From NCBI GenBank assembly GCA_021776685.1, contig JAJFFJ010000010.1, forward strand, positions 1-37,346: 37,346 nt of DNA. Direction: 5' to 3'. The position numbers were made by a program, and so were the translations under genes. The stretch comes from Alphaproteobacteria bacterium (GTDB taxonomy: Bacteria > Pseudomonadota > Alphaproteobacteria > Bin65). Under the pieces are notes generated by a model. The model was not told the DNA's origin, made no database searches, and saw only the letters and a program-made list of their open reading frames with translations. The first letter of the stretch is position 1. Each line of letters begins with the position of its first letter. Of the stretch, positions 1 to 37,346 are shown piece by piece.

Positions 1-278
1 ATCGGAATGTAGCCGCCCCACGCCTCGATGAAGGCGTCCAGGCGTTCAACCCCCGACGCTGCCGCACGGCTGGCCGCCAGCCGCGCATCACTGTCATTCA
101 ACTCGTCCACATAAAGAGTCGTGGCGATCAGCAGTTCTGCCCGGGTGCCGAAATGCAGATAGACCGCCTGACGGCTGACACCGGCATGGCGCGCGATATC
201 ACTCATACGCACACCCTGGCCCTGCCCTGTCTCGAGAAGGTCCCAGGTGGCCTTCAGAATTCGCGTGCGCGTATCCAT
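1..278 (-). CDS. TetR/AcrR family transcriptional regulator (partial, C-terminus outside window)
   Basis: My translation of the minus strand from the ATG at 278 gives 92 codons before the window edge. The start (MDTRTRILKATWDLLE) and the helix-turn-helix (VRMSDIARHAGVSRQAVYLHF) are typical of the TetR N-terminal DNA-binding domain. The ligand-binding domain lies outside the window, so the ligand cannot be guessed. The gene diverges from the NmrA-like gene at 359, with three perfect palindromes between the two starts. This suggests that the protein represses both itself and its neighbour. Family assignment is secure; the autoregulation is inferred from layout. Confidence 0.9.
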   Translation of the reverse strand, partial: MDTRTRILKATWDLLETGQGQGVRMSDIARHAGVSRQAVYLHFGTRAELLIATTLYVDELNDSDARLAASRAAASGVERLDAFIEAWGGYIP

Positions 279-287
279 TTTTTGCTC

Positions 288-302
288 TTGACACCGTGTC
301 AA
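288..302. promoter_or_regulatory. Probable TetR operator, 15-bp palindrome (distal copy)
   Basis: TTGACACCGTGTCAA is a perfect inverted repeat (7-bp arms around a central C). It lies 10 bases upstream of the TetR start codon and has nearly the same arms as the two palindromes at 314-343. Its centre is 26 bp from the middle copy. Its position would block TetR transcription or translation initiation. TetR proteins typically bind palindromes of this size. Confidence 0.6.
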
Positions 303-313
303 TCATCCCGTAC

Positions 314-343
314 TTGACATTATGTCAATTTACACTGTGTAAA
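314..343. promoter_or_regulatory. Two abutting 15-bp palindromic operators
   Basis: TTGACATTATGTCAA (314-328) and TTTACACTGTGTAAA (329-343) are both perfect 7+1+7 inverted repeats placed directly end to end. The TTGACA at 314-319 could also be the -35 of the NmrA-like gene. With an 18-base gap it would pair with the -10-like TGTAAA at 338-343, so a bound repressor would cover the promoter. Symmetry is read directly; the repressor identity (neighbouring TetR protein) is inferred. Confidence 0.6.
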
Positions 344-358
344 GTCAAAGGAGCAATT

Positions 359-982
359 ATGAATGTCATCATATTCGGCGCCACAGGCACCCTTGGACGC
401 CATCTCGTCACTAACGCCCTGCAAACGGGCCACCATGTAACGGCCTTCGCCCGGCGGCCCGACGCGCTGGACATCAGCCACCCCAGCCTCACCCGTGTTG
501 CCGGCGACGTGCTGGACCGAGACGCCGTCGCAGCGGCAATTCCAGGCCATGACGCGGTGCTGATCGCCCTCGGATCCGGCCGCAAAGGCGGCGTCCGGGC
601 CGACGGTACCCAGCATGTCATTGAGGCGATGAAACAGGCGGGCCTGTCCCGGCTGATCTGCCTCAGCACCCTCGGCGCTGGCGACAGCCGGCCGCTCCTC
701 AATTTTTTCTGGAAGCGGATCATGTTTGGGATGCTGCTGGCGCCGGCCTATGCAGATCATCAGGCGCAAGAGGCCTTGGTGCGCAAGAGTGGGCTCGACT
801 GGACAATTGTGCGGCCGGGCGCGTTCAGCGACGGTCCAGCCACGGGTGACTACCGGCACGGTTTTCCCGCCACGGCAAAAAATCTCGCACTCAAGATTTC
901 TAGGGCCGATGTGGCCGGATTCATGGTGCGGCAGTTGCAGGACATGTCCTACCTGCGCCAGACCCCCGGCCTTTCCTACTGA
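359..982 (+). CDS. NAD(P)-binding oxidoreductase, NmrA/SDR-like
   Basis: A 207-residue protein starting MNVIIFGATGTLGRHLV. This is the N-terminal Rossmann strand with the GATGxxG dinucleotide-binding motif of atypical SDR / NmrA-like proteins. Other family marks are VLIALGS near the end of the cofactor region and LDWTIVRPGAFSDG in the C-terminal half. Length fits the short NAD(P)H-binding family. The ATG at 359 follows AAAGGAG at a suitable distance. An in-frame start at 296 would place coding sequence through the operators and is rejected. The gene is probably the main target of the divergent TetR regulator, which often means a role in detoxifying an electrophile or quinone; the substrate is unknown. 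Confidence 0.85.
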   Translation: MNVIIFGATGTLGRHLVTNALQTGHHVTAFARRPDALDISHPSLTRVAGDVLDRDAVAAAIPGHDAVLIALGSGRKGGVRADGTQHVIEAMKQAGLSRLICLSTLGAGDSRPLLNFFWKRIMFGMLLAPAYADHQAQEALVRKSGLDWTIVRPGAFSDGPATGDYRHGFPATAKNLALKISRADVAGFMVRQLQDMSYLRQTPGLSY

Positions 983-1014
983 TCGCCTCGCATAGGGAGG
1001 GGGCGTGAGATCCA

Positions 1015-2958
1015 CTAGGCCCGCGTTCTTGCCACGCGCAGTTCGTTAACGGTCAGGAGCACGCCCCCAACCGCGCCCGCGATATCGAGGGCCAGCGCGC
1101 CCTCGAACGCGTCCGCGGGAACCAACAGGGCCAGACCGCTGACCCCGAACAGAATGCGGAGCAGCGGGTTCATGGGCCGGAAAAGGAAACCTACCAATGC
1201 CACCGAGGCGAGCCAGACCCCGGCGATGGCAGTTGTCACGGAGAGCGCCACATCCCAGGGCGTGCCGATCAGCAGCAGGCTGGGAGACAGCACAAACAGG
1301 AACGGCACCACGTAGGCAGGCCAGCCGAAGCGCATGGCTTCCCATGCGGTCCTCATAGGCCCGGCATTGCCCAGGCTGGCCGCAGCGAAGGCCGCGATCG
1401 CCACCGGCGGCGTAATCATCGACATCATGCCGAAATAGAGCACGAACAGGTGGGCCGCGATTGGCTCCACGCCAAGCTTGGCGATCGACGGCGCCACCAG
1501 CGCGGCCAGCAGCACATAGACGCCGATGGTCGGCATGCCCATGCCCAGGATGATCGAAATCATGGCGGCCACGATCAGGAGAACCAGCAGGCTGCTCTGG
1601 CTGATCTGGACAAGGAGCAGGGTCAGTCCGAAGCTCAGGCCCGAGGCGTTTAGGACGCCGATGATCAGGCCCGCAGCGCCGGTGATGATAACGATGTTCA
1701 GCGCCGCGATGCCGCCCCCACGCAGCGACGCAAGAAAGGCGATGGGGCCCAGGCGCCGTCCGTCATGGCCGACAATGACCGCCACCACCAGCAGGACGCC
1801 AATGGCCACCAGGCCCGCCTTCTCCGCCGGATAATTCCACCAGAACAGTGCGCCGATCAGCACCAGAAAGGGCAAGGGGAAGGCCCAGCCGGCCCGCAAC
1901 ACACGGCCTGCCGGCGGGATATTCTCTTCCGGCACCCGGTCGATGCCGGCCCGGGCGGCGCGCAGGTCCGCCTGAATAAACAGGGCAACATAGTAGAGGA
2001 TCGCCGGGAAGAGTGCGGCGAGCACCACCTCGCCGTAGCCAATCTCAAGAAATGTGGCCATGAGGAAGGCGGACGCGCCCATGATCGGCGGCATCAACTG
2101 ACCGCCTGTGGACGCCACGGCCTCCACACCCGCCGCGGTTTCAGCGCGGAAACCGCTTTTCCGCATCAGCGGAATGGTGACGATGCCCGTGGTCGCCACA
2201 TTGGACACCGCACTACCGGAAATGGACCCGAACAGGCTGGAGGCCAGGATCGATATCTTGGCGGCGCCACCCCGGTACCGGCCCATCGAGGCGAGCGAGA
2301 GATCGGTAAAGAATTGCGCCCCGCCTGCGCGGTTGAGCAGGGTGCCGAACAGGACGAAGATCACCACCACGGTCGACGCGATCGTCAACGGCGTCCCCAG
2401 CAATCCGTTGGTATCGAGGGTCAGCTTGATCAACAGCCGTTCCGGCGACACATAGAGCCCTGCCAGCCGCCCCGGCACGAGATGACCGAGCAGGCCGTAC
2501 GCGACAAAGGCGATGACGATGACCGTCAGGGCCGAGCCGGCAACCCGGCGCAGCGCCTCGATCAGAAGCACGAACAGGATGCCGCCGATGATGTGGCCGC
2601 GCAGCGGATCATATTCGATCTCTTCGGCGAGAACCGGATAGATCGCCGTCAGGTAGGCACCTGCGCCCAGCCCCAAGGCCGCCGCGACCATGTCGAAAAC
2701 CGGCGGCCGGCCGCCAGTCTGCCTGTCGGCCCTGATGTGGAGGAACACCAGTGTCAGGCTAAGCGCCAGCATCAGGGCCAGAAACTGCTCCCGGTAGACC
2801 TGGACACGCAGCATCTGGGCCACATCACCTGACCAGAGCACCGCTACAATCACCAGCAGCACCGCCAGCACCGAGATTACCCACCACCAGAAGCCCTTTG
2901 GCGATCCGTCGCTGGTGGTGTTCTCCTCGATCTCTGGCTCTGCTCCTGCCTCAGACAT
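1015..2958 (-). CDS. TRAP transporter fused permease (TAXI-type, DctQ+DctM)
   Basis: A 647-residue, very hydrophobic integral membrane protein. The charged N-terminus (MSEAGAEPEIEE) is followed by a small membrane domain corresponding to DctQ, and then the large DctM channel domain. The hallmark loop GSISGSAVSNVATTGIVTIPLM and the later GMGMPTIGVYVLLAALVAPS are conserved in TRAP large subunits. Fused 4TM-12TM permeases are the usual partners of TAXI solute-binding proteins, and one lies directly upstream at 3003-3965. The protein should carry out cation-coupled uptake of a carboxylate or similar solute across the inner membrane. The 44-base gap to the binding-protein gene contains a strong stem-loop. 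Confidence 0.93.
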   Translation of the reverse strand: MSEAGAEPEIEENTTSDGSPKGFWWWVISVLAVLLVIVAVLWSGDVAQMLRVQVYREQFLALMLALSLTLVFLHIRADRQTGGRPPVFDMVAAALGLGAGAYLTAIYPVLAEEIEYDPLRGHIIGGILFVLLIEALRRVAGSALTVIVIAFVAYGLLGHLVPGRLAGLYVSPERLLIKLTLDTNGLLGTPLTIASTVVVIFVLFGTLLNRAGGAQFFTDLSLASMGRYRGGAAKISILASSLFGSISGSAVSNVATTGIVTIPLMRKSGFRAETAAGVEAVASTGGQLMPPIMGASAFLMATFLEIGYGEVVLAALFPAILYYVALFIQADLRAARAGIDRVPEENIPPAGRVLRAGWAFPLPFLVLIGALFWWNYPAEKAGLVAIGVLLVVAVIVGHDGRRLGPIAFLASLRGGGIAALNIVIITGAAGLIIGVLNASGLSFGLTLLLVQISQSSLLVLLIVAAMISIILGMGMPTIGVYVLLAALVAPSIAKLGVEPIAAHLFVLYFGMMSMITPPVAIAAFAAASLGNAGPMRTAWEAMRFGWPAYVVPFLFVLSPSLLLIGTPWDVALSVTTAIAGVWLASVALVGFLFRPMNPLLRILFGVSGLALLVPADAFEGALALDIAGAVGGVLLTVNELRVARTRA

Positions 2959-2978
2959 CGGTCGCCGTGACGCGCCGG

Positions 2979-2997
2979 CGGCCTTGTATCAAGGCCG
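2979..2997 (-). other. Intercistronic stem-loop between binding protein and permease genes
   Basis: CGGCCTTG, a 3-base loop and CAAGGCCG form an 8-bp perfect stem in the 44 bases separating the TAXI gene stop from the permease start. No T-run follows on the minus strand, so it is not a classical terminator. In many transporter operons such hairpins protect the upstream mRNA and give more binding protein than permease; that role is inferred here. Confidence 0.5.
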
Positions 2998-3002
2998 TCA
3001 GA

Positions 3003-3965
3003 TCACTTGCCCGGCCAGATTCCTGCTTCCTTGTAGAACCGGATCGCACCGCGGTGGAACGGCACAACCTTCGTGACCGACGCCATCTTTTTCGGATTGA
3101 AGCGGCGGAAGATGCCGTGGGCGGCCGCCAGGGCTTTCTTGTTACCATGGAGCGCTTTGGCCAGCTTGTAGACCGCGTCGGGGCTGGTCTTGCTGCCGGC
3201 AATGATGGCGTACTGGTAGCCGACCAGATAGACCGGCTCGACGATGCTGACAAAGCGCTTATGCGGCTTCACCAGGACCAGCCGGGTGCCCGGCAGGGCG
3301 CGGCTGAGCGAAGCTTTGACCGCAGCCGTATTCGGAATATTGATGAAACGCACGGCGCGGCGGGCCGCCGTACGTTTGACAATTCCGGAACCCGGCGCCA
3401 GCAGCAACCCGGCAAGCTTGCCCTGGGCGAGAAGCCCTGCAGCCTTGGCGAAATTCGGGACCGGCACACCGTCGAGCTCGGACTCTTTCACCCCGACGCC
3501 GTTGAAGATCGCAGTCTGCATCACGGCGACCAGCTTCTGTCGGGCGTAGCCGATGGGAAATGCCTTGCCGCGAAGCTGGGTAAGTTTGGTGATATTGGTG
3601 TCCCGCGCCACCATGATCCCGACCGCGAATGGCATCAGCAATGCGACGATGCGGACATTGGGATTTTTGCGTCCCGGGAAATTTCCGGTGCCTGTGCGCG
3701 CGAACTTCGACTCAAAAAGATTAGACGTCCCGAAGGCCACCTCACCCCGGCTGATCTGCGGGATATAGACATTCGACCCGCCGGTGCCGACGACGCGCAT
3801 GTTGAGCCCGCCATGTTCGGTACCAACCTTCGCCACCGCCGACGCGATCGCATAGGCGAGAGACCCCTGGGGCAAGGTGCCAATGGCGACTGGCTGTGCC
3901 GCGGCCTGGTTTGTGGCCAGCGCAATCGCAACCACAGCCGGTATGCTCAACAGGCTCTTCTTCAT
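3003..3965 (-). CDS. TAXI family TRAP transporter solute-binding protein
   Basis: A 320-residue periplasmic protein. Residues 1-24 form a clear signal peptide (MKKSLLSIPAVVAIALATNQAAAQ). The mature part begins PVAIGTLPQGSLAYAIASAVAKV, the typical TAXI opening (small-molecule specificity loop), followed by the GTGGSNVYIPQISRGEVAFGTSN region. It captures the solute for the fused permease downstream. The ATG at 3965 is preceded by GGGAGGAA. The 189 bases up to the PanB-like gene show no terminator, so co-transcription is possible. The natural substrate is unknown; family members take up glutamate, 2-oxoglutarate and other organic acids. Confidence 0.92.
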   Translation of the reverse strand: MKKSLLSIPAVVAIALATNQAAAQPVAIGTLPQGSLAYAIASAVAKVGTEHGGLNMRVVGTGGSNVYIPQISRGEVAFGTSNLFESKFARTGTGNFPGRKNPNVRIVALLMPFAVGIMVARDTNITKLTQLRGKAFPIGYARQKLVAVMQTAIFNGVGVKESELDGVPVPNFAKAAGLLAQGKLAGLLLAPGSGIVKRTAARRAVRFINIPNTAAVKASLSRALPGTRLVLVKPHKRFVSIVEPVYLVGYQYAIIAGSKTSPDAVYKLAKALHGNKKALAAAHGIFRRFNPKKMASVTKVVPFHRGAIRFYKEAGIWPGK

Positions 3966-4154
3966 GCTTTCCTCCCGGGTTCAGTCGATTTGATGACGCC
4001 ATTCGCACTTTGACTGTGTGCATTCGGCGTCATGTCTCGGTAAGCCAGTCTACCGCTCGCACCGCCCATAGTTCCAGCGCTGACGACTCTGGCGCCCCCG
4101 TCGAATTCACTGGCGCAGCATCTCTGATACTCGCCAGGAAGCCGGAAACCCGTC

Positions 4155-5057
4155 TCAATCCGGCTCATCAAGGGCTGCCAGAAATCCTGAAATCAATCCG
4201 TCGGGAGCCTTGACCACATGTTCGGGCGCCGGGAATTGCCCATCCTGAACATCGCCGATGAACTCCTTGAAACCGGCGACGCGCTCACGCTGGATCTCGG
4301 CCATCTTCCTGTGGATCTGGCGATACTGTTTGGAATGGCGCGGATAGGGCGGCGGATTGTTCCCAAGGATGTCTTCCGCAAAAAGAAACTGAATGTCGCC
4401 GCCGCTGCCGGCTCCGATCGATGATGTCAGGAGGGTGGTCCGCTTGCTGATTTCCGCGAGCAACTCTTCAGGAATAACCTCGACCTCCACCGCGTAAGCG
4501 CCGGCATTCTCCAATGCCTTGATCTCCTCGAAGACCCACGTGGCTTCCTCGACCGTCTTTCCGACAGCCTTGAGCCCGCCGGTCCAGGTGCTTTTCCGCG
4601 GCACCAAACCGGCATGGCCCTGGACCGGTATACCCGCCTCGGCCGCGGCCTCGACGAATCGCGGGCTCCACTGGCACATGATGGCGTCGGCGCCAATCGC
4701 CATGGCGTCATAGCCAAGCCGCACAGCTTCTTCCGGGCTCGCGGCACCCAGGAGTGGCACCGAGAACGCCATGAAGGTGTTGGGTGCGGCGCGGCGGATG
4801 GCGGCGGCCGACTCCGGTTGTTTGGGGTCGAAGCGCACCTTCATCGTATCGATGCCGGCTTCCTCCGCTGCGACCGCCTCGTCGACTGAAAAGGGCAGCG
4901 TCTCGACCAGCACCCGCTTGCCCTTCTGGTCGCGCAGATCTTTGACCGTGTAGTTGCGCGTGCCGTAGGCGCCGCCGAGCGTCATCACCCGTTTGAGGCC
5001 TTTGGCAGCTGCATCACGCGGTGGAATGCCGCCATCACCTGTTGAATGACTGGACAT
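4155..5057 (-). CDS. Divergent ketopantoate hydroxymethyltransferase (PanB)-like protein
   Basis: A 300-residue protein of the PanB / PEP-mutase-like TIM-barrel superfamily. The family core is visible: PNTFMAFSVPL...SPEEA, IPVQGHAGLVP (about 143-153), LENAGAYAVEVEVIP (182-196) and SSIGAGSGGDIQ. By hand alignment with E. coli PanB, the probable catalytic Glu is kept (Glu193). The metal-binding Asp45, Asp84 and Glu114 positions read Phe76 (or a shifted Asp77), Ser99 and Gln129, and Lys112 reads Met127. A canonical pantothenate role is therefore doubtful. Start: the ATG at 5057 follows GGGGAG by 9 bases; an in-frame ATG at 5129 would add 24 unconserved residues. The gene is upstream of the TAXI-TRAP genes on the same strand, suggesting it acts on the imported acid. 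Confidence 0.75.
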   Translation of the reverse strand: MSSHSTGDGGIPPRDAAAKGLKRVMTLGGAYGTRNYTVKDLRDQKGKRVLVETLPFSVDEAVAAEEAGIDTMKVRFDPKQPESAAAIRRAAPNTFMAFSVPLLGAASPEEAVRLGYDAMAIGADAIMCQWSPRFVEAAAEAGIPVQGHAGLVPRKSTWTGGLKAVGKTVEEATWVFEEIKALENAGAYAVEVEVIPEELLAEISKRTTLLTSSIGAGSGGDIQFLFAEDILGNNPPPYPRHSKQYRQIHRKMAEIQRERVAGFKEFIGDVQDGQFPAPEHVVKAPDGLISGFLAALDEPD

Positions 5058-5180
5058 TGTCCCCATCTCCCCGCTCTCGATATCGTTGGACCTAACCTGC
5101 CAAGATTGCACCGCAAAAAATACTGGCAAAGGGCCACCAGCGGACGCCAGGGTTAGCGTAATCCGGCAATTTCAGTTTGA

Positions 5181-5186
5181 ATTATA
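5181..5186 (-). promoter_or_regulatory. Possible -10 box for the PanB-like / TAXI-TRAP unit
   Basis: On the minus strand this is a perfect TATAAT in an AT-rich patch upstream of the PanB-like gene. No good -35 is visible at the usual distance, so an activator (for example the adjacent Lrp-type protein) may be needed. It implies a leader of roughly 115 bases. The rest of 5058-5322 shows nothing else I can support. Confidence 0.3.
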
Positions 5187-5322
5187 GGTAATAAAGCCCA
5201 TATTCATACAGTTGGCGATGCCCTGCCAAGCCGCATCGCCGCCGTCCGACCGCAACAAAAGGCAACATATCGCAACGTTAAAAAAATCAGGAATGCCCAC
5301 CTGACAGCGGGCGCTTGCGGTC

Positions 5323-5805
5323 CTATCCCTCGATATCCAGCTCGACCGGCACACCCGGGCGTTCCTTCGAGTTGCGGATGACCTGGAGGGTGGTGACGTT
5401 GGCAACATTGCCGACCGCCGTCAGCCGGGTGGTCAGTTCGTTCTCATGGGCGGTATTGCGGGCGACAATCTTGAGGATAAAGTCGCCGCCGCCACGGATC
5501 ATGTGGCATTCGCGCACTTCGCGCCATTCGCCGACCTCCTGCTCAAAGGCTGTCAGCACCGCATCTGACTGGCTGTCGAGGCCCACAAGGGCGAAAAAGA
5601 GGACTTCAAAGCCAAGCGCTTCCCGGTCGATTTCCGCGTGATAGCCGTGTATGTAGCCCGCGTCCTCCAGCGCCCGCACCCGGCGCAGGCAGGGCGGCGC
5701 GGAAATGCCCACCCGGCGGGACAGCTCGACATTGGTCATGCGGCCGTCATTTTGCAGGTCGGCCAGAATTTTCAGGTCAATCGTATCCAGCTTGACGCGG
5801 CGCAT
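5323..5805 (-). CDS. Lrp/AsnC family transcriptional regulator
   Basis: A 160-residue protein with the full Lrp layout. The N-terminal helix-turn-helix reads LDTIDLKILADLQNDGRMTNVELSRRVGISAPPCLRRVRALE. The C-terminal RAM ligand-binding domain contains the conserved EVRECHMIRGGGDFILKIVA segment. Members bind amino acids or related acids and act as multimers on nearby genes. The ATG at 5805 follows GGAG. The open frame continues far upstream, but that part is antisense to the ELM1-like gene and is not real. It sits just upstream of, and on the same strand as, the PanB-like / TAXI-TRAP genes, so it is the likely regulator of that unit. Confidence 0.93.
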   Translation of the reverse strand: MRRVKLDTIDLKILADLQNDGRMTNVELSRRVGISAPPCLRRVRALEDAGYIHGYHAEIDREALGFEVLFFALVGLDSQSDAVLTAFEQEVGEWREVRECHMIRGGGDFILKIVARNTAHENELTTRLTAVGNVANVTTLQVIRNSKERPGVPVELDIEG

Positions 5806-5892
5806 GGCTCTCCGGGGGTGAAAATGATCTACAAGGTGGTGCACCCGGCTTGCTGCTGCATGGCAGCCGGCGGCGCACCGAAATCGTGCGGG

Positions 5893-5922
5893 ACTATAGG
5901 ACAAAACGAAATAATATTTCAA
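5893..5922 (-). promoter_or_regulatory. Promoter of the lrp-type gene with overlapping palindrome
   Basis: On the minus strand TTGAAA (5917-5922) and TATAGT (5893-5898) are separated by 18 bases, a good sigma-70-like match. Overlapping the -35 is GAAATAATATTTC (5908-5920), a perfect 13-bp palindrome, AT-rich like many Lrp-type sites. This suggests autorepression by the gene product. The transcript would start near 5886. Confidence 0.5.
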
Positions 5923-6007
5923 GAATGCGCAACAAGATTTCAAAAACAGCCAGCCGGTTGGGCGGATCATTGCGTCTGAGCGCTCGTTCCGCCCCCGGAG
6001 GTCAGCC

Positions 6008-6967
6008 ATGAACCAGCCCATCTGCTGGGTTCTGACCGAAGGCCATATCGGCATGGAGAACCAGGCCGTCGGCATTGCCGAGGCCATGGGACTGACGCCG
6101 GTGGTCAAACGCCTGCATCCGCGCGCACCCTGGAAGTGGCTGCCGCCGCGCCTGTGGCCAACCCCGTTGCGCGCGCCAGGGGCTGCCGGCGATCCCCTCG
6201 TACCGCCCTGGCCTGATCTTCTGATCAGCTGCGGCAAGCGCGCCACGGCGCCGTCGGTCAAGATCCGGCAGGTGAGCAAAGGCGGCACCTTTACCGTGCA
6301 TATCCAGAAACCGCCCCTGGCCGCAGACCGGTTCGACCTGTTGGTGGTGCCGGCCCACGACGGCATGACCGGCAACAACGTGTTCGTCACCACTGCCGCT
6401 GTACACCGGGTGACGGACGAAAAACTTGCCGCCGCGTCAGTGCAGTTTGGTCCCCGCTTTGCTGACCTGCCACGGCCGCTGATTGGGGTGCTGATCGGCG
6501 GCGCCAACAACCGGCATCGGCTGACGCCCGAGATCACAACTCGGCTCGCCAACGACCTGAAGGAACTGGCGGAGCGCACCGGCGGCAGCCTGCTGGTGAC
6601 GCCTTCCCGGCGCACAGGCGCGGAGAACGAGGCCATTCTGCGCGATGCCCTGGCGGACGTGCCGGGTGAGATCTGGGACGGTGAAGGAGACAACCCCTAT
6701 TTCGGCCTGCTGGCACACGCCGACACCATCCTGGTGACCTGCGATTCCGTCTCGATGACTTCTGAGGCCTGCGCCACCGGAAAACCGGTCTATGTGATTG
6801 ACCTTGAGGGCGAATCCCGGCGCATCGACGACTTCCATGCGCGCTTGCGGGATGCCGGTATCACCCGCCGCTTCACGGGACAGATTGGCGACTACAGCTA
6901 CGCCCCGCCAGACGACACACGCCGGGTGGCGGCGCACATTCACGAAATGATGGCCGCCCGGAAATGA
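6008..6967 (+). CDS. ELM1 family protein (mitochondrial fission ELM1-like, DUF1022)
   Basis: A 319-residue protein beginning ICWVLTEGHIGMENQAVGIAEAMG. It also has PDLLISCGKRATAPSVKI, VQFGPRFADLPRPLIGVLIGGANNRHRLT and VTCDSVSMTSEACATGKPVYVI, all signatures of the bacterial ELM1 / DUF1022 family. The fold is predicted to resemble GT-B glycosyltransferases, and the late DSVSMTSEA segment corresponds to the usual nucleotide-sugar-contacting region; this is family knowledge, not demonstrated here. The plant relative takes part in mitochondrial fission; the bacterial role is unknown. GGAGG lies about 10 bases before the ATG. It is followed 34 bases later by a 2OG-Fe(II) oxygenase gene on the same strand. 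Confidence 0.85.
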   Translation: MNQPICWVLTEGHIGMENQAVGIAEAMGLTPVVKRLHPRAPWKWLPPRLWPTPLRAPGAAGDPLVPPWPDLLISCGKRATAPSVKIRQVSKGGTFTVHIQKPPLAADRFDLLVVPAHDGMTGNNVFVTTAAVHRVTDEKLAAASVQFGPRFADLPRPLIGVLIGGANNRHRLTPEITTRLANDLKELAERTGGSLLVTPSRRTGAENEAILRDALADVPGEIWDGEGDNPYFGLLAHADTILVTCDSVSMTSEACATGKPVYVIDLEGESRRIDDFHARLRDAGITRRFTGQIGDYSYAPPDDTRRVAAHIHEMMAARK

Positions 6968-7001
6968 GCCGCCAGGTTGATACGGGTCAAAGCCGTCGCC
7001 G

Positions 7002-7703
7002 ATGGCGTCGTCGCACCATGCCGGGATCGATCATTACCGGGATGGTCCCGTGGACGACTCTGCTTCCGTCGCCGCCGCATTTGCCGGCGCACTCGCCCGC
7101 GCCGAGGGGCGGGACTGGCCGTTCCGCCACTGGCTGCTCAATGATGTATTGCCGCCCGCGGTCTATGCCGAACTTGCAACACTGCCGTTTGCGCCACCGG
7201 CGGTGGGACATGAGAGCGGTACCCGGGAAGCCAACAACTCGGCACGGGTCTTCTTCAGCCCGGATGTACAGGACGCCCATCCGGTCTGCGCCGCCATCGC
7301 CCATGGCCTGGGTGCGCCGGAGACCGTTGCCTTATTGGAGCGTATCTGTGGCCGGCCGCTCGGCGGCAGCAACCTGCGCATCGAATACACCCTGGATACC
7401 GACGGCTTCTGGCTGGAGCCGCATACCGACATTCAGGTCAAGCTGTTCACGATGCTCATCTACCTCGCGCCCGAAAACGGCGGCGAGGAGCTCGGCACAG
7501 ATATCTACGATGGCGAGGAGACCTGGGTTGGATCTGCGCCTTTTGCCGGCAACGCGGGCATGATTTTTCTCCCCGCCGATGACACGTGGCACGGCTTTCG
7601 CCGCAAATATATCCACGGTGTCCGCCGCTCGCTCATCGTCAACTTCGTGACCAATGACTGGCGCGCCCTGGATGAGTTAACCGGCTTCACCGCGACTGCG
7701 TGA
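7002..7703 (+). CDS. 2OG-Fe(II) oxygenase
   Basis: A 233-residue protein of the 2-oxoglutarate / Fe(II) dioxygenase superfamily. The iron triad can be read as His141 and Asp143 in EPHTDIQVK and the distal His197 in DDTWHGF. Arg208 or Arg209 in the following VRRSLIVNF binds the 2-oxoglutarate carboxylate. The surrounding LFTMLIYLAPENGGEELGTDIY is the typical double-stranded beta-helix core. Such enzymes hydroxylate proteins, glycans or small molecules; the substrate here is unknown. The ATG at 7002 has no clear ribosome binding site, so coupling to the ELM1-like gene or a different start is possible. Confidence 0.85.
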   Translation: MASSHHAGIDHYRDGPVDDSASVAAAFAGALARAEGRDWPFRHWLLNDVLPPAVYAELATLPFAPPAVGHESGTREANNSARVFFSPDVQDAHPVCAAIAHGLGAPETVALLERICGRPLGGSNLRIEYTLDTDGFWLEPHTDIQVKLFTMLIYLAPENGGEELGTDIYDGEETWVGSAPFAGNAGMIFLPADDTWHGFRRKYIHGVRRSLIVNFVTNDWRALDELTGFTATA

Positions 7704-7776
7704 AGCGTCCCCGTCTGCTTGCGCCCCGCCCGGCGGCGGGCTACCCCTTGATCAGACATTTTTTGGGCGAGTTGCG

Positions 7777-9687
7777 ATGGCGCTGGCGATCGATACCTTC
7801 AACAATGCGACCGGGGGGCAGGCCTTTTTCAAGGCAATTGGCCACCCGGCGGCGGCCCCGCGCGCCGATGCATTGATCGCACGGCTTGCCGGCAGCGGGC
7901 CCGTCGCCATCTACGATCCCAACGGTCTGGCCGCAGCTTTCAACGAGATCCACTCACTTGACCGGTTGGATATCGCCGGTGTGTTTGTTCAGGCCCTGGA
8001 AGATCTGGGCGCCACCCGCCTGGGCCATCAGGTGTTGCCTGTGACCGATCTTGCCGGATGCCCGGCGGCAACTGTCCTGATCGTCGCTTTCGACAGCGAG
8101 CGTCTGACGGCCCATGTCCGCCATCTGCTGCCGGATGGCGCAGAGGTGGTCAGCCTGGACGAAATGTGTCTGCCGGACAGCTTCCTGACAAATCCGGGTC
8201 GCTACCTGGATCCGCTTAATTTCGCGACCAACTTTGCCTTCTTCCGCGACCAGGACGGCCACCGCACGACGGTGATGACTGCCAACTATTGGGTTGGCTA
8301 TGGCGCAAAGAACATCCGGCTGTGGTGTCGGCTAATCGGAGAAAATGGCGACACCCTGGCCGAATGGGAGGACGCGCTGGCCGATGCTGTCTGTGGCGTG
8401 CGCATCGACAGCCGCGACGTGCGCAAGCGGTTCGCCCTGGATGACTTCTGCGGCCAGCTCTTCATCCACGCCATCGGCGTCCACGGCCACGACGTCGTCA
8501 AATATGCCCTCGACACATGGGGCGACACGGCGGACCGGCTCTCCTGCACCCACGACGCCAATGCCTGGCCATCAGACCTGTATGCCGGATTGCCGGCCCC
8601 ACAGGACGGTGAGGACGTGTTCCTCTGGGTGCAGAACAGCCACCCCTGCCCCATTCCGGCGCGAGGCGTAGGACTAAACCTCATGGGCAGGGAAGAGGTC
8701 ACGTGGCTCGACCGAGAGATCCCGCCCTTCGGCACCTATGCCCTGAACACCCGTGAATTGCTGCCCGACGCGGCCTGGCCGGCGCAAATCGAGGTTCAGG
8801 CGGGCAAATACTTCGTTCGCCCGCGCTATGAAATTGACGGCCCGTCCGGACGCCGGCGCATTGCCCATGTGAATGTGGAGCGTGCCGACCTTCGCGCCGA
8901 TCCGAAGATCCCCGAATTGTCGAACCTTTTGGGCAAGGGATATGTGCTGCCCGCCCCGGTGCTGCCGCCGGACCGGTTTTCCAGTGCCATGCTGCCGACA
9001 CCGATGGCCACGTGCCAGACCACGCTTCCTGTCGCCCTGCGGGTCTATGACGCCGCCGGGAAAGAGGCGCATGTGCACCGTTTCGGCTGCCTGGGCCGCA
9101 GCGACTCTGCGTGGCTTTCGCTCGATGGCGCATTGGCGGCCAATGGCGGCCTGCCCAGTGGATCCGGGCACATGGAACTGGTGTATGATTTTGCGGACGG
9201 TGGCGAGGCCGACGGCTGGCTTCACGCCATCTTCCGATATGAGGATCGTGGCAGCGGTCATATGGCCGAGACCAGCTTTGGCGCCCATGTCTTCAACACG
9301 GCCCTGACCTACAACCGCGAACCGCAAAGCTATGCCGGCCCGGCCCCCGGCCTGTCGACGCGCCTGTTCCTGCGATTGGGCGCGCCGCCAATGGATACCA
9401 TGTGCCACCTGATCTACAGCGTCGCCACCGAGTGGCACGCGCACAGCGACACCAGCCTGACCCTGCATTCCGGCGCCGGCGACGAGGTCGCCTCAGAGCA
9501 GGTCAAGATCGCTGCAAACGGCTCACTCCACTGGCGGGTCGGCGACGTATTCGGGCTAGACCGGGTCGCCGACGCCGGGCCTGGCGCCTATGTGGTGGTG
9601 CGCGATACCACCTGCCGCCTCTTTGGCTATCACGGTCTGTTGGGCGGTGATGGGGCCTTCAGCTTCGATCACATGTTCGGTTTCTAA
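7777..9687 (+). CDS. Uncharacterised 636-residue protein with Rossmann-like N-terminal part
   Basis: I do not recognise a characterised family. Residues about 35-130 (GPVAIYDPNGLAAAFNEI ... GVFVQALEDLG ... AATVLIVAFDSERLTAHVRHLLP) look like a Rossmann-type nucleotide or sugar-nucleotide sensor fold. The rest is rich in Trp, Gly, His and short beta-type segments (NYWVGYGAKNIRLWCRL, FLWVQNSHPCPIPA, LRVYDAAGKEAHVHRFGCLG), suggesting one or two beta-sandwich domains. There is no signal peptide or membrane helix, so it is probably cytosolic. Base composition matches its neighbours. It follows the 2OG oxygenase by 73 bases on the same strand, which suggests a joint pathway with the oxygenase and the ELM1-like protein. 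Real coding is supported by length, composition and sustained frame. Confidence 0.75.
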   Translation: MALAIDTFNNATGGQAFFKAIGHPAAAPRADALIARLAGSGPVAIYDPNGLAAAFNEIHSLDRLDIAGVFVQALEDLGATRLGHQVLPVTDLAGCPAATVLIVAFDSERLTAHVRHLLPDGAEVVSLDEMCLPDSFLTNPGRYLDPLNFATNFAFFRDQDGHRTTVMTANYWVGYGAKNIRLWCRLIGENGDTLAEWEDALADAVCGVRIDSRDVRKRFALDDFCGQLFIHAIGVHGHDVVKYALDTWGDTADRLSCTHDANAWPSDLYAGLPAPQDGEDVFLWVQNSHPCPIPARGVGLNLMGREEVTWLDREIPPFGTYALNTRELLPDAAWPAQIEVQAGKYFVRPRYEIDGPSGRRRIAHVNVERADLRADPKIPELSNLLGKGYVLPAPVLPPDRFSSAMLPTPMATCQTTLPVALRVYDAAGKEAHVHRFGCLGRSDSAWLSLDGALAANGGLPSGSGHMELVYDFADGGEADGWLHAIFRYEDRGSGHMAETSFGAHVFNTALTYNREPQSYAGPAPGLSTRLFLRLGAPPMDTMCHLIYSVATEWHAHSDTSLTLHSGAGDEVASEQVKIAANGSLHWRVGDVFGLDRVADAGPGAYVVVRDTTCRLFGYHGLLGGDGAFSFDHMFGF

Positions 9688-9831
9688 GCGCCAAAATACA
9701 CAGGTATAGCCATGCATCACTTGCATAGGCAGCCTGGGCGACCTAATTAGGGTGATGCCGCTGGCGCCGGGGCGATCATCTCGGTCCCGCCATGCGCAAT
9801 TTCTCAGGTTTTGCAGCAGGAATTGGCCGAA

Positions 9832-10800
9832 ATGCCCGACACTCACCACGACAAGGTTCTTATCATCGGTTCCGGCCCAGCCGGCTATACCGCCGCCATC
9901 TATGCAGCCCGCGCAGCGCTGGCGCCCCGCGTGGTGGCGGGAATGGAACCCGGCGGCCAGCTCACAATCACCACCGATGTGGAGAACTATCCTGGCTTTG
10001 CTGATGTAATCCAGGGCCCCTGGTTGATGGAACAGATGCAGGCCCAGGCGGAAAGTGTGGGCACGACCCTGACCCACGACCTGATCGTCGATGTGGACTT
10101 CAGCGACCGCCCCTTTCGCTGCACCGGCGACGGCGGCGACACCTATCTGGCGGATACCGTCATCATCACGACAGGCGCGCAGGCCCGCTGGCTCGGTCTG
10201 CCCACCGAAGAGAAATTCATGGGGTTTGGCGTCTCTGCCTGTGCGACCTGCGACGGCTTCTTCTACCGGGAAAAGGAAGTGATCGTGGTCGGCGGCGGCA
10301 ATACAGCCGTGGAGGAGGCGATCTATCTGACAAACCATGCCTCCAGGGTTTACCTGGTCCACCGGCGCGAGGAACTTCGGGCCGAGAAAATCCTGCAGGA
10401 ACGTCTGTTCAAAAACCCCAAGATCGAAATGGTCTGGAACAATGAGCTTGCGGAAGTTACCGGCGATGAGGACCCGATTGGCGTTACGGGCGCAAAGCTG
10501 CGCAATACTCAGACCGGTGAGGTGACCGAACGCACCATCGACGGCGTGTTCGTCGCCATCGGCCACGATCCGGCAACGTCGGTCTTCAAGGACAAGATCG
10601 CCATGGACGACGAGGGCTATATTGTCGTCGAGCCAGGCACCACCCGGACAAATATTCCAGGTGTGTTCGCCGCTGGCGACGTTATCGACAAGACTTATCG
10701 CCAGGCGGTCACCGCGGCCGGCCTGGGTTGCATGGCGGCACTAGACGCCGAGAAATACCTCGCGGAAATGGAAGATCAGCCCCGTGTTGCGGCAGAGTAA
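9832..10800 (+). CDS. trxB: Thioredoxin-disulfide reductase
   Basis: A 322-residue flavoprotein that transfers electrons from NADPH via FAD to thioredoxin. FAD-binding GSGPAG is at 13-18, followed by MEPGGQLTITTDVENYPGF. The redox pair is Cys137-Ala-Thr-Cys140 followed by DGFFY, and the NADPH-binding VVGGGNTAVEEA is near 152. GVFAAGDVIDKTYRQAVTAAGLGCMAA closes the FAD domain. Length is normal for the low-Mr enzyme. The ATG at 9832 (MPDTHHDKV) is preceded by AGGAA; an in-frame TTG at 9811 is less likely. The last 17 bases overlap the downstream LysR gene, so the two are co-transcribed. No strong promoter is seen in 9688-9831. Confidence 0.97.
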   Translation: MPDTHHDKVLIIGSGPAGYTAAIYAARAALAPRVVAGMEPGGQLTITTDVENYPGFADVIQGPWLMEQMQAQAESVGTTLTHDLIVDVDFSDRPFRCTGDGGDTYLADTVIITTGAQARWLGLPTEEKFMGFGVSACATCDGFFYREKEVIVVGGGNTAVEEAIYLTNHASRVYLVHRREELRAEKILQERLFKNPKIEMVWNNELAEVTGDEDPIGVTGAKLRNTQTGEVTERTIDGVFVAIGHDPATSVFKDKIAMDDEGYIVVEPGTTRTNIPGVFAAGDVIDKTYRQAVTAAGLGCMAALDAEKYLAEMEDQPRVAAE

Positions 10801-11746
10801 TACGGCGGTACAGCCGCCGCGGGAAACCACGGCGTCTCACGCCAACATCAGTGGTGCCGTCCAGGACTGGGACAAGCTGCGGATTTTCAGCGCTGTGGCC
10901 GACGCGGGCAGTTTCACCCATGCGGGCGATGTGTTGAGGCTGAGCCAGTCGGCGATCAGCCGTCAGATCAGCGCGCTCGAGGAAAGCCTCAACACGTCTC
11001 TGTTCCACCGGCATGCACGGGGACTTGTCCTGACGGAACAGGGCGAGGTGCTCTACCGGTCGGTTCGGGACATGATCCAGAATCTCAACGCGGCTGAGTC
11101 ACTGATCGCGGAAACCAAAGAGCGGCCCGAGGGGCAGCTTCGCATTACCACCACCACTGGCCTTGGCTCCACATGGCTGGCGCCGCGGATGAACGAGTTC
11201 ATCGAGCTCTATCCCGGCATCCAGGTGAGCCTGCTGATCTCGGACAGCGATTTGGATCTTACCTTGCGTGAGGCGGATGTCGCGATCCGGCTGACCGAAC
11301 CGACCCAGCCCGATTTGGTGCGACGTCAACTGATGAAGATTCACACCCACGTGTACGCGTCGCCCGACTATCTGAAGCACAATGGAATCCCAAAGACCCC
11401 GGATGAGCTGGGTGAGCATCGAATTATCGCGTTCGCGGAAGAAAAGATGCCGCCGGCCTTCGACAACATGAACTGGATTCTGGACGCGCTGCCCACCACG
11501 CGCTTGTCGCCGCGCCTGTCTGTGAACAGCGTCTACGGCATATTTCGGGCCGTGCGCAGTGGCATTGGCCTCGCGGCATTGCCTGATTATATGACTGCGG
11601 ATACGGACCTGGTGCGCGTCCTGCCCGAGTTGGAAGGACCGGAACGGAGCTCCTATTTCGTCTATCCAGAAGCGCTCAGGAAGTCCGCAAGGGTCACCGC
11701 CTTCCGCGAGTTCCTGTTGAAAAAGATTCCAGAGACAACTTTCTAG
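10784..11746 (+). CDS. lsrB: LysR family regulator, LsrB/VtlR type
   Basis: A 320-residue LysR regulator starting at GTG 10784, inside the trxB end. After a 28-residue leader comes DWDKLRIFSAVADAGSFTHAGDVLRLSQSAISRQ, then FHRHARGLVLTEQGE. This HTH resembles the LsrB/VtlR branch of alphaproteobacteria more than generic LysR proteins. The rest is the substrate-binding domain (QLRITTTTGLGSTWLAPRMNEFIELYPGIQVSL). In rhizobia lsrB lies next to trxB, controls redox and membrane functions and is adjacent to AbcR small RNAs; in Brucella VtlR activates AbcR2. That is recalled knowledge. Here a candidate small RNA follows directly at 11885-12028, which supports the subfamily call. GGAAG lies 9 bases before the GTG. 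Confidence 0.85.
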   Translation: MLRQSNTAVQPPRETTASHANISGAVQDWDKLRIFSAVADAGSFTHAGDVLRLSQSAISRQISALEESLNTSLFHRHARGLVLTEQGEVLYRSVRDMIQNLNAAESLIAETKERPEGQLRITTTTGLGSTWLAPRMNEFIELYPGIQVSLLISDSDLDLTLREADVAIRLTEPTQPDLVRRQLMKIHTHVYASPDYLKHNGIPKTPDELGEHRIIAFAEEKMPPAFDNMNWILDALPTTRLSPRLSVNSVYGIFRAVRSGIGLAALPDYMTADTDLVRVLPELEGPERSSYFVYPEALRKSARVTAFREFLLKKIPETTF

Positions 11747-11884
11747 CGCACAAAACTCCAGCAAAACCGGGTAATTCATCCGATGTCTTTTCGAGTCATG
11801 CGTTGATCGCATGGGTTGTTTGTAAAGACCGGCCTAGAGACCCGCGCCTGTCTATACATATTAACCCTTAGGTATGCTGCGCCG

Positions 11885-12028
11885 CACGATGCGCGGAGCT
11901 GCCCCAATTGGCTGGATTGACCAACCGGTTGGAAGGGACCGCCCCTACGGGCGAGCCCTACGTCCTCCCAGACGTGAAGCCTCCCTGTTCCTTAAGCCCC
12001 GGGACCTTTCGGTTCCGGGGTTTTTTTT
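11885..12028 (+). ncRNA. Candidate trans-acting small RNA, AbcR-like, downstream of the lsrB-type gene
   Basis: No protein frame explains this interval, yet it carries ordered RNA structure. There is a palindrome CCAACCGGTTGG, then a hairpin with 5-bp stem CGCCC/GGGCG (11940-11953). Next is a hairpin ACGTC-CTCCCA-GACGT (11960-11975) whose loop is an anti-Shine-Dalgarno sequence. An unpaired second CCTCCC follows at 11980-11985, then a strong terminator at 11997-12028. Exposed CUCCC motifs that pair with ribosome binding sites of ABC-transporter mRNAs are the hallmark of AbcR (alpha-r15) RNAs, which sit beside lsrB in rhizobia. The next gene (msrP) is on the opposite strand, so this is not a leader. 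The 5' end is a guess from -10-like TATGCT (11873-11878); an alternative is TATACA (11853-11858). Confidence 0.55.
11997..12028 (+). terminator. Strong intrinsic terminator of the candidate small RNA
   Basis: CCCCGGGACC, loop TTTC and GGTTCCGGGG form a 10-bp stem (one G-T pair) followed directly by eight T residues. It is the strongest plus-strand terminator in the window and lies 250 bases beyond the LysR stop codon, far from any other plus-strand gene. Confidence 0.9.
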
Positions 12029-12205
12029 GGCTGCCGGCCTGTGACGGAGATCACAGCATCATTTATGGAAATCGGCGATACAGGGGTACCAGCCGGCTGT
12101 CCGGCAGGTAGGCAAACATCGACCGGGGTCCTGTCGCTCCAAAACCTGTCGCCCGCGTCAATGCGGGCGCCCCCCGGCAGACAATGCCGAACATGTGTCG
12201 CAAAT
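12029..12205. other. Structured intergenic stretch, possible second small RNA
   Basis: No convincing protein gene is visible. After the CRP-type site (12040-12055) the plus strand has a weak -10-like GATACA at 12077-12082, at the position expected for a class II CRP promoter. Hairpins follow: GCCGG-CTGT-CCGGC and GCCCGC-GTCAAT-GCGGGC. CCTGTCGC occurs twice (12130-12137 and 12145-12152). With the terminator at 12206-12243 this could be a transcript of about 155 bases, in tandem with the first candidate RNA. Support is structural only. Confidence 0.3.
12040..12055. promoter_or_regulatory. CRP/FNR-type binding site
   Basis: TGTGACGGAGATCACA fits the TGTGA-N6-TCACA consensus of cAMP receptor proteins exactly. 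It lies between two terminators, so its likely target is a non-coding transcript on the plus strand or a read-through product. Which CRP/FNR homologue binds it cannot be told. Confidence 0.5.
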
Positions 12206-12243
12206 GAAAACGGGGCGTGATCATCAGATCGCGCCCCGTTTTC
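12206..12243. terminator. Bidirectional terminator downstream of msrP
   Basis: GAAAACGGGGCG and CGCCCCGTTTTC form a 12-bp perfect stem, with an internal GATC/GATC pairing in the loop. The A/T flanks give a T-run on either strand. It lies 21 bases past the msrP stop on the minus strand and can also stop plus-strand transcription from 11885 onward. Confidence 0.85.
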
Positions 12244-12264
12244 TGTTTGATGCCGGCGGAGTAT

Positions 12265-13248
12265 TTACCGGTAAAGCTGCTCGCCCTTTATCCCGGCGTA
12301 GAGATCACCGATGAACTCCTTGTAACCGTTGAAGAGCTGGGTCGGCACAACCTCGTCCGTGCCCAGGACGCGTTCCCGCGCCTGGCTCCACCGGGGATGG
12401 TCCACCTTGGGATTGACGTTGGCCCAGAAGCCATACTCCCTGGCCTGCAGCTTCTGCCAGAAGGACACCGGGCGTTTGTCGGTGAAGGTAAACCGCACCA
12501 GCGACTTGGCTTGTTTGAAGCCGAATTTCCACGGCGTCGACAACCGCAGCGGCGCGCCATTCTGGGCGCCCAAGGGCTTGCCGTAGATGCCGGTCGCAAG
12601 GAAGGCCAGCTCATGGGTGGCCTCAGCCATGGTCAGCCCCTCGGTATAGGGCCACGGGAACCAGCTCTGCCGCTGACCCGAAGCAACCTTGGGGTTCATG
12701 AAGGTCTGCATCTGCACATATTTTGCGCCAGACAAGGGCTTGGCCAACTCCACCAGGGCCTTCAGGGGGAAGCCGGTCCAGGGCACCACCATTGACCAGG
12801 CTTCGACACAACGAAGACCATAGATGCGCTCTTCCAACGGCATCTTACGGATCAGCGCATCGATATCGATGGTGGTTTTCTTCTCCACCATGCCATCGAA
12901 GGTGACCGTCCAGGGCCGGAGCGGCAGGCGTTGCGCAGCCCGGTAGATCCGCTTGTGCGAGCCAAACTCATAAAAGTTGTTGTAGGTCAGCGCAGATTTG
13001 GGATCGGTCAGCTTACGCAGCGGCTTGTAGCGCAGATTGCGCTTTGCCGGATAAAGATCCAGGGTCGGATCCTTGAATTCCGCGGCCAACGCCTCTTCCA
13101 TGGTTGCGCCCAACAACGCCGGCGGCAATCCCGCAATGATTGACCCGGCTGCAACCCCCTTCATGAGGTTGCGGCGGTCGTTAAAAACCTGTTCTGGCGT
13201 CACCGATTGTTCTGGCCGTTCCCAGCCGCGGTTGCGCTTGATCAACAT
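12265..13248 (-). CDS. msrP: Protein-methionine-sulfoxide reductase catalytic subunit MsrP (YedY)
   Basis: A 327-residue periplasmic molybdopterin enzyme that repairs oxidised methionine in exported proteins. The twin-arginine motif is DRRNLMKG (24-31), followed by the hydrophobic stretch VAAGSIIAGLPPALLGA. TYNNFYEFG (88-96) and GLRCVEAWSMVVPW, with Cys147 as the molybdenum ligand, are diagnostic. The C-terminal FNGYKEFIGDLYAGIKGEQLYR matches the family. The ATG at 13248 follows GGAGG; an upstream in-frame start would add 20 unconserved residues. The usual haem membrane partner msrQ is not next to it: downstream lies the terminator, upstream an MFS gene. Confidence 0.95.
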   Translation of the reverse strand: MLIKRNRGWERPEQSVTPEQVFNDRRNLMKGVAAGSIIAGLPPALLGATMEEALAAEFKDPTLDLYPAKRNLRYKPLRKLTDPKSALTYNNFYEFGSHKRIYRAAQRLPLRPWTVTFDGMVEKKTTIDIDALIRKMPLEERIYGLRCVEAWSMVVPWTGFPLKALVELAKPLSGAKYVQMQTFMNPKVASGQRQSWFPWPYTEGLTMAEATHELAFLATGIYGKPLGAQNGAPLRLSTPWKFGFKQAKSLVRFTFTDKRPVSFWQKLQAREYGFWANVNPKVDHPRWSQARERVLGTDEVVPTQLFNGYKEFIGDLYAGIKGEQLYR

Positions 13249-13350
13249 GGATGCCTCCGACGATAGTTGCCCCTGGCGCGAACGACCAACCAAGCCGTCC
13301 CCTGCCAATATTGTGTGCGAAAACTGGGCAGATTTGCCCTCTCATGCGAA

Positions 13351-14604
13351 TCACCTTGTCGTGACCGCTTCGCCAGCCATCGGCTGCAATCTGGGCACTG
13401 GCCTGTCGCCCAGCGGCCAATAGATCGCAGCCCCCAATACACCCAGCACCGCAGCGATCAGCCAGACCAGATTGAAGGATCCGGTCGCGTCGAAAACAAA
13501 GCCGCCCAGCCAGACCCCCAGCGCCGCACCAATTTGATGGGAGAAGTAGATAATGCCGAACAGCATCGACATATGACGAACGCCGAATATCTGTACCATC
13601 AGGCTGGTGGTCAGCGGGATCACGCCAATCCAGAACACACCGATCACGAACCCGAACAGAATTACCAGGGTCGGTGACGGCGGCAAGGCCAACAACGCCA
13701 GAATGCATACCGTGCGCCCCAGATACATCAGACATAGCAAGTATTTCTTACGGTACTTGTCCCCGAGTGCGCTGAACACAAACGAACCAAGCAGGTTGCC
13801 AACACCGATCATCGTCAGGGTCAGACTACCCATCAACGGCGACAAGCCGATATCCTGCACATAGGCGACCACGTGGGTGCCGATAAAGGTGATCTGGAAA
13901 CCACAGATGAAGAACCCGGCCATCAGAACCCAGTAGCCCCGATGGCCGAAGGCTTCCTGAATGGCCTCGTTCCAGCTTTGCGAATCCACCACCTGGCTAC
14001 CCTGACCGCCTTCGTCTTCCTGCGGTCTCTTGCGTAGGAACAGAGCGCAGACGGCGAGAGACAGCATGCCAAAGCCCATCAGCATCAGCGCTTGGCTCCA
14101 GCCCTGCCAGTCGATCAGGGCATAGTTGACGCCCACCATCACAACATAGCCGACGGACCCGAAGGCACTGGCGATGCCGAGAGCCAAGCCGCGCCGATGG
14201 GGTGGCGCTGCTTTGCCCACAGCACCCAGAATTACGCCGAAGGCGGAACCCGCCAGCGCCATGCCGATCAACACACCGGTTCCCAGATAAAACACACCCT
14301 GACTGGATGGCTCCGCCATGAGCCAGAAGCCGAGGAACCACAGTCCCGCGCTGCCGATCACAACCGGCCGGGCGCCATAGCGGTCCGCAAGGCGGCCAAA
14401 CAATGGTTCGGTCACGCCCCACACCAGGTTCTGGATGGCCAGGGCGATGGAGAATACTTCGCGCCCCCAGCCAGTTGCCTCGACAACGGGCAATTGATAA
14501 AGGCCAAAGCCCTGCCGCCCGCCAATCGTCAGCAGCAGCACAAAGCCGCCGCCCAGCACGATCCAGAAGACGGGGGGCAGCCGGCCGGACGGGCTAGATT
14601 TCAC
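13351..14604 (-). CDS. MFS transporter (monocarboxylate/oxalate-formate antiporter-like)
   Basis: A 417-residue major facilitator with about 12 membrane helices. Visible marks include GGRQGFGLYQLPVVEATGWGREVFSIALAIQNLVWGV in helices 1-2 and the loop 2-3 motif GRLADRYGARPV. The mid-protein hydrophilic loop (RKRPQEDEGGQGSQ) separates the two halves. It resembles the OFA / monocarboxylate branch, which often carries small organic acids. Its start overlaps the TPR gene by 11 bases, and that gene overlaps glcF, so the order glcE-glcF-TPR-MFS looks like one operon. A role as glycolate or lactate permease is an inference from this context. Confidence 0.88.
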   Translation of the reverse strand: MKSSPSGRLPPVFWIVLGGGFVLLLTIGGRQGFGLYQLPVVEATGWGREVFSIALAIQNLVWGVTEPLFGRLADRYGARPVVIGSAGLWFLGFWLMAEPSSQGVFYLGTGVLIGMALAGSAFGVILGAVGKAAPPHRRGLALGIASAFGSVGYVVMVGVNYALIDWQGWSQALMLMGFGMLSLAVCALFLRKRPQEDEGGQGSQVVDSQSWNEAIQEAFGHRGYWVLMAGFFICGFQITFIGTHVVAYVQDIGLSPLMGSLTLTMIGVGNLLGSFVFSALGDKYRKKYLLCLMYLGRTVCILALLALPPSPTLVILFGFVIGVFWIGVIPLTTSLMVQIFGVRHMSMLFGIIYFSHQIGAALGVWLGGFVFDATGSFNLVWLIAAVLGVLGAAIYWPLGDRPVPRLQPMAGEAVTTR

Positions 14605-15154
14605 GATCGCGCAACTGTTTTTCGAGGCGCTGCAAGCGCAAGCGGACCAAGCGTTGATGTGGATTTACCGCCAAAGCGCGGCGGTAAGCAGCAATGGCGT
14701 TGCGTATTTCCTTGCGTTTGACATAGACGGCGCCCATGCCCGCGAGCGCACCGAAATGCCGAGGCTCGAGCGCAAGGACACGCAGGATATCTTTCAACGA
14801 GCCTTCAATGTCACCACCAATGAACCTGGCCACAGCACGTCGATTCCATCCCTCAGCAAAATTCGGCGCCAGGCGGACGACGGCGGAGAACTGGGCAACC
14901 GCTTCTCCCAGGCGCCCACGATGCAACAATGATTGGCCGTTGATCATCATCAGATGGATCTTGCGATTTGGGGCGGTGAACCAGATTTGCCAAATCTGCC
15001 GGGTGAGCGTGCTGCCTTTCGCCTCGTCCTTTGTCTGCTGAAGACGCTTGAACAACGACCCCAACCGCGCGTCCTGTTGGTCGGCAGCCGCAGGCGCAGC
15101 AAAGATGACCACCAGGGGCAGCCACAAGAACCGGAGATGATGCAGTGACCTCAT
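14594..15154 (-). CDS. Exported TPR-repeat protein
   Basis: A 186-residue protein with a signal peptide (MRSLHHLRFLWLPLVVIFAAPAAADQ). From about residue 68 it has about three tetratricopeptide repeats (GQSLLHRGRLGEAVAQFSAVVRLAPNF, NRRAVARFIGGDIEGSLKDILRVLALEP, GMGAVYVKRKEIRNAIAAYRRALAVNP). TPRs bind other proteins; the partner is unknown. It overlaps glcF by four bases (ATGA) and the MFS gene by 11, so translation is probably coupled. Similar small TPR proteins are often found beside unrelated operons, so no role in glycolate oxidation should be assumed. Confidence 0.85.
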   Translation of the reverse strand: MRSLHHLRFLWLPLVVIFAAPAAADQQDARLGSLFKRLQQTKDEAKGSTLTRQIWQIWFTAPNRKIHLMMINGQSLLHRGRLGEAVAQFSAVVRLAPNFAEGWNRRAVARFIGGDIEGSLKDILRVLALEPRHFGALAGMGAVYVKRKEIRNAIAAYRRALAVNPHQRLVRLRLQRLEKQLRDREI

Positions 15155-16449
15155 GATACTCGCCCGCCAAATGCTCTTGGCTCTGGGCCACCCCAGGCCC
15201 AGTCGAGCAATTCTACCGTATGAACAACCGGCGTGTCAGTGCCTCCGGCAAGCTGCACCATACAGCCGATATTGCCGGTGGCGATGACGTCCGGGTGGCT
15301 GCGCGCGATGTTCGCCAGCTTTCGCGTGCGGAGCCTACCGGCGATTTCAGGCTGCAGAATGTTATACGTGCCGGCGGACCCGCAGCAGAGATGGGCTTCC
15401 CCCGGCTCGCTGACGTCGAATCCGGCCTGCCGCAACAGGTCTACCGGCGGCGCTTTCAGCCCCTGGCCATGCTGCATTGAGCAGGCGGAATGATAGGTGA
15501 CGTTCAGCTGGTCCGGGGGGCGCGGCTTGGGCAGGTCGAGCTCGACAATGAACTCGGTGATATCCCGCGCGAGGGCCGAAACCGCCGCCGCCTTCTCCGC
15601 CATAGCGTCGTCGTCGCGGAACATGAACCCGTAATCCTTCACGGTCGTGCCACACCCGGAGGCATTGATGATGATGGCATCCAGGCCGCCGCCTTCCATC
15701 TCCCGCCCCCACGCCTCGATATTGCGGGCGGCCTGGGCATGAGACGCGCCGGTCTCACCCATGTGATGCAACAGAGACCCGCAACAACCGCCGCCCTTCG
15801 CCACAACCACTGCACAACCGTGGCGGTTGAGGAGACGCACGGTGGCCTCGTTGATCTCCGGCGACAGCACCGTCTGGGCGCAGCCGGTCAGCAGGGCCAC
15901 CCGCTTTTTCTGCGGCCCGATCGGTGGGTAAACCTGGGGCCGGTCAACAGCAGACGGGTTGGGAACGCGCTTTGGCCCCAGGGTGAACAGGGGCTTCAGA
16001 GCCTTTGGCGCTATCCGGCCGAAGGGGCGCAGGGGCGCCATGGCCAGCAGCGCCATGCGGAAGCGCCAGGGGTAGGGCAACACCAGAGTCAGCAAACGCC
16101 GGAACAGACGGTCCATAATCCGGCGGCGGAAGCGCTTGCGAATGTGAGCCCGGGCGTGGTCCACCAGATGCATATAATGCACTGAAGCGGGACAGGTGGT
16201 CATGCAAGAGAGGCAGGAGAGGCAGCGGTCGATATGCTTGACCTCTTCTCCGGTGGGCGCCCGGTCCTCCTCCAGGAAGCTCTTGATCTGGTAGATGCGA
16301 CCGCGCGGGCTGTCGAGTTCGTCGCCCAGGATCACATAGGTGGGGCAGGTGGCCGTGCAGAACCCGCAATGAACGCACGACCGCAGGATCGAGTTCGCGA
16401 CTTCGATATCCGAATCGGCAAGCTGGGCCAGAGTGAAGTGTGTCTGCAT
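15151..16449 (-). CDS. glcF: Glycolate oxidase iron-sulfur subunit GlcF
   Basis: A 432-residue subunit of the membrane-associated glycolate oxidase. Two 4Fe-4S motifs are complete: Cys25/28/31/35 (CVHCGFCTATCP) and Cys76/79/82/86 (CLSCLSCMTTCP). Two CCG domains follow (GCAQTVLSP...GGGCCGSLLHH and HSACSMQHGQG...HLCCGSAGTYN). It passes electrons from the flavin subunits GlcD/GlcE to the respiratory chain. The start codon shares one base with the glcE stop. The length is normal. Confidence 0.96.
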   Translation of the reverse strand: MQTHFTLAQLADSDIEVANSILRSCVHCGFCTATCPTYVILGDELDSPRGRIYQIKSFLEEDRAPTGEEVKHIDRCLSCLSCMTTCPASVHYMHLVDHARAHIRKRFRRRIMDRLFRRLLTLVLPYPWRFRMALLAMAPLRPFGRIAPKALKPLFTLGPKRVPNPSAVDRPQVYPPIGPQKKRVALLTGCAQTVLSPEINEATVRLLNRHGCAVVVAKGGGCCGSLLHHMGETGASHAQAARNIEAWGREMEGGGLDAIIINASGCGTTVKDYGFMFRDDDAMAEKAAAVSALARDITEFIVELDLPKPRPPDQLNVTYHSACSMQHGQGLKAPPVDLLRQAGFDVSEPGEAHLCCGSAGTYNILQPEIAGRLRTRKLANIARSHPDVIATGNIGCMVQLAGGTDTPVVHTVELLDWAWGGPEPRAFGGRVS

Positions 16450-17681
16450 CAGCCGGGCTCGGGAGCCATCCGCCCCGGATTGAGAATACCTTTCGGATCA
16501 AAATTCTCACGCAGGCGCTCACTGAGCGCGGCGACGCCCGCGGATTGTGGTTGAAAGGGCGGTATAAACTGGCGCACTGGATCGGGCGCGCGCATCAGGG
16601 TCGCATGGCCGCCGGCGTGGGAATGGTCGAGCGCCGTGCGCACCACATTCGCCCCGGCTTCATCTGCCGCATCACACGCCAGCCAGATCAGCCCACCACC
16701 CCAGTCGTAGAACCAATCCGCGCCCGGCACGCCGGCGCAAATCTGCGCAATTGTTGGCCCCATGGACGGCGGCACAGAGAGGCGCCAGATCGCCTTCTCG
16801 GTATCAGGCAACAGGGTTGCCACATCAGCGACCTCCCGCCAAAGCGTGCGGGAATTGTGCCCATGTAGCTCCTCGCCCTCACCATAGATGCCCAAGAGCT
16901 CCCGCAGCGCCGCACAGCGGTGCTCGACCGATGGTCCCACCCCTTCCACCCTGACGGCGGTGACGGAGCGCGCCACATCCCCCACATAGCCGACCGCCGA
17001 CCGCCCGGCGATCCCGGCCGGCAGGTGCGCGGCAGCCGAAACTTCGTGCGCGGAATTGAGCGCGTGGGTCAGGGCCCGCATCGCAACGCCGTCATCCAGC
17101 CCGTAGAGCAACACAGTGCGGGTCTTCTCCCCCGCCGGCAGAACTTTCACAGTCAGCGTCGTCATTACGCCCAGTGTGCCGAAGCTGCCGGCGAACAGCT
17201 TGCAGAGGTCGTAGCCGGTCACGTTCTTGACCACGCGTCCGCCTGACTTGATTGCCTCACCCCGGCCAGTTACTGCGGAAAAGCCCAGAAAATGGTCGCG
17301 TGCGCCGCCCGACTTGATCCGCCGCGGCCCGGACAGGTTTGTGGCCACCACACCGCCCAGGGTCTGCAGTCCCGGCGGCTGACCGAAGAGCGGCCCCAGG
17401 TCCGGTGGCTCAAATGCCAGCTGCTGGCCGCTCTCCGCCAATAGTGTCTGAATCTCGATCAAGGTGGTGCCGGGGCCCGCGGACAGCACAAGCTCGTCAG
17501 CCTCATAGAGCGTGACACCCTGGAGCGCAGAAACATCAAGCACGTGGTTGGTGCGGATGACTCCACCCCATCCCCGCTTGGTGCCGGCGCCCTGGATATC
17601 CAGCGGCGCATCATTGGCGGCCGCCCACTGGACAGCCGCGATGACATCTTCCGGCGTATTTGGCGCCAGCCGCTCGGTCAT
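16449..17681 (-). CDS. glcE: Glycolate oxidase FAD-binding subunit GlcE
   Basis: A 410-residue FAD-binding protein. It shows the PCMH-type FAD domain (PLDIQGAGTKRGWGG, LSAGPGTTLIEIQTLL, LGGVVATNLSGPRRIKSGGARDHFLG, GGRVVKNVTGYDLCKLFAGSFGTLGV) characteristic of GlcE. It acts with GlcD and GlcF to oxidise glycolate to glyoxylate. The ATG at 17681 follows GGGGAG. A weak minus-strand promoter (TTGTGT at 17731-17736, TATGGT at 17709-17714, 16-base gap) is possible. The usual glcD-E-F order is broken: glcD is more than 5 kb away at 22804. Confidence 0.95.
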   Translation of the reverse strand: MTERLAPNTPEDVIAAVQWAAANDAPLDIQGAGTKRGWGGVIRTNHVLDVSALQGVTLYEADELVLSAGPGTTLIEIQTLLAESGQQLAFEPPDLGPLFGQPPGLQTLGGVVATNLSGPRRIKSGGARDHFLGFSAVTGRGEAIKSGGRVVKNVTGYDLCKLFAGSFGTLGVMTTLTVKVLPAGEKTRTVLLYGLDDGVAMRALTHALNSAHEVSAAAHLPAGIAGRSAVGYVGDVARSVTAVRVEGVGPSVEHRCAALRELLGIYGEGEELHGHNSRTLWREVADVATLLPDTEKAIWRLSVPPSMGPTIAQICAGVPGADWFYDWGGGLIWLACDAADEAGANVVRTALDHSHAGGHATLMRAPDPVRQFIPPFQPQSAGVAALSERLRENFDPKGILNPGRMAPEPG

Positions 17682-17821
17682 TCAATCTCCCCTGCCCCTT
17701 GACCGTGAACCATATCGCTTTGCCTTCAACACACAAGCCTGCAACCAGCCTGCGCCGACCCGTTGCGTGGACAGCTGGTGTTCCCTGCGATAGGCAATTG
17801 GGAAACCAGTTCGGATGCGCC

Positions 17822-18979
17822 ATGGATTTCCAGTTTACGGAAGAGCAGCAGATGTTCGCCGACTCGGTGCGCGGCTTTGCCGAACGCCGACTGGCTGACG
17901 GCGCCCTCCAACGGGCGCACGCGCCAGGGTTCGCCTGGGACGTGGCCGCCCAGATGGCGGAACAGGGCCTGACCGGCATCACGGTTGCAGCAGAGGATGG
18001 CGGCCAGGGCGGTAGCCTGATGGACGCTGTGATCGCCATCGAGACCGTCGCCCGCATCTGCCCCAAAAGCGCGGATGTTATTCAAGCGACCAACTTCGGC
18101 CCCATCCGCACCTTTGCCGAATACGCGACCCGTGCGCAGAAAGCCCGCTGGCTGCCCAACCTGCTGGCAGGTAGATCTGTCATCTCCGTCTGCATGAGCG
18201 AGCCGGACGCAGGCTCCGCCGCCACCGACCTCACCACCAGCGCCACACCTGACGGCGACGGCTTTCGCCTGAACGGGTCCAAGGTCTTTTCCACCAACAG
18301 TCCCGAGGCGGCGGTGTTTCTGGTCTATTGCCGGTTCGGTCCCGGCGTCGGCGGCATCGGTTCGGTGCTGGTCCCCCGGGATGCGCCGGGTCTCAGCTTT
18401 GGCAAGCCCAGCCGGTTCCTCACCGGCGAGGATTGGGTGCAGCTCTATTTCGAGGACTGCGCCGTACCTGCAGACGACGTCCTGCTGCCGGCGGGCGGAT
18501 TCCAACGGCAGATAAAGGGATTCAACGCAGAGCGTATCGGCAATGCCTCGCGCTCCCTGGGAGTCGCCCAGTGCGCCTTTGACCTGGCGAAAACCCATGC
18601 GGAAACACGTATGCAGTTTGGCCGGCATCTTGCTGAGTTCCAGGGCACCCAGTGGAAGTTTGCAGAGATGGCCATGAAGCTGGATGCAGCCCGGCTGTTG
18701 CTCTATCGGGCCGCAACCGGCGCCGCTGACGGCCTGCCATCTGCTTATGACACAACTGTCGCCAAGGCCTATTGCAACACCGCTGGTTTCGAGGTGGCCA
18801 ATGAAGCACTGCAGGTGATGGGCGCGCTCGGCTTCACCGAGGACAGCCTGGTGCAATATTGCGTCCGCCGCACGCGGGGCTGGATGATCGCCGGCGGCAC
18901 GGTCGAAATCCTGAAGAACCGCATCGCTGAGCATATCTTCGACCGCCGCTTTCCCCAGCGCCCTCCCAAGCCTGAATGA
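17822..18979 (+). CDS. Acyl-CoA dehydrogenase
   Basis: A 385-residue FAD enzyme of the acyl-CoA dehydrogenase family. The N-terminus MDFQFTEEQQMFADSVRGFAERRL is typical. ICPKSADVIQATNFGPI and VISVCMSEPDAGSAATDLTT are the FAD/substrate signature, and QVMGALGFTEDSLVQYCVRRTRGWMIAGGTVEI is the C-terminal signature. The position equivalent to the MCAD catalytic Glu (YEGT) reads GGT, so the base must lie elsewhere or be absent. The ATG at 17822 is chosen from homology; its ribosome binding site is weak. It starts a plus-strand run with the acyl-CoA synthetase only 7 bases downstream. Confidence 0.92.
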   Translation: MDFQFTEEQQMFADSVRGFAERRLADGALQRAHAPGFAWDVAAQMAEQGLTGITVAAEDGGQGGSLMDAVIAIETVARICPKSADVIQATNFGPIRTFAEYATRAQKARWLPNLLAGRSVISVCMSEPDAGSAATDLTTSATPDGDGFRLNGSKVFSTNSPEAAVFLVYCRFGPGVGGIGSVLVPRDAPGLSFGKPSRFLTGEDWVQLYFEDCAVPADDVLLPAGGFQRQIKGFNAERIGNASRSLGVAQCAFDLAKTHAETRMQFGRHLAEFQGTQWKFAEMAMKLDAARLLLYRAATGAADGLPSAYDTTVAKAYCNTAGFEVANEALQVMGALGFTEDSLVQYCVRRTRGWMIAGGTVEILKNRIAEHIFDRRFPQRPPKPE

Positions 18980-18986
18980 AATCCAC

Positions 18987-21023
18987 ATGACGCCCGAGGT
19001 TACCCGCGCCCTTTTCAGCCCCCGCACCATTGCGCTTGTCGGCGCTTCGGACGATCCGGCGAAGGTGGCGGGGCGCCCCCTCACCTTCCTGCGTCAGCAC
19101 GGATTTGGAGGCGAGATCTGGCCGATAAATCCGCGGCGGGAAACCGTGCAGGGCGAACCCGCGTTTGCCAGCCTTGCCGACCTTCCGGGCACACCTGAGC
19201 ACGCCTATATCCTCTTGCCGGCCGATGCAGCCATTGAAGCCGCAGCGGAATGCGCGAGCGCGGGCGTCCTTGTGGTCTCTGTGCTGGCGGATGGCTTCAG
19301 CGAGGCAGGCGACGCCGGGATGCGGCGGCAGCAGCGCCTGCTTGCGGCCGTCTCTGGCAGCCAAACGCGGCTCCTCGGGCCACAGTGCCTGGGCGTCGTC
19401 AATGTATCCCGCAAGATCGCCCTCACCGCCAATGCCGCCTTTGCCGAGCCTGAAATAGAGCCCGGCGGCCTGATGGTCGCGTCCCACAGTGGCAGCATGC
19501 TGGGCGCGCTCTTGTCCCGGGGGGTGGCCCGGGGCCTTGGCTTTGCCCACTTCGTGTCTTTCGGCAATGAAGCGGACCTCTCCATCGGCGAGGTGTGCCA
19601 CGGCGCAATCCACCACCCGGACGTAACCGCCTTCCTGTTGTTCCTGGAGACCATCCGCCAGCCCGAGCAATTTGCCGTCTTCGCCCGCGCGGCATGGGAC
19701 GCCGGCAAGCCCGTGGTCGCATATCGCCTGGGACGCTCAGCCGCGGCGGCGGAACTTACGGTCTCCCATACGGGCGCGATGCTGTCTGACGGACGCGCCA
19801 TCGATGCGTTCCTTGCAGACTGCGGCGTCGCCAGCATCCACGCCCTCGAAAGCCTGTTGGAGGCACCACCGCTCCTCCACATACCCAGGGCAGCTGCGCC
19901 AGCCGGCGTTGCGGTGGTTGCGACCACCGGCGGCGGCGGCGCAATGGTGGTCGATCAACTTGCCCGAGCGGGCGCGCCGCTGGCCAGATTCAGTGAGGCG
20001 TTTAAATCGAATCTCATCGCTGCCGATTTGCCCGCGCCCGAAGGCCCGCTCCTGGACGTCACCCTTGCCGGCACCCGGCCGGAGGTGATGGGCAAGGCGC
20101 TCGATCTGCTTGCGGCGGACCCGGATATCGCGCTCACCGTCGCGGTGGTCGGGTCGTCGGCGCGTTTCCAGCCACAGCTCGCCGTTCAGGCGCTGGTCGA
20201 TGGGGCCGCGCGTGGCGGCAACATCGCTGCATTCCTGAACCCCAACGCCCCTGAGTCGCTGGCGCGCCTGTCTGCAGCAGGCATGCCCGCGTTCCGCACT
20301 GCGGAGGGGCTGGCCGATTGTGTGCGTGCCTGGATGCGCCACCGTCCACCGCGCATCAGTCCCAGACCTCTTGCCAACCTGGCGGGCAACCCAACACCCC
20401 TCGACGAATCCAGGTCGCTGGCGCTCTTGTCGAAGGCGGGCCTCCCCTGTGTCAGCACCATCTTGGTCGAAGCCAGCGAGACCTTGCCCGATCTGCCATT
20501 TCCCTATCCCGTTGTTGCAAAGGGTATTGCCCCGGGCGTTGCCCACAAGACCGAGCGCGGGCTGGTGCGGCTTGATCTGCCAGACGCAGCATCGCTGCAG
20601 ACCGCCATTGCCGATTTGTGCGCCCAGCCAGACTGCAAGCAGGTTCTGATCGCGCCCATGGTTTGGGGTGTGGGCGAGGTGCTGCTGGGCTTTCGCCGTG
20701 ATCCGGTGGTCGGACCGGTGGTGATGCTGAGCCCCGGTGGTGTCCTCGCGGAGCTTTACGATGACCGAACCGTGCGAACCGCCCCCGTGGACGACGCCAT
20801 CGCCCGTGAGATGATTGCCGAATTGCCTGGCCTGCAACCGCTTACCGGCTATCGCAATCTGCCGCCGGGAGATGTAGACGCGCTCGCCGCGGCGATTGTC
20901 ACTCTTTCCCGGCTGGCAGCTGCGGATGATCCTGTAATCCATGAGGCGGAGGTCAATCCGCTGATCGTGCGCGCGCCCGGCGAGGGTGTCGTGGCAGTCG
21001 ACGCGCTGGTAGTGACCGCGTAA
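18987..21023 (+). CDS. Acetate--CoA ligase (ADP-forming) family protein
   Basis: A 678-residue fused ADP-forming acyl-CoA synthetase. The CoA-binding domain opens TIALVGASDDPAKVAGRP. Succinyl-CoA-ligase-like domains follow, with ASHSGSMLGALL and the phosphohistidine segment ELTVSHTGAML. The C-terminal ATP-grasp domain contains PYPVVAKGIAPGVAHKTERGLVRL and HEAEVNPLIV. Such enzymes interconvert acyl-CoA and acid while making or using ATP. Together with the dehydrogenase before it and the SCP2-like protein and hydrolase after it, this suggests catabolism of an organic acid as its CoA ester. The substrate is unknown. Confidence 0.93.
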   Translation: MTPEVTRALFSPRTIALVGASDDPAKVAGRPLTFLRQHGFGGEIWPINPRRETVQGEPAFASLADLPGTPEHAYILLPADAAIEAAAECASAGVLVVSVLADGFSEAGDAGMRRQQRLLAAVSGSQTRLLGPQCLGVVNVSRKIALTANAAFAEPEIEPGGLMVASHSGSMLGALLSRGVARGLGFAHFVSFGNEADLSIGEVCHGAIHHPDVTAFLLFLETIRQPEQFAVFARAAWDAGKPVVAYRLGRSAAAAELTVSHTGAMLSDGRAIDAFLADCGVASIHALESLLEAPPLLHIPRAAAPAGVAVVATTGGGGAMVVDQLARAGAPLARFSEAFKSNLIAADLPAPEGPLLDVTLAGTRPEVMGKALDLLAADPDIALTVAVVGSSARFQPQLAVQALVDGAARGGNIAAFLNPNAPESLARLSAAGMPAFRTAEGLADCVRAWMRHRPPRISPRPLANLAGNPTPLDESRSLALLSKAGLPCVSTILVEASETLPDLPFPYPVVAKGIAPGVAHKTERGLVRLDLPDAASLQTAIADLCAQPDCKQVLIAPMVWGVGEVLLGFRRDPVVGPVVMLSPGGVLAELYDDRTVRTAPVDDAIAREMIAELPGLQPLTGYRNLPPGDVDALAAAIVTLSRLAAADDPVIHEAEVNPLIVRAPGEGVVAVDALVVTA

Positions 21024-21030
21024 GGGAGGA

Positions 21031-21408
21031 ATGATGCTTGAGAAACTGCCCGACCTGGTGAATGGCGACACCCGCCTGGTGGCCCGCGGCGCCCACATCA
21101 CCCTCTCCTTCAAGGTCGACATGGGCGACCGATACTGGCTCGTCGATATCGACCGCGGCCGAGTCGCGGCCGTCCGCCCGAGCCCGGTGATGATGCCGCA
21201 ATACACCTTCGCGATCTGCTGCGCGGCCGAGCATTGGGGCGCGTTTTGGGAGCCCCATCCCAAACCCGGCTGGCAGGATATCTTCGGCATGCAGCGCCAC
21301 CATGGTTTGACCCTGGAAGGCGAGTTGCAGCCGCTTATCGCCAACCTCTTCTGGTTCAAGGATGTGCTCGAGTCGCCCCGCAAGCTCAGCCAAGGAGCCG
21401 CCGCATGA
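21031..21408 (+). CDS. Small SCP2-like (sterol carrier-like) protein
   Basis: A 125-residue protein. The order of elements (HITLSFKVDMGDRYWLVDIDRGRVAAVRPS, then YTFAICCAAEHWGAFWEP, then HHGLTLEGELQPLIANLFWFKDVLESPR) resembles the SCP2 fold, a small carrier for hydrophobic ligands or acyl-CoA. The match is by pattern only. GGGAGGA precedes two adjacent ATG codons; the second (21034) has better spacing. It ends in an ATGA overlap with the hydrolase gene, so the two are translationally coupled and probably act on the same compound. Confidence 0.75.
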   Translation: MMLEKLPDLVNGDTRLVARGAHITLSFKVDMGDRYWLVDIDRGRVAAVRPSPVMMPQYTFAICCAAEHWGAFWEPHPKPGWQDIFGMQRHHGLTLEGELQPLIANLFWFKDVLESPRKLSQGAAA

Positions 21409-22283
21409 ACGCGACCCCCAACACGGCTGATGGCGTTCGGGTCGAGCCATCCCTCGGCCGCTACATGCACCTCGAGATCGAGGGCCGGCCCCACCGCGTC
21501 TACTGGGAAGAGGCAGGACCGGCAGATGGCATCCCACTGCTGTGCCTGCACACGGCAGGCGCTGACGGGCGGCAATATCGCGGCCTGCTGGACGATCCGG
21601 ATGTGACCAGGGACTATCGCGTCATCGTGTACGACATGCCCTGGCACGGTAAATCCTCGCCGCCGGCCGGCTATCGCGACGAGGAATACCGGCTCACAAC
21701 CGATGGCTACATGAGCCAGATCACGGCCATCGCCGACGCGCTCCAGCTCGACCGGCCAGTGGTGATGGGCTGCTCCATCGGCGGGCGGATCGTGCTGCAT
21801 CTGGCGCTCGACCACCCCGAGAAATTCCGCGCCGTGATCGGCCTGCAATCCGCCGCCCACACCGCGCCCTATTACGACATCTCCTGGCTCAACCGGCCGG
21901 ATGTAAACGGCTGGGAGACGGCAGCGGCCTGGATATCCGGCCTGTTTGCGCCGGACGCGCCACCCGAGGGCCGCTGGGAGTCGCTGTGGCATTACATGCA
22001 GGGCGGGCCCGGCGTTTTCAAAGGCGACCTGTTCTTCTACACCATCGACGGTGATATCCGGGGCCGCCTCGGCGGCATCGATACCTCGAAGATTCCCGTC
22101 TACATGCTCACCGGAGAGTATGACTATTCCGGTTCGCCCGCTGACACGAAAGAGGCGGCAAAGCATATCGACGGCGCCGAGGTCACCATCATGCCGGGCC
22201 TCGGCCACTTCCCCATGAGCGAGAACTACCCCCGCTTCCGGGAACACCTGCTGCCAGTGCTGGCCAAGATTGCGAACGGCTAA
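21405..22283 (+). CDS. Alpha/beta hydrolase
   Basis: A 292-residue alpha/beta-hydrolase. The nucleophile elbow is MGCSIGGR (Ser124 in G-C-S-I-G). The acid is probably Asp240 (TGEYDYSG) and the His is His268 (PGLGHFPMSE). The oxyanion-hole strand LLCLHTAGADGRQYR carries HTAG instead of the usual HGxP/HGxG. Candidate activities are esterase, lactonase, C-C hydrolase or thioesterase. The open frame extends upstream, but the ATG at 21405 overlapping the TGA of the SCP2-like gene is the natural start, with AAGGAG just before it. Confidence 0.9.
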   Translation: MNATPNTADGVRVEPSLGRYMHLEIEGRPHRVYWEEAGPADGIPLLCLHTAGADGRQYRGLLDDPDVTRDYRVIVYDMPWHGKSSPPAGYRDEEYRLTTDGYMSQITAIADALQLDRPVVMGCSIGGRIVLHLALDHPEKFRAVIGLQSAAHTAPYYDISWLNRPDVNGWETAAAWISGLFAPDAPPEGRWESLWHYMQGGPGVFKGDLFFYTIDGDIRGRLGGIDTSKIPVYMLTGEYDYSGSPADTKEAAKHIDGAEVTIMPGLGHFPMSENYPRFREHLLPVLAKIANG

Positions 22284-22289
22284 GCAGCG

Positions 22290-22766
22290 ATGGCGGCAAC
22301 GATGGTGGTGGCGGCAACGATGGTGATGGCGCGCCCAGTCCGGCTCCTGCTTCTCGCCAGCGTTGTCGGCGCAGCAGGCTGCACAGCTACCACTGCGCCG
22401 CCGTCGGCCAAGCCAGCCGCTTGCCAGCATGGGGCCCAGCATGGCCAGCCAATGACCCGCACCTATCTGTTCTTCGGCCAAAAAACCGCCGACGGCCGCC
22501 CCATCGCCGCCGTTCGCTGGCGGCGCTTCCGCCGCACCGAGATCGTGCGCGCCTTCCCCGAGGGCTTTACGGTGATCGACGCGCGCGGCTTCTGGCGGAC
22601 CAAGAAGGGTCACACCCTGTGGGAAGGCGCCAAGGTCGTCATCCGTCTGCACCGGGGCCGGCCCGTCGACAACACCGGCATCGAAACCCTCCGCCGCCGC
22701 TATAAGGCGCGCTTCCAGCAGCAATCCGTGCTCCGCATCGACGAACGAGTCTGCGCGTCCTTCTGA
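22290..22766 (+). CDS. DUF3574 lipoprotein
   Basis: A 158-residue reading with a lipoprotein signal (MARPVRLLLLASVVGAAGC) followed by TRTYLFFGQKTADG ... WRRFRRTEIVRAFPEGFTVIDARGFWR ... EGAKVVIRLHR. This matches the DUF3574 pattern of small periplasmic lipoproteins of unknown function. The first ATG (22290) lies in an 18-bp tandem repeat and adds an odd hydrophobic stretch. In-frame ATG codons at 22320 or 22326 give a more normal lipoprotein signal. No clear ribosome binding site is seen, so it may depend on translation of the hydrolase 6 bases upstream. It converges on glcD. Confidence 0.8.
   Translation: MAATMVVAATMVMARPVRLLLLASVVGAAGCTATTAPPSAKPAACQHGAQHGQPMTRTYLFFGQKTADGRPIAAVRWRRFRRTEIVRAFPEGFTVIDARGFWRTKKGHTLWEGAKVVIRLHRGRPVDNTGIETLRRRYKARFQQQSVLRIDERVCASF
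22293..22328 (+). repeat. 18-bp tandem repeat at the DUF3574 gene start
   Basis: GCGGCAACGATGGTGGTG (22293-22310) is repeated at 22311-22328 with a single G-to-A change. Each copy holds an ATG in the gene's frame. Slippage would change the number of possible starts by six codons without shifting the frame. Confidence 0.8.
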
Positions 22767-22803
22767 TCCCCATACACCGCCCCAGCCACTTCCTTGAATA
22801 CAG

Positions 22804-24294
22804 CTAGAACCGCGGCAGTTCCGGGAACCGGGTCTGGCCGCCGTGGATATGGACCCGGCCGAGTTCGGCGCAGCGGTGGAGCGTCGGGAAGACTTTGCCG
22901 GGATTGAGCAGCTGTTGCGGGTCGAAGGCGCATTTCACGCGCTGCTGCTGCTTGAGATCGTCCTCGGTGAACATCTCACCCATCAGGTCACGCTTCTCGA
23001 CGCCAACGCCGTGTTCGCCGGTGAGCACGCCGCCTACCTTGACGCACAGCTTCAGAATGTCGGCGCCAAAATTTTCGGCCCGCTCCAGCTCGCCCGGCAC
23101 ATTGGCGTCATAAAGGATCAGCGGGTGCAGATTGCCGTCACCAGCATGGAAAACATTGGCGACCCGCAGGCCATACTTCTTTTCCATGTCGCGCATGGCA
23201 GCCAGCACCTCGGAGAGACGCCGGCGGGGGATGGTGCCGTCCATACAATAATAGTCGGGCGAAATGCGGCCCACGGCCGGGAATGCATTCTTGCGCCCGG
23301 ACCAGAAACGCTCGCGTTCCTCGTCATTCTGGCTGACCCGCACCTCGGTCGCGCCCTCCGCCCGCGCGAGCTCCTCGACCCGCCCGATCAGGTAATCCAC
23401 CTCGACCTCCGGGCCGTCAAGCTCGACGATCAGGATCGCCTCCACATCAAGCGGGTAGCCCGCATTGGCGAACTGCTCGCTGGCGTGGATGGCGGGCTTG
23501 TCCATCATCTCCATGCCGCCCGGCACGATGCCGGCGCCGATGATTGCGCCCACGGTGTCGCCCGCCTGCTCCGTACTTGGAAATCCGATCAGCACCGCCC
23601 GCGCCGTTTCCGGCTTTTTTAGCAGGCGAACGGTGACCTCGGTGATCACGCCCAGCAGCCCCTCCGATCCGGTAATCAGGCCGAGGAAGTCATAGCCCGC
23701 GCTGTCCAGATGCCGTCCGCCGAAGCGCACCACTTCGCCATCCATCAGCACCATCTGGACGCCCAGGATATTGTTGGTGGTCAGGCCGTATTTCAGGCAA
23801 TGCACGCCGCCGGAATTCTCCGCCACGTTGCCGCCGATGGAGCAGGCAATCTGGCTCGACGGATCGGGCGCGTAATACATGTCCCGGTCGGTCACCGCGT
23901 GGGTGATCGCCAGGTTGGTGACCCCCGGCTGAACCACGGCACACCGGTTGTCCTCGTCCACCTCCAGGATGCGGTTGAACTTGCCGAGGCCCAGCAGCAC
24001 GCCATCTTCCAGCGGCAGTGCGCCGCCTGAAAGCGAGGTGCCGGCGCCGCGTGGCACCACGCGAATGCCCCCGGCATCGCAATATTTCAGGATGGCCGAA
24101 ACCTGCTCCACCGTTTCCGGCAGCACCACCACCATGGGCATCTGCTGATAGGCCGTCAGTCCATCGCATTCATAGGCGCGGCGGCCGCTCTCCTCGTCGA
24201 TCACACCCTCGCCCGGCACGATCTGGCGCAGCGCGCGGACGATCTCTTCCCGGCGGGCCAGCACGTCCTTATCGGGGTCCGGCATTTTCAGCAT
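22804..24294 (-). CDS. glcD: Glycolate oxidase subunit GlcD (FAD-linked oxidase)
   Basis: A 496-residue FAD-linked oxidase. The N-terminal PCMH domain has VVPRGAGTSLSGGALPLEDGVLLGLGKFNRI, the IGGNVAENSGGVHCLKYGLTTNNILG segment and GSEGLLGVITEVTVRLL. The C-terminal FAD-oxidase domain has NVFHAGDGNLHPLILYD and GGVLTGEHGVGVEKRDLM. This is the catalytic glycolate (or D-lactate) dehydrogenase subunit. It lies on the same strand as glcE-glcF but is separated from them by a plus-strand block. Its ribosome binding site is weak. It could also be a stand-alone D-2-hydroxyacid dehydrogenase, but the closeness to glcEF favours GlcD. Confidence 0.9.
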   Translation of the reverse strand: MLKMPDPDKDVLARREEIVRALRQIVPGEGVIDEESGRRAYECDGLTAYQQMPMVVVLPETVEQVSAILKYCDAGGIRVVPRGAGTSLSGGALPLEDGVLLGLGKFNRILEVDEDNRCAVVQPGVTNLAITHAVTDRDMYYAPDPSSQIACSIGGNVAENSGGVHCLKYGLTTNNILGVQMVLMDGEVVRFGGRHLDSAGYDFLGLITGSEGLLGVITEVTVRLLKKPETARAVLIGFPSTEQAGDTVGAIIGAGIVPGGMEMMDKPAIHASEQFANAGYPLDVEAILIVELDGPEVEVDYLIGRVEELARAEGATEVRVSQNDEERERFWSGRKNAFPAVGRISPDYYCMDGTIPRRRLSEVLAAMRDMEKKYGLRVANVFHAGDGNLHPLILYDANVPGELERAENFGADILKLCVKVGGVLTGEHGVGVEKRDLMGEMFTEDDLKQQQRVKCAFDPQQLLNPGKVFPTLHRCAELGRVHIHGGQTRFPELPRF

Positions 24295-24369
24295 TTGGCA
24301 CCCGAACTCGTCAAATCCAGCATGTTGGATGAAAACACGGTGAGAAACGCCAAAATCAACACGTCACCC

Positions 24370-24843
24370 CTAAGCCGCACTGCCAACCTTCCTTTCGACA
24401 ATCCACCAAAAAGTCAGACCAGCGATGCATCCTGGCGGGACAAGAATTAATAGAAACATAGGCAAGAAAATCAAGCCATAGTAGAACATGAGAAAGATAA
24501 TATGCTCGCCTTCGATAGCGGAGTAAACAAGCATAAGGATCAAACCCAATCCGATGGGTCCGGTAATTGACGCAAGCGCACCAGCCAAAATAAATCTTTT
24601 TGGTGAACGTTCCTGAACGCGCAATGCCCCACGCATCCAAAAATAGAACGCAGGAATTGAACCTGAATACACCAGCGGGCTCCAATACACCCAATCCGCC
24701 GTCGGTGCTCGGCCGAGCCAGATATACAGGATCAACCCAGTGAGAACGGTCGCTAACAATATGAGCAGCACGGAAGCACACAAATATCCCACAAAAAACC
24801 GGGAGGGCGGGCAAGCTGCACTGGAGGAAACCTCTCGCTGCAT
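24370..24843 (-). CDS. Uncharacterised four-helix membrane protein
   Basis: A 157-residue protein that I do not recognise. It has four long hydrophobic segments (about 18-45, 53-70, 86-112 and 118-150), a Cys/Pro-containing N-terminus and a short basic C-terminus, so it is an inner-membrane protein. GGAG lies 8 bases before the ATG, supporting a real gene. The base composition is clearly poorer in GC than its neighbours: 28 and 30 G+C per 60 bases at 24541-24600 and 24601-24660, versus 44 of 60 at 24001-24060. This points to recent acquisition. Confidence 0.65.
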   Translation of the reverse strand: MQREVSSSAACPPSRFFVGYLCASVLLILLATVLTGLILYIWLGRAPTADWVYWSPLVYSGSIPAFYFWMRGALRVQERSPKRFILAGALASITGPIGLGLILMLVYSAIEGEHIIFLMFYYGLIFLPMFLLILVPPGCIAGLTFWWIVERKVGSAA

Positions 24844-24937
24844 CAGCCGATCTCCAATCGGTACACGTAGTCCGCCAAAGCGGGAAAAACCGGACGCGCA
24901 GCAGAGCTAGGGCCACCAAAAATCATACCGTCACCTG

Positions 24938-25624
24938 TCATTGCAAGTCAGCCTCATTTGACCACGGCTTCAGATTGGCGGTGCCCGCGAAAGCTTGCAC
25001 AAGAAACGTCTGGTTTGGTGACAGCGGTTCCGGCCGGGTGCGGGCTAGATCCAACCGCGCCTTTTGCACCAAGGCTTCGACATCTGGCTCGGCTGCGGCG
25101 GTCGTTTCTGCCGAATCCTCCTTCCTGCGCCGGGCATGGGCTGCGTGCGCCGCGCCGGCGACGCCGCGCAGAACAGGTCCGGCAGGCGCACCACTGTCCA
25201 GATCGTCGGCCTCCGTGGCATCCCGCGCCTTCTGGCCCATCAGTCCGCCCAATTCGGCCATCAATCGCAGGGCACGCATCGCGGCGCCAAACTGCCCCGC
25301 TGCCATGGCGCCTTGCCAGGTCTCGTCAAGCCGCTCCAACAGCAACTGCCGGTCCCCATCCCGCGCCCGGCTGCGGATGGCGCGGAGAGCGTTGATCCGG
25401 GCCAGAACGTTAGCATTGGCTAGCAAACGTGAGCCGGTGACCTTGGCCGAACCCGCTGCATAGCCCGCCTGCCGCGCGGCTGCGGCCCCGTTGCCAAGGT
25501 CCGCATAGGAGTCGCAGAAGGCCGCCTGGCGGCCGGTCAGGCTGGGATCCGGCGGTAGCGTGCCATCACCGGGCAGCACCGCCCCCAGCGCATCCAGCCA
25601 ACCATCGGGATCGAAATCACTCAT
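24938..25624 (-). CDS. Phage terminase small subunit-like protein (isolated)
   Basis: A 228-residue protein whose N-terminal third matches the terminase small-subunit (Terminase_2) pattern: LTGRQAAFCDSYADLGNGAAAARQAGYAAGSAKVTGSRLLANANVLARI. This includes the helix-turn-helix that recognises phage packaging DNA. Then comes a helical oligomerisation region (RDGDRQLLLERLDETWQGAMAAG) and a low-complexity Ala-rich tail. The ATG at 25624 follows GGAG; the frame runs 10 codons further up. No large terminase, portal, capsid or integrase gene is nearby, so it is a phage or gene-transfer-agent remnant, or a co-opted DNA-binding protein. Confidence 0.8.
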   Translation of the reverse strand: MSDFDPDGWLDALGAVLPGDGTLPPDPSLTGRQAAFCDSYADLGNGAAAARQAGYAAGSAKVTGSRLLANANVLARINALRAIRSRARDGDRQLLLERLDETWQGAMAAGQFGAAMRALRLMAELGGLMGQKARDATEADDLDSGAPAGPVLRGVAGAAHAAHARRRKEDSAETTAAAEPDVEALVQKARLDLARTRPEPLSPNQTFLVQAFAGTANLKPWSNEADLQ

Positions 25625-25718
25625 CGCCGTCACTCCGTGAAAAAATTGGGACATAGGCGATATAGGAAATAATTCCGTCTGTTCAACCGCATTATACGGT
25701 TCGTCTGTCAGGTTCGCG

Positions 25719-26519
25719 TCAGGGTTTGACCGTTGTCACGAAGACGGCCTGCAACGGCATCTCCGCACCCAGCTTTTCCCCAATCGCCGCTGTCAGTTCA
25801 GCGTGCATATCATCGGGATTGCCGCCCCGCTGGAGGATCTCGTCGCTGAGCGGGTTTCCGAAAACAAGACCCTTGGCAAGAGTCTCTGCAGTCTGAATTT
25901 TTGAGACGACCGGCACATGTTCGACGGTGACCTGACCGAAGCCTGCCCGCACTACTGCAGCCTCGATCTCTGCCGGGTCGTTATAGCTCCACGGCACCTT
26001 GAAAAAGCCTGGTGGGTCATCCGGGAACATGGCCACAACCGTCTCATGGGCAATGCGGGCCACAGGATTTCTGTCTTGTGAGTCCCAGACGTTGAACAGA
26101 TAGGTGCCGCCGGGCTTCAGGACACGAAACACCTCGGCGTAGGAGCGGTCCTTGTCCGGAAAAAACATCACACCGAACTGGCAGGCCACAAGATCGAAGC
26201 TGGCATCGTCAAAGCCGATGCTGGTTGCATCGATCTGCTCGAAACTGATCTGCTCACCGTCTTCAAATTTGGCCTTCGCCACATCCAGCATCGGCGGGTT
26301 GAGATCGGAGGCGATGAGCGCGCAATCGGGATCAAGCGCGTCACGAAGTTGACGGGTCACGATGCCCGTACCTGCCGCCAACTCAAGCACCGACGCCGGG
26401 TTCAGCCGGCCGGCGCGCGCGGCCAGTTCTTTCGCATAGTCGATGAATATGTGCGGCCCCAACCCCTGATCGTAATTTTCCGGAATCGAGCCGACAAATT
26501 GTGACGCCTGCTGGTTCAT
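25719..26519 (-). CDS. Class I SAM-dependent methyltransferase
   Basis: A 266-residue methyltransferase of the UbiE/COQ5-like type. Motif I is VLELAAGTGIVTRQL (44-58), followed by LIASDLNPPMLDVA (motif II), SFDLVACQFGVMFFPDK and FRVLKPGGTYLFNVWDS (motif III region). The substrate is unknown; a small phenolic or lipid is typical for this architecture. GGGAGGG precedes the ATG. It is the last gene of the minus-strand run that includes the sulfatase and the Rieske dioxygenase. Confidence 0.92.
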   Translation of the reverse strand: MNQQASQFVGSIPENYDQGLGPHIFIDYAKELAARAGRLNPASVLELAAGTGIVTRQLRDALDPDCALIASDLNPPMLDVAKAKFEDGEQISFEQIDATSIGFDDASFDLVACQFGVMFFPDKDRSYAEVFRVLKPGGTYLFNVWDSQDRNPVARIAHETVVAMFPDDPPGFFKVPWSYNDPAEIEAAVVRAGFGQVTVEHVPVVSKIQTAETLAKGLVFGNPLSDEILQRGGNPDDMHAELTAAIGEKLGAEMPLQAVFVTTVKP

Positions 26520-26570
26520 GGATGCCCTCCCTTTGTTTTGATGTGCCTTTTATTGAATGCTCGCGCGGAT

Positions 26571-27983
26571 TTAGGCTGCCTGCTTTCGAAGCTCTCTCAA
26601 TTGTCCGCGCAGTCGCGCCAGGACCGGGCGCGCCGCGGGATCAGCCGCCAGATTGCGCTGCTCGTGCGGGTCGTTCGTCAAATTGAACAGGCGGGTAATC
26701 TCGTCGCCGCAGGTGAATTCGATCAGCTTCCAGGTTCGGCTGCGGACACCCTCGCATTTCGCGATCGTGGGATGACTGAATGCATGCTCATAGTAGAAGG
26801 CGTCGCGGACGGATTGGCGCTGACCGGCGAGCAGGGGCCGCAGGCTCTGGCCCTGCGCCCGCGCCGGCGTAGAGACCCCAGCGAAGTCCAGCAGGGTCGG
26901 CGCAATATCGATGTTGAGCGTGAGCCCGTTGCTACGGCTTGCCTTTAAGTCGCCAGGGGCCGAGACGATCAATGGCGTCCGGATCGACTCCTCATACATC
27001 CACCATTTTCCCGCCAGGCCATGTTCGCCCAGGAAAAAGCCATTGTCGGAGGTGAAGACCACAAGGGTGTTTTTGCGCGTAGCGGCGCTCAGGCCACCCA
27101 GGATCTTGCCGACGGCCGCGTCCAGGCCGGTGATCAGCCGGTAGTAGTTTTTGACCGTGCGCTGGAACATGGCCTCCGTTGCAAAGCGCTTTTTCCAGCG
27201 GCGGCGGCCTTCGGATTCTTTCAGACACTGGGGAAGCTGATCGTAGCTCGCCGCCGTGGCGGAGGGGGGGCGCGGTATGTCCACCGCGCGGTAGAGATCT
27301 GCAAACCGGTCCGCAAACCGGAATTCATCCTCCGCACCATCTTGCCCGTGGGGCGCCTTGAAAGACACCTGCAGGAAAAATGGCTGCTCGGTGGCCTGGG
27401 CCTGCTTCAGGAACGCCGAAGCGCCGGTGGCGATATGGTCGGTCAGATGGAGCTTGGGATCAGGCCCACGGCCGACATACCTGCCCTGCCCCGGGAAGCC
27501 GTTCCATACATCATAAAGGCCCCGGGGTAATGATCCGCCCAGGCCCCATTTCCCGACAAAGCCGGTGCGATAGCCGGCCTGGCGCAGCAACCCGGGCAAA
27601 CTGGTGGCGTGTTGCGCAACGCTAAGACCGGTGCGGAAGTCCCAGATTCCATGCCGCCGGGCATATTGCCCGAGCAGGATGCTGGCCCGGCTGGTGGGGC
27701 AGATGGAGGTGGTTACAAAGTTGTTGGCAAAGACGGTTCCGGTGGCTGCCAGGCGATCCAGCTCGGGCGTGGCAATGATGCGGTTGCCGGCCGCGCCCAT
27801 CGCGTCCCAGCGCATGTCGTCGGCGAGGAGCAGGATGATATTTGGCCCCGACGCACGCCCGCCGGTCTTCCCGGGCTCCGGCCCCGGCGCACCAAGCCAT
27901 CGGTCAGCCACACCATATGTGGCCACGCCGGCCGCCAGGGCCGATCCGCCGACCAAGATGTTTCTTCTGCTCGGCGTCCGCAT
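26571..27983 (-). CDS. Tat-exported sulfatase family protein with variant active-site motif
   Basis: A 470-residue protein of the alkaline phosphatase/arylsulfatase superfamily. The twin-arginine signal is SRRNILVGGSALAAGV, and metal-binding LLADDMRWD has Asp55-Asp56. The formylglycine site reads SICPTSRAS, with Cys95. Later metal/sulfate residues are in FTSDNGFFLGEHG, and SFKAPHG lies in the middle. The canonical C-x-P-x-R motif has Pro at +2; here Pro is at +1 and Thr at +2, with Arg99 kept. Modification of Cys95 is therefore uncertain. GGAAAGG precedes the start. The Rieske genes upstream on the same strand suggest desulfation of an aromatic or similar compound. Confidence 0.88.
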   Translation of the reverse strand: MRTPSRRNILVGGSALAAGVATYGVADRWLGAPGPEPGKTGGRASGPNIILLLADDMRWDAMGAAGNRIIATPELDRLAATGTVFANNFVTTSICPTSRASILLGQYARRHGIWDFRTGLSVAQHATSLPGLLRQAGYRTGFVGKWGLGGSLPRGLYDVWNGFPGQGRYVGRGPDPKLHLTDHIATGASAFLKQAQATEQPFFLQVSFKAPHGQDGAEDEFRFADRFADLYRAVDIPRPPSATAASYDQLPQCLKESEGRRRWKKRFATEAMFQRTVKNYYRLITGLDAAVGKILGGLSAATRKNTLVVFTSDNGFFLGEHGLAGKWWMYEESIRTPLIVSAPGDLKASRSNGLTLNIDIAPTLLDFAGVSTPARAQGQSLRPLLAGQRQSVRDAFYYEHAFSHPTIAKCEGVRSRTWKLIEFTCGDEITRLFNLTNDPHEQRNLAADPAARPVLARLRGQLRELRKQAA

Positions 27984-28118
27984 ATGCCTTTCCGGGAATG
28001 AAGGCCTTCGGTCGGCCCTCAGCTCAAATTGCCTACCTGATCCAACTCACTGGATGCTGGCGCAGAAACGAAAGGCAGACAAGGTGTCCGCTCTCGCGTC
28101 TCACCGCTGAGCCGGGCG

Positions 28119-28613
28119 CTAGAGGCAGTAGAAGTCCGTCATGGACGGGAGGTAGTCGTTCTGCAGGGTGATGACCTTGCGGGCGATCAGCCAGCTCTCG
28201 CCGTCTTCAACCAGCTCGTGTTCGTATCGGCCAAAGAAGGTGTGGCTCAGGTTGCTCTGGGGCCAGAAAACGTGGGTGGACCAGGATGACCGAAAGGTCA
28301 CGCGGCCCGGACCCGGTGCGCCGGTCTGCCGGATTCCGCCCAAGATGTGCGCGGTGCGGGCAAGCGGCGTTGACGCTGGGGACAGGTTGGAGGAGACGCG
28401 GATAATGCGGTCTTCAAGAGCGGCGCGGTCGATGTAATAGATGTGCGAGAGTTCCGTTTGCGGGTCAGCCGTCAGGGTGTCGTCGTCCTTCCAGGCGGGC
28501 ACCCAGTAGACGCAATCCTCGGTAAAGAGCGCCAGCCAGTCCTGCCAGCGGCGCTCATCCAGGCAGATGGCCTCCTGCTCGATCACGTCGCGCGCTGAAG
28601 CGGTGCCGGTCAT
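28119..28613 (-). CDS. Aromatic-ring-hydroxylating dioxygenase beta subunit
   Basis: A 164-residue NTF2/SnoaL-like small subunit. The opening (IEQEAICLDERRWQDWLALFTEDCVYWVPA) and the C-terminal FRSSWSTHVFWPQ ... GRYEHELVEDGESWLIARKVITLQND are typical of Rieske dioxygenase beta subunits, which stabilise the alpha3beta3 complex. It follows the alpha subunit after a short stretch made of repeated CCTAYCCATGA units. Length is normal. Confidence 0.92.
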   Translation of the reverse strand: MTGTASARDVIEQEAICLDERRWQDWLALFTEDCVYWVPAWKDDDTLTADPQTELSHIYYIDRAALEDRIIRVSSNLSPASTPLARTAHILGGIRQTGAPGPGRVTFRSSWSTHVFWPQSNLSHTFFGRYEHELVEDGESWLIARKVITLQNDYLPSMTDFYCL

Positions 28614-28653
28614 GGGTAGGTGGTCATATGGGTAGGGTCATGGATAGGGTCAT
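28611..28653 (-). repeat. Short degenerate repeat CCTAYCCATGA between dioxygenase genes
   Basis: On the minus strand the alpha-subunit end and the beta-subunit start are joined by four near-identical units, each ending CCATGA, CCATATGA or CCATGA, spaced 12, 14 and 14 bases. The first ATGA contains the alpha stop codon and the last contains the beta start. The two middle ATG codons and the first one are out of frame with beta. Confidence 0.75.
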
Positions 28654-30032
28654 GGGTAGGCGGGCGCAGCGGCCTCGCCGGCTTCCATCAGGCGGGCCCA
28701 TTCCCGATAAGGCGGGTGGTAAACCACCTCCTGGCCGGACTGCAAGGTGCCCATGCTGCTTTCAACCGGGTTGATGCCCATGGGCCGGGTCACATCATTC
28801 TGCCCGGTTTCGAGCGCGCCAAGGCCGCGGGAGAAACCCTGCAGCCAACCAATGGCGCCGGTGGCCATGCCCTGCTGACACCGTTCATAGACCACACTGT
28901 CGTCCGGGGTCGCGAGGCCCGCGGCATTGTAGAAATCCTCAAAGGCGCGGAGGCGCATGCCCCGCTCTCCCGGCGGCTCGCCGATGGCGCCCAGGCAATA
29001 GCTGGTCATTTCCGTCAGGTCGACGGCAATGGGCCGGAAGACGCGCAGGATCAACGCCGTGTTGTGCGCCAGTTGCATGTTCGGGAAGACCAGCGAATTG
29101 AACATCTTGATCGACATCCAGTCCGCCTTGGCGTCGCCCACACGATCCCGCAGCTTGTCGATATAGGGCCAGAAGGGGCGACGATGCGGCTCGGTGTTGT
29201 CCATGGTGAAGACGGTGTGGCCATGGTCGAAGCCGAATGAGGCGGTGTCGCAATGGCTGTCCTTGAAGAAGTCCGTCTGGTTGCCGTGGGGGTTGCCCTC
29301 GCCCACCCGGCGCCTGTCCAGCGCACGCATGAAGCTCAGATGGGTTGACGTCAGGTGATAGCTGTCCAGCCCGTTGTCGAGCTGGAACTTCCAGTTGCCC
29401 CTGTAGGTATACTGGGTGCGGCCCGGGATCGGCTCCATGCCATTCTCGCCCTGCTCCATGGCAAGATCGATGAAAAAGCGCATGTCGCCGAGGAAGTCCT
29501 CCAGCGGCGGCACGTCGGCATTCAGGCTGCCGAAGATCAGGCCCTTGTAACTACCGATCGCGGCAAGCGGCACCAGGCCATGGTCGACCTGGTCGAAGGA
29601 CGGGTGATAGGCGCCCTGATCCTGATCCTTGATATGGATGTTGCGGCCGGAGGAATCATAAATCCAGCCGTGGTAGGGGCAGACATGGGATTTGCTCTTG
29701 CCCTGGCGCACGGCGCACAGCTCTGCGCCCTTGTGCCGGCAGATGTTCAGGAAGGCGCCCACACTGCCGTCTTCACCACAACTCACCAGCACCGGGACGC
29801 GGCCGATATGGGTGGTGAAGAAGTCGTGGGGCTGGCTGACCTGGCTGGTAAATCCGAGGAAGCTCCACGACCGCTCGAAGATGTGGCGCATTTCGAGGTC
29901 AAACAGGGCCGGATCGGTATAGACGTCCCGATGAAGCCGGAAGACGCCGTCGTCCGGGCGGTCGTCGATCAACGCCCTGAATGAGCCCGCAGGCCTTTGC
30001 CGGTGGGCGTCGGAAATATCAATGCTGTCCAT
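28650..30032 (-). CDS. Aromatic-ring-hydroxylating dioxygenase alpha subunit (Rieske)
   Basis: A 460-residue oxygenase large subunit. The Rieske 2Fe-2S ligands are Cys98-x-His100 (CRHKG) and Cys118-x2-His121 (CPYHGW). The mononuclear iron site is His226 and His231, with the bridging Asp223 in LDSYHLTSTH. This is the D-x2-H-x4-H spacing of naphthalene dioxygenase. The third ligand is probably in TPDDSVVYERCQQG. It adds O2 to an aromatic or related substrate. GGGAGAGG precedes the ATG. Neither ferredoxin nor reductase genes are near, so electrons must come from elsewhere. The substrate is unknown. Confidence 0.94.
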   Translation of the reverse strand: MDSIDISDAHRQRPAGSFRALIDDRPDDGVFRLHRDVYTDPALFDLEMRHIFERSWSFLGFTSQVSQPHDFFTTHIGRVPVLVSCGEDGSVGAFLNICRHKGAELCAVRQGKSKSHVCPYHGWIYDSSGRNIHIKDQDQGAYHPSFDQVDHGLVPLAAIGSYKGLIFGSLNADVPPLEDFLGDMRFFIDLAMEQGENGMEPIPGRTQYTYRGNWKFQLDNGLDSYHLTSTHLSFMRALDRRRVGEGNPHGNQTDFFKDSHCDTASFGFDHGHTVFTMDNTEPHRRPFWPYIDKLRDRVGDAKADWMSIKMFNSLVFPNMQLAHNTALILRVFRPIAVDLTEMTSYCLGAIGEPPGERGMRLRAFEDFYNAAGLATPDDSVVYERCQQGMATGAIGWLQGFSRGLGALETGQNDVTRPMGINPVESSMGTLQSGQEVVYHPPYREWARLMEAGEAAAPAYP

Positions 30033-30065
30033 GGCTTAGCCTCTCCCGCCGACAATGCTATCCGG

Positions 30066-30090
30066 ATCGGGGAATATTGGCCACCCCGAT
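30066..30090 (-). other. Intercistronic stem-loop upstream of the dioxygenase alpha gene
   Basis: ATCGGGG (30066-30072) and CCCCGAT (30084-30090) can pair around an 11-base loop in the gap between the DUF1330 gene and the dioxygenase alpha gene. No T-run follows, so it is more likely an mRNA-stability or processing element than a terminator. Confidence 0.35.
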
Positions 30091-30105
30091 GCGATTGCGC
30101 CTGAC

Positions 30106-30396
30106 CTAGTCGCCGCCGGGGATCAGCAAGACCTGCATGTTGGCGGCGCCTTCCCGCATTTTGATCGCGGCCTGATACTCGGGCGAATTCCAGAAGGCTT
30201 CCGCCTTCTCCATTGAGGGGAATTCAACCAGCACACAGGTGCGATCCTCCGCCGGACCCTCCAGCACCTTATGGTCACCGCCACGGGTCAGGAACTTCGC
30301 GTCATAGGCGCCGAACGCGCTGCCTGCGACGCCCTGATAGTCGCGGAAAACCTTCTCGTCCAGCATTTCTACAAAAGCGACGACATAGGCGGTCAT
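30106..30396 (-). CDS. DUF1330 domain protein
   Basis: A 96-residue protein of the DUF1330 family, a small dimeric alpha/beta-barrel fold. Marks are the first strand AYVVAFVEMLDEKVFRDYQ, FLTRGGDHKVLEGPAEDRTCVLVEFPSMEKAEAFWNSPEYQ and the last strand MQVLLIPGGD. AGAGAGGGAAA precedes the ATG. It sits between the MFS pair and the dioxygenase, so it probably belongs to the same catabolic unit. Three relatives lie at 36039-36931. The biochemical role of the family is not established. Confidence 0.92.
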   Translation of the reverse strand: MTAYVVAFVEMLDEKVFRDYQGVAGSAFGAYDAKFLTRGGDHKVLEGPAEDRTCVLVEFPSMEKAEAFWNSPEYQAAIKMREGAANMQVLLIPGGD

Positions 30397-30514
30397 GGCG
30401 TTTCCCTCTCTGGTTGACGGGTCAGATTACGGCCCGGAGCAGCCGCACTGCAATGGCCGCAAATAGTCCCTCAAGGTGCGACGGGCAGGTCAGGACCCTT
30501 GTCAGGCCGCCGAT

Positions 30515-31861
30515 CTATACAGAAGCCCGCGCCCGCTTTGCCGCCACGCCGGCGGCCAGGCGCACCTTGCGGGGGGCGGCGAGCCAGATAAAGGTGATGG
30601 AGACCGCGCAGGCGCCCAGCGCAACATACCAGGCGAGGTCATAGCTGCCGGTCCGGTCATAGATCGCGCCGGTCACGAACGGGCCGGCGGCGGCGCCGAT
30701 GCTGATGATACCGCTGAAGACGCCGTAGATCTGACCATAGCGGGGGCCATGAAAAATCTCTGCCAGAATTGAGGGAAAGGTCGTGGCCGCGCCGTAGCCG
30801 AGCAGACCCTGGAAAGCAACCATGGCCCAGAGCAGCACGGGGGAGGTCGACAGGTTCATCGTGAGGAGCAGCACGTAGCATACCGCAAAGCCCGAGAGAG
30901 CGATGGTCCAGCCCCATTCCCGGCCGATCCGGTCACCGAGTGCGCCGATGCCGATCTGCCCGCCCACGCCCATCAGTCCGACCATGCCCAGCGCATAGGC
31001 GGCGACAATCTCGGTATAGCCGACTTCCGCCAGATATTTGGTTTGGTGCACCTGCACCGCGTACCAGATGTACATGCCGAAGAAGAGGCCGATTGACACG
31101 AACCAGAAGCGCCACGTGCCCATGGCGGTCCAGATCGAGAAATTGCGCGCCACCCACTCCGGGTCGACCACATTGTCGATGACCGCGGCCGCAGGCCCCT
31201 TGCGGCCGTCGCCGTCCGGCTTGAGCCCAATGTCTTCCGGGCGGCCACGCTGAAACAGGAGATTGAGCGGCAGCACCGCGGCAAGCAGCAGGACCGCCAT
31301 GGCCCAACAGGCTTCGCGCCAGCCATCGGATTTGATGATCTCCTGCAGCCAGGGAAACATCACGATCGCGCCGATGCCAACGCCGGAGAAGGCGATGCCC
31401 ATGGTCAGCCCGCGCCGGCGAACGAACCAGTAGGGCAGGAGATAGGCGTGTGTGGTGAACGCCAAAATGATGGACCCGCCGACGACGGCGCAGCCCAGGC
31501 TGAGAAAGATCAGCAGTTGGGTGTCGGCATAGGTGGTCAGCACCAGTCCGGTGCTGACGATGAGGGTGCCTGCCGCCATGACGATGCCCGGGCCATACCG
31601 GTTCATCGCCACACCGAGGAACGGTGCGATCACCATGGAGGTGGCGAAACCGGCAGAGAATATGCCGGCGGTAATTCCCCGGTCCCAGCCAAATTCTTCA
31701 AGAATCGGTGGATACAGCAGCGAAAAAGACGTCCGCACACTCACACCAACGCCCATGGTGATGAAGGCGATCGCCACCACCACCCAGCCATAATAGAAAG
31801 GCAGCCGCGCGAGAATATGCGCCGGCCGCTGCGGGCTTTCAGGCGCGGGCGCATCGGTCAT
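30515..31861 (-). CDS. MFS transporter, copy 2 of a tandem pair
   Basis: A 448-residue, 12-helix major facilitator. Key segments are FYYGWVVVAIAFITMGVGVSVRTSFSLLYPPILEEFGWDRG, RRGLTMGIAFSGVGIGAIVMFPWLQEII and GLMGVGGQIGIGALGDRIGREWGW. It is strongly similar to the adjacent transporter at 31877-33247 along its whole length, so the two arose by duplication. The ATG at 31861 is preferred over an in-frame TTG at 31870; neither has a good ribosome binding site, fitting translational coupling to the gene 15 bases upstream. It probably imports an organic acid or aromatic acid for the dioxygenase cluster. Confidence 0.9.
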   Translation of the reverse strand: MTDAPAPESPQRPAHILARLPFYYGWVVVAIAFITMGVGVSVRTSFSLLYPPILEEFGWDRGITAGIFSAGFATSMVIAPFLGVAMNRYGPGIVMAAGTLIVSTGLVLTTYADTQLLIFLSLGCAVVGGSIILAFTTHAYLLPYWFVRRRGLTMGIAFSGVGIGAIVMFPWLQEIIKSDGWREACWAMAVLLLAAVLPLNLLFQRGRPEDIGLKPDGDGRKGPAAAVIDNVVDPEWVARNFSIWTAMGTWRFWFVSIGLFFGMYIWYAVQVHQTKYLAEVGYTEIVAAYALGMVGLMGVGGQIGIGALGDRIGREWGWTIALSGFAVCYVLLLTMNLSTSPVLLWAMVAFQGLLGYGAATTFPSILAEIFHGPRYGQIYGVFSGIISIGAAAGPFVTGAIYDRTGSYDLAWYVALGACAVSITFIWLAAPRKVRLAAGVAAKRARASV

Positions 31862-31876
31862 GGGCGGCAATCTAGG

Positions 31877-33247
31877 CTAGTTTGCGGGGCCCGTCATGGT
31901 CCGTCTCCTAGCTTTGCCCGACACCAGGCGCACCTTGCCCGGGCCGGCCATCCAGACGCCGAGGATGGAAATGAAGCAGGCACCCAGCGCGACGCCCCAC
32001 GAAAGATCATAACTGCCCGTCCAGTCATAAAACTTGCCGCTGATCCACGGCCCGAAAGCGGACCCTGCGCCGGAAATCACGGCACAGGCGCCATAGATCT
32101 GGCTGAACCGCGGGCCGTGAAAGAGTTCCGCCACGAGCGATGGATAGATCGCCCCCATGCCATAGCCAAGCGCGCCCTGCACCACGACCATGCTCCAGAG
32201 CAGCCCCGGCGACGGCGCGCCCTTCATGGCCAGCAGCAGTGCGTAGGAGATAGCGAAGCCGACCAGCGCAAGGGTCCAGGCCATTTCCCGGCCGATGCGG
32301 TCGCTGAGCGCGCCAATGCCGATCTGTCCGCCCACGCCCATCAGACCGACCATGCCAAGCGCGTAGGCCGCGGCCTGATCCGAAAAGCCGATCTCGCCCA
32401 GATATTTGGTCTGGTGGACCAGCACCGTGTACCAGGCATGCATGGCGAAGAAATAGCAGGCGGCCAGCCACCAGAAGCGCTTCGTGCCAGCGGCGCTGCG
32501 CAGGGACCAATCGCGGCCGGCCCAGTCGGGATCGACCACATTGTCGACCACGGCATGCACTTTTCGGCCGGGCCGCCCATCACCGTCCGGCTTGAGGCCC
32601 AGGTCTTCCGGCCGCCGCCGTTGCAGCAGCAGGTTCAAGGGCAGCACCACACAGATGCACAGTAACGCCATGGCCCAACAGGCCTCGCGCCAGCCATCCG
32701 CATCAATGATCGACTGCACCCAGGGCAAAATCAGGATTGCGCCTACTCCCACGCCGGAAAAGGCCAGGCCGATGGCGAGCCCACGCTGGCGCTCAAACCA
32801 GAAAGGCAGCAGGTAGGAGTGGCCCACATAGGCGAGCGACACCGCGCCGCCGACAACGCCCACACCCAGCGCCAGGAAAAGCAGGGTTGGACTGTCGGCA
32901 TAGGTGGTCAGGATCAGGCCGGTACTGACCAGAACCGCGCCGGCGCTGAACAGGCTACCCGGCCCCCAGCGGTTGATCCATGCGCCGAAAAACGGCGTCA
33001 TCAGCATGGACGCCAGAAAACCGATCGAAAAAATGCCCGCAGTCAGGCCCCGGTCCCAGCCGAATTCCGCGAGAATAGGCGGGTAGAGCAGAGAGAAAGA
33101 CGTGCGGATCGTGACCCCGATGGCCATGGTGGTGAAAGCCACCATCACCACCACCCAGCCGTAATAGATCGGCAGACGCCCCAGCAGGCTTTGCGGGCGT
33201 ACCGGGATCGAATTGGGGGCCGGCGCGTCGGGGCGGGCGTCGTTCAT
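31877..33247 (-). CDS. MFS transporter, copy 1 of a tandem pair
   Basis: A 456-residue, 12-helix major facilitator. It has IYYGWVVVMVAFTTMAIGVTIRTSFSLLYPPILAEFGWDRG, ERQRGLAIGLAFSGVGVGAILILPWVQSI and GLMGVGGQIGIGALSDRIGREMAW, matching its downstream neighbour. It also has the same cytoplasmic loop (RRRPEDLGLKPDGDGR) and FHGPRFSQIYG near the end. An in-frame GTG at 33256 is an alternative start. It is the first gene of the minus-strand run that ends with the methyltransferase. The strong rpmJ terminator just upstream separates it from rpmJ, so its own promoter must lie in 33248-33297. Confidence 0.9.
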   Translation of the reverse strand: MNDARPDAPAPNSIPVRPQSLLGRLPIYYGWVVVMVAFTTMAIGVTIRTSFSLLYPPILAEFGWDRGLTAGIFSIGFLASMLMTPFFGAWINRWGPGSLFSAGAVLVSTGLILTTYADSPTLLFLALGVGVVGGAVSLAYVGHSYLLPFWFERQRGLAIGLAFSGVGVGAILILPWVQSIIDADGWREACWAMALLCICVVLPLNLLLQRRRPEDLGLKPDGDGRPGRKVHAVVDNVVDPDWAGRDWSLRSAAGTKRFWWLAACYFFAMHAWYTVLVHQTKYLGEIGFSDQAAAYALGMVGLMGVGGQIGIGALSDRIGREMAWTLALVGFAISYALLLAMKGAPSPGLLWSMVVVQGALGYGMGAIYPSLVAELFHGPRFSQIYGACAVISGAGSAFGPWISGKFYDWTGSYDLSWGVALGACFISILGVWMAGPGKVRLVSGKARRRTMTGPAN

Positions 33248-33297
33248 CGCCGCCACTCTAGGTCAATTGCATTTTTCATACAGCGCCGCCGGGCAAT

Positions 33298-33327
33298 AAA
33301 AAAGCCCGTCCTGCCGGAACGGGCTTT
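33298..33327 (-). terminator. Intrinsic terminator of rpmJ
   Basis: On the minus strand AAAGCCCGT and ACGGGCTTT pair around a 9-base loop, and the downstream arm runs into TTTTTT. It lies 23 bases past the rpmJ stop. The matching A/T flanks also allow it to work in the opposite direction. Confidence 0.9.
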
Positions 33328-33349
33328 AAAAACGCTATAGAACAGGGGG

Positions 33350-33475
33350 TTATCCCTGGCGGGCCTTGAATTTCGGGTTGCGCTTGTTGATCACGTAGAT
33401 GCGGCCGCGGCGGCGCACCACGCGGCTGTTCTTGTCGCGATTTTTGATCGACTTGATAGAACTGACAACTTTCAT
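33350..33475 (-). CDS. rpmJ: 50S ribosomal protein bL36 (zinc-free type)
   Basis: A 41-residue, very basic ribosomal protein: [20 protein letters not shown] at the start and [12 protein letters not shown] at the end. The four zinc ligands (three Cys and one His) of the classic bL36 are absent, as is normal for the alphaproteobacterial YkgO-like form. It binds 23S rRNA in the large subunit. The ATG at 33475 is set by homology; the frame extends upstream without meaning. It is monocistronic, with a good promoter and a strong terminator. Confidence 0.96.
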
Positions 33476-33562
33476 GGCCTGCAATCCCGTTTGGGGCTTC
33501 TTCGATCGGCGGCGCGCCGGCGCAATTCCGCGCGTCGCGCTGCGATGCAAAACGAAGCGGGG

Positions 33563-33591
33563 AACCTAGGCAGCAGCCGGGACCTTGTCAA
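33563..33591 (-). promoter_or_regulatory. Promoter of rpmJ
   Basis: On the minus strand TTGACA (33586-33591) is separated by exactly 17 bases from TAGGTT (33563-33568). A perfect -35 with a weaker -10 is common for alphaproteobacterial housekeeping promoters. Transcription would start near 33556, giving a leader of about 80 bases. Nothing else is recognised in 33592-33721. Confidence 0.6.
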
Positions 33592-33721
33592 CCGGCTCGG
33601 CGGCTTCAGGGGCGGTGAAATTGGCCGCAGGCTGCGGGAAATCGAACATCACCGCGGCATCGCGAACCGCGGTGCCAGGCACTTGCGGACAGGGTAGTCC
33701 GATGCCCTTAGACTTGGGCGC

Positions 33722-34492
33722 ATGTTCCCGCTGCCCTTCCGTCCGACCATCCTCGCTGTACTGCTGCTGAGCGGCTGCGCCGGAATTGCCCCCACCCCGA
33801 AGGTTCCCCTGGTTCCTGTCGCTGGTTTTCCCGGCATCTTCGTGGAAGCCGGTTACGAAGCCCGGGGCCGTCAGATTGCCCGGCTCTGGCGCCGGGCAAA
33901 GACGCGGGTTGCCAAGCAGCTCGGGCAATCTTTCAACCGACCGGTGCGCTTGCGGATCTGTGGCAGCCAGAGCTGTATGACCGCGCTCGCACGCAATCCC
34001 GGCCGCAACGCAGAGTCCTCCCGCGACGGATTGTTGCTGGGGCCCGGTGCGTTCCAGAATGGTCTGGGTTTGGAAAAGCTGCTCAGTCACGAACTGGTGC
34101 ATGCCCTGTTCCGCCAGTTTCTGGGCCGGCGCTATGGGCGGGTGCCAGCCTGGTTCCACGAAGGCGTGGCGGTCATGGTTTCCGGAAACGGCGCAGAGGG
34201 GGTTTCCGCCGCACAGGCGACCGCTGCTCTCAGGCGCGGCAATCACTTCACCTTTTACTGCCGGCGGGATCGTCTGGGGTTTACCCGCGGCTTTCGACCG
34301 GGCGGGCAGATCTACTACCGCCAGGCGGCCCTGTTTGTGATGCACCTGAAGGGACAGCCTGCGCGCTTCCGCCGGCTGATTGCCCGTGTCCTGGAAAGCG
34401 CAGACCTGTGCGATGCCTATCGCCAGACCGATGGCGGCTCCCTTCGCGACCTTTGGCACCGTTACCTGAGGACAACCCGCCGCGCGCAATAG
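33722..34492 (+). CDS. Lipoprotein with zinc-metallopeptidase motif (peptidase MA-like)
   Basis: A 256-residue protein with a lipoprotein signal (ILAVLLLSGC, lipid-bearing Cys19). It has a gluzincin-type active site: H123-E124-L-V-H127 in LLSHELVHALF, with the third zinc ligand probably Glu147 in PAWFHEGVAVMVSG. This HExxH plus WxxEG pattern is that of the peptidase MA-like / DUF4157-type putative peptidases. It should act on the periplasmic side of the membrane; the substrate is unknown. No clear ribosome binding site precedes the ATG. It is followed by a second lipoprotein gene on the same strand. Confidence 0.8.
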   Translation: MFPLPFRPTILAVLLLSGCAGIAPTPKVPLVPVAGFPGIFVEAGYEARGRQIARLWRRAKTRVAKQLGQSFNRPVRLRICGSQSCMTALARNPGRNAESSRDGLLLGPGAFQNGLGLEKLLSHELVHALFRQFLGRRYGRVPAWFHEGVAVMVSGNGAEGVSAAQATAALRRGNHFTFYCRRDRLGFTRGFRPGGQIYYRQAALFVMHLKGQPARFRRLIARVLESADLCDAYRQTDGGSLRDLWHRYLRTTRRAQ

Positions 34493-34580
34493 CATGACAC
34501 GGGGACGTGACGCGGACCTGCCGGATGCCTACCGTGGCGCCATTCGCGGATTATGATCGAGTTTTGAGGGAGAAGAATGA

Positions 34581-36029
34581 ATGCGGGCATTTCTGACCCT
34601 GGTTGCCGGCGCGCTAGTGCTGTCGGCATGTGGCGCGCCCTTCGTGGCCAACATGCCGGCGAAGGGACCGCCGCCCAAGGCCTATACCTATCAAGGACTG
34701 GCAGCGACCACCGACCCCCGCAATACCGAGGCGACCCTGATCCTGGTTGCATTCTCTGGCGGCGGCACCCGCGCGGCGGCGCTTGCCTTTGGCGTGCTTG
34801 AGGTTCTGCACAATACGCATATCCGGCCGGTGGACGGCGCCGCGCGGACCCTCCTCACAGAGGTCGATGCGATCTCGTCCAATTCCGGCGGCAGTTTCGC
34901 GGCTGCCTTTTACGGCATTCACCGCAAGAAGATGTTCATTCCCGGCACAGACGGCGTGACGCCCTTCGAGACCCGGATGCTGAAGCGCGACCTCCAGGGG
35001 GCACTCAGTCGCAATCTCCTGACCCGGATCATCCGCGTCAGTACACGGACCTACAATCGCAGCGACATTGCGGCGGAGACCTATGACACGCTCATCTTCG
35101 GCGGCGCGCGGTATCGGGACATGCAGCGCCAGGGGCGGCCCTTTATCGTCATCAACGCCCACGACACCACCAAATATTCGCGCTTCGTCTTTACCCAGCC
35201 CCAATTCGACCTGCTGTGCAGCGACCTGGCGCCTTACCCGCTGGCGCGGGCGGTGACAGCCTCGAGTGCGGTGCACGGGGTCTTTGCACCGATCAAGCTG
35301 CGCAACTATGGCGGCAAGGGGTGTGTGGGCGAGCCCGCATGGGTGGGCCAAATGCTCGACCGTTCCGGGCCCCCGTCAAAACTGCTCACCAGCCGCCGCC
35401 AGATCTATCGGCTGGCGACAACCGCCCGCTGGTACCGTCAGCAGGCGCGCAATGCCAAAGCAGGTCCGTACTATGTGCATCTGGCTGACGGCGGTGCGAT
35501 GGACAATACCGGCATCGATGCGTTGCTGTTCGGCCTCCAGCATCCGGAGGCGGGCTGGGGTTTGCCCCAGGCCCTGCGGCGGGGTCGAATTCGCCGGGTG
35601 GTGATGATCGTGGTCAACGCGACGCCGCGGCAAAGCTTTGACACGGACCTGCGTCCAGGGGGCCCACAATTGCCCCGAATGCTGCTGTCAGCGGTCCATT
35701 CCAGTATCCGCGCCAAGACGGAGGCATCCATCCGCGAGGCGCAGCGGGCCATGGCCCAGCTTCGCAAGCAGCATGGCCACAGAGGCGTGCGCTTTTACGG
35801 CCCGATGATGGTGGAGTTTGACCGCATCGCCGACACGCGCCGGCGGACCTGTTTCAACAACATCAAGACAGCGCTGACCTTGCCGGGCGTGCAGGTGGAC
35901 GCGCTGCGGGCGGAGGGCCGGCGACAGCTTCTCGCCAATCCGGCGTTCCGCCGCCTGGTACACGACCTCCGCGGGAAGACGGCGCCACTGCCGCCGGTCA
36001 AAGGGGCCGCGGCCTTCTGTAAAAGCTAA
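34581..36029 (+). CDS. Patatin-like phospholipase lipoprotein
   Basis: A 482-residue patatin-domain protein with a lipoprotein signal (GALVLSAC, Cys17). The oxyanion loop is SGGGTRAAAL (59-68). The nucleophile region is AISSNSGGSF with Ser102, where the first Gly of G-x-S-x-G is replaced by Ser. The catalytic Asp is Asp303 in LADGGAMDNTG. These make a Ser-Asp dyad for phospholipid or lipid ester hydrolysis in the envelope. GGGAGAAG precedes the start. The N-terminal domain is normal in length; the C-terminal part (after 330) is long and helical. It converges on the DUF1330 array. Confidence 0.88.
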   Translation: MRAFLTLVAGALVLSACGAPFVANMPAKGPPPKAYTYQGLAATTDPRNTEATLILVAFSGGGTRAAALAFGVLEVLHNTHIRPVDGAARTLLTEVDAISSNSGGSFAAAFYGIHRKKMFIPGTDGVTPFETRMLKRDLQGALSRNLLTRIIRVSTRTYNRSDIAAETYDTLIFGGARYRDMQRQGRPFIVINAHDTTKYSRFVFTQPQFDLLCSDLAPYPLARAVTASSAVHGVFAPIKLRNYGGKGCVGEPAWVGQMLDRSGPPSKLLTSRRQIYRLATTARWYRQQARNAKAGPYYVHLADGGAMDNTGIDALLFGLQHPEAGWGLPQALRRGRIRRVVMIVVNATPRQSFDTDLRPGGPQLPRMLLSAVHSSIRAKTEASIREAQRAMAQLRKQHGHRGVRFYGPMMVEFDRIADTRRRTCFNNIKTALTLPGVQVDALRAEGRRQLLANPAFRRLVHDLRGKTAPLPPVKGAAAFCKS

Positions 36030-36038
36030 CAGGTTCTC

Positions 36039-36326
36039 CTAAACGCCCTCGACCATGGTGACGGTCATCTCGCAGGCGCCGTCGCGGAGCGCCTTGACCG
36101 GCGCATAGTCAGGGTCGTCCCAGAATGCGCGGGCGGCGGCAGTGTCCGGAAACTCGAGCACCACGACGCGGCGGGTTTCCTCCGGCCCCTCCCAGGTTTC
36201 GCTTGGAGCGCCGCGCACGGCATAGCGGCCGCCATGCTTCTCGATCAGAGCGGGCACCGCTTCCTGGTAGGCGCGGAACTTCTCAAGGTCGATCATCTCG
36301 ATATGGACAAGCAGATATGTGCTCAT
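36039..36326 (-). CDS. DUF1330 domain protein (array copy 3)
   Basis: A 95-residue protein of the DUF1330 family: TYLLVHIEMIDLEKFRAYQEAVPALIEKHGGRYAVRG, EGPEETRRVVVLEFPDTAAARAFWDDPDY and final MTVTMVEGV. It is the most divergent of the three tandem copies. It lies 27 bases after the stop of the middle copy and probably shares its transcript. Its stop is only 9 bases from the convergent patatin-like gene. Confidence 0.9.
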   Translation of the reverse strand: MSTYLLVHIEMIDLEKFRAYQEAVPALIEKHGGRYAVRGAPSETWEGPEETRRVVVLEFPDTAAARAFWDDPDYAPVKALRDGACEMTVTMVEGV

Positions 36327-36353
36327 AGACTCACCATCCGGCCACCATCCGAC

Positions 36354-36641
36354 TCACGCGCCTTCGACGACGATGGCGTTGAAGTCCGCCGCGCCGATGC
36401 GTTTCTGATAGGCCGCCTGGTATTCCGGCGAGTTGTAGAATTCCCGAGCGCGGTCGGCAGAATCAAAGCGAACAACAACCACCCGCCGGTCTTCTTCCGG
36501 ACCTTCCATGGTGGTGACCGCGCCACCGCGGGTCAGGAATTCGCCGCCATATTTCCGGATCGCCTCCATCACCAGCTCCTGATACTGGCTGTATTTTTCC
36601 GGATCGGACACATCGACCCGCGCGATGAACAGACCGCTCAT
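36354..36641 (-). CDS. DUF1330 domain protein (array copy 2)
   Basis: A 95-residue protein: FIARVDVSDPEKYSQYQELVMEAIRKYGGEFLTRGG, MEGPEEDRRVVVVRFDSADRAREFYNSPEYQAAY and final FNAIVVEGA. It resembles both the upstream copy (VEGA end) and the copy at 30106 (FLTRGG, NSPEYQAA). Only 2 bases separate it from the stop of the upstream copy, so translation is coupled. Confidence 0.92.
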   Translation of the reverse strand: MSGLFIARVDVSDPEKYSQYQELVMEAIRKYGGEFLTRGGAVTTMEGPEEDRRVVVVRFDSADRAREFYNSPEYQAAYQKRIGAADFNAIVVEGA

Positions 36642-36643
36642 GA

Positions 36644-36931
36644 CTAGGCGCCCTCGACGATAACAGCGTCGAACTCTGCGGCGCCAACGCGCTGGGCTTT
36701 GGCGTGGCCATATTCCGGAGAATTCCAGAATTCCTTTGCCTTTTCGACAGACTCGAACCGGACCACGACGATGCGCCGGGTTTCCTCCGCGCCCTCTGCC
36801 GTATAGACATCGCCGCCACGGACAACGAACTCGCCGCCGTGATGAGCGATCGCACCTGGTGTGAGCGCAGTGTAGTTTTTGTATTTTTCAGGGTCGGTGA
36901 CATTGACGTAGGCGATCAGAATTCCGGCCAT
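36644..36931 (-). CDS. DUF1330 domain protein (array copy 1)
   Basis: A 95-residue protein: MAGILIAYVNVTDPEKYKNYTALTPGAIAHHGG, EGAEETRRIVVVRFESVEKAKEFWNSPEYG and final FDAVIVEGA. The ATG at 36931 follows GGGAGGAA; the frame continues 30 codons upstream but without conservation. It is the first gene of the three-gene array and diverges from the anion transporter gene at 37078. Confidence 0.93.
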   Translation of the reverse strand: MAGILIAYVNVTDPEKYKNYTALTPGAIAHHGGEFVVRGGDVYTAEGAEETRRIVVVRFESVEKAKEFWNSPEYGHAKAQRVGAAEFDAVIVEGA

Positions 36932-37077
36932 GGGGTTCCTCCCGATATGGATATGAACTGGTTGATTTTGGCTGACGCAGGCCCAAACAGGCGTCACATG
37001 TGCGGTGGCCATGCACGCCATGCGCCAGCCACGGTTGTCTCGACCCCAGCCTAACGGTATTTGCGGCTAAGAAAAGC

Positions 37078-37346
37078 ATGACATCTTCAGCCCCCCCATC
37101 TGGCGCCCCATCTGGAGCTGCGCTCGGCCCCTCCTCTGGCCCATCCCCTGGCCCCTTGGCTACAGGGCCGGCCCGTTGGCGCCCTTCGGTCCTTATCGCC
37201 TTTGCCACAACCCTGGCCGGCGCAGTGCTCCTTGTGTTTCCCGACCTTGCAGGCGGCAGCAACGAATTTGGCCGCGCCACCGGGGCGGTGGTGATCGCCG
37301 TTGGCCTGTGGGCGACCGCCGCGGTCCCGCCCTACTACACCAGCCT
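37078..37346 (+). CDS. DASS/SLC13-type anion transporter (partial, cut by window end)
   Basis: My translation gives 89 codons. A Ser/Pro/Gly/Ala-rich leader (about 30 residues, repeating S-G-x-P/A) is followed by a first membrane helix (VLIAFATTLAGAVLLVFP). Then comes GAVVIAVGLWATAAVPPYYTSL, which matches the start of sodium/dicarboxylate-sulfate symporters (W-x-T-x-x-x-P). The rest lies outside the window. It may start at a later codon, since the leader is unusual and no clear ribosome binding site is seen. Confidence 0.65.
   Translation, partial: MTSSAPPSGAPSGAALGPSSGPSPGPLATGPARWRPSVLIAFATTLAGAVLLVFPDLAGGSNEFGRATGAVVIAVGLWATAAVPPYYTS

Follow-up and report, generated by a model that had tools for sequence, protein, structure and literature searches.

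The window analysed here, a stretch of DNA of 37,346 nucleotides, carries behind an LsrB/VtlR-type LysR regulator gene what looks like a small-RNA gene on the plus strand (11864-12028; transcription predicted). Computation revealed RNA-like conservation with covariation, synteny with the regulator gene, a palindromic box in front of the RNA and an enrichment of complementary sites before genes for solute-binding proteins. As judged from sequence, the family is strongly conserved, reaches no Rfam 15 cut-off, and is most likely LsrB-activated and AbcR-like in its action on uptake genes. We give a probability of about three in four to the reading that this is an LsrB-activated RNA of an unnamed, class-wide family, predicted to repress solute-binding-protein mRNAs in the manner of AbcR.

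According to this reading, the LsrB-type LysR protein encoded upstream would bind an ATGC-N7-GCAT box some 60 nt ahead of the start, activating transcription of an RNA of about 165 nt that ends at a Rho-independent terminator. Two anti-Shine-Dalgarno motifs of the RNA would be available for pairing with (AA)CAGGGAGG ribosome-binding sites: CUCCCA, in the loop of a hairpin, and GCCUCCCUG, in the linker that precedes the terminator. The RNA would chiefly target mRNAs that encode periplasmic solute-binding proteins of the branched-chain ABC and TRAP DctP types, along with those of some catabolic enzymes, and the pairing would block translation, presumably with Hfq.

The locus and the conserved RNA core

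The RNA lies in the intergenic interval 11747-12264, which is bounded by the stop of the LysR gene and the end of the convergent msrP (Table 1). The original prediction had placed it directly after an LsrB-type LysR gene, in a layout like the trxB-lsrB-AbcR linkage of rhizobia, with no further gene downstream on its strand. The first part was borne out by the profile matches of the two genes and by the best PDB match of the LysR protein, 9hh1_A (E = 9e-88; runner-up 6e-34). The tool labels 9hh1 'Transcriptional regulator, LysR family', with no more specific name; we infer that it is the A. tumefaciens LsrB entry. With its closest match to an LsrB-type LysR and with trxB adjacent, the protein would be an LsrB/VtlR. 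The second part holds as far as the DNA was read, the next gene being msrP. The trxB gene was listed as a TTG-started ORF, and the ATG at 9832 is its likely start. Upstream of trxB, a 636-aa ORF (7777-9687, plus strand) gave no Pfam match at E <= 1e-3. In 5 of 28 related loci an msrP homologue follows the RNA on the opposite strand, and a second strong hairpin of 17 pairs at 12206-12243 is perhaps the terminator of the convergent msrP.

Table 1. Positions of the predicted RNA, its elements and the neighbouring genes in the window.
Feature	Position	Strand	Basis and remarks
trxB, thioredoxin-disulfide reductase	9811..10800	+	TIGR01292, 411 bits (cut-off 343)
LsrB/VtlR-type LysR regulator gene, 320 aa as listed	10784..11746	+	PF00126, PF03466
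Palindromic LTTR box ATGC-N7-GCAT (T-N11-A), predicted LsrB site	11798..11812	+	Box survey; consensus from part of PMC8844928
-10-like element TATACA	11853..11858	+	TAT/TAA survey; CATATT overlaps at 11857-11862; good -35 absent
Predicted small RNA, ~165 nt	11864..12028	+	5' end inferred from the -10-like element; R1 match to the core
Motif hairpin ACGUC-CUCCCA-GACGU	11960..11975	+	Sequence, R1 model; loop M1 = CUCCCA, 11965-11970
Linker with second anti-Shine-Dalgarno motif GCCUCCCUG (11979-11987), predicted seed	11976..11993	+	Near-invariant columns, 29 sequences
Rho-independent terminator	11994..12028	+	Core stem 11997-12020, T8 12021-12028
msrP	12265-13308	-	Convergent, next gene after the predicted RNA

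The hairpin loop CTCCCA and the 10-bp terminator stem with eight T residues, both named in the original prediction, are present. The two arms of the stem, CCCCGGGACC and GGTTCCGGGG (11997-12006 and 12011-12020), form 10 pairs, one of them G-T, around a TTTC loop. A terminator scan of 11600-12400 reported this site (13 pairs including flanking A-T), among 6 terminator-like sites on both strands vs 0.7 expected in shuffles. The interval 11885-12028 folds at -67.5 kcal/mol (z = -4.1; none of 200 shuffles equally stable), and z is -4.5 for 11864-12028. CCUCCC, which lies inside the linker at 11980-11985, had been described as exposed; this agrees with the centroid of the longer transcript, where it is unpaired, and less well with the minimum-energy fold of 11885-12028, where part of it is paired.

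A DNA search of 61 genomes gave a match in 27, own genome included, and the RNA core recurs in 28 other loci of the class, nearly unchanged in most. The block UCCCAGACGUGAAGCCUCCCUGU is near-invariant in most of the 29 aligned loci, in contrast to the variable terminator and 5' part; among relatives the loop varies by one base, and terminator length varies as well. On the first alignment (A1), RNAalifold predicted no pairs, probably owing to the unequal terminator lengths and to the extra base in the window-type loop. The covariance model R1 comprises 17 sequences, with the window and the other longer-loop rows left out; alignment A3 likewise holds 17 of the 29, leaving out the window, the other longer-loop rows, L027 and L028. 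R1 matched the window at 11958-12027 with 60.7 bits (E = 9e-23; next best 12 bits), its one match in the own genome. At E <= 1e-3 it also matched 161 of 289 genomes in a sample of the class, which is Alphaproteobacteria as judged from the named loci described below.

In an alignment of 52 distinct rows from named loci, fitted to R1, two-sided changes with pairing kept occurred in all 12 pairs and 98.6% of cells were paired, a result reached by none of 500 shuffles and by no slid control. The MAFFT alignment of 17 was 91.4% paired, and there 5 of the 12 pairs had changes on both sides, including four terminator pairs; for the motif hairpin the counts were 5 of 5 (fitted) vs 1 of 5 (MAFFT). Since the structure was given by hand on A3, both counts lean towards it.

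The association with LsrB was assessed in three sets of loci. In the first 29 loci, a LysR gene stood upstream on the same strand in 23, own locus included, and trxB was present in 20 of the 22 others within the short stretch examined. The LysR proteins beside the same RNA are 51-66% identical to that of the window (n = 21 or 22 loci); their alignment (A2) has 22 rows, L008 being left out on account of an in-frame stop at the start of the matched range. The second set consisted of named loci, the best 80 of 588 from a LysR-profile search of GTDB genomes. R1 matched in 49 of these 80 (44 at >= 28 bits), and all 53 matches lay downstream of the LysR gene on its strand, in genera that include Azospirillum, Thalassospira, Kiloniella, Pelagibius, Minwuia, Niveispirillum, Reyranella, Elioraea and Falsiroseomonas. 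The five loci with the weakest of these matches (L154, L164, L170, L177 and L188; 18-23 bits) look ar15-like or share little beyond the terminator; they are counted in the 49 of 80 and in the covariation set, and are absent from the 73 loci used for the box below.

The third set was the class sample, in which 114 genomes had an R1 match of at least 40 bits and 102 of these also had a listed LsrB place. The RNA lay 144-613 nt downstream of LsrB on the same strand in 81 of the 102 (median 212), and on the opposite strand within 3 kb in none of them. In the 21 genomes without a pair within 1.5 kb, the RNA was 1.5-5.7 kb downstream in 9 and beyond 6 kb or on another contig in 12. The 12 RNA-bearing genomes without a listed LsrB place comprised 8 with a LysR-profile match and 4 without any. 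This count entered 145 of 150 listed LsrB rows, LysR-profile matches having been found in 170 genomes; of the five rows left out, G080 alone had a strong RNA match, on another contig, which turns 81/101 into 81/102. The expectation that the layout would extend to a non-rhizobial lineage was thus confirmed for a large part of the class.

Multiple copies were seen in some genomes. Two to three tandem RNAs follow LsrB in three genomes of family f42 (L090, 1252-1846; L091, 1193-1737; L092, 1527-1806); they are SorX-like or R1-like, the weakest at 13 and 18 bits, and recall tandem abcR1/abcR2. Three genomes (G243, G253 and G213) have five or six R1 matches each over several contigs, and G243 and G253, both small genomes, also have six and seven matches to the LysR profile, which would fit a multiplication of the pair.

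Relation to AbcR and other RNA families

The original prediction had assigned the RNA to AbcR/alpha-r15 (ar15, RF02345) and proposed a covariance-model check, which did not bear it out. The ar15 model gave no match at E <= 10 in 11700-12300 (family cut-off 40 bits), whereas the same tool, as a positive control, reported ar15 above cut-off, at 44.3 bits, in the same slot of Pleomorphomonas (L172). Genome searches with ar15 (own genome 0 of 1, class 0 of 289) had no positive control, the second being run with strict filters, and are not used as evidence. According to the part of PMC5461406 consulted, AbcR RNAs carry CUCCCA in hairpin 1 and GUUCCC between the hairpins. The first motif stands in a hairpin loop of the window's RNA as well; in place of the second is GCCUCCCUG, followed by GUUCCU at 11987-11992, which is close but not identical to GUUCCC and reads GUUCAA in many relatives. 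The slot, downstream of trxB-lsrB/vtlR on the same strand, is that of AbcR. As the ar15 model responds in Pleomorphomonas but not in the window, and as the second motif is replaced, the RNA has the place of AbcR and is similar to it in plan but, by the tests made, is not a member of ar15/AbcR.

Compared with AbcR1/AbcR2 of Rhizobiaceae and Brucellaceae, the RNA is alike in slot, strand, a putative LsrB-type box, CUCCCA loop, a second pyrimidine-rich motif, terminator and (here predicted) solute-binding-protein targets. It is unlike them in that the ar15 model fails, GCCUCCCUG stands for GUUCCC, the hairpins are others, and the genome holds a single R1 match rather than a tandem pair. We considered the possibility that it is nevertheless a true AbcR (ar15) ortholog that has drifted past the Rfam model, with hairpins and second motif replaced. 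This concerns descent and is compatible with the proposed mechanism; we put it at a little under even odds. Slot, strand, regulator and M1 loop are those of AbcR, and ar15 scores fall from 44.3 bits in L172 to 29.7 in L164 and 25.1 in L188, with the Roseibium loop UCCUCCCAG. Both Roseibium loci have a TGC-N7-GCA palindrome 74 nt ahead of the start of ar15, and tandem copies after LsrB are found among R1 RNAs too (L090, L091). Yet with the ar15 model nothing is reported for the window up to E = 10, the Pleomorphomonas ar15 reaches only 13 bits with R1, the full box is absent before that ar15, the window's best sub-threshold Rfam matches are anti-hemB, NsiR1 and suhB/mmgR, and no intermediate sequence was found.

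The ar15-like RNAs after LsrB in Roseibium (L164, L188) score below the Rfam cut-off, and that of Stappia (L154) is not reported by the ar15 model. All three keep CUGUUCCCCUCUGG intact, and the scope of the Rfam ar15 model seems too narrow to cover them.

At the Rfam 15 gathering level, no family was found in the window or at the RNA of the scanned R1-bearing loci L121 and L151. Below that level, the window scored 25.1 bits for anti-hemB (gathering 49.5), 23.9 for suhB/mmgR (cut-off 41; up to 34.1 in L090) and 15.1 for SorX (cut-off 46.6; L110 32.6, L091 38.9), and NsiR1 was also sub-threshold. Because these matches rest on CUCCC plus a terminator and stay below cut-off, the RNA is filed under none of these families. 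SorX (RF02784) and SorY (RF02651) of Rhodobacter share the CCUCCCUGUU linker followed by a terminator, but SorX has a different hairpin before the linker and comes from another locus. The mmgR/suhB consensus (RF00519; in Rfam clan CL00108 with ar15) has CUCCCU, ACUU and a terminator, but its first hairpin differs in sequence, and it is not known to lie beside lsrB. The 3' module of the RNA (CCUCCCU, a short A/C/U-rich stretch, terminator) thus resembles SorX and mmgR/suhB, below cut-off. No family of the NfeR1 type (ar14) matched the window. NfeR1, as described in part of PMC8844928, carries anti-Shine-Dalgarno motifs that act on mRNAs of ABC-transporter components; NfeR1 and other multi-motif RNAs are alike in this to the present RNA, but NfeR1 has three identical motifs. 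In the literature covered, to which most subscription journals did not belong, we found no report of this RNA outside Rhizobiales (see also the parts consulted of PMC7486931, PMC7685610 and PMC3927594).

The palindromic box and proposed control by LsrB

The box in front of the RNA has the T-N11-A form of LysR sites. The LsrB/VtlR consensus of B. abortus and A. tumefaciens is given in part of PMC8844928 as GCAT-N3-TG-N3-T; the window box with the bases that follow it has six of the seven fixed letters, the full palindrome being present. A box with at least 7 of 8 letters was found 118-228 nt before the linker core in 64 of 73 RNA loci (50 perfect), compared with 113 of 2052 same-size windows elsewhere in the same loci. 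Exact GCAT-N3-TG-N3-T occurred in 13 of the 73 loci vs 15 of 1853 windows, and the columns after the box agree with the published LsrB consensus (offset 5, G 0.59; offset 9, T 0.70). In 45 of 64 loci the box is followed by a TAT or TAA that starts at offset 41-48, against a background of 239/3015 (7.9%). These elements suggest a transcript start near 11864-11870. A 5' hairpin, TGYTGC..GCARCA, stands near the predicted start in 22 of 64 RNA loci vs 3 of 2552 windows.

No sigma-70 consensus promoter was found in 11600-12400. Together with the same strand and the short distance to lsrB, this is what one would expect if the RNA had no promoter of its own and were freed by RNase E from the 3' end of an lsrB read-through transcript. 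We regard such a 3'-UTR origin as unlikely, since most loci have the conserved palindrome and the -10-like element ahead of the RNA, 9 genomes have the RNA at a distance of 1.5-5.7 kb from LsrB, and 4 RNA-bearing genomes gave no LsrB match. More improbable still is that the region holds nothing but a terminator and an autoregulatory LysR box controlling lsrB or msrP. Terminator and box are both there and LysR genes are often autoregulated, but the linker core is near-invariant across the class, beyond a terminator's needs, the box, located downstream of lsrB, points to the RNA, and the motif hairpin covaries. A short peptide gene can practically be dismissed: ORFs of 20-67 aa overlap the RNA, among them an ATG ORF of 56 aa (11874-12044) and a TTG ORF of 67 aa (11908-12111) that cross it, but both of the latter read through the terminator, relatives vary by one loop base and in terminator length, and the changes are paired as in RNA, so that the conserved peptide frame named in the original prediction as a competing explanation is not apparent.

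For an RNA activated by LsrB, the signal sensed by the regulator is of interest. In the part of PMC11975290 consulted, LsrB of A. tumefaciens is regarded as a redox switch operating via four cysteines, of which C144 and C273 are conserved among A. tumefaciens, S. meliloti and B. abortus. The window LysR contains no cysteine and thus lacks the redox cysteines of LsrB/VtlR; it has V or A at the 9hh1 cysteine positions of the alignment. A thiol switch within this protein is therefore excluded, and so is its thiol as activator of the RNA. Cysteine is also missing from 13 of the 22 LysR rows of A2 and from the Pleomorphomonas LysR that precedes the ar15 RNA, which is 50% identical to that of the window. 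Among 51 LysR proteins from the 80 named loci, taken over their matched ranges, 33 have no cysteine, 12 have one and 6 have two. The LsrB-type LysR proteins at loci L110-L189 are mostly cysteine-free, which misfits a general thiol-redox role for LsrB.

Predicted targets and what they would mean

The sequence AACAGGGAGG has base complementarity with the linker CCUCCCUGUU. A search of the own genome for the 8-nt site CAGGGAGG at a distance of 2-12 nt ahead of an ATG gave 41 sites, and 4 for the reversed pattern. The 41 sites lead to 31 ORFs of at least 60 aa, 30 of them distinct and all scanned. Nine of the 30 encode solute-binding proteins, 6 DctP (TRAP) and 3 Peripla_BP_6 (branched-chain ABC type); the others comprise housekeeping proteins and catabolic enzymes, for example acyl-CoA ligases, a Rieske oxygenase, a P450 and a luciferase-like monooxygenase. 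DctP genes number 20 in this genome and Peripla_BP_6 genes 18, the latter from 19 matches, two of which are fragments of a single gene. When these 38 genes were taken irrespective of the motif, complementarity to the linker of at least 7 nt before a start was found in 19 of them vs 6 of 112 background ORFs, the latter without the 20 ORFs chosen for the motif. Complementarity to the M1 hairpin was found in 14 of the 38 vs 6 background ORFs, the M1 and M2 scores overlapping in GGGAGG and hence being dependent.

Two other motifs served as controls for Shine-Dalgarno strength. The GAAGGAGG sites precede 11 ORFs, and among the 10 scanned there was no solute-binding protein and one ABC permease. With AGGAGG, 4 of 100 listed sites (124 in total) precede solute-binding-protein genes; most of these sites have no real ORF after them, and the set was used by coordinates only. 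CAG preceded GGAGG in 9 of 23 solute-binding-protein genes vs 0 of 13 others (p 0.009-0.02), in a comparison with 13 background genes and with solute-binding-protein starts chosen for best match.

Across the 61 genomes, AACAGGGAGG-N2-12-ATG occurs 93 times and its reversal 8 times. Solute-binding proteins make up about 19 of 62 ORFs after this pattern, compared with 2 of 47 neighbour ORFs, counted in the families shown (25 of 42). The figure of about 19 is the sum of Peripla_BP_6 (9), SBP_bac_8 (4), NMT1_3 (3), DctP (2) and SBP_bac_5 (1), assumes that each protein falls in one of these families only, and includes three orthologues in one genus. We read 86 of the 93 sites, leaving out four of the own genome and three of G032; of those left out, one overlaps a read site, one is inside an RNA gene on the other strand and one is near that gene. 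They gave 63 ORFs of at least 80 aa, 62 of which were scanned after one repeat was dropped, one being from the own genome. The neighbours numbered 53, with 47 scanned after six that overlapped target ORFs were dropped. The neighbour control was not matched for Shine-Dalgarno strength, and the matched controls are small; since complementarity to CCUCC is common to any strong Shine-Dalgarno sequence, some of the target signal may reflect ribosome-binding strength. The target prediction that had been proposed points to solute-binding proteins in the own genome and in the 61-genome set, but not in the distant, RNA-bearing genome G025, where the 8-nt site preceded none among 10 scanned ORFs and ABC permeases in two (13 ORFs, less two below 100 aa and one repeat).

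The gene livK codes for a branched-chain amino-acid binding protein. Its mRNA is a confirmed target of S. meliloti AbcR1 via the ribosome-binding site, according to part of PMC3712013, so that the function predicted for our RNA is of the same kind, with TRAP targets as a possible extension.

We further suggest, tentatively and at somewhat less than an even chance, that the LysR-RNA pair is an ancient alphaproteobacterial uptake circuit, that the present family is the original one and AbcR a rhizobial replacement or derivative, and that the LsrB signal was originally something other than thiol oxidation, for example a metabolite. The last point is suggested by the small number of related LysR proteins, 6 of 51, that have two cysteines. 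With a thiol switch excluded in the cysteine-free LysR, the question of the LsrB signal becomes directly testable. If these proposals are true, AbcR, known as a host-interaction regulator of rhizobia and Brucella, would represent a single branch of a nutrient-uptake circuit found across the class, and a post-transcriptional control of ABC and TRAP solute-binding proteins would be common to free-living Alphaproteobacteria of sea and soil.
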